DNA from: Neoarius graeffei
Lineage: Eukaryota; Chordata; Actinopteri; Siluriformes; Ariidae
Length of the DNA stretch: 64,000 nucleotides
Direction of reading: 5' to 3'
NCBI RefSeq assembly: GCF_027579695.1
Contig: NC_083590.1
Span: 17,528,446 to 17,592,445 of the forward strand
How positions within the stretch are numbered: the stretch's first letter is position 1; each line of letters begins with the position of its first letter. Positions 1-64,000 of the stretch are shown here, one piece after another. The position numbers and the translations under genes were made by a program. The notes below the pieces were generated by a model that did no database searches, was not told the origin of the DNA, and saw only the letters and a list, made by a program, of their open reading frames with translations.

Positions 1-311
1 GGGGTGTTCCAGGATGCTCCAGTTCCAGTTCATCCCAAAGGTGTTCAGATGGGGTTGAGTTCAGTCAGAGCTCTGTGCAGGACACTCGAGTTCTTCCACT
101 CCAACCTTCACACACCATGTCTTCATGGAGCTCACTTTGTGCACAGGAGCATCGTCATTCATGCTGGAACATGTTTGGGCTTCTTAGGTCCAGTGAAGAG
201 AAAGTTTAATGCTACAGCACACAGAAACTTTTTTTTTTTTGGCAACAGTTTGGGGAAGAACCACATATGTATGTGATGGTCAGGTGTCCACAAACTTTTG
301 ACCAAATAGTC
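1..311. mobile_element. Right end of a non-autonomous Tc1-like element, cut by the window edge
   Basis: The stretch ends in a terminal-repeat-like sequence (GTCCACAAACTTTTGACCA) beside a TA, the style of Tc1/mariner ends common in fish. The left end lies outside the window. The open frame across it has no recognisable domain and is not treated as a gene. Confidence 0.55.
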
Positions 312-1344
312 TATTTACACGTTTTACAGTAATAAAGAAATAGTTCATTAAATGTGTGCTATTAGTGATCATATATTTGTGGAAAAGTTTATTTTATGAT
401 ATTCTTTCTCAGTTTGGACACATTGTTAGAGGTGGCTGATTTAGTGGCTTTTAAATAATAAGAAATGGTTCTAATAAATCCTTTGCATCATGTTTATTGA
501 TTAACAGCACACGGTTTAACTCAGTATTTAAAGGCTGAAAAAAATTGTAGCTTCTAAAACATTATGGTACTCAGAAAATGATGCAAACATGGAAGCAGTT
601 TCTCAACAATAATACACTTTTTCTTTTTTTTCCATACTTGAAACACAATTCAATCAAAAAGGTTAATTCCTCAAGCTGAGTAAATACCATATTACCCTGA
701 CTACAGTATGATGATATTAGTATACTAACAAATAAATTTATGAAGCAATAAATTTAATAAATACGCACTCAGTGAATGGAGTTGGTGTAGTAATGGTTAT
801 TGTCCAGCAGAGGGAACAATAGAGCTGCTGTTCAATACTGCACACCAACTGTATCAATCACAATTAACTATAATTAAACATGTTATTGTTTCTTTACTTT
901 TGAACCATATTTACACACTGATCATAGAGCTTATAATGACACCACCAGGGTGGGAAGAGGCTGAGTAGGAAGGTAATAGACAGAAAAACTTTATTTAAAA
1001 TCCAGAATTGTGTTCTACAAAAGGCACAACAACCATAAGGCAAAGGAAATACAGTAACAATCATATCAACCACTCAAATATTGGGATAGTTCAGTAGAGT
1101 TATTGGACATTTTGTAATTTTAATGGTTTGATTTTATCCACAAATTAATCTTTGCCTCACTAATAAGCATCACTGAGTCAGTGAATACCAAGAAAAGCCT
1201 CAACAAAGCTAAATATATTTCAAAATATACCACTGTTAAATTTCATGGAATGTTCCAGAAATACAGCTTGGAGCTCCTACATGCATTTCAAGGGGCTTAA
1301 ACCATTCATAGGAGCATTTACACAAGGAAATTTGGTATCCTACT
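312..1344. other. AT-rich intergenic DNA, no gene seen
   Basis: No exon, RNA gene or recognisable repeat was found. It lies downstream of the minus-strand receptor gene A. Confidence 0.5.
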
Positions 1345-1718
1345 TCTCATCATCTCATTATCTCTAGCCGCTTTATCCTTCTACAGGGTCGCAGGCAAGC
1401 TGGAGCCTATCCCAGCTGACTACGGGCGAAAGGCGGGGTACACCCTGGACAAGTCGCCAGGTCATCACAGGGCTGACACATAGACACAGACAACCATTCA
1501 CACTCACATTCACACCTACGGTCAATTTAGAGTCACCAGTTAACCTATCCTGCATGTCTTTGGACTGTGGGGGAAACCGGAGCACCCGGAGGAAACCCAC
1601 ACAGACACGGGGAGAACATGCAAACTCCACACAGAAAGGCCCTTGTCAGACGCTGGGCTTGAACCCAGGACCTTCTTGCTGTGAGGTGACAGTGCTAACC
1701 ACTACACCACTGTGGGAC
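1345..1718 (-). mobile_element. tRNA-derived SINE, full length, minus orientation
   Basis: Read on the minus strand it has the tRNA-like head with A and B boxes, a conserved body, and a tail of ATGAG-type repeats. It is one of about ten copies of the same family in this window. Open frames inside it are shadows of the SINE consensus and not genes. Confidence 0.9.
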
Positions 1719-1730
1719 CCCAAGTTTAAT

Positions 1731-1801
1731 TAGGGCCTGAGCACCGTTCGGTGTGAAGACTCTATTGTTTTTTGAAGTTTTTTTTTTTCTGTCACGCTTG
1801 G

Positions 1802-1837
<36 letters not shown>

Positions 1838-2245
1838 TGACAAACAGACACACACACACACACACACACTAATAGTGACCTGCCATCATTGTGCATTCTG
1901 TTGCAGACATATGAAAACTCTGAATGTACACACACACACACCCTGCAGACACAAGAAAGCTAAGATGACTTAAGAATACAGCGTGAGATGGAGATAAGGA
2001 GGAGACACATGTATAATTTTGTACATATATAAATGTACATTTTCACACCACAGAAACACACACACATTTACAGTCTTTGTCTGTCTATCTCTCATCCGTC
2101 AAGCAGTCATGGCATTTGCAACATGCACATCACCTTTGAACATTTGATGAATATATGACATGTGACTATTTTATTGGGTGGCAGAATGTCCTGGGTTGCG
2201 GAACCACACATGCGAGGGCCTGTCAAGGCCGCTAGCGGCTTTAAT
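1731..2245. repeat. Dispersed fish repeat swollen by microsatellites
   Basis: One end reads GGGCCTGAGCACCGTTCGG and the other GCGAGGGCCTGTCAAGGCC, which I recognise as the two ends of a dispersed teleost repeat. Between them lie a CT tract (about 1804-1833) and CA tracts (about 1848-1869 and 1929-1941). Family assignment is uncertain. Confidence 0.45.
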
Positions 2246-2478
2246 TATGCTTGTTATTGTTTATTTAACATGTGAATTTGACTAGAGTTAGATTCTTATT
2301 TTTTATTCAAATAGCCTACCTACATGTGAAAGAAGATTTTGAAAAATATATTAAAGATTATTATTTAAGCGTTACTTTGCAGCACTAATCTGATATTTAT
2401 GACCAAAAAAAAGCTTTTAATAATCAGGTTACAGAAACTGGTTCTTACTGATTGGTTTATTGTTTACTGTAACTAGTG
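2246..2478. other. 3' flank of receptor gene A
   Basis: AT-rich DNA just beyond the gene A stop codon. A minus-strand AATAAA (plus-strand 2456-2461) lies about 20 bases after the stop and could be a poly(A) signal. Confidence 0.35.
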
Positions 2479-2535
2479 CTAATCTTCAAGTAGCTGATTA
2501 ACTCTGTCAGGGGTCCAACAGGAAAATTCAACTTT
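2479..2535 (-). CDS. Gene A exon 6, last tail exon
   Basis: Encodes KVEFSCWTPDRVNQLLED and a TAG stop. The first residues align with the ITIM exon of gene B (EVQYTCLEPI), with Phe for Tyr and Trp for Leu, so the motif is not a working ITIM here. Confidence 0.65.
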   Translation of the reverse strand, partial: KVEFSCWTPDRVNQLLED

Positions 2536-2642
2536 CTGTAAGAAGACAAAAAGATGAGAAGCAAATATTAGTAACTTCAACATGCTGTTTAGTGGAAGTA
2601 ACTGTTGGAAGTGTGGGGAACGTGTGGGTTTGATGCTCTAAC

Positions 2643-2692
2643 CGTTATGGTAGAAGGTTGCTCTGTACTCATCCCACATGTGTTTTGTTTCT
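2643..2692 (-). CDS. Gene A exon 5, cytoplasmic tail
   Basis: 50 bases after CTCCACAG, ending TEQPSTIT before GTTAGA. The matching exon of gene B ends TAERSTIT, which supports the call despite the short length. Confidence 0.65.
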
Positions 2693-2885
2693 CTGTGGAG
2701 ACACACATTTACAGGTGAGAACATTGATCAGTGTTTCCTGCTCTTACACACCTGATAACGTCTGAATGATGAGTCATATCATGCAGAAAATAATGAAACT
2801 AAAGGAAAATTAGACCGAAACTCATTTAGACTCCACACATAGAGTAACCTATATCCTCAAACAAAGATATGTGATTTTTATTCAC

Positions 2886-2993
2886 CTTTACATAAACACA
2901 GAACCACAGTGATCATCAGGGCGATGGTGAAGACGACGACACTACAGCCTCCATACAGCAGCCACGTCGCACATGGAGAGTCTGAATGACCTG
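2886..2993 (-). CDS. Gene A exon 4, transmembrane segment
   Basis: Encodes a short stalk (GHSDSPCAT) and about 24 uncharged residues from WLLYGG to VVLCLC, then lysine. No charged residue sits in the membrane, so no adaptor contact of the DAP12 type is suggested. Confidence 0.75.
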
Positions 2994-3228
2994 CTAGTGA
3001 CATTAATGGCTCAGTGCTGTTGATTACCATCAGACATTCATTATACACTCATTACATAGTGTCGTGTTTGGGTTTTTTTTTTATATTTTGAAGCATCCCA
3101 CAAGATATTTTCTAGTAAGTGTCTGAAATCACACTATTCACCATATAGTGAACTGAATTCACCATACAGATAATATGAGCCACTGGCAGGGGTCTGTGTC
3201 AACTCACTGCATTCTCAACTCACTGCTT

Positions 3229-3233
<5 letters not shown>
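2994..3233. other. Gene A intron 3, nothing recognised
   Basis: AT-rich intron sequence between the transmembrane exon and the AT microsatellite. Confidence 0.4.

Positions 3234-3292
<59 letters not shown>
3234..3292. repeat. AT dinucleotide microsatellite
   Basis: About 29 uninterrupted TA/AT units in intron 3 of gene A. Confidence 0.95.
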
Positions 3293-3295
<3 letters not shown>

Positions 3296-3325
3296 ATGTA
3301 TAAGTCCCTATATAATATATACGTA

Positions 3326-3908
3326 CAGGGTTAGTCAAAATTATGTTAAGACTTAAATGGTAGAAGCTATTTATTCACAAAACATGCATTTGCAGGACGG
3401 TCTCAACCTGTTCGCCATTGTGTTCAACACACAAAAGCCAGCGAGCAACAGTACCATTTAAAGCCCGGACACACATTTCACAGGTAATAGATGATACCAC
3501 AGTCCTTATTCTGTCCTAGAGGTCACTGATATCATGAACTTTCCTGCTATACAAGCACTCCTTCACCATATCCCATAACCAGAAATTACAGGGCGTCAAA
3601 TTATGGGAGTATGGAGGCCACGGCAATGGTCCACCGCAATCTATCCATCAACCTGGAAGTGTGTGGTCGAGATAAGCACGAACAATACGGCCAAAATGCA
3701 GCAGTGCGCCATCCTGTTGGAAATACACCGCCAATCAGATCTGCACTGGAAGTTCATCAATGGCATACTGCTGCTGTAAGTAGACGTCTGACGTCATTGT
3801 TGGGGTGTCAAAAAAGTAGGGCCCAATTACACCAGCAGTGGTCATGGCGCGCCACACATTCAGAAGAAAAATAATCCATTAGTGTTAACATAATTTTGAC
3901 TAACCCTG
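3326..3908 (-). mobile_element. Decayed mariner-type transposon with intact terminal repeats
   Basis: Terminal inverted repeats CAGGGTTAGTCAAAATTATG and its complement lie at both ends, each next to TA (3324-3325 and 3909-3910), the mariner target duplication. The minus strand keeps pieces of a transposase: FQQDGA, then WPPYSHNLTPCNFWLW, the usual aspartate block ahead of the last catalytic residue. Several stops break the frame and the 5' part is missing, so it cannot code for a working enzyme. Confidence 0.8.
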
Positions 3909-3924
3909 TATTATAAAGTATAAA

Positions 3925-4810
3925 TACAGGATAATAAACGGTGGTGCAAAGATATAAAGTTTATCTTCGAGTGGTGAACATATTCACGAGTGAGCAAAGT
4001 GAACAAATGCAAATATTTTCAACACAAGAAGATAAACTACATATCTTCGCACCAGGGGCGGCACGGTGGTGTAGTGGTTAGCGCTGTCGCCTCACAGCAA
4101 GAAGGTCCTGGGTTCGAGCCCTGGGGCCGGCGAGGGCCTTTCTGTGTGGAGTTTGCATGTTCTCCCCGTGTCCGCGTGGGTTTCCTCCGGGTGCTCCGGT
4201 TTCCCCCACAGTCCAAAGACATGCAGGTTAGGTTAACTGGTGACTCTAAATTGACCGTAGGTGTGAATGTGAGTGTGAATGGTTGTCTGTGTCTATGTGT
4301 CAGCCCTGTGATGACCTGGCGACTTGTCCAGGGTGTACCCCGCCTTTTGCCCGTAGTCAGCTGGGATAGGCTCCAGCTTGCCTGCGACCCTGTAGAAGGA
4401 TAAAGCGGCTAGAGATAATGAGATGAGATGAGATCTTCGCACCACTGTGTAATGTTCTTTATATTGTATGGACACATCCACAAAAAATGCGCAAGTTAAT
4501 CAAATAATTTTAATTTTGAACCAGTTCGCCATTTTGACAACATGCGCCTAGTCAGCGGGAAAACACTGGGAGTGAAATATTGGGAATTATTATACATAGA
4601 GGACACTTTTTCAATAGAATAAAAATGTGTGTTCTATTCCCTTCTAGTGGGTTTCATTCATTCGGTTTGATGGCATACAATATTGTTTTCATATCACTTA
4701 TCCTACGTGTATTACATCATGCTACCCAATGGAGAATGAGCATGCAATATTGTTATTATATTGTACATTGTCAAGATAACACTACATCACATGCAGAGAT
4801 CCAATGACAA
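3925..4810. repeat. Dispersed repeat (GGTGGTGCAAAGATATAAAG family) split by a SINE
   Basis: Contains the phrase AACACAAGAAGATAAACT followed by ATCTTCGCACCA, shared with the second copy near 5338-5380. It is a familiar dispersed teleost repeat, probably non-autonomous. The SINE at 4055-4432 interrupts it. Confidence 0.5.
4055..4432 (+). mobile_element. tRNA-derived SINE, full length, with a perfect 12-bp target duplication
   Basis: The head begins GGGGCGGCACGGTGGTGTAG and the tail ends in ATGAG repeats. The target duplication ATCTTCGCACCA lies at 4043-4054 and 4433-4444. Confidence 0.95.
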
Positions 4811-4849
4811 AACTTTTCAGTTGTGCATTCCCACAATCATTTCTTTGTC

Positions 4850-5165
4850 AGCCGGGAGGGAGAGAAGACGAACTGAATCCAGTTTAAGCACTAAATAAAT
4901 GACCTGAAACTAAAGACGTGTTGAACACCTGAAAGGCTACCAAAACTTAATTAAATGTTCTTCACGCATATTTACAAGAGAAAAACATACTAATGGACAT
5001 TGAAAAACTGGAAAAGAAACACATCGGAGATGTAAAACTTCCACGCTAGCAAGCAACTGTGACAATTTGTAAACAAACATGACCGCCAGGTTTGCTTCAT
5101 TAAATACAGAAGATTTTGAGAGAATTTTGAAAGAGAAAGATGTGTTGAACACCTGAAAGGAATGT
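4850..5165. repeat. Degenerate repeat with an internal direct duplication
   Basis: GTGTTGAACACCTGAAAGG occurs at about 4918-4936 and again at about 5141-5159. It resembles a dispersed fish repeat I cannot name with certainty. Confidence 0.35.
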
Positions 5166-5166
5166 G

Positions 5167-5170
<4 letters not shown>

Positions 5171-5219
<49 letters not shown>
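5171..5219. repeat. ATA trinucleotide microsatellite
   Basis: About 16 units of AAT/TAA. Confidence 0.95.
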
Positions 5220-5220
<1 letters not shown>

Positions 5221-5316
5221 GTTGGCTTTTTTCATGGTATATCAGATATATTCCATTCAGCTAACATGATATTGAACTAGTTATTATTTAAATAAATCAC
5301 TCAGGTCCACAATGTA

Positions 5317-5640
5317 TTGCGTATGAAAAATGCGAGTTTTTCAACACAAGAAGATAAACTTCATATCTTCAAGCCAGAGTGTGATTTTCTTTTTATTATA
5401 TTGACACATTCACAAACAAAAAGTACCCAAATTTATCAAAACAATTCCTCGATTTCCTCACGAGTGACATATAGATATTTATGCCACGGTTTTGGTTCTC
5501 CATGTCCCGGATGGAGCTCATATGAAAAATAAATATGAGTGGCATATTTCCCAGTAAAACACTCATATCCATAAATAAAATAAACAATGGACATAAACAC
5601 ACACTTCACAGATACAGCCCTCACCCCTAAGCCTTACAGT
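5317..5640. repeat. Second copy of the GATAAACT-ATCTTC dispersed repeat
   Basis: Shares AACACAAGAAGATAAACTTC and CATATCTTC with the copy at 3925-4810, then runs into AT-rich DNA. Short frames here are not genes. Confidence 0.45.
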
Positions 5641-6367
5641 GTAATTCAATAGTCAAGCTGTTTGAAACAATTATTGTACTGTGATATTTTTATAACAATA
5701 TGATGCATTTGTAAAAGGTGTTTTCAATAAAACATTGATTTGTTAAAAAAAAACCTCTTGATTTTCAGTTTACTATTCACCACTGAGCTGATGTTGTGAG
5801 TTGGTCAGGTGCAGTGAGATGACTTGAAGTGCAGTGAGTTTGTGTGCAGTGAGTTGATGACCTGCTCCCCGGCAGGCCGTCTATAACGTTAACACAAACC
5901 TGAGCAGATGTTTTTGTGAAACATATTGTGTTTGGTTTATTTACATTACACATCAATTGTGCTAAACTGCATGTTTGTAAAAAGAGACATTGGAGGAGTT
6001 TTGAAAAAGTGAGCTTGATCGTGAATAAGTCTTCGTACCAACCAACAAACATCTCATCAGTAAAAGTTAAACATTTTACAAGTGTAAATATTGAAGGACA
6101 AATAATTTAAAATGTTCCTTAACTAATGGAGAACCTGTTAGTCTTTTATTCTCCGTTCCTAAAGTGATAATGGTCTAATGATCTATGAAATAGACAAAAT
6201 CATGAAATATGTAGGGATGGAAAAAAGGACTGTGAAATGATACTTCAGTGAAAGTTTAGATAACGTGTCAAAATCAAATTCTCCACCCACCCAAGCTATG
6301 GATTACCATTTTATTCTCCACTCAGTCTTCATCAGGTTTATAATTAGAGACATTAAAGTTTGCTTAC
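5641..6367. other. Gene A intron 3, nothing firm
   Basis: AT-rich DNA up to the C1 exon. The part near 5780-5880 repeats GTGCAGTGAG-like phrases three times, a small decayed tandem repeat. No coding exon was seen. Confidence 0.4.
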
Positions 6368-6673
6368 TTTGTCTCTGCAGAGTTTGCGACATGCTCTCGT
6401 TTCCATAAGTCACCACGCACTCGATGACGTGAGCCGCTTCCCTCCATTCCTCTACAGGAATCCTGATCTGAGCTCAAGTGTATTCTGAGGCTGAATCGTC
6501 ATGTCCTGTCCAGCCTGATTCTGTCCATCCTGTGCGCTCGTCTTCATCAATTAACCACAAAACCCTGATCTGAGACGGAACGGCGTTCATCACCACACAC
6601 TGCAGGAGAACAGAGGGAGTGTCCACCTCCATCGGTGTGTACAGAACGATAGACGGCTTTAATGGACTCTTAT
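6368..6673 (-). CDS. Gene A exon 3, C1-type Ig domain with an internal stop
   Basis: 306 bases between GTTGTAG and GTAAGC. The first half shows C-x13-W (LQCVV to VLWLI) and the shared GWTESGWT stretch. The second half, after the TGA at 6474-6476, still aligns with gene B (IPVEEW, then [11 protein letters not shown]). Apart from this stop the frame is open. Confidence 0.8.
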
Positions 6674-6802
6674 CTACAACAACACACACGCATGTTTGTC
6701 TCACTATCCTTGTGAGGACCTTGCATTGACATAATTATTATTGCAGTTAATTAGTGCTGTGCTGCACCTCAATCCTAACCTTAACCTCAGTTATAATACA
6801 TA

Positions 6803-7437
6803 GGGCCAAATTACTCAATTCTGATTGGTCAATCAAGGAGGGCTTTTTTCCTTAACACGGGGCCGTATTTCTGAAATGCTATTGGCTAGTTCATTGCTTG
6901 GTTACGGTTACAAAAATTAGCAAATTTTGTCAACAAAATGGCTGACTCTGCTGACTCAGCAATGCCGCGTTTCGCTATATTTGACGAAGAAATGATAAAC
7001 CAATTGAAAGCTGCAAGCAAAAATGAAAATACCAAAAAAAAGTACGAATTTTTGGCTTTCCGTGTTTAAGAAATGGGCTGCAGAAAGACAAATAAACGAC
7101 TCTCTGGTGGCATATGAATGCTATGAGTTAGACAAGGTGTTATCGCAGTTTTATGCAGAAGTGAGGAAAGAAAATGGGGAAAACTACGAACCAGACTTTC
7201 TTAAAGTAATGCAGGCAGCATTGGATCGGCATCTGAGACAAGAGAAATATCCGGGATCAATCCTGAAAGATGTTAAAATCCTGTCTAAAATCCTCGTGTC
7301 GTGTCGCCGTGTCATGATGAAAGACGCTTTAGAAACTGATTCAAACGTGCAAGATAGTCTCGCGCCCTGATTGGTTCAGAAAACGTGAAAGACAAATGTT
7401 GTGAACTTGAATGGCTTTCGAAGTGTGAATTTGGCCC
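6803..7437 (+). mobile_element. TIR element carrying a DUF3504/Crypton-like fragment
   Basis: Short terminal repeats GGGCCAAATT and AATTTGGCCC lie next to TA on both sides. Inside, 7023-7370 reads as 115 codons, with FKKWAAERQIND, then QFYAEVRKENGENYEPD and VMQAALDRHL. This is the pattern I associate with the DUF3504 domain of Crypton-type tyrosine recombinases and their domesticated relatives in fish. An upstream frame beginning MADSADSAMPRF runs out of frame with it, so the gene is broken. The recombinase catalytic residues are absent. Family assignment rests on memory. Confidence 0.6.
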
Positions 7438-7453
7438 TATATATTATAAACAA

Positions 7454-7608
7454 GTAATCATATGGTTCCTTGTAAAATTAAGGATCAATTTCACTCGTGA
7501 TTTCGAAGTTTTGAAATTGCCCTCGTCGCTTCGCAACTTGGGCAATTTTCAAAACTTTGAAATCACTCGTGAAATTAATCCTTAATTTTACTCGGCCCCA
7601 TATGATTA
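7454..7608. repeat. Palindromic MITE-like hairpin
   Basis: The arm beginning GTAATCATATGG is matched by CCATATGATTAC at the other end, and most of the 155 bases can fold on themselves around TCGTCGCTTCGC. Confidence 0.75.
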
Positions 7609-7978
7609 CCTATACTAATGAAAAGGAAACTTTTTGGCTCCTTTTTTTTTTCAATTTTTGTTTAAAAAACAACAACAGCAATTTCCATGTGGGGACCATC
7701 TCAATGTCCCCACAAGGTCTAAATTGTTAGATTTTATTCTCCTTGTGGGAACATTTGGTCCTCAGTTGTCTATAAACACACACACACACACACACAGAAT
7801 AGAGATACAAAATCTTATATGCTTAATGTAGTTTCTCGAATGAAAATGTTTATTACACAGAGTAAAACCTGAGTTTAACAAGTGGATTGATTCATGGAAA
7901 AAAAAGTTATTATAGTTAATTCAGCCTGTGATTATTTTTACTTGTAATCATTTTCAAGCTAACAGAGTTAATAAAATG

Positions 7979-8205
7979 ACTAAAAATGTAATTAAAAATA
8001 TAATTACTTGATTGATTGATTATATTTTTTAAAAAAATTTTAAGTTTATTTAAATATTGTAATCTGAAACAATTTTAGTGGCTATGCGATGCTATTTATT
8101 TATTTATTTATTTATTTATTTTACAATAATAATTTTTTGCTAAGATGTCAAGTTTAGCTTACTTTTAAATATGAATCAGGGTAATGCTAAAGTATCTCTA
8201 AGTGA
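7979..8205 (+). repeat. Left arm of a long inverted repeat around the gene A V exon
   Basis: This segment recurs in reverse complement at 9216-9453 with only a few differences, including the marker phrases GTGGCTATGCGATGCTATTT and GAATCAGGGTAATGCTAAAG. The V exon and its splice sites lie in the loop. Confidence 0.9.
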
Positions 8206-8256
8206 ATTTTTTTTCCAACAGTGCAGTTTATGATGAATAACGTTTAATAAACTCAC

Positions 8257-8568
8257 CTGTAATGACGACTCTGGTTCCAGATCCAATAAAAATAATTTTG
8301 TCATGCATAGATATGCAGTAATAAATGCCTGAGTCTTGAACTCTGACGTCAGTTATTGTTCTGGTACATGATCGTCTACTATCTTCTAACTTTTCCTCGC
8401 TTTTTCTGGCTTCGGTCAGTTTTCCAGTTCTAGGGTTCACTTTATGCAAGGTTACTGAGTTGTAACAATATGAAATCGGCAGGTCCTGAGTGCATGTTAT
8501 TGCGAAAGAGTCACCGACGGATGCAGTAATGAACTCAGGGGACTGAGTAACCACAGCCGAGAGAGATG
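8257..8568 (-). CDS. Gene A exon 2, Ig V domain with J-like end
   Basis: Acceptor TTCTTGCAG and donor GTGAGT bound 312 bases. Residues run from TSLSAVVTQSPEF to GSGTRVVIT, so the V region and a J-like strand G are fused in one germline exon, as in NITRs. No recombination signal was noticed beside it. Confidence 0.85.
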
Positions 8569-8788
8569 CTGCAAGAAAAAAAAACAATTTTAATGTCTTT
8601 GATTTGTGATGATTGTTGGAAAGACTACAATATTTGAAGTGAGTGTTTAAATTGTCCTTAAAAAGATCAAAACTCTGCATTTTACTGAGAGCTACTGTTC
8701 ATGAAGGAGTTACTTTTTATTCATGGACAATAGGAAATAAAGACATCATTATTCAAATGTAAACATTATTATAGTTGTACAGTTTAAG

Positions 8789-8827
<39 letters not shown>

Positions 8828-8829
<2 letters not shown>

Positions 8830-9197
8830 CTCATTATCTGTAGCTGCTTTATCCTGTTCTACAGGGTCGCAGGCAAGCTGGAGCCTATCCCAGCTGACTA
8901 CGGGCGAAAGGCGGGGTACACCCTGGACAAGTCGCCAGGTCATCACAGGGCTGACACATAGACACAGACAACCATTCACACTCACATTCACACCTACGCT
9001 CAATTTAGAGTCACCAGTTAACCTAACCTGCATGTCTTTGGACTGTGGGGGAAACCGGAACACCTGGAGGAAACCCACGCGGACACGGGGAGAACATGCA
9101 AACTCCACACAGAAAGGCCCTCGCCGGCCACGGGGCTCGAACCCGGACCTTCTTGCTGTGAGGCGACAGCACTAACCACTACACCACCGTGCCGCCC
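8828..9197 (-). mobile_element. tRNA-derived SINE in an AT microsatellite
   Basis: Full-length minus-orientation copy with AT tracts on both sides (about 8792-8827 and 9199-9210), so the target duplication cannot be told from the microsatellite. It lies in intron 1 of gene A. Confidence 0.9.
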
Positions 9198-9215
9198 CAT
9201 ATATATATATTTTAA

Positions 9216-9453
9216 TCACTTAGAGATACTTTAGCATTACCCTGATTCATATTTAAAAGTAAGCTAAACTTGACATCTTAGCAAAAAATTATTGTAAAAT
9301 AAATAAATAAATAAATAAATAGCATCGCATAGCCACTAAAATTGTCTCAGATTACAATATTTAAATAAATTTTTTAAAAATGTTTTAAAAATATAATCAA
9401 TCAATCAATCAATCAATCAATCAAGTAATTATATTTTTAATTACATTTTTAGT
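9216..9453 (-). repeat. Right arm of the long inverted repeat around the gene A V exon
   Basis: Reverse complement of 7979-8205. A second, 27-bp perfect inverted match (8763-8789 and 9487-9513) lies just outside it. The order of the two matched blocks does not fit one simple inversion. Confidence 0.9.
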
Positions 9454-9529
9454 ATATAAAATGTATTAGTAGTATATATACTTTATACTTAAACTGTACA
9501 ACTATAATAATGTGTATATCCTCCTGAGA

Positions 9530-10035
9530 CCCAGGAAATATTTTCTGACATAAATTAAGTATTGGAGTGGTAAAAACATGTTGCAAAGAAAAAAAATTGT
9601 TGAAATTTAATTTTTTCAAATTTTACAACAAGTAGTGGACAACAGGATTTTCTTGTTCTCGAGGATGAAAGATTCAAACACTATGTGCATGAAAAGCTCC
9701 ACTAGAATCATCCTGCAAAAATGCAATGACACAGACAAAACAAACAGATTTTCCAGTTTTTTGGATTAACTTCACCATTTTGCGTGAACCTCTTGTGATT
9801 TCTTCATTAGACATTTCACTCTTGGTGGTTTTTCATGAAACATTCTGACGTTTTTGGAGACACAGAGGAACATGTTGTGTTTAATGCATCTCACACAGGT
9901 TTTGCTTTTGTGTCCAGGCATTCTGCATCTGGAAGCGTTTGGTATGTTGAGCACCGTATTAACTTTTAACATATTTTTTTCTTGGCAAAGTGTTTTTTTT
10001 TTTCTTACCACCCCAAGAAAGACTTAATTTATGTC
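9530..10035 (-). mobile_element. piggyBac-like transposase fragment
   Basis: The minus frame at 9772-10011 has a cysteine-rich run with CRMPGHKSKTC, then CIKHNMFLCV and MFHE, which matches the C-terminal zinc-finger region of piggyBac-type transposases. The catalytic core is absent. The flank CCTCCTGAGACCCAGG may be one terminus. Confidence 0.55.
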
Positions 10036-10040
10036 ACACA

Positions 10041-10604
10041 TAGTATTGTGCAAAAATCTTAGTCCCTCTATTTTTTTTCATAAAAACTTTGGTATAGATT
10101 TCTAGTTTATGACTTCTACATTCTTGAGTCAAAATATTACAAAAACATTTTAGAGTTCCAAATGTTTGCTTCATTTTCCAGCACAAAATTAAATGTTACA
10201 GAAAAAAAGTTTGTATCTGAGCAGCATATTCCATAAGAGAGCACTTTTCAGATTAAAAAAAAAAACATAATGAGGCCTTCTGGGTTTTGGTGCAAAATGA
10301 AGAAGCGAGTGTGACAGTCAAAGTGTCCAGAAGAACTGTGGCTGGTTCTGGAAGATGCTCAGTAAAACCTACAGCTCATTTCCACATAAAACTGCACTCA
10401 CTGGACCTGAGAATACTATTTTTTAAAGCAAAGTTAATAATTGGTCTCACACCAAATATTGACTTTGTTTCATTTATTATGGCTCACTGATTACTGTTTA
10501 TCATGCTTTTTTAATGTCAAAACATTTCATTTCATTATTTTTAAGCCATTTTTGGTCGACAGCATTTCTGTACATGTGCCTCAGACTTTTCCACAGTACT
10601 GTAT
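10041..10604. mobile_element. Non-autonomous Tc1-like element, copy 1
   Basis: Both ends carry versions of AGTACTGTGCAAAAGTCTTA next to TA. The whole body recurs at 19729-20284. There is no transposase. It lies in intron 1 of gene A. Confidence 0.8.
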
Positions 10605-10716
10605 GTGATGTCCTGATTCTAGCTGGCGAATTAATATTGTACAAATCTTACCACATGAATCCTGAAGGATTTATAAAGGTTTATAATGGAGTGAATTGAA
10701 GAGATGTAACACTTAC

Positions 10717-10762
10717 TTCTGAGAATACAAACACAGCAGACAAGCAGCAGTGGAGCTGTCAT
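10717..10762 (-). CDS. Gene A exon 1, signal peptide
   Basis: Encodes MTAPLLLVCCVCILR, a short hydrophobic leader, then splices at GTAAGT in phase 1. The start was chosen because the phase joins the V exon exactly and the paralogue has the same design. Confidence 0.75.
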
Positions 10763-10877
10763 GCTGAAGCGCTCCGTCTCTCTTTTCTCAAACATCTCCA
10801 GATGAAAATGTGAAGCGTCAGGTGCTTTTTTTTTTCTGCCTCTTACATGGAAGCTGTCCTGCTACTCTTACTATGAA

Positions 10878-11412
10878 CAAAAGACTTGTCGAAAGATTGG
10901 ACACACCTACACATTCATATAGGATTTTCTGTATTTTGTATTTTCTACACTGTAGAACAACACTGAAGACATCAAACTATGAAATAACATCTGGAACACA
11001 TCTGGAATTATGTGGTAAACAAAAAAAGTGTTAAAAACAAAATATGTTTGATGTTTTAGACTTTGATGATGTTTTGCTTTATTGGTGTTATCTTAAACAG
11101 CTTCATGAGGTCATCACCTGGAATGCTTTTCAATTAACAGGCATGTCTCATCAAAAGTTAATTAATGGACAAGATTCTTGCCTTCTTAATATGTTTGAGA
11201 TCAAACAGTAAATAGTAAATTATAACAATACAGTAAATAGTCCTATTCCAGACCACAGCTGTAGTAATCCATACAGTATTATATCAAGAACCGAACAACT
11301 AAGTAAAGAGAAACGACATCCATCATTACTTTAAGACATGAAGTGACTTTTAATGAATAAAAATAGAGAAAACCATTGAATTAGAAAGTGTCTCCAAACT
11401 TTTGACTTGTCT
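10878..11412. mobile_element. Non-autonomous Tc1-like element upstream of gene A
   Basis: Ends read GAAAGATTGGACACACCTAC and GTGTCTCCAAACTTTTGAC, the style of a Tc1 terminal repeat. No coding capacity. The promoter of gene A would lie between it and 10762, but no clear core promoter was seen. Confidence 0.6.
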
Positions 11413-11848
11413 AATCAACTATAATAGTCGACTGTATATTTGGGGTAAAGAGAAGGGAAGTAACTGTGAAATGTCTAATGTTAAGAGTTCTTTGTTTAAC
11501 GGACATTCAGCTTTGGTGCTGTGTTTCACAGCTCGCTTTGTCATAACCACATGACAATCAGGCCTGCTTACACCTCTTACTTCAGCTCACTGTGGTTTCT
11601 TCATTACACTGCTTGTAGAAAAGCGTGCAGGCTTTTCAGAAATCAGCACTTACTTCATAGAATTTAACAAGTGCTTCACATTTTATTATCTCACTAGCTT
11701 ACTGAAACTGCACATGTGTAAAGTAACCTCCAATGCTTTCAATTGAATAAAGTTTTCTTTCCTGTTATAGATAGATAATTATCTAACATGTATTAGATTA
11801 ACAGATAATAGAATAAGTCTAAATTCACGATACTATTTTTGGACCATA
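11413..11848. other. Spacer between genes A and B
   Basis: About 11512-11605 resembles 15372-15487 (both hold CAGCTCGC, then ACCACAT, then CTCACTGTGGTTT). This is the 3' flank of gene B, so it may be the remnant of another receptor copy's 3' flank. The match is short and gapped. Confidence 0.35.
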
Positions 11849-11857
11849 CCTACATAA

Positions 11858-12980
11858 TATCCATCCATTATCTGTAGCCGCTTATCCTGTTCTACAGGGT
11901 CGCAGGCAAGCTGGAGCCTATCCCAGCTGACTATGGACGAGAGGCAGGGTACACCCTGGACAAGTCGCCAGGTCATCGCAGGGCTGACACATAGACACAG
12001 ACAACCATTCACACTCACATTCACACCTACGGTCAATTTAGAGCCACCAATTTAGAGCTTTTTTCGTTTCCGTTTGAGAGTGCGTCGTGCGCATTCTGGC
12101 TGCCGCTTCTCACCAGAGCATTTTTTTTAATTTTATTTTTATTTTCTTTCTTTTTCAATTTTCATTTTATTTATTTATTTTTTCTGTGTGTTTGTGTAGT
12201 TTGGTGTTTGTTTGAGTGTTTTGTCCGCCGGTTGTGGTGTAGCTCCGGACTCAGTTTTGGGCGTTGGTTCCCTCCAAGCCTTGGTTCGCTGTGGGTGATG
12301 CCTGCGCTCCCAGCTGTGGACTGCAGTGAGCTCGCTGCTCATTTAACATTCGTGGTTGTCCAGTGCTCTGTGCTTTAACGCTTGGCGTGATGTTCCGAGC
12401 GATGTTGCTCGGTGGCGTCGCAGCGGCTGTGCAGGCGGTTTGGGACACACCAGCGCTCTGCGTGGCGGAGCTTCTGTGCTCACTTTGTGGATCCACGGCA
12501 TGGTGTTCGGGCGATGTGGCTGACGGCGTCACGGCGGCGGTGCTGGAGATGTGGGATTCGTTTTCATGCGCCTTTTGGTGGGACTGTGGCTGCTACACCA
12601 CTGGAATTACATCCTGACTCCTACTTGGTGGACTTTTTACTTTTATTTTTTATTATTCATTCATTCATTCATTCATTCATTTATTTATTTATTTATTATT
12701 TATTATTGTTATTTTTTTCTTTGTCTATAATTGTAAAGTGTCCTTGGGTTTCTTGAAAGGCGCTATATAAGTTTAACTTATTATTATTATTATTATTATT
12801 ATTACCAATTAGCCTAACCTGCATGTCTTTGGACTGTGGGGGAAACCTGAGCACCCGGAGGAAACCCACATGGACAGCATGCAAACTCCACACAGAAAGG
12901 CCCTCGTCGGCCACTGGGCTCAAACCCAGGACGTTCTTGCTGTGAAGCGACAGCGCTAACCACTACACCACCGTGCTGCC
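11858..12980 (-). mobile_element. tRNA-derived SINE, CATCC-tail subfamily, split by a LINE-like insert
   Basis: The target duplication CCTACATAA lies at 11849-11857 and 12981-12989. The two SINE halves (11858-12052 and 12804-12980) join in the body consensus once 12053-12803 is removed. The tail ends CCATCCATTATCTG, not the TCTCAT type of most other copies. Confidence 0.9.
12053..12803 (+). mobile_element. Short LINE-like retroposon, head joined to tail, no ORF
   Basis: Bounded by the duplication ACCAATT (12046-12052 and 12804-12810). The GC-rich head begins TAGAGCTTTTTTCGTTTCCG. The tail CTTGAAAGGCGCTATATAAG followed by TTA repeats is typical of L2-like LINE 3' ends. No reverse transcriptase is encoded, so it is an internally deleted LINE or a LINE-mobilised short element. 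Confidence 0.7.
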
Positions 12981-13089
12981 CCTACATAAGATCATATACA
13001 AGATATTCCTGTACTGTATGTAAAACTATGAAGAATATATATGTCAAGATCAGAGAAAATCAATAGAAAATCAATCAACACCTTTCAGA

Positions 13090-13326
13090 CCAAAAGTGTG
13101 TAGTAGAAATTCCATTATTCTATCCACATTCACTGGATATGAGCAATCACACATTCTGACTGGCTACTCTACTACTAGGATATCAGCTCATATACTGTGA
13201 GTAGAGAAAAACAAAACGGTGGCGCACTTCAAGTCAGATATATCACTTTGTTATTATGTATTTAAAAGAAACAGCAATAGCTAAAAGAATATAGCCCCCC
13301 CCCCCCCCCCCCCCCCAATATGTCCT
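13090..13326. repeat. Left part of a decayed repeat ending in a C tract
   Basis: Holds the phrase ATTCACTGGATATGAGCA, whose partner AAATCCAGTGAATGTTGATA occurs near 14624. A 21-base C run lies at about 13297-13317. The hAT at 13335-14243 seems to have split this repeat. Confidence 0.4.
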
Positions 13327-13334
13327 GTTCCACA

Positions 13335-14243
13335 CAGGGGCGATTCTAGCATCTGATCTTTGGGGGTGCTTAGCCCCCAGAGCTGACAGAGGCACCTGGC
13401 TTGAACGACAGTGTTTCCATGTTTATTCCGCATTTAGACTAGACTTAACTAGACAAGAAGACTATACTAGACTTATGCAATGTTTTAACAGAAGCTGACC
13501 CAATAAACTATGATATCTACACATTTACAACCACTGACACAAATATTTACGTTATATTTTTAACTAAACAAGACCTACTACTGCATTTGTAATGTTGGAG
13601 CTATTCATTTTGAACAGTGGTAATTGTTAATGTGTTATTGTGTATTGTGTAATAATAGTGTGTATTATTATGATTTTACATTAGTTTACATTAGTAAATG
13701 CTATGTTACATTAAATAAAATTGACTAACACACGGTGGTCTAGCACCGTAGCACTTGTACTCTGCACAGAAGTATCTCGATATGGATGATAAATGTCGTT
13801 TTTATCATTCTGTTCATAGACCAGGGAACATCAATATTGCATTATGCATATTATTGTGTTGTGTTTAACAATTGTAACTCCAGTCCGTACCTTCACATCT
13901 CGCTATGCCAGTAATACTCAGGTGCTACTTCGAGTTCCTCATTGGCGTGGAATCCAGTTAAAAAAAACCACCATGTCATAGCAAGCACTCGCGCGAACAG
14001 GCAACCCAATCAGAGGGGACGCAAGGAGGAGAGGTATTTTACTGGTCATAGAACTATCACGTAACAGGTGAATTCAAGAACACACACACGCCCACGCACA
14101 CATTCATTGCGCAGTGCGCAAGGGCACATATTTCTGAAAATTACGTCCAAAAGCAGTGTTTTTGAGGGTGCTGAGCTAGGGGGTGCTGAGCTCATTTTTG
14201 GGGGTGCTTGAGCACCCCCAAAAATAGGCTAAACACGCCCCTG
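13335..14243. mobile_element. Non-autonomous hAT element with a perfect 8-bp target duplication
   Basis: TIRs CAGGGGCG and CGCCCCTG are flanked by GTTCCACA at 13327-13334 and 14244-14251. An 8-bp duplication is the hAT hallmark. The 909-bp body has GGGGGTGCTTAGCCCCC-type palindromes near its ends and no transposase. Confidence 0.9.
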
Positions 14244-14251
14244 GTTCCACA

Positions 14252-14830
14252 CTCCAGCCCAGTCAGTGGTGGTAATGCACCTTTAAGTTGGTTTGCTGAC
14301 TGCCAAAAAACCTTAAAGAAAAAGAAGAAAATGGCGGCGTGTGTTGCTGAACCAACCGAGGACGAAATAAAAATTCTACTTGAAAACAAAATGCCAAAAA
14401 AAAAATTTAAAAAGCAACAAAATGTGGAATAAAGGTATTTGATGGTAAGAACATACCTTTTTTATTTTTCAAGAATTATTATTATTGCATTTTCACAAAT
14501 TGCTACCATCATTTTGCCGGTTTGTTTACATTCTAAGCGGAAATGATTTTGTCGGACGTTTTGTATAAAGGTTTTATTTATTGAATTTGCAAAAAATAAA
14601 TAGAAAAATGCTCCGTTTCTCAAAATCCAGTGAATGTTGATAGAATAAAACAGTTATTCAACTCAATTTCATCGTACATGGATTATAGCCAACTCAGTGC
14701 TACGTGCCTCGTCGCCATCAACTCATGTACGACTCAATTTCACGGAATAACTGTTAATTATACTGTATAACTTCATTCCAGGTCAGTAATCTGACTGGAC
14801 AAGAGTGCTGATATTTAGTACTGGTGTCAG
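14252..14830 (+). repeat. Right part of the decayed repeat, with a short basic reading frame
   Basis: GCCCAGTCAGTGGTGGTAAT and the frame MAACVAEPTEDEIKILLENK look like the 5' part of a fish transposon gene, perhaps Crypton-like. The frame stops after about 40 codons. GT microsatellite follows at about 14861-14883. Confidence 0.35.
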
Positions 14831-14883
14831 TACATTTCACTGTGTGTATCACTCTGTGTGCGTGTGTGTGTGTGTGTGTGTGT

Positions 14884-15780
14884 TCGCTTAATAAAATATA
14901 ACTCATATAGGTCTTTACATTGAAACAGTTATTACATTTATTAGGGGCTATCTGTCAGTCTGTCAGTCAGTCAGTCAGTACATTGCCATGGTAACACACA
15001 AGGCTCTACCCAACTATATATAGGCTGGTGGGGGGAAAAAATTGTCATATTGTGTCTGAAATGTACAGAGCCTCTAAAAGGACACGGGTTCAAATTTTCC
15101 TCATTGTGATGTCCGATGCAAACGTGATCTGAATGATTTTAATGCACTGTGTTGCACAGTTAATTAGCTGGATAACTGCATGAATGAGCAGGTCTACATG
15201 TGTTCCTATAAAGTTGTCTTTATGGTGCTAGATTGAGCCTTTTCTTTCAAAATTCATTACTGAGTTTAAGTGTTTAGTTTTTATTTATTGCTCAACTTCC
15301 TTTTGGAAAAACTCAGGCCACACGTTGTCCGTTAAGTTGCTCACAGATGCACAGGCTCACATTCTGCTTTGATGTTTTGTTTCATGCAGCTCGCCTTGTT
15401 CTCACCACATCGGCCGCAGATGAGCATAGCTGGAGTGTACAGGGGCCATCACACATCCTCGCCTTGACTCACTGTGGTTTTTACAACCTTTCTCTAGAAT
15501 ATACATGTGTGATCAGATTCACAAACATTTTTTTAAAGGCCATGCTTGGTATTAAATCTAATGCATCATGAAAGGTAGAACATCGAATGGATTAATATTT
15601 AGTAGTGTTGCAACTCGGTGCTCAGGTGCATGGTGGAAAGGTGGAAAAGGGAACAGATCAATCAGTAATGTAAAAACAGTATTTTTCATGTGCGTTAATG
15701 ATTTTATTTTTTCACACCCACACAGATTCATTCACAATCAAGCAAAACTGCTTTAAAGTTTTACTTCCACGTTCTCCAAC
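14884..15780. other. 3' flank of receptor gene B, nothing else recognised
   Basis: A small GTCA tandem repeat lies at about 14955-14980. A minus-strand AATAAA (near 15703-15708) could serve as the gene B poly(A) signal. No other gene was seen. Confidence 0.4.
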
Positions 15781-15813
15781 TCAGATCGGTTCCAAACATG
15801 TATACTGCACTTC
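15781..15813 (-). CDS. Gene B exon 6, ITIM exon
   Basis: After TTGTTTATAG it encodes EVQYTCLEPI and a TGA stop. VQYTCL fits the ITIM consensus (I/V/L/S)xYxx(L/V/I). Confidence 0.7.
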   Translation of the reverse strand, partial: EVQYTCLEPI

Positions 15814-17594
15814 CTATAAACAAGGAAACACAATCAGAATGATTTCTCTTTCCAGATGTTATAAGATGCAACAGGATGTAGAGATCTTCATACCGTTATG
15901 GTTGATCTCTCGGCTGTCTCAGCTGTGCGTGTCCTCTTATTGCCTCCTAAGAGTTTAAACCCAAAACACTGTACATCACTTCATGGATCTATGCACTAAC
16001 TGTGTTTAATATTCCAGAGTCCAACCCTGAGCTCCACCACACATCAGCAGATCTAAAATGTCTAGAGGTTGTGCATGGCTGTATTTATAATTACCTGGCT
16101 TTAAGGAAACAGCAGTAATAGTGATCACAGTCACAACAGTAAGAGCCACAGCAGACCCCAAATACAGCAGCCATGAATACACCTGACCAGACCTCACACC
16201 TATTGGAAGCTTAAGTTTGTTAAAGTAACTTCAGACGTTTAAAAATGTATTAAGTTTTTTAACCAATGCTACAAATCTAATAATCACCTTGTTGAAGAGA
16301 TTTAGAGACACGTCTGCCGTCCACCTCAACCACACAATCCACATTCGGAGTCTCCGCCCAGTTCTCTGAGGGAATGTTGATATGAGCGAGTGTGTATTCT
16401 ACAGCTGAGTCGCTGGTGTGTGTCCAGCCCGACTCCGTCCACCCGGTCATCTCTGATTCACCGACGACCCAGGAAACATTCACTTCAGATGGGACGACCC
16501 CCATCACCATGCACTGCAGAGGGATGGAGGGTCCAACACTCTCAGCCGGGACGTAGAGCGTTATGATAGGACGAGGACGGCGCTCTGGAAAAGACTTTTA
16601 CCTGTTACCTCTAAGTAATGTATAAAACATTCTGGGATGTCCTGATTTCATTTACACTCACCATCCACTTTATTAGGAACATACCGTAAGCAGCACAGTA
16701 ACTCAAATAATCACTCTTTACAAACGCGGTGAGCAGAAAAGCATCTCAGAACAGCACAAAGTGTCGAATTTGAGGCTACAGAGTGTCCAGACTCTCTCAA
16801 ACTGGACAGTTAAAGCTCTTGACCTGTAGGAGCTGCGTGATTTTATACAATGTGCTGCTGATACATGATTGAGCAAGTGTCCAGATGTTCCTAATAAACA
16901 CTGTACAGCTGAGTCAGAACTGATTTATGCAGTAAATCACACATCCGATCACACACTCATCCTACCTGTAATGATGACAGTGGAGCCGCTGCCCCAGTAG
17001 GAGAGAACGCTGTGTTTTGCAGCGCAGTAGTAAAGCCCTGAATCAGCCATGCTGGTGTTATAGATGAGTCCTGTACATGGGCTCGCTCTGGGATCATTGT
17101 GAACAGCAGTGGCCAGGCTCAGCTCTCTGGTTCTCGAGTGCACTTTAAACCAGGTGATTGAATCACAGCTGATCAGGAGCTCCACTAAATCACACATCAG
17201 TGAGACCATTTCACCACGAAACACCTTCACGACTGCAGGAGACTGAACTATCATCGCGAGAGAAACAGCTGCAAAATGTACAACAGTGCAAATCTGTCAG
17301 TCTGAAGAAAATAAATAATAATCCACATTACAATTTAAAAATGTGTAAACATAATAAAAAATAATTTGTGGTAGTTTTATGCAACAAAAATTTCCCTCAT
17401 AATGTTTTTTTTCTTTTTATATTGCATCATTTAGGAGAATTTTATTAGAGGTTTGTATTCTTGTCAAAAGCCAAAAAGCCATTTGAACCCTCAAGTCATG
17501 CAACCCTCTGTCAGAAAAATCACCTACCGTATGAGGATCGTGTAATATTAAAGCAACGGTTATAAATACATAAGAGTAAAACACTCTTGATTCA

Positions 17595-17644
<50 letters not shown>

Positions 17645-19215
17645 GGATATAAAAAGTGTATACACCCTGTTAAAAAAATGGTAGATTTTTCTGATGTAAA
17701 AAAAATGAGACCACGATAAATAATGTCTAAACTTTTCCCACCTTTAATGTGGCCTATAGCCTGCACAATTCAATTGAAAAACAAACAAATCCGGTCGAGG
17801 GAAAAACATAAAAAATAAAAAAAGTACAATAAGCTGGTTGCATAACTGTGCACACCCTTAAACTAATACTTTGCTGTAGTACCTTTTGATTTAATGACAG
17901 CACTCAGTCTTTTGGGGTTCACGCCTGCCATCAATTAAAATGACTCTGATTAACCCTAAATAAAGTTCAGACATTTACTCAGTTGCATCCTCCAGCAAAA
18001 GCCAGGGTTCACAGAGAGCTTACAAAGCATCAAAGACATCTCATTGTTGAAAGTATCAGTCAGGAGAAGGGTACAAAAACATTTACACAGCATTAGATAC
18101 ATATACCATGGAGCACAATGAAGACAGGCATCAAGAAGTGGAGAAAATATGGGACAACTTCGACATTACTGAGAACTGGACACCTCTCCAAAATTGATGA
18201 AAAGACAAGATGAAAACTGGGAGGCTGCCAAGAGGCCTACAGCAACACTGAAGGAGCTGCAGGAATTTCTGGCAAGTACTGGTTGTGTACTCCATGTGAC
18301 AACAATCTCCCGTATTCTCCATATGTCTGGACTATGAGGTTGGGTCAAAGAAAAACATCCAGGCCCAGCTAAATTTTGCAAAAAAATAAAAATAATAAAA
18401 TACATGAACTCTCCCAAAAGCATGTGGGAAAATGTGTTATGGTCTGATGAAACCAAGGTTGAACTTTTTGGCTACAATTCCAAAAGGAATGTTTGGTGCA
18501 AAAACAACACTGTGCATCACCAAAAGAGCACCATACCCATGGTGAAGCATGGTGGTGGCAACATCATGTTTTGGGGTTGTTTTTCTTCAGCTGGAACATG
18601 GGCTTTAGTCAAGGTGGAGGCAATTATGAACAGTTCTAAATACCAGTCAATTTTGGCCCAAAACCTGTCTGCTAGAAAGATGAAGATGAAGAGGAATTTC
18701 ATCTTTCAGCACAACAGAAAGCATACATCAAAATCAACAAAAAAATGACTTCACCTTTTGGAATGGCCCAGCCAGAGCCCAGACCTAAATCCAATTGAAA
18801 ATCTGTGGGGTGACCTGAAGAGGGCTGCGCACAAGAGACGCCCTCACAATCTGACAGATTTGGAGCGCTTTTGCAAGGAAGAGTGGGCAAATATTGCCAA
18901 GTCTAGATGTGGCAGGCTGATAGACTCTGACCCAAAAAGACTGAATGCTGTAATTAAATCAAAAGGTGCTTCAACAAAGTATTAGTTTAAGGGTGTGCAC
19001 ACTTATGCAACCAGCTTATTGTACTTTTTTTTTTTTATGTTTTCCCCCTAACAGATTTGTTTGTTTTTCAATTGAATTGTACAGGTTATAGGTCAAATTA
19101 AAGGTGGGAAAAGTTTTAAAATTATTTATCGTGGTCTCATTTTTTTTACATCAGAAAAACCTATCATTTTAATGGGGTGTGTACACTTTTTATATCCACT
19201 GTGTGTGTATGTGTA

Positions 19216-19294
<79 letters not shown>

Positions 19295-19663
19295 CACGGT
19301 GGTGTAGTGGTTAGCGCTGTCGCCTCACAGCAAGAAGGTCCTGGGTTCGAGCCCCGGGGCCAGCGAGGGCCTTTCTGTGTGGAGTTTGCATGTTCTCCCC
19401 GTGTCCGCGTGGGTTTCCTCCGGGTGCTCCGGTTTCCCCCACAGTCCAAAGACATGCAGGTTAGGTTAACTGGTGACTCTAAATTGACCGTAGGTGTGAA
19501 TGTGAGTGTGAATGCTTGTCTGTGTCCATGTGTCAGCCCTGTGATGACCTGGCGACTTGTCCAGGGTGTACCCCGCCTTTCGCCCGTAGTCAGCTGGGAT
19601 AGGCTCCAGCTTGCCTGCGACCCTGTAGAAGGATAAAGCGGCTAGAGATAATGAGATGAGATG

Positions 19664-19694
<31 letters not shown>

Positions 19695-20784
19695 TATATA
19701 TACACACACATATATACACACACACAGAGTACTGTGCAAAAGTCTTAGGCCCCTATTTTTTTCATACAAACTTTGTTATAGATTTCTATTTTATGACTTC
19801 AATATTATCAAGTCAAAACATTACAAAAACATTTTAGAGTCCAAACGTTCGTTTTCCAGCACAAAATTAAATCTTACAGAAAAAAAGTTTGTATCTGAGC
19901 AGCGTATTCCATAAGAGAGCACTTTTCAGATTAAAAAATAAAACATGATGAAGGCTGCTGGGTTTTGGTACAAAATGAAGAAGCAAGTGTGACAAAGTGT
20001 CCAGAAGAACTGGGGCTAGTTCTGTAAGATGCTCAGTAAAACCTACAGCTCATTTCCACATAAAACTGCACTCACTGGACCTGAGAATACTTTTTTTTTT
20101 TTTTAAAGTAAAGTCAATATTTGGTCTCACACCAAATATTGACTTAGTTTCATTTATTATGGCTCACTGATTACTGTTTATAGTGTTTTTTTTTAACATT
20201 GAAACATTTCATTTCATTATTTTTAAGCCATTTTTGATCTACAGCATTTCTTTACATGTGCCTAAGACTTCTGCACAGGACTGTTTGAAAAACTACACAA
20301 TATAAATAAACTTTATATTTAATGCTCATTGAGAAACATCTTAAGGTTATGTTTAAGTAAGAAATCCATCACTCAAAGAAAGATTTCTGCCATTCAGTAT
20401 AACTTTACACCAACACCACATTGTAATGAGTTACACTGAATGACATTACAAATAACACATTTACTTACATTTTAATATTAAAGTAGTGCATTTGTACATG
20501 ACAGAATATTAACATTAATGATATTATAATTACTGTGTATTAAAAAACCAAACTCAATCCTGAAATTCAATCCTGAATAGTATTTTTGTGATTAATAAAT
20601 TTGAAGGAAAGTCTTTTAGGGTGTAAGTGCTTTAATATAGCTAAATACTGTATGTGCTGGGTTTTTTTGTATGTTTATATACCTCTTGAGACTGATTTTC
20701 TATGAATCCAATTAATTTCTTCTTAAATAAACACTAATAACAAACAAATAAATATTCCAATTTCTACTCGAAATCCATGAAATG

Positions 20785-20848
<64 letters not shown>

Positions 20849-20956
20849 GCTCTTTTGAAAACCTTTTTGTCTTCAACACAAACTTAAACCACATAAACTT
20901 TTAGGCTACTTACACTGAACAGCAAACAGGCAGAAGAGAAAAATTTTCCGCATCAT
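15781..20956 (-). CDS. Receptor gene B: V-C1-TM Ig-superfamily receptor with an ITIM (NITR/SIRP/TCR-like)
   Basis: Six exons on the minus strand, all AG/GT bounded and in phase: 20914-20956, 16966-17268, 16288-16584, 16095-16199, 15894-15946, 15781-15813. They give 277 residues and no stop. Residues 1-19 are the leader; 20-115 a V domain (Cys40, Cys96, extra pair Cys49/Cys79, Trp54, DSGLYYC, J-like GSGSTVIIT). Residues 116-214 are a C1-type domain (Cys140-x13-Trp154, Cys199). Residues 224-245 span the membrane without charge; the tail ends EVQYTCLEPI with ITIM VQYTCL (Tyr271). Sequons lie at Asn85 and Asn151. I infer an inhibitory leukocyte receptor signalling through SHP-type phosphatases. 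Exon order fits NITRs, but a C1 second domain is more like SIRP or TCR/Ig chains, so the family name stays open. Confidence 0.82.
15894..15946 (-). CDS. Gene B exon 5, cytoplasmic tail
   Basis: 53 bases, GGNKRTRTAETAERSTIT, basic near the membrane. It matches gene A exon 5 in phase and in the final STIT. Confidence 0.7.
16095..16199 (-). CDS. Gene B exon 4, transmembrane segment
   Basis: Stalk GVRSGQVYS followed by a membrane span from WLLYLGSAVALT to ITAVSL, then KPG. Phase 1 at both ends, as in gene A. Confidence 0.8.
16288..16584 (-). CDS. Gene B exon 3, C1-type Ig domain
   Basis: Acceptor TTTTCCAG, donor GTGATT, 297 bases. Shows LQCMVMGVVP, NVSWVV, YTLAHINIPSENW and VDCVVEVDG, the strand pattern of C1 domains of Ig and TCR constant regions. 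Confidence 0.85.
16664..16910. mobile_element. Non-autonomous DNA element in gene B intron 2
   Basis: Ends CCACTTTATTAGGAACA and TGTTCCTAATAAAC form terminal inverted repeats. A longer relative lies at 42236-42624. Confidence 0.65.
16966..17268 (-). CDS. Gene B exon 2, Ig V domain with J-like end
   Basis: Acceptor TTTTGCAG, donor GTAGGA, 303 bases. Encodes AMIVQSPAVVKVF through YYCAAKH to YWGSGSTVIIT in one exon, with V and J-like parts already joined in the germline. Confidence 0.88.
17593..17640. repeat. CA microsatellite abutting a Tc1 end
   Basis: About 22 CA units running directly into the left end of the Tc1 element. Confidence 0.95.
17641..19201 (+). mobile_element. Tc1-like transposon with long inverted ends, transposase broken
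   Basis: Ends CAGTGGATATAAAAAGTGTA and its complement, with inverted matches continuing for about 200 bases inward (IR/DR style). The plus-strand transposase is in pieces: the 18404-18748 frame starts before WSDETKVELFG and keeps [14 protein letters not shown]; the 18758-18985 frame has [15 protein letters not shown]. The second catalytic aspartate region reads FQHNRKHT, so that residue is lost, and the N-terminal DNA-binding part is frameshifted. It sits in intron 1 of gene B. Confidence 0.88.
19202..19290. repeat. GT then AT microsatellite
   Basis: Begins at the right Tc1 end as GT units and passes into a long AT tract in which the next SINE lies. Confidence 0.95.
19291..19663 (+). mobile_element. 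tRNA-derived SINE inside an AT tract
   Basis: Full-length plus-orientation copy from GCGGCACGGTGGTGTAG to the ATGAG tail. AT repeats on both sides hide the target duplication. AT and ACAC tracts follow to 19728. Confidence 0.93.
19729..20284. mobile_element. Non-autonomous Tc1-like element, copy 2
   Basis: Same family and orientation as 10041-10604. Ends GTACTGTGCAAAAGTCTTAG and CTAAGACTTCTGCACAGG. The two tandem receptor genes each carry one in intron 1. Confidence 0.85.
20285..20913. other. Gene B intron 1, AT-rich, with a TATC microsatellite
   Basis: The TATC tract covers about 20787-20848. Nothing else was recognised. Confidence 0.6.
20914..20956 (-). CDS. Gene B exon 1, signal peptide
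   Basis: Encodes MMRKIFLFCLFAVQ and one base of the next codon, then GTAAGT. Two ATG codons stand side by side; the first is taken. Phase 1 joins the V exon. Confidence 0.75.
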
Positions 20957-21013
20957 GTTGAAATGAACAGTAACATCCTTCACCCTCATTCTCTCCTTTA
21001 TCTGTCTGCGTGT

Positions 21014-21078
<65 letters not shown>

Positions 21079-21420
21079 TTTTTTGCCCTGTTGTCTTGCC
21101 TTTCCTTTAATGTTATGTCTGTAGTGTTAAACTGCACCATTGTGTTTCTAATATCACGTGTGCACTGATCTGTCTAATAGCACTGTCCCTCCGTCCCATC
21201 TCATACTTTATGGTGTGGTTCTGATTAGAGACGGCATGAGTCCACTTTATCTTTTCTCACTCTGATACTGAAACGTTGAGTATCAACTGATACTCATCCA
21301 ATAAGTTCTTTAAAGATGTCCAAGCATTTTTTAAAACTGAATCACTTCACTGTTAAACTATTTCACATCAATATTTACTGACATTATGACTATTAAAAAG
21401 TACAATAAAATAAATTCTGA

Positions 21421-21484
<64 letters not shown>

Positions 21485-21717
21485 GTCAGTTGTCTTTATA
21501 TACAAATATTTCCATTTCTAAAGATAAATTCCTTTTCCAAATCAAATTTCAATCTTTCCCATTTGTTTCCGGATCTGATATGTGACACAGTTGTGATCAG
21601 AAGTTTACGTACAGGGACATGAATGTCATGGCAATAATGCAATTTCAATAATTTCTTTGAACTTTCTTTGCACTTTTTTTTCTGTGGCAGAATGATCATA
21701 CAGCATACATCTTTAGC
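20957..21717. other. 5' flank of gene B with CA and GAAA microsatellites
   Basis: CA tract at about 21016-21076 and GAAA tract at about 21417-21484. The gene B promoter should lie here, but no clear TATA or initiator could be fixed. Confidence 0.5.
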
Positions 21718-22978
21718 AGAACCCCAAATCAGAAAAAGTTGGGATGGTATGTTGAAATTGAAACTGAAAATGCTGATTTGTAAATAATCTTTGACCTGTA
21801 TTGCACTCAAAACAATACACCAGCACATTATTTGATGTTTTGACTCATGAAGGTTTTTTTTTTTTTCAAATTAAATACTTATTTCAATTTTTTTGAGTTG
21901 GACCAGTAAGGCATTTACCACTAAAATGTTGTCATTCCTTCTCACAACACATAAGATGTTTAAGGACCAAAAATACCAAGTGATGAAGTGTTTCAGGTGT
22001 TATTTTGTCCCAATGTTTCTGCAAACAGGTCTTAAGGTGTGTAAAAGTACAGGGTCGTCACTGTCATATCTTTCATTTCAAAATTCACCACACATTCTCT
22101 ACTGGGGACAGAGGGGATACGCCCTCTTCTTCCACAGCCACGCCTTTGTAATGTGTGCAGAATGTGGTTTTGCATTATCTTTGTTGAAACCTCCCTGGAA
22201 AAGATGTCGTCTTGAAGGCAGCATATGCTGCTCCGAAATCTCACTGTACTTTTCTGCTTTAATGCTCCATCACAGAAGTGTAAGGTACCTTTGCCAAGGG
22301 CACTGTTAAAGTGTAGACTGGCGCACTGTAAACTGACACTCTGACATTTTTTTTTTAATTCTACAACTATAAAACTGGATGTAAGATAAATTAAACACAA
22401 CCCCAGTTCCAAAAAAGTTGGGACACTGTGTAAGCTGGGAAAAAAAAAAACAGAATGCAAGAATTTGCAAATTATGGAAACCCTATATTTCATTGAAAAT
22501 AGTACAAAGACAATATATCAAGTGTTAAAACTGAGAAATTTTATTGTTTTGTTTTAAATATATGCTCATTTTGAAATTCAGAATATAGATATTTAGAAGG
22601 CGGCACAGTGGTGTAGTGGTTAGCGCTGTCGCTTTACAGCAAGAAGGTCCGGGTTCAAGCTCCGTGGCCGGCGAGGGCCTTTCTGTGCGGAGTTTGCATG
22701 TTCTCCCCGTGTCCGCGTGGGTTTCCTCCGGGTGCTCCGGTTTCCCCCACAGTCCAAAGACATGCAGGTTAGGTTAACTGGTGACTCTAAATTGACCGTA
22801 GGTGTGAATGTGAGTGTGAATGGTTGTCTGTGTCTGTGTCAGCCCTGTGATGACCTGGCGACTTGTCCAGGGTGTACCCTGCCTTTCGCCCATAGTCAGC
22901 TGGGATAGGCTCCAGTTTGCCTGCGACCCTGTAGAACAGGATAAAGCGGCTACAGATAATGAGATGAGATATTTAGAA
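21718..22978. repeat. Non-autonomous DNA transposon family (CCCAAATCAGAAAAAGTTGG) with a nested SINE
   Basis: Contains AACCCCAAATCAG and CAACCCCAGTTCCAAAAAAG, each followed by GTTGGGA, sequences typical of an abundant fish repeat. Two copies or pieces are probably joined near 22399. No intact reading frame. Confidence 0.5.
22599..22967 (+). mobile_element. tRNA-derived SINE with an 11-bp target duplication
   Basis: Duplication GATATTTAGAA at 22588-22598 and 22968-22978. Confidence 0.93.
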
Positions 22979-23144
22979 TACATTTCCAAATGAATCTTTC
23001 TATAACCCTGGTTTGATGAACTTCTGTGCTCCAGCCTCTGGATTGTCTGGATTATTGTGTGATTATTCGTCTCTAGTGAGTAAATGAAGCCCACCGAGTT
23101 CTATATAATATATGGAGAGCTCATTGTCCAATCCACGCTGTAGA

Positions 23145-23640
23145 CACGAGTGAAGCCATCTGGCCGCCATCTTACCACTCACATCACGTGGATTTGGTTT
23201 GTGTTAAACCGTCGTATCCGATCAAATTTGCCCCAAGAAAAATACCTCCTGACTGTTTTCCCCCTTTTGTTCCCTCCTCTTATTTTCTCAACTTTACCCA
23301 CATTCCTTATATCTTTATACTGCTCCTCTTCATTGTTGTTTTTTCTTTTCCAGTTCAGTCTCTTATCATTTTTTGAACAGCTCTTTTACTGCTATAATTA
23401 TTTCAACGGATATTATTTCACTTTTTCTCTTATACAGTGCATCTTTCTCTTTTGTATATCTCTTCTTCCTTCCTTCCTATCTATCTTTTTATTTTATTTC
23501 ATTATCCCAACACAAAGGCTGTACAATACTTCCTTTCTGTTTAGGACAGTTGTTGGAACAGGATTATTTTCTCATGTTATTTGCCATTTTCACTTCATTC
23601 TCACAGTCATGTCTTAACAGTATTTATTGGTCACATAATT
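23145..23640 (-). repeat. Left arm of a large inverted repeat
   Basis: The reverse complement of this segment matches 24043-24577 nearly end to end, starting at a GGTAAGATGGCGGCCAGATGG block and including CAAATTTGCCCC, GCTCCTCTTCA and ACACAAAGGCTGTACAATA. Confidence 0.85.
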
Positions 23641-23960
23641 CAAGTCAAGTCAAGTTTATTTGTTTCGCGCTTTTAACAATAAGCATTGTCACAAAGCAGC
23701 TTACAGAATTTGAACAACTTAAAACATGAGCTAATTTTATCCCTAATCTATCCCAATGAGCAAACCTGTGGTGACGGTGGCAAGGAAAAACTCCCTCAGA
23801 CGACATGAGGAAGAAACCTCGAGAGGAACCAGACTCAAAAGGGAACCCATCCTCATTTGGGCAACAACAGACATCATGACCATAACATTAACAGTTTTAA
23901 CATGAAGTCAGTTTCATTGATGTTATAAACTCTTAATTGATGGAAACTTGAGTGCAAAAC
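23641..23960 (+). mobile_element. SINE/LINE-tail-like repeat with a TCAAG start
   Basis: Begins with three CAAGT units and TTTATTTG, and holds the motifs GTGGCAAGGAAAAACTCCCT and AAAAGGGAACCCATCCTCAT, a well-known dispersed fish repeat. It sits in the loop of the inverted repeat. Confidence 0.6.
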
Positions 23961-24042
23961 TGTTCATGACAACTGCAGTTCTAAAGTTAGCAAGTCAACT
24001 GTAGTCCTAATTTACTGTCACAATATTCATGCAGCTTGCAAC

Positions 24043-24170
24043 CAATATGACCAATAAACACTGTTAAGACACGACTGTGAGAATGAAGTGAAAATGGCAA
24101 CATGAGAAAAGAATCCTGTTTTAACAACTGTTCTAAACAGAAAGGAAGTATTGTACAGGCTTTGTGTTGG

Positions 24171-24244
<74 letters not shown>

Positions 24245-24577
24245 GGAAGAAGAACTCTGTGAAAGAGAAAGATACACTGTATAAGAGAAAAACTGAAATA
24301 ATCTCCATTGAAATAATTACAGTAGTAAAAGACCTGTTCAAAAACATTGATCAGAGATTGGACTGGAAAAGGGAAAAAAAACAATAACAGTGAAGGGGAG
24401 CGATATAAAGATATATAAGGAATGGGGATAAAGGTGAGAAAATAAGAGGAGGTATTGAAAGGGGAAAAAAGTCAGGAGATACTTTTCTTGGGGCAAATTT
24501 GATCAGATATGATGGTGTAACATAAACCAAATACACGCGATAGGAGTGGTAAGATGGCGGCCAGATGGCATCACTCT
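24043..24577 (+). repeat. Right arm of the large inverted repeat, with a GATA microsatellite
   Basis: Matches 23145-23640 in reverse complement. The GATA tract at about 24172-24243 is an expansion of a short CTATC stretch in the other arm. It ends in an ATG-led stretch at 24555 reading MAARWHHSEEPISAPDF. Confidence 0.85.
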
Positions 24578-24999
24578 GAGGAGCCTATAAGCGCTCCAGA
24601 TTTTATAAAAAGCTCAGTGGTGAAGCCTCGAGAAATTAAGCACTTCTCAACACAATTGGCTGGAAAACTTCAGTGTTTCATGAAGTTTTCCAGCCAATCT
24701 GGCCATCACTAAGTTCATGTCCAGGTTTTTCTGACTAGCTGTTACCGGGCCAGACTAGCATGCTAGCACAGCTTCACCTAGTGAGCAGAGTGTTTCACCA
24801 TGTTATAATGTGTTTTCTTTAAAAAACACAGCGGTTTAAACACTGCAGAGTGTATATTAACAGGTTTATGAACCGAGTCAGGTGTATTAGAGAAGATAAA
24901 ATCAGTGGTGAAAAAATGAAGCATACAAGCTTTAGTAAAAAGTCCAGGTGGAACAAGTGCAAACAGGACACTTCCGGTTTTTATGCCCACATCACAGTT
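24578..24999. other. Unassigned spacer
   Basis: Continues the ATG-led stretch and contains a short inverted pair CATGAAGTTTTCCAGCCAA/TTGGCTGGAAAACTTC near 24655-24700. No gene found. Confidence 0.4.
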
Positions 25000-25011
25000 C
25001 ACAGTAAATCA

Positions 25012-25368
25012 TCCATCCATTATCTGTAGCCGCTTATCCTGTGCAGGGTCGCAGGCAAGCTGGAGCCTATCTCAGCTGACTATGGGCGAGAGGCAGGGTA
25101 CACCCTGGACAAGTTGCCAGATCATCGCAGGGCTGACAAATAGAGACAAACAACCATTCACACCTACGGTCAATTTAGAGCCACCAATTATCCTAACCTG
25201 CATGTCTTTAGACTCTGAGGGAAACCAGAGCACCCGGAGGAAACCCACACAGACACGGGGAGAACATGCAAACTCCACACAGAAAGGCCCTCGTTGGCCG
25301 CTGGGCTCAAACCCAGAACCTTCTTACTGTGAGGCGACAGTGCTAACCACTACACTACTGTGCTGCCC
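25012..25368 (-). mobile_element. tRNA-derived SINE, CATCC-tail subfamily
   Basis: Target duplication CACAGTAAATCA at 25000-25011 and 25369-25380. Same tail subfamily as 11858-12980. AAT and ATG microsatellite follows (about 25390-25430). Confidence 0.93.
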
Positions 25369-25549
25369 CACAGTAAATCAATGTGACTTTAATAATAATA
25401 ATAATAATAATAATATGATGATGATGATGAATTTATTCATTTGGCTTTTCATACCTTTAAAATGCAGCTCAAAATGCTTAGTGTGAAGTTCATAAATACC
25501 AGAAATAAAAGTAAAAATATGTGCAAATATTCAGTATAATAGTGAACTA

Positions 25550-27640
25550 ACTAACAGCTGTGCCACAAAGAAAACAATAAGAAGAAAACAATAACAGCAT
25601 AAAATGTATTATTATTAAAGGGAATATGCTTGTCGGAAAAGGTGGGTTTTGAGGCGAGATTTGAAGGAGATGATGGAATCAGAGTGTTGTATGTCCTGTG
25701 GCAGGGAGTTCCAGAGGCGGGGGGCCGAGCAGCTGAAGGCTCTCGACTCCATGGTGGACAAGCGATCAGATGGGAGGGTGAGTTGGATGGAGGAGGAGGA
25801 CCCGAGAGTATGGCTGGGTATGTTGGTGTGGAGGAGCTCAGTAAGGTACTGGGGGGCGAGGGTGTTGATGGCCTTGAAGGTAAAAAGTAGGATTTTATAG
25901 ATGATGCGAAATTTGATAGGAAGCCAATGGAGTTGCTGCAGGACAGGTGTGATATGACTGAAGGAGGGGGTTCTGGAAATAATTCTGGTGGCAGAGTTTT
26001 GAACCAGTTGCAGTTTATGGATGGACTTGTCAGGTAAACCAAAAAGAAGGGAGTTACAATAGTCAAGGCGGGATGTAACCAGGGTGTGGACCAGGATAGC
26101 GGTACTGTTAGGTGTGAGGGACAGGCACAAGGTGTGAGACATTACGTAGATGGAAGTAAGCTGACCGAGTGACATTATTTATGTGGGACTGGAATGATAC
26201 AGTGCTGTCAAGGATGACACCTAGACTCTTAACCTGGGGGGAGGGGGAAACTGAGAAGCTGTCAAAGGAAATGGAGAAACTGTTTATTTTTGAAAGGGTG
26301 GATTTAGTGCCAATGAGAAGGACCTCAGTTTTGTCACTGTTAAGTTTAAGGAAGTTATGGGAGAACCAGGATCTGAGTTCCTGTAGGCAATCGGAGAGGG
26401 AGGTGGGTTTGGTGGACAGGTAGAGCTGGGTGTCATCCATGTAGCAATGGAATTGGATGTTAAATTTACGGAAAATACTGCCAAGAGGGAGGAGGTAGAT
26501 AATGAATAAAAGAGGTCCAAGCACAGAACCTTGGGGTACACCAGAAGAGAGGGGGAATGGTTGGGATGTGAATGTTTTCAGTTGGACCAACTGAGTGCGG
26601 CCAGAGAGATATGATTTAAACCAGTCCAGGGGCGTGTCAGATAGTCCAATAGCGGCTAATCTGTCAATGAGGATGGTGTGGGAGATTGGCCGAATCCCAT
26701 TTCATCCCTTGGACGTACCCCTTGGCCCTTCCCCTCCTTTTTGCGCGTTCACGTGAAGGGGTAGGGGTATCCCAATCCCAGTTAACGCGAAGGGGTAGGG
26801 GAAGGGCTTCTGTACCCCTCCAAACGGAGATTTTCCTGGAGCTGACTCCGAACGAAGGGGTTTGAGTGATTTCCCACAATGCCATGCGGATTTCAGCGAG
26901 ATTTCATGCGGATTTCAGAAAGATGGCGGTTCCCGCGGCGAAAGATTGTCATAAATGTATTTTCTCCATTATTTACGTGTTTTAAGTTGTTATCCAGAGG
27001 AAACACGCCGCTTGATTCGCTTTCGAGCTGAGAATGAGCAGCGATTTCTGAAATCCAAGCTGCTGCTAAAAAGCTTTGGGAGTGAGTATTGTTTTCGGTT
27101 GCTTGACTGCGTACGTTTTGTTCTGTTATTCTCGCTTTTATTGTTTACATGAGTGTTCTGACACCTCATTCGGTCGGATGTGGTGCACGAAGCGCCAAAG
27201 ATATCCCATTCAGTGGTGTTAGTTATCACACCCTGCCAGCAGAGATTTCTGGTTCTGCCTCGGCTCTGACTGTAGCGGCTGGTCGCAGCCAATGACGCAT
27301 TTGGTAGCGTTTTGCTAACGTAAACGCTGACGGAGGTACGCGATGACGTATGCGATCGTTGAAGGGCTATCCCAATACGTAGGGGTTGAATTTCAAGCCC
27401 TATCCCTTGTAGCTCAGTTTCAAGGGGAAGGGCCAAGGGGAAGGGGGAGGGGGAGGGGTAGAAATTAGAATTGGGATTGGGCCTTTGTCTCAAAGGCCGC
27501 ACTCAAGTCGAGGAGGATGAGGACGGTAAGGAGTCCAGTGTCAGCAGCCATGAGGAGGTCGTTGGTGATTTTGACAAGAGCTGTTTCTGTACTATGAAGT
27601 GGGTGAAAGCCAGACTGGAACTGTTCATAGATATCTCTTG
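25550..27640 (-). mobile_element. 5'-truncated L2-type LINE split by a PIF/Harbinger-like insert
   Basis: The minus strand encodes parts of a reverse transcriptase in order: 27465-27659 with [20 protein letters not shown], then after the insert TILIDR-like residues, 26108-26590 with [13 protein letters not shown] and [11 protein letters not shown] (the catalytic box reads MDD where A-DD is usual), and 25615-26175 with [14 protein letters not shown] and the C-terminal APRLWNSLP. The endonuclease part is absent and there is at least one frameshift between the last two frames. Sequence style is L2/CR1 clade. Confidence 0.88.
26689..27483. mobile_element. Non-autonomous PIF/Harbinger-like element inside the LINE
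   Basis: Ends GCCGAATCCC and GGGATTGGGC are inverted repeats with a likely 3-bp duplication, and removing it rejoins the LINE reading frame. The interior at about 26920-27095 keeps an ATG exon-like stretch with EETRRLIRFRAENEQRF before a GTGAGT, reminiscent of the Myb/SANT-like partner protein of PIF/Harbinger elements. The superfamily call is an inference. Confidence 0.6.
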
Positions 27641-28330
27641 ACTTTATTTTCCCTTTCATTCCCTCCTCTTATTTTCTCAACTTTAACAACATTCTTTACA
27701 TATCTTTATAGTGCTCCTCTTCACTGTTATTAGTCCCCCCCTTTCCAGGTCAGTCTCTGATCCTTTTTTTAATGGCTTTTTTTTTACTATCATTATTTTT
27801 TACAGAGATTATTTCAGTTTTTCTCTTATAAAATGGAAGAAGCAATATTTGTAACACACACAAACAGGCCATGTCAAATTTTCGATGGAAATTTGACAGT
27901 CAGTGTTCATCCCAGATATCAAAATATCAGATTTTCAACAAAAACAGACAAGTCAATGAGACAGATTATTATTATGCTCTTCCTATAGGGGGTCCACGCA
28001 AATGGCACTGTGCACATGAGTAAAAATGACTAGCTGTCACTGCTCACTTCACGATCACTAGCGATCAATACTCACAGGTGAAATGTCCATCCACAACCTT
28101 TAACTTGACGATTTGTACAGTTCACTGCTGCACATGTAGGGATTTTTCTTCGAAATTCTCACCAACTACATAAATAACTTGTCCAATTTTGTGAAGCTTC
28201 CAGTAGCCTAAATGAGAGTACTGCTCCGAGATGGGAGTGGTAAGATGGCGGCCCGCTGGGTTCACTCTGACGAGCCTATGAGCTCTCCAGACTTTATAGC
28301 GGAGCTCCTGCGCGAGCGGAGCCTCACAGG
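27641..28330 (+). repeat. Third copy of the inverted-repeat unit, broken in two
   Basis: 27641-27840 repeats the CTCCTCTTATTTTCTCAAC and CTCCTCTTCACTGTTATTA part. 28230-28330 repeats the GTGGTAAGATGGCGGCC start followed by MAARWVHSDEPMSSPDF. The stretch between (27841-28229) holds nothing recognised. The coding-like start could be a captured first exon. Confidence 0.55.
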
Positions 28331-28402
28331 CAAAGAGCGGGGATACACAAACAAACCCATCGAGTTCTTTTCTGATGATTTCGGTCCTGTGCGTGTCACC
28401 AT

Positions 28403-29521
28403 ACCAGTGTTAGAAATTACAGTCATACACACCGCCTAGTGGCCAGTGTTAGTAATTACAGTCATACACACCGCCTAGTGGCCAGTGTTAGTAATTACAG
28501 TCATATACGCCGCCTAGTGGCCAGTGTTAGTAATTACAGTCATATACGCCGCCTAGTGGCCAGTGTTAGTAATTACCAGTCATACACGCCGCCTAGTGGC
28601 TAGTGTTAGTAATTATCAGTCATACATACCGCCTAGTGGCCAGTGTTAGTAATTACCAGTCATACACGCCGCCTAGTGGCTAGTGTTAGTAATTATCAGT
28701 CATACATACCGCCTAGTGGCCAGTGTTAGTAATTACAGTCATACACGCCGCCTAGTGGCCAGTGTTAGTAATTACAGTCATACACGCCGCTTAGAGGCCA
28801 GTGTTAGTAATTGCAGTCATACACACCGCCTAGTGGCCAGTGTTAGTAATTACAGTCATACATGCCGCCTAGTGGCCAGTGTTAGTAATTGCAGTCATAC
28901 ACGCCGCCTAGTGGCCAGTGTTAGTAATTACAGTCATACACGCCGCTTAGTGGCCAGTGTTAGTAATTGCAGTCATACACGCCGCCTAGTGGCCAGTGTT
29001 AGTAATTACAGTCATACACGCCGCTTAGTGGCCAGTGTTAGTAATTACAGTCATACACGCCGCCTAGTGACCAGTGTTAGTAATTACAGTCATACACGCC
29101 GCCTAGTGACCAGTGTTAGTAATTACCAGTCATACACGCCGCCTACTGGCCAGTGTTAGTAATTGCAGTCATACACGCCGCCTAGTGACCAGTGTTAGTA
29201 ATTACCAGTCATACATGCCGCCTAGTGGCCAGTGTTAGTAATTGCAGTCATACACGCCGCCTAGTGGCCAGTGTTAGTAATTACAAATCATACACACCAC
29301 CTAGAGGCCAATGTAATTGCAGTCATACACACCACCTAGTGGCCAGTGTTAGTAATTACCAGCCATACACGCCACCTTGTGGCCAGTGTTAGTAATTAGT
29401 CATACACGCCGCCTTGTGGCCAGTTTTAGTAATTACAAGTCATACACGCCGCCTAGTGGCCAGTGTTAGTAATTACAAGTCATACCCGCCGCCTCGTGGC
29501 CAGTGTTAGTAATTACAAGTC
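28403..29521. repeat. 39-bp minisatellite, about 29 units
   Basis: Units read ACGCCGCCTAGTGGCCAGTG followed by TTAGTAATTACAGTCATAC, mostly 38-40 bases. Because 39 is a multiple of three, long spurious open frames cross it. Unit variants (TAGTGGCTAG, TTGTGG, TCGTGG) are clustered, which suggests local unit spread. Confidence 0.95.
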
Positions 29522-29618
29522 ATACCCCCTTGACAGCAGCAAGTCTTGCAATTCAACAAAATTCAGTTGTTTTGGAAATGTCTGAATTTTGTGATGTTTG
29601 GCTGATTTTTTGATGAAG

Positions 29619-29820
29619 ATGATGAGCTACCAATACCAAGGAAGAGAATGAAAGAGGACTATGTTGTGCCCATGCCCAATCCTCCTGCTTTTGATGGGGC
29701 AACCACTTCTTCCCACCGCTCATCTGCCAACAGGATCAGGCAGAACACATTGGGGTCACAGACGACCAGGCAGTCGCGCTCACCAACCACCCCCCCAAGG
29801 CAGAGCACATCAGGGACCAG
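29619..29820 (+). CDS. DUF4806-like gene, first recognised exon
   Basis: Encodes DDELPIPRKRMKEDYVVPMP and a serine/threonine/arginine-rich stretch ending in the first 16-residue repeat. An upstream in-frame TGA at 29603-29605 and a weak acceptor at 29617-29618 set its start. Confidence 0.55.
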
Positions 29821-31730
29821 GTAGGGCCAATGATTTTCTGTTTCAAAAATTGATGTTTTCCGTTTCAGAAAAGTGTAATTCCATTTCACTTAGTACATTT
29901 GCATATAAAAATTCCGTTTCGGGCACTTTCGGGTATTTTCACCCAAAATCTGAAGTAGATACATCTTAGTAATGGGACCTCGTAGTGTTGCCAAAACATA
30001 TAACACATTAAATACTGAGTATAAAAGTTACTTTAAGAAGTCAAAATTGCTGTAGAGACAGCAGAAGGCTTTGAAATATGAAATTGATTATTTGCCTCCA
30101 AAACCCCAAATTCCGTTAATTCCGTTTCATCACTGGTAATAACAGAATATCATTGGCCCTAACCAGGCAGTCGCGCTCAACAACCCCCCTGAGGCAGAGC
30201 ACATCAGGGACCAGGCAGTCTCACTCAATGACCCCCCCGAGGCAGAGCACATCAGGGACCAGGCAGCCGTGCTCAACAACCCCCCCAAGGCAGAGCACAT
30301 CAGGGACCAGGCAGTCACGCTCAACCCCTCTGAGGCAGAGCACATCAGGGACCAGGCAGTCCTGCTCAACAACCCCCCCCCCCGAGGCAGAGCACATCCG
30401 GGACCAGGCAGCCGCGCTCAACAACCCCCCTGAGGCAGAGCACATCAGGGACCAGGCAGCCGCACTCACCAACCCCCTGGAGGCAAAGCCTGTCGATGGA
30501 GACACCTAAGAGAAGCACTCCTGCCTCAAGAGAGCAGAGGCTTGAGAATGAAAGTGAGTCATATTTTGCATATATTCCGAATCATTAAGGTTGATGTTAT
30601 TGATCATGACCATAGTGCTATTTGCTTGGGAACAACACGTCTATTTCACATGGTGGCCTGTCATTTTTTATCTTTGCAGTCGTCCAGCTGAAAATTAAGG
30701 TTCAAACTCTACTTGAAAACCAAGGAGAAATCCTGCACCTTCTCAGGAGGATGTCGGCCAACTCTCTTGATGGCGGTGAGCCTGTAGATATTGAGGACCT
30801 CATCCCCCACCCACTGCGTACCAAACACGAGCTCCAGGAGCTCTGTGACAAGTTGGAACAGGACGACACATACAGGGGCAAAATGGTAACTAAATGGTAA
30901 ATCTATCCACTATAAATGACGAGTCCTCTAGATGGATCTAATCTGCTGGTATTATTTATTATATTTTTAGCTGTGTACTGTGTACTCACTTCACTCTAAA
31001 ATGACTTCCATGAAATGAATGGCAAACTAATGGGTCAATAAGTAGAGATGAAAAATTCTTTGAAATAATTGACTACTGTTTATTTTCTTGTTTTATTTCA
31101 CATAGATAAAGGCCCTGGCTGCCTTGGGAGGACGTGACATACCAGAAGGGATAAGATTGATGTGCCGCCACATTGTAGAAAACAGGCTGTGGGAGCAGTA
31201 CAGCATGAAGGGGAGGAAAGGCAAAGTGCCTTTTCAGAACCTGCAGTTATGCAGGGTATTAGTCAGTAAGTATTTTTTGATATTGTCAGGACACACATAG
31301 GCTGAATCAACTTTTAGATACTGAAAATAAGAAGATGCCTACTGTCCTTAATCATTTAATTTTGTTTACATTATTTCAGAGGCTGCAACCTTTGCATACA
31401 AAAAGAAGAATCTGAAAAAAGATTATGTGCTTCAAGAAGTCGCCGATGTCATGAAGTACGCAGCCCACAGGCCTGGAGGGTCTAAGTACAAGTCACCAAA
31501 GGTGAATAACAAACCCCCAAAATTAATTATATAAAAGGGAAAGAAAAGGACACATACATACAAACATGCATACCTTGTGGTGTAACATTTTAAAATCAGT
31601 TGTCAACTCGTATGTTATTTGGTTATAAATTGGTGTGTTATTCAATAATTTTTTCATTGGTTTATTACAGAATAAAACCCAGAATGGAGGACCTCAACTA
31701 GATGACAGCAACACCGAGAATGATGCCTAG
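29619..31730 (+). CDS. DUF4806-domain-like gene, 3' exons, with a frameshifting C tract
   Basis: Six exons fit by splice signals and phase: 29619-29820, 30167-30553, 30680-30885, 31106-31265, 31380-31501, 31671-31730 (TAG). Order of parts: acidic start DDELPIPRKRM; eight 16-residue repeats of the RQSRSTTPPRQSTSGT type; a predicted coiled coil (LENEIVQLKIKVQTLLENQ); then GGRDIPEGIRLMCRHIVENR and KGRKGKVPFQNLQLCRVL, which I recognise as DUF4806; a basic segment and an acidic end. An 11-base C run at 30373-30383 puts the repeats out of frame (stop at 30507-30509); with the 7 bases seen in sister units the frame runs on. The true first exon was not found. It could be a pseudogene or carry an assembly error in the run. 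Confidence 0.7.
29822..30161. mobile_element. 340-bp TIR element inside the coding repeats, bounded by splice sites
   Basis: Ends TAGGGCCAATGAT and ATCATTGGCCCTA are inverted repeats. A 6-bp duplication ACCAGG lies at 29816-29821 and 30162-30167. CAG/GTAGGG at the left border and CTAACCAG/G at the right border would remove the element exactly and restore the repeat frame. Confidence 0.75.
30167..30553 (+). CDS. DUF4806-like gene, 48-bp repeat exon
   Basis: Seven tandem 48-bp units (one is 45) encoding RQSRSTTPLRQSTSGT variants, then TPKRSTPASREQRLENE before GTGAGT. The C11 run at 30373-30383 breaks the frame between unit five's two halves. Confidence 0.65.
30680..30885 (+). CDS. DUF4806-like gene, coiled-coil exon
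   Basis: Acceptor TCTTTGCAG, donor GTAACT. Encodes VQLKIKVQTLLENQGEILHL and a linker DLIPHPLRTKHELQELCDKL leading into the DUF4806 core. Confidence 0.75.
31106..31265 (+). CDS. DUF4806-like gene, domain core exon
   Basis: Acceptor TTTCACATAG, donor GTAAGT. Holds LAALGGRDIPEGIRLMCRHI and YSMKGRKGKVPFQNLQLCRV, the most conserved part of the domain. Confidence 0.8.
31380..31501 (+). CDS. DUF4806-like gene, basic exon
   Basis: Acceptor TTATTTCAG. Encodes KAATFAYKKKNLKKDYVLQE and HRPGGSKYKSPK. Lysine-rich, fitting a nuclear protein. Confidence 0.7.
31671..31730 (+). CDS. DUF4806-like gene, last exon
   Basis: Acceptor TTTATTACAG. Encodes NKTQNGGPQLDDSNTENDA and TAG. Confidence 0.7.
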   Translation, partial: NKTQNGGPQLDDSNTENDA

Positions 31731-31864
31731 ACAGCAGTTGACTAGACAGCAATTGACTAATGAACATGCAGGGACTAATTTGTTTAAAATGAACATAATG
31801 GCTTAATTTCTGGTAGATCAGATTAATGTGACACTGTCTTTGCTTACTGTTGTAGTGAATATAT

Positions 31865-31870
31865 AATAAA
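31865..31870 (+). promoter_or_regulatory. Poly(A) signal of the DUF4806-like gene
   Basis: AATAAA about 135 bases after the stop codon. Confidence 0.55.
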
Positions 31871-31950
31871 GAACAATTAGTCCAAACCCTAATTATAATT
31901 ATGATTATTTATTTCCATTAAACAGAAATCAAAAGCTGGTTCCTAAATAA

Positions 31951-32020
31951 TGTTCACGCCACCTCGTGGCCAGTGTTAGTAATTGCAGTCATACACGCCG
32001 CCTCGTGGCCAGTGTTAGCA
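31951..32020. repeat. Two more units of the 39-bp minisatellite
   Basis: GCCACCTCGTGGCCAGTG and GCCGCCTCGTGGCCAGTG units lie beyond the gene's 3' end, in the same orientation as the main array. Confidence 0.9.
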
Positions 32021-32114
32021 GGTAAAGAAATAAAGCAAAAGAAGCTGGCTATGATGTAAGAAATTTCTACAACCCAGAAACAGATGGGAGCTCCGCTTTT
32101 AGGCAGTGCCTAAA

Positions 32115-32340
32115 TCTATATATTATAGAGCTCAATGTCTGTGAAGATTCTCAGGTCATAGTAAACCATAGGTGCTAAAAGAAGGCTTGAAATTCTTGGA
32201 GACATTTCACCTCTCATCCAAAAGGCTACTTCAGTTCTGTCTGACTAGTGGGGACTTCCAGGTATTTATCCTCTAGTGGGAGGAGTAAAAGAAGCCATCT
32301 TTTTCAACCTGGAACGATCATCACTGAACAGTGGAGGTGG
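32115..32340 (-). repeat. Penelope-like retroelement end, fossil copy 1
   Basis: The GGTGCTAAAAGAAGGCTTG and TTCACCTCTCATCCAAAAGG block is a widespread fish repeat that I associate with Penelope-like element termini. A related block in opposite orientation lies at 33860-33990. Broken remnant; no coding region seen. Confidence 0.45.
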
Positions 32341-32345
32341 TCTAA

Positions 32346-33086
32346 TGGCCCTTTTCCACTACCCTTTTTCAGCTCACTTCAGCCCGACACGGCTCGCGTT
32401 TCGACTATCTAATGCCGCTTTTCCACTACCAACGCGGCTGAGCCGTGCCGTGCTGAGTTGGACTGAGTCGAGCTGAGCGGGGCTGTTGGAGTTGCATTTC
32501 GACTACAACCGCGCTGAACCGTGCTGACTGGAAGTGGGTGGACACATTGGGTGGAGTTAGCGAAAGTGGGTGGACGTTACGTGATGTCGTTAGGCGGCGC
32601 AAACAGTGACATCAGTGATCTTTTAAGCGGTAGTCTCACAACCCGGATAGTAAACAATAAACATGGAGTCGTTAGTGTTGCTGGTCTTGGTGCTGTGGCT
32701 TGTTGTCACCGACAACGCCAACAGATACTAGCAAGAGCGTATAGATGAGGCGAGGCGCATAAGGCTTCAGAAATTCTCGTAATTCTTCTTCCGGGTTTAC
32801 GGTGTTTACAGATCCCAGCGTGCTCGTGGGGCGTGTGTGGGCGTGTGAGGACACTCCTCCTCACCAATCAGTGCACAGGGGAGTGTCTCCTCACGCCCCC
32901 AGCCTCACTCGGCTCGGTTTGGCTCGCTTCAGCCCTACTCCAAAACCGTGCGAGTTTTGGGTGCTAAGCAGGGCTGAAGCGAGCCGAGTCGTGCTGTTCT
33001 TAGATAGTCGAAACGCGAGCCGTGTCGGGCTGAAGTGAGCTGAAGCGAGCTGAAGTGAGCTGAAAAAGGGTAGTGGAAAAGGGCCA
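32346..33086. mobile_element. PIF/Harbinger-like element with TAA duplication, part of a palindrome
   Basis: Ends TGGCCCTTTTCCACTACC and GGTAGTGGAAAAGGGCCA with TAA at 32343-32345 and 33087-33089. Inside, a second terminus TGCCGCTTTTCCACTACC lies at about 32413. GC-rich, no transposase. Confidence 0.75.
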
Positions 33087-33089
33087 TAA

Positions 33090-33667
33090 GAACAGCACGA
33101 CTCGGCTCGCTTCAGCCCTGCTTAGCACCCAAAACTCGCACGGTTTTGGAGTAGGGCTGAAGCGAGCCAAACTGAGCCGAGTGAGGCTGGGGGCGTGAGG
33201 AGACACTCCCCTGTGCACTGATTGGTGAGGAGGAGTGTCCTCACACGCCCACACACGCCCCGTGAGCACGCTGGGATCTGTAAACACCGTAAACCCGGAA
33301 GAAGAATTACGAGAATTTCTGAAGCCTTATGCACCTCGCCTCATTTATACGCTCTTGCCAGTATCTGTTGGCGACAACAAGCCACAGCACCAAGACCAGC
33401 AACACTAACGACTCCATGTTTATTGTTTACTATCCGGGTCGTGAGACTACCGCTTAAAAGATCACTGATGTCACTGTTTGCGCCGCCTAACGACATCACG
33501 TGACGTCCACCCACTTTTGCTAACTCCACCCAATGTGTCCACCCACTTCCAGCCAGCACGGTTTAGCGCGGTTGTAGTCGAAATGCAACTCCAACAGCCC
33601 CGCTCAGCTCGACTCAGCCCGACTCATCACGGCACGGCTCAGCCGCGTTGGTAGTGGAAAAGCGGCA
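33090..33667. mobile_element. Inverted sister copy of the Harbinger-like element
   Basis: Nearly perfect reverse complement of 32413-33000, ending GGTAGTGGAAAAGCGGCA with TAA at 33668-33670. Its left TIR is lacking, so it is a partial copy abutting the previous one. Confidence 0.75.
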
Positions 33668-33675
33668 TAAGACAC

Positions 33676-33990
33676 CACTTATCAGCCACCTACAATGCAG
33701 TCCTTGGCACACTCACACCAAAACTCAGCTGACTTCAATGACTCACACGATGGCAGAGAGAACCAACGACCCACATATCACTCTCATGGCTCTCTAGGCT
33801 GCTAACACCGTTCACACCCGGCCTGCAGTGACCTACACCTACAGGATGACTCAACAACCCAAACTCTGTAGGGTTGCTTTTTGGTCCACTCGTCAGACAG
33901 AACTGAAGAAGCCTTTCGAATGAAAGATGAAACATCTTCAAGAATTTCAAACACATCCAGGTGCCTTCTTTTAGCACCTACGGTGTAGGA
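33676..33990 (+). repeat. Penelope-like retroelement end, fossil copy 2
   Basis: GACAGAACTGAAGAAGCC and GGTGCCTTCTTTTAGCACC are the mirrored counterparts of copy 1. Fossil remnant with no coding region seen. Confidence 0.45.
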
Positions 33991-34377
33991 CTCAGTGCAA
34001 TAGCGTCACTATTGTTCTGCGAGGCGTCGTTTGTCATCGGTCACGTGGTTTTATGCAACTTGACACACGCCTCGAAGCGGGGATTCATTTGGCACGCGCT
34101 TTAAGACTCGACACATGATTCGAAGACTCGGATTCTTATTTTTCTGACCATCATCTAAAAGAGCCGACTCGGTCCCTGAATGACACATCACTAGTGAATC
34201 AGTTTTCCAAAAGTCTCGACGCCGTTTTGTTGCTGTTGGAAAAATAATAATAAAAACTCCAACTCCAGGCAGAAACGGTGGCATTAATGAACCCCAGCAT
34301 GGAGTGCTAAAAGTAAGCGATTTGTTGAAGAGAAACGTGGTTGTATTTGATTGAGCTCGTGTAAAAACAGCAGTAAA
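33991..34377. other. Unassigned DNA, perhaps an old repeat
   Basis: Moderately GC-rich with several ACTCG/GACTCG phrases. No domain recognised. Confidence 0.35.
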
Positions 34378-34527
34378 ATGGGACGTTAATGCCATAGAAT
34401 TGATGCAGCAAAAAAAAAAAAATTAAAGACTTTGAAATAAAAAATAAAATGGAGCAGAAAAGAACTTCCAATAAACTGAAAGCCACGACAACAATCCTTT
34501 TGTTGATTTCAACATTTTCAAATAGAG

Positions 34528-34564
<37 letters not shown>

Positions 34565-34594
34565 ATGTTAAACTAGTAAATAATCTTCCAGTCC
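34378..34594 (-). repeat. Inverted paralogue of NLR intron DNA, with an empty insertion site
   Basis: Its reverse complement matches 50211-50405 (CTTCC-AAACTGAAAGCCAC and CATTAATGCCA-type phrases), but the SINE/hAT nest is absent. The 15 bases at 34580-34594 match the nest's target duplication in single copy. An AAT microsatellite lies at about 34529-34563. Confidence 0.8.
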
Positions 34595-34653
34595 ATCTCT
34601 GTTTATTCCACCAAAGTGTCAACTCGTCATTTTGAGCCCTGCCCAGACGCACC

Positions 34654-34853
34654 NNNNNNNNNNNNNNNNNNNNNNNNNNNNNNNNNNNNNNNNNNNNNNN
34701 NNNNNNNNNNNNNNNNNNNNNNNNNNNNNNNNNNNNNNNNNNNNNNNNNNNNNNNNNNNNNNNNNNNNNNNNNNNNNNNNNNNNNNNNNNNNNNNNNNNN
34801 NNNNNNNNNNNNNNNNNNNNNNNNNNNNNNNNNNNNNNNNNNNNNNNNNNNNN
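34654..34853. other. Assembly gap of 200 N
   Basis: Unknown bases; open frames across it are meaningless. Confidence 1.
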
Positions 34854-34983
34854 CTTTATGATGCCGCCACTGAGCTGCCAGAATTGATTTGACTTGACAC
34901 AGAGGCTCCAAACAAGCTCAGTGAAAAAGAGGGAGATCTCCCTCCACTCACCCCAGAAAACAGAGAGAATTTTAAGTACTTAC

Positions 34984-35111
34984 CTTCTCTTTCTGTCACA
35001 TCAGTCCGGTGTAATGGATTTAGAATTCTTACTGACTTCAATATTGGGTTTCCAAAGGGAAACTTCTTTAAAAACTTTTCCACAGCAGCAACATATGCAG
35101 CTCTTACACTC
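34984..35111 (-). CDS. Orphan exon of an unrecognised gene
   Basis: Strong acceptor CTCTTACAG and donor GTAAGT bound 128 bases encoding SVRAAYVAAVEKFLKKFPFG, NPILKSVRILNPLHR and TDVTERE. It has the look of the helical part of a hAT-type transposase or domesticated relative, but I cannot name it. Partner exons may lie in the gap or beyond the elements on either side. Confidence 0.45.
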
Positions 35112-35219
35112 CTGTAAGAGAAAAAATTTCACCATCTAATGGCCCTTTTCCACTACCCTTTTTCAGCTCACTTCAGCTCGCTTCAGCTCACTTCAGCCCG
35201 ACACGGCTCGCGTTTCGAC

Positions 35220-36623
35220 CACGGGCGCAGATAGAGGGGGGGACGGGGGGGATTCGTCCCACCCAGATTTAAATTCACCTCGTTCGGTCCCCCCCACTTA
35301 TAGGGAGGAAAAAAAGTCTATGATGTCTTTCTTTGCATAAGGCAAACCTCACGGAAAAATCAAAAGACTAATTACCATTCGGTTTATTGAGGTGCACAGC
35401 AGTACAGACAGTTGCAACTGCGCAGACTGCACAGGTTGCGAGCTCGAGCTTGGTTGCTATGGTTACCCACAAGTTTGACAGGCATATCGGGGACAGCGCC
35501 TCCTAGTTCAGGACCCCAACACGGCATGATGAAGGGTGCCAAAAGGCAGAAAACGATTGCATCGTTAAAAAAAAAAAAGACTGTAAGTAAACTGTGCCTT
35601 ACTTTATCATATCACCTTGCAATTTTTTGATAGTCTGTTCAAAGTAATGTCGTAGTGAAAGTAAAATCGTACGGAGTAGAGATGCCTTTCTGGTAGCCTC
35701 CTTCTTTCGGTGGTAGCCTGTAGATACAGTGCTCAGAAGGCAGTTTTAATGTTTAATCTGGCGTTCCCTGCCATTATTTAAGCGAGCATAGTTTCATAAG
35801 GAAACTTTGCGAAGAGTTGTTGACTGACTGCCGCTCACGCAACACACAGGCATAGTTAGAAAGTCAGGATGCACTGGTTTACACTTTACACACACACACG
35901 TAGCCCAGCCTCTCGCTATGTTTAACAGTTGGAACTTAGCGGTTTTAAAACTAGTTTTGCAATTTCTGTGTGTGATGATAATGTGTAAACTTTGGATTTC
36001 CATAGGCTATGTTAAAATGTTATCATTGTCCTGGCCTGCAGGTAGTTCCTGGTGATGGCAGTGAGGGAGGTGAAATAACATGTATACACACTACCGTTCA
36101 AAAGTTTGGGGTCACCCAGACAATTTTGTGTTTTCCATGAAAAGTCACACTTTTATTTACCACCATAAGTTGTAAAATGAATAGAAAATATAGTCAAGAC
36201 ATTTTTCTGGCCATTTTGAGCATTTAATCGACCCCACAAATGTGATGCTCCAGAAACTCAATCTGCTCAAAGGAAGGTCAGTTTTATAGCTTCTCTAAAG
36301 AGCTAAACTGTTTTCAGCTGTGCTAACATGATTGTACAAGGGTTTTCTAATCATCCATTAGCCTTCTGAGGCAATGAGCAAACACATTGTACCATTAGAA
36401 CACTGGAGTGATAGTTGCTGGAAATGGGCCTCTATACACCTATGGAGATATTGCACCAAAAACCAGACATTTGCAGCTAGAATAGTCATTTACCACATTA
36501 GCAATGTATAGAGTGTATTTCTGATTAGTTTAAAGTGATCTTCATTGAAAAGAACAGTGCTTTTCTTTCAAAAATAAGGACATTTCAAAGTGACCCAAAC
36601 TTTTCAACGGTAGTGTGTGTGTG

Positions 36624-36689
<66 letters not shown>

Positions 36690-36751
36690 AAATGGAATCA
36701 TTTGCTGACAGCTCAGTCCCCCCCAGTTCAAAAATCCTATCTGCGCCCCTG
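35220..36751 (+). mobile_element. hAT element family A, copy 1
   Basis: TIRs CACGGGCGCAGATAG and CTATCTGCGCCCCTG with 8-bp duplication GTTTCGAC/GTTTCAAC (one mismatch) at 35212-35219 and 36752-36759. A short frame at 35412-35630 has [14 protein letters not shown] before a GTAAGT, like the start of hAT/ZMYM-type transposases, but the catalytic part is gone. A Tc1-like MITE and an AT tract lie inside. Confidence 0.88.
36087..36617. mobile_element. Tc1-like MITE inside hAT-A copy 1
   Basis: Ends ACACTACCGTTCAAAAGTTT and CAACGGTAGTGT. A widespread non-autonomous fish Tc1-like family. An AT microsatellite (about 36628-36683) grows from its right end. Confidence 0.85.
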
Positions 36752-37634
36752 GTTTCAACTACCAAAAACTAGCACGACTCAGCTCGCTTCAGCCCTGCTT
36801 AGCCCCTAAAACTCGCACCGTTTTGGAGTGGGGCTGAAGCGAGCCAAAGCGAGCCGAGTGAGGCTGGGGGCGTGAGCAGACACTCCCCTGTGCACTGATT
36901 GGTGAGGAGGAGTGTCCTCACATGCCCACACACGCCCCGCGAGCGCGCTGGGATCTGTAAACACCGTAAACCCGGAAGGAGAAGAATTACGAATTATGAG
37001 AATTTCTGAAGCCTTATGCGCCTCGCCTCATCTATACACTCTTGCCAGTATCTGTCCGCGTTGTCGGTGACAACAAGCCACAGCACCAAGACCAGCAACA
37101 CTAACGACTCCATGTCCTCCATGTTTATTGTTTACTATCCGGGTCGTGAGACTACCGCTTAAAAGCTCACTGATGTCACTGTTTGCGCTGCTTAACGACA
37201 TCACCTGACGTCCACCCACTTTCGCTAACTCCACCCAATGTGTCCACCCACTTCCAGCCAGCACGGTTCAGCGCGGTTGTAGTCGAAATGCAACTCCAAC
37301 AGCCCCGCTCAGCCCGACTAGTTCAAAAACTTTAGTTTTTGAATTCTGTAACCACTTGGTGGAAACTACTTGAATTTGTATGGTTTGGTTTTTTTTTTGC
37401 ACAAATGCAGATAAAAATATCGTGAATAATCACACAAAATCGTCAAGTTTAAAAACTGCACATTAATTCGTTCTCTTATCCTTTATTTTGTGAAGCGCCC
37501 TCTTGTGTCTGAAATTGGAAATGTGTAATTTTCTATTTATTTCTGATGCTTTGGAGACTTTATATAAAGGAACCTTCTACATGCAAATATAGTATTTATC
37601 ATTCTGCCTGAAAATTTCTGTACATGATTATATA

Positions 37635-37781
37635 CAGTGGAAACTCCATATAATGAAATACCTAATAATATAACAAACTTTTTCTCCGGTCCCAGTGAAA
37701 TCAGTTTGCTTTGCTTTGTATTGTTTATTGACTGCTGATATTCCCTGGTCCCAAGGACCTCGATATAAAGAGTTTCCACTG
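37635..37781. mobile_element. Small TA-flanked MITE
   Basis: 147 bases with ends CAGTGGAAACTCCATATAA and GAGTTTCCACTG and TA on both sides. Pogo- or Tc1-like by its target. Confidence 0.75.
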
Positions 37782-38954
37782 TATTTATTTATTGATTATA
37801 ATGGCGATGTTACACTGAAGCATAAGTTGTGGTATTTACTGCTATTGTTCGAAAATACCTTCAAGAGAAACTCATCATGACACAAATTTATTTCAAAACA
37901 GTGTGTGATTTCTTCAAGATAATACAGTATGTAATACAGACAGAAGCTTCAACAAGATCCTGCTGGAATGAGTTTGTTTCATTATTGAAATGTTCTCATG
38001 GTTGCAAAGACAAGAAATAGATCTTTAGGACTGAGAAAACAATGATAATATTGTGGTTAAAGGGGGAAAAACAAATTACACTTGCTCTTGTGATATACAA
38101 GTTGAAAGCTGTTTAAGTTTTTGATGATAAAAAAGTAGATAATCTGATTAAAGGATGAAAAATGTATGAATAAAACAATCACTTTGTTATCATGAGGGAG
38201 GGGGAGGGACCTGGAAGTTACACTCATTGACATTTTCTAGCCAAGTCCACTGTCTTCTCAGACCTACTGACTGCAGCTTTAAAGGGTGAGGTTGTGGTGA
38301 TATTTGTATGGAACTGATGGTTAGTAATCCCTGGTGTGTGGAGGTGAAATTTTTGGTGGATGAGACCCATGAACTCATGTTCTGTCTGGAAAGGGGCGTA
38401 GCAGTGCCTTGGGTCTGTGGCCCAAGGTGGGCGGAGCATGGGGAAGGGGCGTGAGGGGGTATCTCCCTCCTGTAAGGGGGGTCTGGGCCTCCCCCAGAAA
38501 GTTAAAAAAACCTGGATGTTGTTCGATGCTCTCTGACAGCATTCCTGTGATGAAATAGGTTTTATTTTGCAGATATAAAAAGGTACACTTTGTTATAATT
38601 TTCAGCAGCCAGGCCTAAAATCAGTCTGAATGATGTGAACATGCACCACAGGAAAATGTTGCACTGGATTTTCTGATGGCATTTCTGCTCTAAAACAGGT
38701 CTTAAAGCTGGAGTCAATAAAATGGAACACATTAATTTTATTATATAGAGTGTCTACAGATGTAATTTTATTACACCAGACAACCAAAAAAAAAACCCAA
38801 AAAAAGCAGAGGCAGGGTTGGAGGTTGCCCTGGGATTCACTGCCTTACACTTTTTTTCTGAGAAGGAAAAACTATTATACATCATGAAAAACAAAATACT
38901 AGTACTTTAAATGCATAGTGTACATTTATAATTATGTCAACTGGGTTCCACTTT
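37782..38954. other. Unassigned DNA with a GC-rich island
   Basis: 38380-38500 is GC-rich (GGGGCGTAGCAGTGCC, GGGTCTGGGCCTCCCCC) within AT-rich flanks, probably part of an old transposon. No exon found. Confidence 0.35.
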
Positions 38955-39319
38955 GGGCGGCACGGTGGTGTAGTGGTTAGCGCTGTCGCCTCACAGCAAG
39001 AAGGTCCGGGTTCGAGCCCTGTGGCCGGCGAGGGCCTTTCTGTGTGGAGTTTGCATGTTCTCCCCGTGTCCGCGTGGGTTTCCTCCGGGTGCTCCGGTTT
39101 CCCCCACAGTCCAAAGACATGCAGGTTAGGTTAACTGGTGACTCTAAATTGAGCGTAGGTGTGAATGTGAGTGTGAATGGTTGTCTGTGTCTATGTGTCA
39201 GCCCTGTGATGACCAGGGTGTACCCCGCCTTTCGCCCGTAGTCAGCTGGGATAGGCTCCAGCTTGCCTGCGACCCTGTAGAAGGATAAAGCGGCTAGAGA
39301 TAATGAGATGAGATGAGAT
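38955..39319 (+). mobile_element. tRNA-derived SINE with a 12-bp target duplication
   Basis: Duplication GGGTTCCACTTT at 38943-38954 and 39320-39331. The body lacks about 13 bases near 39211 present in sister copies. Confidence 0.93.
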
Positions 39320-39331
39320 GGGTTCCACTTT

Positions 39332-40039
39332 AGCATTTACATTTTATTTTGCAAATTCAGGAACTTTTTTTTAAATGTAATTTTAATAAAATGCACTTTT
39401 CAAAGTAAATCTTAAAATTCAACATTTTCTCAAGTTTTTCAGAATAAGTGAATTTTTTTATATTTAAGTAAAGATTTAAAAATTATGTTGGTTATTTAAT
39501 TTTTTTTTCTTGATGTTCATATGGCTTATATCCAAAAATAATCTTTATTTTTTTTTATTTCCCTAAATTCACAATTTTTCATTCAAAACATTACATAAAT
39601 TCTAACTTCATTAGAACTATTACAAATAAAGGGAAGTTTATGAAGCCAGTTTTATGTAACATTTTGTTAAATCTGTAAACAGTAAAATCCAACACATTAT
39701 TTCACCAGTCAGCAGATTTAAAATTTCTCCAAAATTCAGGCTCCTGCTTTTCAGTGTAAGGGTGTAGGAAGGGAGTTGACCCAATCTACTGTGCCAGTCA
39801 ATCTGGCGTGAGCGATAATCGGTTCATTACTCACTTACGTCTGTTTACTGACCTGCCAATGTCTGTGTGAGTGCCTGCTGACCAACGGCTTGTTCATCAT
39901 TTTGGTCGTCATTTGCATGCTTTAAAAGCACCTTCTTTCCGTTCTGGCTGTAGGTCTTTTCCTCATTACGTAAAAGGCAAATCACAACTACAGACTTGTC
40001 AATAAGTTTCTGGCGCCATGTTTCTCGTGGCTGAACATA
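39332..40039. other. AT-rich DNA, no gene seen
   Basis: Left flank of the Tc1 insertion; 41647 onward appears to continue it. Confidence 0.4.
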
Positions 40040-41646
40040 CAGTGGGGCAAAAAAGTATTTAGTCAGTCACCAATTGTGCAAGTTCTCCCACTTAAGAAGA
40101 TGAGAGAGGCCTGTAATTTTCATCATAGGTACACTTCAACTATGAGAGACAGAATGAGAAAAAAAAAAATCCAGAAAATCACATTGTCTGACTTTTAAAG
40201 AATTTATTTGCAAATTATGGTGGAAAATAAGTATTTGGTCAATAACAAAAGTTCATCTCAATACTTTGTTATATACCCTTTGTTGGCAATGACAGAGGTC
40301 AAACGTTTTCTGTAAGTCTTCACAAGGTTTTCACACACTGTTGCTGGTATTTTGGCCCATTCCTCCATGCAGATCTCCTCTAGAGCAGTGATGTTTTGGG
40401 GCTGTCGCTGGGCAACACAGACTTTCAACTCCCTCCAAAGATTTTCTATGGGGTTGAGATCTGGAGACTGGCTAGGCCACTCCAGGACCTTGAAATGCTT
40501 CTTACGAAGCCACTCCTTCGTTGCCCGGGTGGTGTGTTTGGGATCATTGTCATGCTGAAAAACCCAGCCATGTTTCATCTTCAATGCCCTTGCTGATGGA
40601 AGGAGGTTTTCACTCAAAATCTCACGATACATGGCCCCATTCATTCTTTCCTTTACACGGATCAGTCGTCCTGGTCCCTTTGCAGAAAAACAGCCTCAAA
40701 GCATGATGTTTCCACCCCCATGCTTCACAGTAGGTATGGTGTTCTTTGGATACAACTCAGCATTCTTTCTCCTCCAAACACGACAAGTTGAGTTTTTACC
40801 AAAAAGTTATATTTTGGTTTCATCTGACCATATGACATTCTCCCAATCCTCTTCTGGATCATCCAAATGCTCTCTAGCGAACTTCAGACGGGCCTGGACA
40901 TGTACTGGCTTAAGCAGGGGGACACGTCTGGCGCTGCAGGATTTGAGTCCCTGGTGGCATAGTGTGTTACTGATGGTAGCCTTTGTTACTTTGGTCCCAG
41001 CTCTCTGCAGGTCATTCACTAGGTCCCCCCGTGTGGTTCTGGGATTTTTGCTCACCATTCTTGTGATCATTTTGACCCCACGGGGTGAGATCTTGCGTGG
41101 AGCCCCAGATTGAGGGAGATTATCAGTGGTCTTGTATGTCTTCCATTTTCTAATAATTGTTCCCACAGTTGATTTATTCACACCAAGCTGCTTACCTATT
41201 GCAGATTCAGTCTTCACAGTCTGGTGCAGGTCTACAATTTTGTTTCTGGTGTCCTTTGACAGCTCTTTGGTCTTGGCCATAGTGGAGTTTGGACTGTGAC
41301 TGTTTGAGGTTGTGGACAGGTGTCTTTTATACTGATAACGAGTTCAAACAGGTGCCATTAATACAGGTAACGAGTGGAAGACAGAGGAGCCTCTTAAAGA
41401 AGAAGTTACAGGTCTGTGAGAGCCAGAAAACTTGCTTGTTTGTTGGTGACCAAATACTTATTTTACCGAGGAATTTACCAATTAATTCATTAAAAATCCT
41501 ACAATGTGATTTCCTGGATTCTTTCCCCCCATTCTGTCTCTCATAGTTGAAGTGTACCTATGATGAAAATTACAGGCCTCTCTCATCTTCTTAAGTGAGA
41601 GAACTTGCACAATTGGTGGCTGACTAAATACTTTTTTGCCCCACTG
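40040..41646 (-). mobile_element. Tc1-like transposon, nearly complete transposase with two stops
   Basis: Ends CAGTGGGGCAAAAAAGTATT and its complement next to TA on both sides (1607 bp). The minus-strand transposase starts at 41280 ([20 protein letters not shown]) and reaches ITKY at 40258. It has the paired helix-turn-helix DNA-binding part, [26 protein letters not shown] and [11 protein letters not shown], so the DDE triad is present. Only two in-frame stops (40807-40809 and 40696-40698) were found, which suggests a young copy. Confidence 0.93.
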
Positions 41647-42235
41647 TATTTATCAACTTCTTTTAGCCATTTGTCCCACCATTTATTTTTAATGCCCTGG
41701 TCCAACTGTTTAATTCTCTCTTTTTTACACCAATTTCTAAATACTATGGCATATTTTTAGGAAAATCTATCCAAAGTTACATGATTGAATCCAGCGTTGA
41801 GACACATGTTTAGTCTGACTTTGGAACCAATCAGAATTTATATGAAGACGCATTAAAAACCTTAGTATTGCTGAGTAATAGTGACAAACACAAACCACTA
41901 CAGAACAAGACAAGCGACAAAGTATTTACACTTACAGTAAATCAGAAATTACACAGATGCTGAAAATTTCATGATTTGACTTTGATGGAAATCCATTTTT
42001 TCGTCTGAGTACTAACACCCAAGTGCTACGAATAAATTTATTTCCAATAACCGTTGGCTTTTTTTGCGAAAAAAAATTCAGTTTAAATACAGAAACTAAT
42101 TTTATACAACAGAAAAATAATCACACTGTATTTATATATTTAATACTTCAAAATCTAGAGAAAAAAATTAAGAGGCGAACAAAAATGAACAGCTTTGGTC
42201 TGATCCTGTAACAAAAAGATCTAATCTACAGTCAC
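41647..42235. other. AT-rich DNA, no gene seen
   Basis: No recognisable feature. Confidence 0.4.
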
Positions 42236-42624
42236 AGAGCACATTATTAGGAACACTAATTCATGCTGTTGGTGCCAAATTCTGACCCCACCATCTGTGA
42301 GCCTCAGCAGAAATCGAGGTTCATCAGACCAGGCTACGTTTTTTCACTCTTCACCTGTCCAGTTGTGGAGATCCTGTGCCACTGCAGCCTCAGCTTTCTG
42401 TACTTGGCTGACAGAAGTGGAACCCGACGTGGTCATCCACCTCAGTGTTCAGTGTGTTGTGCATTTTGAGATGCTTTTCTGCTCACCACAATTGTACAGA
42501 GTGGTTATTTGAGTTACTGTAGCCTTTCTGTCAGCTCAAACCAGTCTGGCCGTTCTCCGGTGACTCATCTCATCAACAAGGCGGTTCCATCCAGGTGTTC
42601 CTAATAAAGTGCTCAGTGAGTGTA
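42236..42624. mobile_element. Non-autonomous DNA element, longer relative of 16664-16910
   Basis: Ends GAGCACATTATTAGGAACAC and GTGTTCCTAATAAAGTGCTC form inverted repeats. The body includes GTGGTCATCCACCTCAGTG. Confidence 0.75.
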
Positions 42625-43049
42625 TATTAAATACCAATCAAAAGACAAAGTGATAAATGTGCCTTGTAGTGAGTCTCCTCGGGGCTTCCTCAGATTAACT
42701 CCCCAAATGGCGATCCTGTCAGGTGAGAATCCCACCAATGTTCTGAAACTGTTCCTGTCCATTTCAGCTCCCTCTTCCACTGACTGGGTTCAGCTCGAGT
42801 CCCTGTGCTTTTTCACGTGCTCTTTCAGGGTTTTTAAGGGACTGAGGTCCAGACAGTTCATGCAGATCACAAGTTGTTCCACATTCAGTGTAGAATTGTG
42901 TGCAGTCTGATTCACTGTGCACCATGAACACACACTGACCACGTCTCCGAGTCCCTTTCATTTGTTAGAACTAAATGACTGACGTGTTTATGAATATGTT
43001 GTCTGTTCCCCAACATGGAAATGCAGGAACACCAGAGTCTTCATCACGG

Positions 43050-43080
<31 letters not shown>

Positions 43081-43804
43081 CACCGCCAACTGAAACAAAG
43101 AAAAACATCTGGATTAATCCCCACACACTGGACTGTGGTACTTCATGACCAACAGCATGTAATCATCTCTGCTCCAAGAGAAACATTATTATCTCCTGTT
43201 TCTAATTTAATTCAACATTTATTCAGTCTTATATAATATCTGTGTTCTAACATTGAGCTCCAACAAACGAGAACTTCCACAAGATCTAACAGGAAAGTGA
43301 GCAGATGTTTCCCATCACATCAGTGCTCTTATCCAATCACAGGCTTTGGAGCTTTTTAAACAGTAACTAACACTGCGGTGGGTTTGATCTCTTGTTCTAC
43401 ATGTAGATTTAAGTGCAGACTTTAAGAAGAAGCCGAGGTGAATTTTACAGGAACGACAGAAGACACGGTGTGGAGGTGGAGAGCAGGAAGGAGTGTCAGA
43501 GTGAGTAAAGTGGCTCCTTAAATCACATTTGTGGCAGTGTGGCATTAAAGATGATCATTTTACTGAGTTTTGAGGAGAGTTGAGAAGAAAGTGTGCTGCT
43601 GATCAGAAACAGGGAAAAGCCGAGATCATCTTATTCAGACAAAAGCAGCAGGATGAAGTCAGAGACAGCAGGGTGTCACAAGGAGATGAGGTGTTCATTT
43701 ACAATCACTCATGCACGCAGACGGGACATTTTGGAGACTCTGACTGACTCCATCTTCTGCTTTCAGATGAATTTTAAATCAATTTTACTGAACAACAAAC
43801 AGCC
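42625..43804. other. Downstream flank of the NLR gene, with a CA microsatellite
   Basis: CA tract at about 43049-43078. No B30.2/SPRY exon could be found on the minus strand here. 43380-43560 resembles a spliced 5' leader on the plus strand (ends near GAGTGTCAGAGTGAGTAAAG), but no coding exon follows. Confidence 0.4.
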
Positions 43805-43814
43805 TTAAAGACAA
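43805..43814 (-). CDS. NLR exon 7, possible terminal exon
   Basis: After the pyrimidine-rich acceptor TCTTCTTCCTCACAG the frame gives Cys-Cys-Leu-stop. The acceptor is good and the phase fits, but so short a coding end is weak evidence. The true end could lie further downstream. Confidence 0.35.
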
Positions 43815-46183
43815 CTGTGAGGAAGAAGACGGATTAAATAGAACACAGTGAAAATTTCTAAAACTGGTTTAATTTCATGACCTGGTCATGTGACATTTAT
43901 TGAAATTAAAGAAAAATGATAATGAGGTTAAATTATTATTCTTTTCCCCCCTAACATTCACCTAAAAAGGTTATTACTTACCAGAGTTCCTGTAGTTTGT
44001 AATGTTCATCATCCTTAAGAGCAGAGAGCAGCTCCTTTCCTGAGTCTCCTATTTCATTCCCATACACACTCAGTTCTCTCAGGTGTGAGGGGTTTGATCT
44101 CAGAGCTGAAGCGAGAGCAGCACAGCCTTCATCTGAGACACCACACCACTCCAACCTGCAGAGACACAATGACACACACTTCACTGCCTCAGTTTATGAA
44201 CATCAAGATTTGCTTTGATGTTTTTGCTTTGCTTTCTAATGAGCTCTTGGAGAAGTCGTTCGCTCAGAGGTTCACACACTTTTTAAACCCCAGAGTGTGA
44301 ATTTTTAAAGGGCATATCCTGGACCAATTTAGTGTTTTTTTATATGAAAGTATGTCCCTTTACACACTCATCCTGAAGGGTAATTTTGCACAAGGCCATC
44401 TGTCTACAGTAGAAAAAAATAAAATAAAACACGTCTGGAAAAATCCCAAGGGAGTCTGGAGCCATATTGATCCAGATTCGTGATGTCACGTGTGGATCCA
44501 CCAGCAGGCAGAGAGACCCTGCATAGGTTCAGTACACAGTCTGTGTAGACCAAGTTTAGCAGCTAGCGATTTTGCATTGAAATGATGATAGTTAAAAGCT
44601 TCAGCTTCTAAACCCATGGATTCATGTATCAATGCTCATCTATCTATTGTTACATAAATCAAAGTTTTTTCTAATTACTATTATATATTTATATATTTCT
44701 TCATTTAGAAGAGTACTGGCTACTGTAGGAGAAAGATGTCATAAGCTACACACGTGGAATCGGCAAAGCAGTGTTGTATATACATTTAATGTGTTTGACA
44801 GGTCCCAAGATCTCAAGCCCTGACATGCATGTCCCTTGGTACATGTGAAGTAAGTGTATTATCGCCCAGCGCTTTCGTGTTGTTTACTTTTGTGTGTGTC
44901 GATAAATAACATTATCCGTGTACCACACAAACACAGGAACACCTAATTTAGAGTATAGTCTCTCTTATTTCTTATCCTGGCAACAGTCAACTTGTGAATT
45001 GCCGATTTTTTTTGGTCTTTTTCTCGGCTCTGCTTGGTCCTTGGCTTTTTCCGGGTGCCTCGCGCGAAGCGCTCCCATTTCTCTCTCATTGTCTGGTCTT
45101 TTGGAAAATGATGAGTACTAATCCCATCAAGATTGGTGTCACTACACTGTCCTATATGATACATCCGTTAAACATTTTAATAATTACGTGATAACGTTGA
45201 GGGCGGCACGGTGGTGTAGTGGTTAGCGCTGTCGCCTCACTGCAAGAAGGTCCGGGTTCGAGCCCCGTGGCCAGCGAGGGCCTTTCTGTGTGGAGTTTGC
45301 ATGTTCTCCCCGTGTCCACGTGGGTTTCCTCTGGGTGCTCCGGTTTCCCCCACAGTCCAAAGACATGCAGGTTAGGTTAACTGGTGACTCTAAATTGACC
45401 GTAGGTGTGAATGTGAGTGTGAATGGTTGTCTGTGTCTATGTGTCAGCCCTGTGATGACCTGGCGACTTGTCCAGGGTGTACCCCGCCTTTCGCCGATAG
45501 TCAGCTGGGATAGGCTCCAGCTTGCCTGCGACCCTGTAGAACAGGATAAAGCGGCTAGAGATAATGAGATGAGATCAGATAACGTTGAAGAAATTTGCAG
45601 AAAACCACCAGGTCGTATTCTCATAAACAAACCAACGCTGACATGGGATTCAGAAGGAGGCGTCCCACACGTGACATCATGAAAATCAGTGTTTACCGGG
45701 AAATCCAAATGCCAAGTATTTTAAGAGGCGGACAAATTTGCCATAAATGGCTTGATTTCAACTGAATTTTTCCGGTATTGCGCAAGGTAAAAAAAATTGC
45801 ACAAAATGTGACAGATATTTGACCAAAGTTTAATATAAAATTAGAGAATTACATTGATCTTGCTCCTAAATATACCCAAGATGTGCACTTTAAATGGTTT
45901 ATTCAGGACTGACAAGAACAAGTGTGACTGTTTTCTTTAGACAGAATATGTTTGTCTACGATTCTGACTGGGATGAAGATTAGACCATGTTTTATTATTA
46001 AAGAAAACCAGGTAATGTCAAAGTCTTCAAAAACTTTTTTGCAAACACAAGGAGTGAAATTATTTTTTTTAAAATCCCCTGTTATTTATGAAGAAACATT
46101 GTGTAGGTCTTAAAATTGGTGAATTTTTCCAAGTATGTGAAATAATTTTAATTTCAGAAGAGAAAACGTCTATTCTTCATTAC

Positions 46184-46222
<39 letters not shown>

Positions 46223-49200
46223 GTTGAGATGTTTTTTTTTCTTCTGTGTAAAACACACTGGCCCACACTCCATTCCCTCCCAGTGAAGCCGTGTGTCTGG
46301 GAGGGGCTCAAAATGATGTTAAATCCTCTTGTCCAATGAGCTTTCATCTTTCTGCTCATTAAAATAGCGAGTACACAAACACCTAACAGACACTAATAGA
46401 TGCAGAGGCTTCAGTGGGGGTCTGTTAGCTCTGTGTCAGGGGCTTTTCACACAGGCCGCACTGTTCACCACGAAACAGTGTGAGTTTAATGAACAAACAG
46501 CGCGATATTGCAGTGAGATACTCCATCAATCTGAGTCACTAAAATATTCAACGACACCAAGACTGATAGATAAAAGAGACACTTTGGGAAACGTTTCACT
46601 GCTGCATTTTAATGAAATGTGAGGGGAAGCCGGGCTTCCAGTGCCATCTTAAGCAATCACCATTGACAGAGATGGACTGAAAGATTATCTCTCATCTCAT
46701 TATCTCTAGCTGCTTTTATCCTGTTCTACAGGGTCGCAGGCAAGCTGGAGCCTATCCCAGCTCACGGGCGCAGATAGAGGGGGGGATGGGGGGGGATTTG
46801 TCCCACCCAGATTTAAATTCACCTCCTTCGGTCCCCCCCACTTATAGGGAGGAAAAAACGTCTATGCTGTCTTATTTCTTTGCATAAGGCAAACCTCACG
46901 GAAAAATCAAAAGACTAATTACCATTCGGTTTATTGAGGTGCACAGCAGTACAGACATAGCTGCAACTGCGCAGACTGCACAGGTTGCGAGCTCGAGCTT
47001 GGTTGCTATGGTTACAAGTTTGACAGGCATATCGGGGACAGCGCCTCCTAGTTCAGGACCCCAATACGGCATGATGAAGGGTGCCAAAAGGCAGAAAACA
47101 ATTGCATCGTTTTTAAAAAAAAAAACGACTGTAAGTAAACTGTGCCTTACTTTATCATATCACCTTGCAATTTTTTGATAGTCTGTTCAAAGTAATGTCG
47201 TAGTGAAAGTAAAATCGTACGGAGTAGAGATGCCTTTCTGGTAGCCTCCTTCTTTCGGTGGCAGCCTGTAGATACAGTGCTCAGAAGGCAGTTTTAATGT
47301 TTAATCTGGCGTTCCCTGCCATAATTTCAGCGAGCATATTGTTTCATAAGGAAACTTTGCGAAGAGTTGTTGACTGACTGCCGCTCACACAACACACAGG
47401 CATAGTTAGAAAGTCAGGATGCACTGGTTTACACTTTACACACACACACACGTAGCCCAGCCCAGGCCCGGCGCCAGGAACAGTTTACTAAGGGGGCAAT
47501 TAGAAATCGCAAGGGGGCAAATATTTTTCATATAGTGTGTAGTAGTGATGGCGGTCTGACAACGTGTTTCAAACAATTAACTGCGCCAACCACAAAACCA
47601 CGGCCCCGAAGGTTGCTTTAGTCCGGGAAAATCATGTGGCATATTACCAGGGCAGTTGCGCTTTATCAACCCCCGTGCCCACCTGTTAACCCTCCCCTCC
47701 GATTTTCTCACAGACACGCGGTACAACCGGAAAGATGCCAAACATAAAACAACACACACAAACCTACAGGCAAGTCCTTTACATTTAAAATACATACAAA
47801 TAGCTCCGCGGCATGAAAACAAAACGTCAATGCAAGTCTAAGGTACTTGGCTCGGCGGCCAAAATCTCATCTCATCTCATCTCATTATCTCTAGCCGCTT
47901 TATCCTTCTACAGGGTCGCAGGCAAGCTGGAGCCTATCCCAGCTGACTACGGGCGAAAGGCGGGGTACACCCTGGACAAGTCGCCAGGTCATCACAGGGC
48001 TGACACATAGACACAGACAACCATTCACACTCACATTCACACCTACGGTCAATTTAGAGTCACCAGTTAACCTAACCTGCATGTCTTTGGACTGTGGGGG
48101 AAACCGGAGCACCCGGAGGAAACCCACGCGGACACGGGGAGAACATGCAAACTCCACACAGAAAGGCCCTCGCCGGCCACGGGGCTCGAACCCGGACCTT
48201 CTTGCTGTGAGGCGACAGCGCTAACCACTACACCACCGTGCCGCCGCGGCCAAAATCATAATTAAAAAAAAAAATACGCGGTTGCACCAGTAATAGCCTT
48301 CCTGACTCGCACTGAGTCAACGCTAACCACTTAATCCGTGATCCCAGTTTAGGCGTGTAGGGGACTAAACACTCTGAAGTGATGAATTTTCACCCCCGCT
48401 GCATGGGGGGTGACGTCAACGACACATTCTTACGCTATTTGCGCACAAAGCGGACCATATATGAACATATACACCGACATAAACGGAGATAAACTTAGCC
48501 TACAAAGAAAGAAAATGGATTCACAATAATGTGATTGAATTCGTTTAATTCGGTGGGGGAAAGACTACTCCCGTAAACTGACTGATACAGGATATTGCAG
48601 AGACAGTGCACTTGTAAGTGTGCATGTAAAACCCCCGCCCGCACAACCCTTGTCCTTATCACAGGTCTGTGTGTGCGCGGCTGTGTTACACATACACCCA
48701 CAATAACTAGTCCCCAGTAGTTAGGATTGATACATATGTCTAAAACAGGGTTAATATTAAATTCAGGCTTTTTGAAATAATCCTACCTTAATACAGTTGA
48801 ATTCTATGATTGCAACGTAAGAATCATAACAACCAATCAGATTTGTTCTACCGTGCCAGTTTTAGTAGTGATTTATGTGAAATGTATTTTTGTGCAATGC
48901 GCAACCACTTAATATTTCGTATTTGAAAATGAAAATTATTAATACGTCTATAATACATTATATTTTCATAAGAAAACAATTAAGTGATCTGAGTCTCCGT
49001 TGAGGGGGCGGGGCTGTAGCCACGAGGGGGCGACGCCCCCTTTCGCCCCCCCATGGCGCCGGGCCTGGCCCAGCCTCTCGCTATGTTTAACAGTTGGAAC
49101 TTAGCGGTTTTAAAACTAGTTTTGCAATTTTTGTGCGCGATGATAATGTGTAAACTTTGGATTTCCATAGGCTATGTTAAAATGTTATCATTGTCCTAGC

Positions 49201-52200
49201 CTGCAGGTAGTTCCTGGTGATGGCAGTGAGGGAGGTGAAATAACATGTATACACACTACCGTTCAAAAGTTTGGGGTCACCCAGACAATTGTGTTTTCCA
49301 TGAAAAGTCACACTTTTATTTCCCACCATAAGTTGTAAAATGAATAGAAAATATAGTCAAGACATTTTTCTGGCCATTTTGAGCATTTAATCGACCCCAC
49401 AAATGTGATGCTCCAGAAACTCAATCTGCTCAAAGGAAGGTCAGTTTTATAGCTTCTCTAAAGAGCTAAACTGTTTTCAGCTGTGCTAACATGATTGTAC
49501 AAGGGTTTTCTAATCATCCATTAGCCTTCTGAGGCAATGAGCAAACACATTGTACCATTAGAACACTGGAGTGAGAGTTGCTGGAAATGGGCCTCTATAC
49601 ACCTATGGAGATATTGCACCAAAAACCACACATTTGCAGCTAGAATAGTCATTTACCACATTAGCAATTTATAGAGTGTATTTCTGATTGGTTTAAAGTG
49701 ATCTTCATTGAAAAGAACAGTGCTTTTCTTTCAAAAATAAGGACATTTCAAAGTGACCCCAAACTTTTGAACGGTACTGTGTGTGTGTGTGTATATATAT
49801 ACACACACACACACACATATATACACAAAATGGAATCATTTGCTGACAGCTCAGTCCCCCCCAGTTCAAAAATCCTATCTGCGCCCCTGTCCCAGCTGAC
49901 TACGGGCGAAAGGCGGGGTACACCCTGGACAAGTCGCCAGGTCATCACAGGGCTGACACATAGACACAGACAACCATTCACACTCACATTCACACCTACG
50001 GTCAATTTAGAGTCACCAGTTAACCTAACCTGCATGTCTTTGGACTGTGGGGGAAACCGGAGCACCCGGAGGAAACCCACGCGGACACGGGGAGAACATG
50101 CAAACTCCGCACAGAAAGGCCCTCGCCGGCCACGGGACTCGAACCTTCCGGAGCACCCGGACCTTCTTGCTGTGAGGCAACAGCGCTAAGCACTACACCA
50201 CCGTGCCGCCGGACTGGAAGATTATTTACTATTTTAAATTATTATTATTATTTCTTCTTCTATTTGAAAAATTCTAAATAACAAAAGGATGGTTGTTGTG
50301 GCTTTCAGTTTCCTGGAAGTTCTTTTCTCTTCATTTTTAATCTTTATTTAAAAGCCATTTTTATCCATTTATTTTTTTACTGCATCAGTTCTGTGGCATT
50401 AATGTCTCAGTTTAGTTTTTAAACTCTATATTCCTGAGATCGTTTCCACCATGTCACTGCTGCTTTAAACCCTGCAGCTCACACAGAGGGCAGTTAGTTT
50501 GTGTCTCAGGTGCAGTTTGTGTGATTAGTTACAGTGTTGTAGTAAATTTCACAGTGATTTCAGACACATGGCAGTCGGATCAAGTCCCGTTTTGTGCTGC
50601 AGCTTCTCACATACGTCCATCTGACCCAAAGACTCTGTGACAAATCATCAGTGTGCAGTGAAAAGAAACAATCTTCCTCCTCAGGACATTGATGATGAAC
50701 CTAAAACCTCTGCTTCAGCCTCACTATTAGAGAATGTGTCTTACTGAGGAGCAGGTCATGTGACTCTCAGAGAGATGCTCTTACGCCAGTGTCTCCAGTT
50801 TACAGTGAGGATTCTCCAGTACAGCACAGAGACGCTTCACTCCTGAGTCTCCCAGGTTATTATTATTCAGACCCAGTTCTCTCAGGTGTGAGGGGTTTGA
50901 TCTCAGAGCTGAACTCAGAGCAGCACAGCCTTCATCTGAGACACCACAACCACACAAACTGCAGAGACACAATGACACACACTTCATCAACAGATTTTCA
51001 TCTTGGTGTAATAGTGGTTGTGAAGATGATGTCTCTCATGTTGGACTGTCTCTATTCTCTTCACCAATCACAAGCTATTATTAATAATGACTCAAACATT
51101 CCCACTGTTACTGACATTAAGTTTACTCGAGGTGCAAATGATTCAGCAAAAAGTCAATAATTTAAAGGTTTAAGTGAAGAGTCAGGTTTTGTAGAATTTA
51201 TCTCTGCTTGACTGGATTTTTAATGATCACATATTTAATTGTAAAGACATTTTAATTATTTCTTGAAAGTAAAAGTGATTTTGAGGAGAAATGATCACTT
51301 CATGACTAATATATTTGCTCTGCATGTTTTACTTTTACAGAAAAGTTTAATTGATAAACAACACTGTATACAACTATTAACTGCTGCTTTAGTGAGTTAT
51401 TGTGACTCTCAGAGAGATGATCTTACTGCAGTGTCTCCACTTTACAGTGAGGATTCTCCAGTACAGCACAGAGACGCTTCACTCCTGAGTCTTCTAGTTT
51501 ATTCCAAGACAGATCCAGTGTCTTCACAGTCAGATGCAGTTCTCTCAGACTGGAGGTTTCTGAGTTGAGCACTGAGACCAGAGCTTTAGCGCTTCTCCCT
51601 TCAATTGTCTCACAACTGATCCTGACGGAAATAAAATAATACATAATAAACTCACACAAATGATCAAACAGGTCCTCAAATCTTTCACTGCACCATTTCA
51701 TTTTCATAAATGACAAAAGTACAAACTCCGAGTCGAAAACACACTGAAATGCTGTAACAGTAATTCACAGTTCGAGCTGTTTGGATTTGAGTTTTCTGCT
51801 GCGCACGTCATCACTGACACATGGGATAAACACGCAACATCAAATCTGATCACCAAATCGGGAAATAAGAGTCTGATCTCAAATATTTATAAGAGGAGAA
51901 AGGAAAAGAGTTTCAAAAGTCAGGTTTAGATGAAGCAGGCAGAGTTCGAGGCAGAGTCATATTTATCTGAACAGATCAGACATTTGATTTGTTCTCTAAT
52001 TAGTGAGCGACTGAAATGATCACAGCCCAGTGCTGAAGGAGTTTTATGGAGCTACTCATGATGAGTCAGGGCTCAACATTAAGGACTGCCCGATTGCCCG
52101 GAGAAAGTGAAACATGCATTCGGGCAGGTGGGATAGAGTGGTGCTTGAAAGTTTGTGAACCCTTTTGAATTTTCTATATTTCTGCCTAAATATGACCTAA

Positions 52201-53722
52201 AACATCATCAGATTTTCCCACAAGTCCTAAAAGTAGATAAAATGAACCCAGTTAAACAAATGAGACAAAAATGTGATACTTTGTCATTTATTTATTGAGG
52301 AAAATGATCCAATATTACATATCTGTGAGTGGCAACAGTATGTGAACCTCTAGGATTCTGAGTTAATTTGAAGGTGAAATTAGAGTCAGGTGTTTTCAAT
52401 CAATATGATGACAATCAGGTGTGAGCGGGCACCCTGTTTTCTTTAAAGAACAGGGATCTATCAAAGTCTGATCTTCACAACACATGTTTGTGGAAGTGTA
52501 TCATGGCATGAACAAAGGAGATTTCTAAGGACCTCAGAAAAAGCATTGTTGATGCTCATCAGGCTGGAAAAGGTTACAAAACCATCTCTAAAGAGTTTGG
52601 ACTCCACCAATCCACAGGCAGACAGATTGTGTACAAATGGAGGAAATTCAAGACCATTGTTTCCCACCCCAGGAGTGGTGGACCAACAAAAATGACTCCA
52701 AGAGCAAGGCATGTAATAGTTGGCGAGGTCACAAAGGACCCCAGGGTAACTTCTAAGCAACTGAAGGTCTCTCTCACATTGGCTAATGTTAATGTTCATG
52801 AGTCCACCATCAGGAGAACACTGAATGCATGGCAGGGTTGCAAGGAGAAAGCCACTGCTCTCCAAAAAGAACATTGCTGCTCGTCTGCAGTTTGGTAAAT
52901 ATCACGTGGACAAGCCAGAAGGCTATTGGAAAAATGTTTTGTGGATGGAGGAGACCAAAATAGAACTTCTTGGTTTAAATGAGGAACGTTATGTTTGGAG
53001 AAAGGAAAACACTGCATTCCAGCATAAGAACCTCATCCCATCTGTGAAACATGGTGGTGGTAGTATCATGGTTTGGGCCTGTTTTGCTGCATCTGGGCCA
53101 GGACGGGTTGCCAGCATTGATGGAACAATGAATTCTGAATTATACCAGTGAATTCTGAAGGAAAATGTCAGGACATCTGTCCATGAACTGAATCTCAAGA
53201 GATGGTGAGTCATGCAGCAAGATAACGACCCTAAGCACACAAGTCGTTCTCCTAAAGAATGGTTAAGAAGAGTAAAGTTAATGTTTTGGAATGGCCAAGT
53301 CAAAGTCCTGACCTTAATCCAATCGAAATGTTGTGGAAGGACCTGAAGTGAGCAGTTCATGTGAGGAAACCCACCAACGTCCCAGAGTTGAAGCTGTTCT
53401 ATCCAAAGGAATGGGCTAAAATTCCTCCAAGCCGGTGTGCAGGACTGATCAACAGTTACCACAAATGTTTAGTTGCAGTTATTGCTGCACAAGGGGGTCA
53501 CACCAGATACTGAAAGCAAAAGTTCACATACTTTTGCCACTCACAGACATGTAATATTGGATCATTTTCCTCATTAAATAAATGACCGAGTATAATATTT
53601 TTGTCTCATTTGTTTAATTGGGTTCTCTTTATCTACTTTTAGGACTTGTGTGAAAAATCTAATGATGTTTTAGGTCATATTTATGCAGCAATATAGAAAA
53701 TTCTAAAAAGTTCACAAACTTA

Positions 53723-53778
<56 letters not shown>

Positions 53779-56700
53779 TGCCAGGTGCTCCTTATTTGTT
53801 CCTGGTGCCAGTGATTTACAGACTGGACATGTTCTTCCCCTTACACTCTGTGTGTTGTCTCTCCCTGTCTGACCTGAAATCAAAGAGCTACAGCATGGAA
53901 AAGAACAAAATCTGTGAGGGTCAACAGAACAAAAAAAATTAAAACTTATCAAGATTTCAGAATATTAAAACAAAATATTAATCATGTAATAAATTTATAT
54001 TATGATGTAATAAAAGTAAATAAAAATGGTGTTTCTAATGAGTTCTCTGTGAAAGTCTGTTTTTACCACTTGAATAAAACCTTTTATCAGGTCATAATAA
54101 CAGTAAAGTTTTTAAATTATAATTCTGAATTACTACAAACTCCACATGGTTCTATCCGCCCAGTGTCTGCGTCATTACATTCCACTAATAACACAAATTT
54201 AATGTGGAGAGATGTGAAGAAAAAGATTTTCAAACTAAACTCAGTGAAGGTTTTACACAGGGGAAAAACCCCTCAGTGTTTATTGGACATTGGAGCCTGT
54301 AATAATGGTGTAATTTGTAAACATTGTAAATAAACTATAAGTATAAAATTCTGTCTGATTAAGTGCTTCATTTTTGGAAATTTGCTGTTTGTGTCATTAG
54401 TTGGCTATTATGTAAACATTTTTCTCCAACTGGTCTCCACATGTTTAATAGCTGCCCTTCAGTATTATTCAATTCTACATGCAACTGTTATCCCCTAATT
54501 TCTACAGGCTTTCTATCATATTCTACACACTTTTTATTCTACAGGTTTTACAAGCAAGTCACTGCATTCAGTAGGTTGTTTCCAAGTCATTAGTTTCTGT
54601 AAATGCATCGTGGCAACAATACAACACCTTGATATGAGAAAACAATAAAACATGAATCTTAAAAAAAAGTACTTTTGAATACGTCAGTATTTTTAAAAGC
54701 AAATCCTCCAGTACTGTAACTCAAGTAAAAATTTGACTGAACAACTTTCACTTGCATTGCAGTAACATTTGACCAGGAGGATCTTTACTTTCACTCGAGT
54801 CATGGAGTTGTGGATTTTGTCCCAAAGTGCAGATTTGTCAAAGTGCTTTCAGTTTCTCTCTTTCTAACAGTAGAACAGTTATATTCAACTTTACTTACAT
54901 TGCTTTTCTGGATGCTGCAATCACAGGCATCACCTTCACAAGAACCTCATCTGGTATCTTCTCTGTACTGGTATATTTACTCAGATCAAACTCCTCCAGC
55001 TCCTGTGCTGAAGTCAGTAACACAAACGCCAGAGCAGACCACTGTGAAGCAGAGAGTTCACTTTGTTTTCCAGATTTCAGGTAGCATTGGATTTCCTTCA
55101 CGAGAGAATCGTCACCCAGTTCATTCAGACAGTGGAACAGATTGATGGATTTTTCTGCAGGAAGATCATCTCTACTGATCTTCTCCTTAATGTACTGAAC
55201 TGTTTCCTCTTTGCTCTGGGAGCTACTTCCTGTCCGTGTTACGAAGTCATGTAAGAGTTTCTGATTGGACTCTAGTGAGAGACCCAGAAGAAAGCGGAGG
55301 AACAGATCCAAATGTCCAGTCTGACTTTTTAAGGTCTGACCTACAGCAATCTTGTGTACATCTGAAATTGTCTTGGACCGACTGTGATCAAGAACATTTC
55401 CCTTTTCCTTCATGAAGGTCAGATGCACATACAGAGCTGCGAGATGCTCCTGAACGCTCAGATGAACAAAGCAGTACACTTTACTCTGGTGAAGCCCAAC
55501 TTCCTCTCTGAAGATCTGTGTACACACACCTGAGTACACTGCTGCTTCTGTCACATCAATGCCACACTCTCTCAGGTCTTCCTCATAGAAGATCAGGTTG
55601 CCTTTCTTCAGCTGCTGAAAAGCCAGTTTTCCCAGTTTGAGAAGTATTTCTTCATCACTCTCCTGCTTCTTTGAGTACTTTCCGCTGATGATGTTTGTCT
55701 GAGTGATGAGGAAGTGTGTGTACATTTGAGTCAGAGTCTTGGGGATCTCTCCACTCTCTGCTTCACCCAACATTCTCTCTAGAACAGCGGTTGAAATCCA
55801 GCAGAAGACTGGGATTTGGCACATGATGTAGAGGCTTCTTAATGACTTCAGGTGTGTGATGATGTTTTTGGCCAGGCTCTGATCACTGACCCTCTTCCTG
55901 AAGTACTCCTCCTTCTGGGGGTCATTGAACCCTCGTACCTCTGTGACTCGGTGGACATGTTCAGAGGGGATTTGATCAGCTGCTGCTGGTCGGGAGGTGA
56001 TCCAGATGAAAGCAGAGGGAAGCAGATTCCCTTTGATCAGGTTTATCAGCAGCACATGCACTGATGCTGATTCAGTTACATCACACACTCTCACTGTGTT
56101 CTGAAAATCCAGCGGGAAACGACACTCGTCCAATCCATCAAAAATGAACAGAACCTTTCCAATCCTGGACATTTCTGTTTCTTTAGTTTCATTGAAACAG
56201 ACATGAAGCAGCTCCATCAGACTCAGTTTTTGGTCCTTCATCAGATTCAGCTCTCTGAAAGGAAGTGGAAATATGAGGTGGACGTCCTGATTTGCTTTCC
56301 CTTCAGCCCAGTCCACAATGAACTTCTGCACAGAGACTGTTTTTCCAATACCAGCCACTCCCTTCGTCACTACAGTTCTGATGGGTTCGTCTTCTTCAGA
56401 TAAGGGCTTAAAGATGTCGTTGCATTTGATTGGTGTTTCCTCTGTTGTTTTTCTCCTGGATGCTGCCTCAATCTGTCTCACCTCATGTTCTTTATTGACG
56501 TCTCCACTGTCTCCCTCTGTGATGTAGAGCTCTGTGAAGATCTCATTCAGGAGCACTCGGTTTTCCTGCTTTATTATCACTCCATTTAAACACTGAAACG
56601 TCTTCATCAGATTTAATCTGAATTTTTTCAGGACTTCATTTCCAGCAGCAGATTCTGGGGCGTGTCTGTGTGACAGGTTGAAGTAGGAAGACATGGTGAG

Positions 56701-58161
56701 ACATGGGCTCCAATTATTACAGTTTAAGATCACAGTGTTTCTGACTGGATTCCACAGAGTTCTTTATAATGTTCTCACTGTGCATTTGTTTTATTCTCCT
56801 GTATGTTTTCTATAATCTAATCAGTCTCTATGAAATAACAGCAGAGAGGTTTATAATACCAGTGCATCAGTGTCACAGTCATGGTGTTGGGTTTGATCTT
56901 ACCCTGCATCTGTGATGATGATCTTTTCTCTTCTGTCTCCTGCTTTCTGTAAATCACTGGGAACAAAAATTGTTGCTGTTAAAGAGAATAATTTTCATCC
57001 TACAATCTAAACTTCAGCTCTAATTTTACTACAATAATCCTTTATGAGTGCATTAACATTTAGAGAGCACAGTGCTGAATACAAAACGACAAAAATATTG
57101 CAGAACTGGAGAAAAAGTACCTGCCCCAGTTTTAATTTGAGTTTCTCGTTTTTCTTTCCTATATGGTCATTAGGGATGGAACAGAATATCACTCCATCAT
57201 GCAGAATGAACAGATAATGTGTTTTAAATTGATACAAAAGCAGATGTGTATTTTTCAGAAAGCCAGTCAGAAATGTTCAGAGGTATAAAACCTGTAACTG
57301 GATCCAGAATTATACTCCACCCTGGATGATCCACCAGTCCATCATTTTAGGGGCAATTTAGTGATCAGTCGACCTACTGACATGTTTTTGGGAGGTGGGA
57401 GTTCAGGTTGAGGAAAATGCTGATCTTCATTATTATTAATAAATACTGTAATGTCAGTGATGTGATTTATGGTAAATAGTCATTGTGTTCATACAAAGGG
57501 TTTCCATTTTCTATTATATTTTACAGAAACACTCAGACACATCGCTTTTCATGGAGACACGGCCAAGTAACAGTGATCTCTATGGGGCCGTTTTGTTTAA
57601 TACAAAACAACAATGTTGTTACTTTGCACTTACTATTAATTTTAGAATCAGTGTTGATTCTGTTTCATGACATTTTATTGCATATTTATTTTCTCTTAGA
57701 ACAGTTCAATGTTTATTATTATTAGTAGTAGTAGTAGTATTAGTATTAGTAGTAGTAGTCGTAGTAGTAATCGCCATTAGATTTTCTTTTTTGCTTATAT
57801 TCGCATTTCTTGCTTCAGCATTTAAGACATTACCTGTCAGACATTTTGACCTTTATAAATGTTTGCACTTTTTCCTCTAAAGCTTTGAATGAAAGTATTT
57901 GTTATATCACTGAAGACCAAGAAGCTATTGTATAATATAAACTGTGTAGTAGAATGATAGGCACTATAATATATATTCAATCAAAATAGCTGCTAATGAC
58001 AGTGTAATACAGCCTTTAACTATGAATTTAACTATGAGAATTATGGGATGTTACCTGTGAACAGATGAGGAGGCTCTATTGTTAAAGTCCAAAGGAAAAA
58101 CCATAGACCGATCACTGTTCATGGAGACACGGCTGGGTTCTGGTGGGTCTGATCTCTTCAT
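43805..58161 (-). CDS. NLRC3-like gene (FISNA-NACHT-LRR)
   Basis: Seven minus-strand exons join in phase: 58055-58161, 56903-56946, 54899-56744, 51427-51621, 50785-50958, 43982-44155, 43805-43814, about 849 residues. The first encodes [13 protein letters not shown] and [13 protein letters not shown], typical of fish NLR-C genes. The large exon has FISNA (about residues 90-170), NACHT with Walker A GVAGIGKT (about 179-186) and Walker [12 protein letters not shown] (about 247-257), then winged-helix and HD2 parts. Three LRR exons follow. No B30.2 exon was seen. Teleost NLR-C proteins are cytosolic innate immune sensors; the ligand is unknown. The first ATG follows directly on an acceptor, so a 5' leader exon lies upstream. 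The tiny last exon is the weakest part. Confidence 0.85.
43982..44155 (-). CDS. NLR exon 6, LRR
   Basis: 174 bases. The first half and the upstream intron edge are nearly identical to exon 5, which shows a recent exon duplication. The second half differs ([20 protein letters not shown]) and ends HYKLQELW, the usual close of the LRR series. Confidence 0.88.
44305..45990. repeat. Dispersed repeat in NLR intron 5, split by a SINE
   Basis: Begins AAAGGGCATATCCTGGACCA, a familiar fish repeat start. The right end is unsure. Contains GTGATGTCACGTG and GACATCATG phrases but no gene. Confidence 0.45.
45201..45577 (+). mobile_element. tRNA-derived SINE with an 11-bp target duplication
   Basis: Duplication GATAACGTTGA at 45190-45200 and 45578-45588. 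Confidence 0.93.
45991..46673. other. NLR intron 5, with a CT microsatellite
   Basis: CT tract at about 46188-46219. No exon found. Confidence 0.5.
47463..49067. mobile_element. hAT element family B, inside hAT-A copy 2
   Basis: TIRs CAGGCCCGGCGCC and GGCGCCGGGCCTG with 8-bp duplication GCCCAGCC at 47455-47462 and 49068-49075. hAT-A copy 1 shows the uninterrupted sequence at about 35902-35909. No transposase frame was found; it holds a SINE. Confidence 0.92.
47866..48245 (-). mobile_element. tRNA-derived SINE inside hAT-B
   Basis: Full-length copy with an 11-bp duplication GCGGCCAAAAT at 47855-47865 and 48246-48256. It is the innermost and youngest layer of the nest. Confidence 0.94.
49252..49779. 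mobile_element. Tc1-like MITE inside hAT-A copy 2
   Basis: Same family and same position within hAT-A as 36087-36617, so it was already there when hAT-A last moved. GT/AT/AC tracts follow to about 49825. Confidence 0.88.
50226..50784. other. NLR intron 5, partly duplicated at 34378-34594
   Basis: 50226-50405 matches 34378-34580 in reverse complement. No exon seen. Confidence 0.6.
50785..50958 (-). CDS. NLR exon 5, LRR
   Basis: 174 bases, the standard LRR exon length. Encodes [35 protein letters not shown] and [12 protein letters not shown]. Confidence 0.9.
51427..51621 (-). CDS. NLR exon 4, LRR of unusual length
   Basis: 195 bases, not the usual 174. Encodes [17 protein letters not shown], then [20 protein letters not shown] and [14 protein letters not shown]. 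The extra seven residues create two overlapping LxL starts in one repeat. Confidence 0.85.
51622..52135. other. NLR intron 3, unassigned part
   Basis: Near the right end GACTGCCCGATTGCCCGG and TTCGGGCAGG suggest an old hairpin-type repeat into which the Tc1 element inserted. No exon found. Confidence 0.4.
52136..53725 (+). mobile_element. Tc1-like transposon in NLR intron 3, transposase broken
   Basis: Ends GAGTGGTGCTTGAAAGTTTG and AAAGTTCACAAACTTATAGT. Plus-strand pieces include [30 protein letters not shown] and [11 protein letters not shown]. The first acidic block reads WMEETKIE, so the first catalytic Asp is Glu, and several frameshifts and stops follow. Older than the Tc1 copy at 40040-41646. 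Confidence 0.9.
53727..53778. repeat. GT microsatellite at a Tc1 end
   Basis: About 25 GT units starting at the right terminus of the Tc1 element. Confidence 0.95.
53779..54898. other. NLR intron 3, AT-rich, no exon seen
   Basis: No recognisable repeat or LRR exon. Confidence 0.5.
54899..56744 (-). CDS. NLR exon 3, FISNA and NACHT domains
   Basis: 1846 bases without a stop. Acceptor GGAATCCAG, donor GTAAGT. FISNA-like [25 protein letters not shown] Walker A and B, the sensor region [11 protein letters not shown], and [17 protein letters not shown] of the HD2/winged-helix part are all recognisable. Confidence 0.95.
56903..56946 (-). CDS. NLR exon 2, short linker
   Basis: 44 bases, acceptor TTTACAG, donor GTAAGA. 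Encodes [14 protein letters not shown] and links exon 1 (phase 2) to the NACHT exon (phase 1). Confidence 0.7.
56947..58054. other. NLR intron 1, with a TAG microsatellite
   Basis: TAG/TAT-type tract at about 57718-57770. No other feature. Confidence 0.5.
58055..58161 (-). CDS. NLR exon 1 (first coding), N-terminal motif
   Basis: Acceptor AACTCCAG directly before ATG, donor GTAACA. Encodes [20 protein letters not shown] and [16 protein letters not shown]. Such exons often occur in tandem in fish NLR genes; only one is seen here. Confidence 0.85.
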
Positions 58162-58290
58162 CTGGAGTTCACTGTACAACATTATAGAGGAGGCATGAGA
58201 CAGAATTTCATTTTCTCAGATATCACAATACAAAATACTGGGAGAGACAAATTTGCTGCTTATATCATGGATTGCTATATTTCTGTTTAA

Positions 58291-59738
58291 CCCTTTGATG
58301 CAAAACATATGCACACCCCTTCTAATGCACAACATGGGTCAAAAATGACCAGCATTCATTTTCCAGGTTATTTCATTCTGACTGAGTTTTTCTTTGTTCT
58401 ATTTTTTGAAACCAATTTATTTTATGATTAAATATTCCAAGTATTCTTTAAATATCTTGTTTTTAATTACCACAAATCATTAATTTAATTTTTTCTTTCC
58501 TACTTTATGAACAAAAATACTTTTTATATTACTACACATGGGTCATCCAAGTGTGATTTAAAATTAAATATCTTAATACTATAATAATAGGGTGGCATAG
58601 TGGTGTAGTGGTTAGCGCTGTCGCCTCACAGGAAGAAGGTCCGGGTTCGAGCCCCGTGGCCGGCGAGGGCCTTTCTGTGTGGAGTTTGCATGTTCTCCCC
58701 GTGGGTTTCCTCCGGGTGCTCCGGTTTCCCCCACAGTCCAACGACATGCAGGTTAGGTTAACTGGTGACTCTAAATTGACCGTAGGTGTGAATGTGAGTG
58801 TGAATGGTTGTCTGTGTCTATGTGTCAGCCCTGTGATGACCTGGCGACTTGTCCAGGGTGTACCCCGCCTTTCGCCCGTAGTCAGCTGGGATAGGCTCCA
58901 GCTTGCCTGCGACCCTGTAGAACAGGATAAAGCGGCTGGAGATAATGAGATGAGATGAGACTATAATAATAATTTGTTTCAAGTAATTAATTTAGCAGTG
59001 AATGGGGCCAGTTATTCATTTATTAACTATGTAGTTAGCTAAGCCAACTACAATAAAATTAGCTAACTAAAGTAGAATATGTCAACAGCTCGGTAGCTAA
59101 TAGTAATTACTTGTAACTTTCTGACAAGTAATCTACTCACTCTCAAGGGAACCTAAACATAATCAATTTTTTTCTAAGGTAATGTTAGAACAATTGAAAA
59201 ACATTACTGACATGTATTAGATGGGCAAAGGGCGCTGTGCTGAGCTGTGAAATGTCTGACACAAGCACAATTCACAGTTCCCACCAAATGCTGGAGTAAA
59301 TGCATGCGGGTTGTTTCTGACCCGTGTGTAAACTTGATGTAGAATTACAAAACCTGTGCTTGTTCATAACTTAAGAAAGGAAAAATAAAAATGATGATTT
59401 GTGCTAAACATAAACAATATATTTACTGCATATTTGGAAAAGTAAATGACAAAATTAATTTATTTCAAAAGTATATCATAGAAACACTCAGCCATACATG
59501 AAATAACCTGGAAAATGAATGCAGGTCGTTTTTGACCCATGTTGTGCATTAGAAGGGTAGTGATACAAAATGGGTTTTTATTCAAAAAAGGAAAAAATAA
59601 AATAAGGATGTATGATTATCAAAAACAAGTTAATTGAGGAATACCTTGAATACTGAATGATGGAATTAATTTATTGCAAAGATATAGAACATAAAAACTC
59701 AGCCGGGTCACTTTTGACCCATGTTTTGCATCAAAGGA
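58291..59738. mobile_element. Non-autonomous piggyBac-like element with TTAA duplication
   Basis: TIRs CCCTTTGATGCAAAAC and GTTTTGCATCAAAGG with TTAA at 58287-58290 and 59739-59742, the piggyBac target. A second, longer inverted pair (CTTCTAATGCACAACATGGG at about 58319 and its complement near 59538) lies inside. No transposase. A SINE interrupts it. Confidence 0.88.
58590..58959 (+). mobile_element. tRNA-derived SINE inside the piggyBac-like element
   Basis: 12-bp duplication ACTATAATAATA at 58578-58589 and 58960-58971. The body lacks a few bases around the CCGTGTCCGCG stretch seen in other copies. Confidence 0.93.
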
Positions 59739-59742
59739 TTAA

Positions 59743-60635
59743 TATTCTTTATGAGCTCTACCTCTTCTTACACACTAGGTGGCAGCACCAGAGGTCGCAG
59801 CCCACAGAGCACAGAGTTATAGAGTGGAAACCGAACTGCCTCAAAGCACGCTGACTGAACAGTCCAGAAAGAGAAGCTCATCAGAAGGAAGTGTTATGGC
59901 ACATGGGGTCAAACTCCAGGCTCACAGCCTCGTTTCATTCGGCCCACGTGAACTTGGAAACAATAAAACTGAAACAGCCTGTAGAACACGACTGCTTAAC
60001 GTTTTCACACTATCCAGAATTCACAGCAGATCTGTAGTGGAGCCATCTGAAGGTAGTTACAGTAAACCGCTGTATATACATACGCGCACTCCAGTTTCTA
60101 TCACGGCTGGATTGACCACGGTCTGAAATGCAGGTTAAAATAAACGCCTGGATTTGACACAGGATCTGAGTTTAACACCCCGACTGTATTGATATTGCAG
60201 TGGTTTGCTTTGCTGCCTTTACAAAATCAAAATAAATGTTTTACACTTTAAAATGGAATGTTTTGTGTCAGCACCGTCTCATCAGTCTGGTCCTGTGAAG
60301 CCTGGATTGGGATGTGATTCATATTTTGGCTTTAGTGTACTGCCTCATACGGCTGCATTTTTAATTTTATAAGAACATAATTTTACTAACAATGAACAGA
60401 ATCTGGCATTTTTTCAAGTGGTGACTTAACAAAAATTTAAACTGAGAATTAAAAGCTAAGTTCATCTTTTCATATATGTTCACTCCATATTTCAGATATG
60501 AACAGTTCAAGGGAGTAACTTTGATTTTGACATTGGTGGGGACATAAAAGTGATCCAAGGCAGAGCTTATGAAAGGTGTTTTTTTTTTCCATTAGCAATC
60601 ATAATTTCATGTCATGCAGATCTTATAGGTTAACG
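59743..60635. other. Upstream flank of the NLR gene, unassigned
   Basis: The first part (59755-60125) is GC-balanced and could hold the 5' leader exon on the minus strand, but no clear donor-acceptor set was found. The rest is AT-rich. Confidence 0.35.
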
Positions 60636-60830
60636 AGGGCAGCTGTGGCCTAATGGTTAGGGAGTTGGTCTTTGGATCCCAGGGTTGCTGATTCAAATCC
60701 CACCCTTACCTCTCCCTACATCTCCATCCATGACTGATGTGCCCTTGAGCAAGGCACCTAACCCAACATTGCTCCTTGTACCAAAATAGTAACAGTAAGT
60801 CGCTAAATGTAATGTAACGTCATGTAATGA
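60636..60830 (+). mobile_element. tRNA-derived SINE, second family
   Basis: GGGCAGCTGTGGCCTAATGG starts a tRNA-like head with a B-box-like GGTTGCTGATTCAAATCC, followed by CCCTTGAGCAAGGCACCTAA, a well-known fish SINE body unlike the main family here. The tail is TAATGTAATG-like. Confidence 0.75.
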
Positions 60831-61003
60831 AAGTAAAGGAGGCAACTTCAGAGTTCTCAGCTTTACTCATGCAGGATGTTAAGGGCTGCAAATTGCAACA
60901 TACTGTCAATTAACATACATCAAGAACACTGAAACACGTAAGTACACATAAATGAAATGTAAATGTTACTGATACTCAAACATAAACACAAGCAAATTAG
61001 CTC

Positions 61004-61300
61004 CTATTTGAAAGAACCAAACACATGCCTGTGCCTGTCTGTAACAGAGACAAACTGCTGGCAGATTTCTGTCAGGTCAGTATTGTCCAGTTTTCCCTGA
61101 TGGACATGGCACACACCAAGATTGTTCAGCCTTACTTGTGTCATGGTAGTTCTTAGCCATGTTTTCAGTCTCCTAAGAGCACTGAAACTTCTTTCAGCTT
61201 CAGATGATGAAATTGGGATGACTAAAAGCAGCCTGACAAGGGACTCAACTTGATCAAGCAAACCTCTCACTTCAACCCTCAAACCTCTCATTATTAGCAT
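61004..61300 (-). mobile_element. hAT transposase C-terminal (dimerisation) fragment
   Basis: The minus frame holds LLLVIPISSSEAERSFSALR, then RLKTWLRTTMTQVRLNNLGV, the conserved hAT C-terminal dimerisation block with the ERSFS motif. The upstream catalytic part was not found, so this is a truncated copy or the last exon of a longer decayed element. Confidence 0.8.
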
Positions 61301-63538
61301 TAAATATATATATATTTTTTAAATTCAATATCTGTATTGTTTGACATGGGGGGGGGGGGTCTCAAAATTCACTGACTGCCTTATTGAGACACTCATAAAT
61401 AGGCGCTACTGGTGGCATTTTCTATTCTGTAATTAAGCTCAAATTTAGTTAAAATGATATTTGGATATATAATTTAGTGATTGCCTATTATAGCATGATT
61501 ATGATTACATTGGTATTGCATTTGTAGTATAACCCCCCAATTTTTGTCTTTTTGTTGCCCCTCCATTTTCCATATTATGTCTTTTTGTTGCCTGTTTCTG
61601 TGTTCATAACGTGTGTTATGATTTTCACTGCAGATGTGCTTGTGACTTCTTTTATGTTCATGCTGCAGTTACCAATATTCGTCTGTAGGTGGCAGTAAAG
61701 GACCATGGATTTGTTGTATCTAGCCTAGCCTAGTAGTAGTAGAAAGAGGTCTCTGTAAAACGGTGAACTCAGCAGACTCAGCAGCAGACTCAGCAGCTGT
61801 CATGCTGTTGATTCTGAAATGCAAGTCGCACATCTGCATGGCCATGCAGTAGCCTACATCTGACTACTTACATTCTGTAAAACCATTAGGTCTATAAATT
61901 TAACATTCATTCATCAAGGATATTATCTAACACCAAGTTACATTGCTCCAGCATTCCTTTTCTCTGCAGACAGTATGCAGTAGCCTAGCTCTGATGCGTC
62001 CTGTCACATTGCTAAACCTGCCTAAGGAGCCTCAGCAATACTTTTATTAAGGGCTTCCATACATCAAAAGGATTTTGTTGAGTTTTTAAAGCTCGACGGA
62101 AACCCTGCACTTACATTCTTGACTTTGAAGAAGAATGAACGAATGTCTCATTTCTTGGGAGGGGGGCCGTCATCCATGATACTCAAGTCAGCATGCGAGT
62201 CGTAGGGCAAGCATGCATGGACATCGAAGTCCAGCTCAATTTGTAGGTTGATGGAGAGTGGGGGGTGCGTGGGGTAGGTCAGGTGTGTACGTGTGAGATA
62301 CGGGGGGTTGATGGGCAGGTAGTCACGGCTGCTGTGGGAAGTGTGCTGCTTTTACAGCAGATGGAGTGACAGCTGGGATAGCCAACCATGTAAGTTAGTG
62401 AGAAACAGGTAGCTAATCAGACAATGATATCTACGTTAGAGGGGGGATTATTAGCAGTGTCATACATTTAACCCTTTGTGTGCCATATAATCATTGCTCA
62501 GGTTAGGACATCGGTTTTATTGATCGTGATTACACAGTAGCGGTTGAATATTGGTAGGGACACGTCCCTAGCGTCCCTACCCAAAATTACGTCCTAGGTA
62601 AAATATTAGAACATGGCACCTTACCGCTTTTCTGAGGGTGGGGTCTCATTATCTGTGTCCAGATCACGGCTCTCCATTTTTGAATATTAGTGTCTGCACA
62701 CACAGCTCATGGACTCACTGCTGATTCCTGAAGATGCTGATTTCTTGGAGTGAATGAATTACACTCCCAAAAATTAGGAAAAAAACAAACATGCTGTTAA
62801 AATTGTAGAAAAAAAATCTTTCACATCTAATGAATTGAAAGACTCCAAACTTAAGAAGCAGGAGGATTCACAGTAAGAGTAGTTTTAATGGTTATGTAAC
62901 AGCATCATGTCCCATCAGAAGCAGAAGACGTGTACGTGTCTGTCCAGACAGGACATGAGGCGAACAGTTCAGTAATCAGGGAGGAGGATTTCTGCTGGAA
63001 AGGAGGAGACACAGTTTGAAGTCCAAGCAGGTCAGCTGTGATGCCTTCACTAATAAAGCTGAACCAAGAGGCGACTAAAATCATCTGTAGTTAATAGAAG
63101 GGCTACTTTAAGTCTAAAACTACTTTCTCTTTACCAGCATTAAATGTTTTTTTTTATTTTGAATAAATTCTGATCCAGAACTCAGTCAGTCTGAAGTCAG
63201 TTGGGATCACATGGACCGTGATATATTTTGTCAGTTGTGCTGAAAATGCTTCGACATGGCATCTTGTTTTCTGAGCCAGACTTTACTCTATTCACTAGTC
63301 CAGCTCACAGTCTCCCTGAAAGACACAGGAACAAACCAATAATAACCAAGAGTCAGCAGCTCCTTGGGTTACATTTCCTCATTTTGTTTGGTATCAGCAT
63401 GGCCAAGAACACAGAGAATCTGGAGCCTAAAACATTCCACATCAATTAAAGGTTCTAACTGCAAAGTTGAATTCTGGGTAAAATGTTCTATTTCTATTGC
63501 TATAAGAGTTTCGAGGTGTTGCGCTGCTGCTGCACACG

Positions 63539-63577
<39 letters not shown>

Positions 63578-64000
63578 CGTGTATCTTGTGTGTCAATGTT
63601 TTGCCAAAATAAAAAGTGTCCCGCATTTTACGATTCTGGAGATTGCCAAAGCAAGTGAGCAACAATATCACATGACAACCGTGGGGCATGTTTGACTTAC
63701 TTTTAACCAAAACAAGTCCACCATGTTTGCCCATTCTGACTCGGCTCTCCTGCTAGTGGAAAAGAAAAGGAAAGCCTGCCAAGTGAGTGCAACTGCAAGA
63801 TAGAGGAAGGTTACATGACATGTCATTTTTCTGGACAGATAACTAAATCATTCTAGCTAGCGCTTAGCTATCTTAGCCTTAGAATGCATGATATCACTGT
63901 ATGTGCAAAAAGAACCAGTCATAAAAAGTAAATAAACACTAATTTGCTGAGATGTCTCGGTGCTCTCGTCGGTGCGGCCATCTTATGGTGATGATACACG
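61301..64000. other. Unassigned DNA at the right edge
   Basis: Includes a short G run near 61351, a G-rich stretch at 62160-62310 and a CA microsatellite at about 63548-63575. 62550-62590 (GGTAGGGACACGTCCCTAG) is a small palindrome. No reliable exon was found. Confidence 0.4.

Follow-up and report, generated by a model that had tools for sequence, protein, structure and literature searches.

Among the systems described so far, the nearest precedent is found in maize, in which Ds elements reportedly act as introns. Ds elements end in TAGGG and create 8-bp duplications, the sequence at the junction supplies the splice sites, and splicing was shown on RNA. The element described below has in common with Ds that it is of hAT type, lies in an exon and is intron-like, here by prediction, with splice sites at its junctions recognizable at the sequence level. 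It differs from Ds in that its target-site duplication (TSD) is 6 bp and not 8 bp long, in that its host is itself a transposon, and in that its splicing is predicted from the sequence. On the subject of Ds introns, PMC3260210 cites Giroux et al. 1994, Dennis et al. 1988 and Wessler 1991.

Introners, as presented by Gozashti et al. 2022 (PMC9860276), include cases in which a duplicated site supplies the splice sites. According to that paper, the only animal or land-plant groups in which introners were found are two groups of animals, and no pattern of introner gain is reported for vertebrates. Like the introners presented there, the element investigated here is DNA-transposon-like, with a TIR and a TSD, and its duplicated site gives splice letters on both sides; unlike introners, which are families whose similar members lie as introns in many genes, it is found at one position and was co-amplified. 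Transposon-derived introns have also been described in the notothenioid gene slc26a2 (PMC12357937). The present case would likewise be a fish gene that gained an intron from a transposon, here as a candidate; the host in slc26a2 is a cellular gene of known exon structure, whereas here it is a transposon gene in which splicing is predicted. In a small survey of open-licence papers, by title or by the beginning of the abstract, none was found on a transposon gene with an intron derived from a nested MITE.

The inserted element and its target site

The window analysed is a stretch of 64,000 nt of the Neoarius graeffei genome (assembly GCF_027579695.1, contig NC_083590.1, positions 17,528,446 to 17,592,445). 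It contains, at 29822-30161 on the forward strand, a 340-bp element with perfect 13-bp TIRs, the left one (TAGGGCCAATGAT) at 29822-29834 on the forward strand and its exact inverted counterpart at 30149-30161 on the reverse strand. The extended TIR arms are 34 nt long and 79% complementary. The element is flanked by two copies of the TSD ACCAGG, neither assigned to a strand, at 29816-29821 and at 30162-30167. Short, non-coding and bounded by TIRs and a TSD, it has the properties of a MITE, and its sequence and its genome copies point to a non-autonomous element of hAT type. It interrupts, after the first clear unit, a coding tandem array of 48-bp (16-codon) units resembling RQSRSTTPLRQSTSGT, which extends over 29764-30489 on the forward strand. 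Other 48-bp units read ..GGGACCAGGCAGTC.. or near variants of it and carry no insert; these uninterrupted units show the empty site within the same array, indicating that the 6-bp duplication is real.

The original prediction of a 340-bp TIR element with a 6-bp ACCAGG duplication inside a coding tandem repeat is thus in agreement with the sequence at 29822-30161. As to the coding context, the 16-codon repeat was confirmed, but the exon that contains it (exon a) is not open throughout in the window, where a run of 11 C shifts the frame and the acceptor reads TG.

The TIR family of the insert

The genome contains 1,579 occurrences of the TIR 17-mer TAGGGCCAATGATTTTC and none of its reversed control, indicating that the TIR is a real transposon end. 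Matches of the 17-mer in two viral contigs had the same local sequence and no TIR partner, and were read as chance. Nine of the 20 loci that share the first ~70 bp of the element were examined, with identities of 80-84%. Both ends could be located in eight of the nine (L020-L027), which are 1.1-3.7 kb long and carry 6-bp TSDs (AAGGGG, TGCATT twice, AATGAG, CACATG, and TGAGAG three times); the ninth, L028, gave no end. The repeated TSDs, belonging to five of the eight elements, come with alike flanks, so that about five sites are represented. These alike flanks suggest insertion into other repeats or duplicated loci.

L023 has the same end sequence, and one of its ORFs matches Dimer_Tnp_hAT with 26.0 bits (cutoff 21.4). 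Judged by its terminal sequence and its relatives, the TIR of the insert is that of an abundant hAT family with 6-bp duplications. This length is not the 8 bp of hAT elements, but is within the 5-7 bp of hAT variants. In PMC12730594, hAT families with 6-bp TSDs are named 'hAT6', and 5-, 6- and 7-bp hAT variants are named. The 6-bp TSD and the hAT dimerization ORF in a relative are likenesses to hAT6, in which the family is placed by TSD length only. IS3EU was considered as the source of a 6-bp TSD and rejected, as its termini, given as TAYGG..CCRTA in PMC12730594, are unlike TAGGG, and the relative encodes a hAT domain.

Two further observations concern members of the TIR family. In L059 and L060, a palindrome, TTTTCCGCGATCGCGGAAAA, is located just inside the TIR-family end, and in L027, the 3.7-kb member, ORFs of 569 and 274 aa resemble a nested non-LTR retrotransposon (by eye).

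Copies of the insert in the genome

The genome searched comprises 2.34 Gb in 38 contigs. With the 340-bp element as query, 40 matches were obtained, i.e. 18 full copies with 90-100% identity to the window element, the two halves of one split copy (L019), and 20 weaker matches covering the first ~70 bp only. The flanks of the 18 full copies are alike (17 were aligned side by side and L018 was read separately), and the split copy aligns over both insert junctions. An exact ACCAGG pair is present in 14 of 17 copies, and L002, L004 and L008 deviate from it by one or two bases. When the interior of the element was used as query, the same 19 places were obtained and no others (20 matches from 20 candidates, the counts being lower bounds); in this search no interior was found outside the host transposon. 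All copies found occupy one homologous site, indicating that the 340-bp 'family' is one insertion seen 19 times, and not a set of independent introns. The insert with 40-nt flanks deviates by 1.2-4.9% from the consensus in 17 of the 18 full copies (L018 was left out owing to its split alignment).

These data bear on the possibility that the TIR elements are an introner family, adapted to create introns on insertion. This possibility draws on the local border geometry only, and similar introns at many non-homologous positions, by which introners are recognized, were not found, all copies found being located at one site. An AGG preceding the TIR, which is needed for the donor, was observed at 16 of the 1,579 exact ends, compared with 20.1 expected at the AGG frequency of the window, and 13 of these 16 are the host-transposon insertion; in the opposite orientation one exact end with AGG was obtained. 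This survey covers exact 17-mers, with changed TIRs (the left ends of L020-L027, for example, read TAGAG) lying outside it, and the ends counted are not independent insertions. At its exact ends, the TIR family thus has fewer AGG targets than expected, not more, and an enrichment in exons or in splice-compatible targets was not seen at these ends.

At the three AGG sites independent of the host-transposon insertion, all frames are stopped within 60 codons of the junction, and no long open frame adjoins; L059, one of the three, has one frame that stays open over the last ~48 codons, and one flank is common to two of them. The TSDs of all eight relatives with both ends located likewise do not end in AGG. 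Borders usable for exact splicing were found at the host-transposon site only. Taken together, the copy survey and the AGG survey largely rule out an introner family, which we regard as highly improbable. Of the introner arrangement claimed in the original prediction, the splice-compatible geometry of the kind described for introners therefore stands, and the family does not, given one homologous site and the scarcity of AGG. The refuting observation named there, other copies never lying at exon borders, likewise turned out largely against a family, owing to the single site of the copies and to the stops at the three other sites.

The host transposon and its gene

The insert is surrounded by a dispersed unit, which is ~5.5 kb long in copy L010. 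Its ORFs resemble Transposase_21 (E 1.6e-5, 24.6 bits, under the Pfam cutoff of 28.6) and DUF4218 (E 4e-5, 23.9 bits, under the Pfam cutoff of 27), and a multi-exon DUF4806-type gene is located downstream of both. When exons b to e of the window copy were joined, they matched DUF4806 with 34.5 bits (cutoff 25), the single exons being below the cutoff. DUF4806-like exons are frequent in the genome, with 177 matches, and those listed outside the host family show 26-47% identity. The left end, the TIRs and the TSD of the host were looked for in the copies and not found; the right end in the copies reads approximately ..CAATTGTTAG, and no CACTA was seen there. Owing to these missing ends and to both transposase matches being under the cutoff, the host is designated CACTA/EnSpm-like provisionally. 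The flanks of the right end were read in eight copies and are of six different kinds (L011 and L012 are alike, as are L014 and L017), indicating that most of the eight copies moved independently.

The coding array is very variable between copies: the distance separating the insert from the exon end is 291 nt for L010 and 1,229 nt for L015. Changes in poly-C length between copies shift the frame of exon a.

The 5' segment of exon a was found at 20 loci (24 rows collapsed), a count that applies to host copies with this segment and leaves aside fragments such as L043, L045, L051 and others. The insert is present in 19 of the 20 loci. In the locus without insert, L050, the array has collapsed, and the copy groups among the others in a tree that is star-like and weakly resolved owing to few sites. 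L050 has 90% identity, the lowest of the rows spanning the whole exon-a segment, and its divergence of 2.6% is the largest in the range of 0.9-2.6% from the consensus found for the host segments. L050 was considered as an ancestral empty copy; the collapsed array and the position in the tree make it unlikely to be an older copy without insert, an argument that is weakened by its lowest identity and largest divergence. As 19 of 20 loci have the insert, and the twentieth is contracted and similarly diverged, it appears that the insert was already present when the host spread. Judged by these copies, the active ancestor transposon very probably carried the insert.

Origin and spread of the insertion

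In our preferred reading, to which we assign a probability of about 0.87, a single hAT insertion in a gene of a CACTA/EnSpm-like host was co-amplified with that host, decay of the copies following later. The insertion would have been a one-time event, in which a short non-autonomous hAT element of the kind that makes 6-bp duplications entered the repeat-coding exon of the DUF4806-type gene. The duplicated site would by chance have been ACCAGG, so that TSD and TIR together spell CAG/GTAGGG on the left and CTAACCAG/G on the right. Host and insert together would then have spread to ~20 places, with the insert hitchhiking; the copies would have decayed after this spread, leaving in the window one truncated dead copy.

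Candidate splice signals and coding capacity

The hypothetical intron, CAG/GTAGGG ... TAATAAC ... CTAACCAG/G, is 346 nt long and is predicted at 29821-30166 on the forward strand. As a putative GT-AG intron it takes out the element together with one TSD, and the frame is kept over the junction; the claim that splicing at the element borders would remove the element exactly and rejoin the codons was thus correct. A host that spread with its insert in place could be explained by splicing as in maize Ds. The first of two accounts is that the spliceosome removed, or still removes, the insert from CAG/GTAGGG to CTAACCAG/G, that a gene interrupted by the insert yielded the DUF4806 protein, and that the intron spread with the transposon; we hold this account tentatively, at somewhat under even odds. 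In the second account, to which we give slightly better than an even chance, the insert was never spliced and the second protein is truncated. Mobilization would then have relied on the transposase and nothing else, on proteins provided in trans, or on a DUF4806 protein started downstream, e.g. at the methionine of METPKRSTPASREQ.

Apart from the exact-removal borders, the quality of the sites in part favours a de novo intron. With approximate position weights, the candidate donor scores 5.9, above the four donors of the same gene (1.1-4.4), and the candidate acceptor scores 2.41, near and just under the weakest of the four acceptors of that gene (2.44-4.87). A branch-point-like TAATAAC was seen by eye ~24 nt before the candidate acceptor. 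Against splicing, the pyrimidine tract of the acceptor is weak, and in the predicted RNA the paired TIRs would bury the donor in a stem (z -3.7). For this element, exon a has 542 insertion points, of which 27 (~5%) yield GT-AG borders allowing exact removal and 8 yield borders at least as good as those observed, again with approximate position weights. The match to splice borders is therefore uncommon, not remarkable, and a passive hitchhiker could have acquired it by chance.

The donor GT is retained in 17 of the 18 full copies, L004 being the copy without it, and the acceptor AG in all 18. This retention is as expected for an intron, but intact sites prove little in copies as young as these, as random stretches of the element were equally conserved 14% of the time, and 50% of the time outside CpG. 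Conservation of the splice motifs was accordingly discounted as evidence, there being no signal above chance with CpG set aside.

Read-through and phase were surveyed in 16 of the 18 full copies (L006, GGGAGT, and L013, GTAAGT, were dropped for a deviant donor after the array, and the split copy L019 lies outside this survey). When the insert is read unspliced, the first stop is the TAG of the TIR itself in 10 of the 16 copies, the window copy included, a result that speaks for removal of the insert in the ancestor; the remaining six copies are out of frame or stopped before this TAG. Against it, 11 of the 16 copies are out of phase once spliced in silico, and only L017 gives a stop-free, in-phase exon a after predicted splicing, this copy itself having a stop in the first DUF4806 exon. 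The transposase is open in two of the four insert-bearing copies read over most of its length (L010, from which the query was taken, and L015), and none of these four copies is intact over its whole length.

The exons downstream of the insert are open in the alignment consensus, which is in line with a spliced ancestor, but no constraint on them could be detected. Shared changes numbered 29 N to 15 S and singletons 55 to 24, compared with a neutral expectation of 2.34 from the intron spectrum (p 0.52). These figures derive from 24 rows, in which L048 and L049 are one copy, as probably are, judged by position, L046 and L053 and also L047 and L052; some rows are thus two loci of one copy, and the number of shared changes is inflated. 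The absence of purifying selection downstream and the star-like tree are both consistent with passive hitchhiking. On the other side, an autonomous copy free of the insert, which would fit a passive insert well, was not found; L050, free of the insert, has its array collapsed and is placed, with weak support, among the other copies.

Within the preferred reading of one co-amplified insertion, real splicing of the insert in the active ancestor thus appears possible from the signals at its borders, with chances somewhat below one half. The insert would then have been a new intron, cut out of the pre-mRNA as Ds is in maize, and this may be why the transposon stayed productive. Otherwise, plain hitchhiking would suffice, and the downstream protein would then be initiated further along, be unnecessary, or be provided in trans.

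Should the insert be spliced, the locus would offer a datable example of an intron that one transposon created in another and that spread together with its host, and the ~20 similar copies would serve as natural replicates for junction mutations that abolish splicing, such as the missing donor GT of L004. A transposon-in-transposon insertion tolerated through splicing would make the transposon a vehicle for a new intron. The broader proposal, that an active animal DNA transposon gained a spliceosomal intron from a nested transposon and that the new intron was subsequently multiplied across the genome together with its host, is put forward with some doubt, as about a one-in-three prospect. If the insert is not spliced, the locus calls for caution in two respects, as exact-removal GT-AG borders arise at about one in twenty exon points, and many 'introner' copies can be a single insertion in a multicopy host.

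The copy in the window

The host fragment in the window extends over 29525-31955 on the forward strand and is a truncated CACTA/EnSpm-like copy without transposase, DUF4218 part or first DUF4806 exon, all of which are located upstream in other copies. The exons of its DUF4806-type gene are all on the forward strand. Exon a covers 29613-30553, its start being deduced from the AG of other copies, and is followed by exon b (30680-30885), exon c (31106-31265), in which DUF4806 continues, exon d (31380-31501), and exon e (31671-31730), which includes the stop codon. The acceptor of exon a reads TG at 29611-29612, compared with AG in all 15 non-window copies in the comparison; L007, L011 and L012 were not matched by the search pattern. 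The run of 11 C that shifts the frame of exon a is located at 30373-30383, within a 52-bp unit. The window copy is a dead, truncated fragment, and transcripts from this copy itself are probably uninformative on splicing.

The fragment breaks a satellite of 39-bp units between GTCATAC and ACGCC, and no target duplication was seen there by eye. To the left of the fragment, the satellite comprises ~29 copies at 28404-29524, not assigned to a strand, and it resumes at 31956 (by eye); the satellite stretches beside the fragment are 28404-29525 and 31956-32020. Further to the right, a large inverted repeat was observed at 32187-33950, with one pair of arms at 32408-32714 and 33366-33672 (307 nt, 96%) and a second pair at 32716-33002 and 33087-33373 (287 nt, 98%). 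A run of N at ~34636-34855, visible as X in translated ORFs, is probably an assembly gap or a masked stretch.
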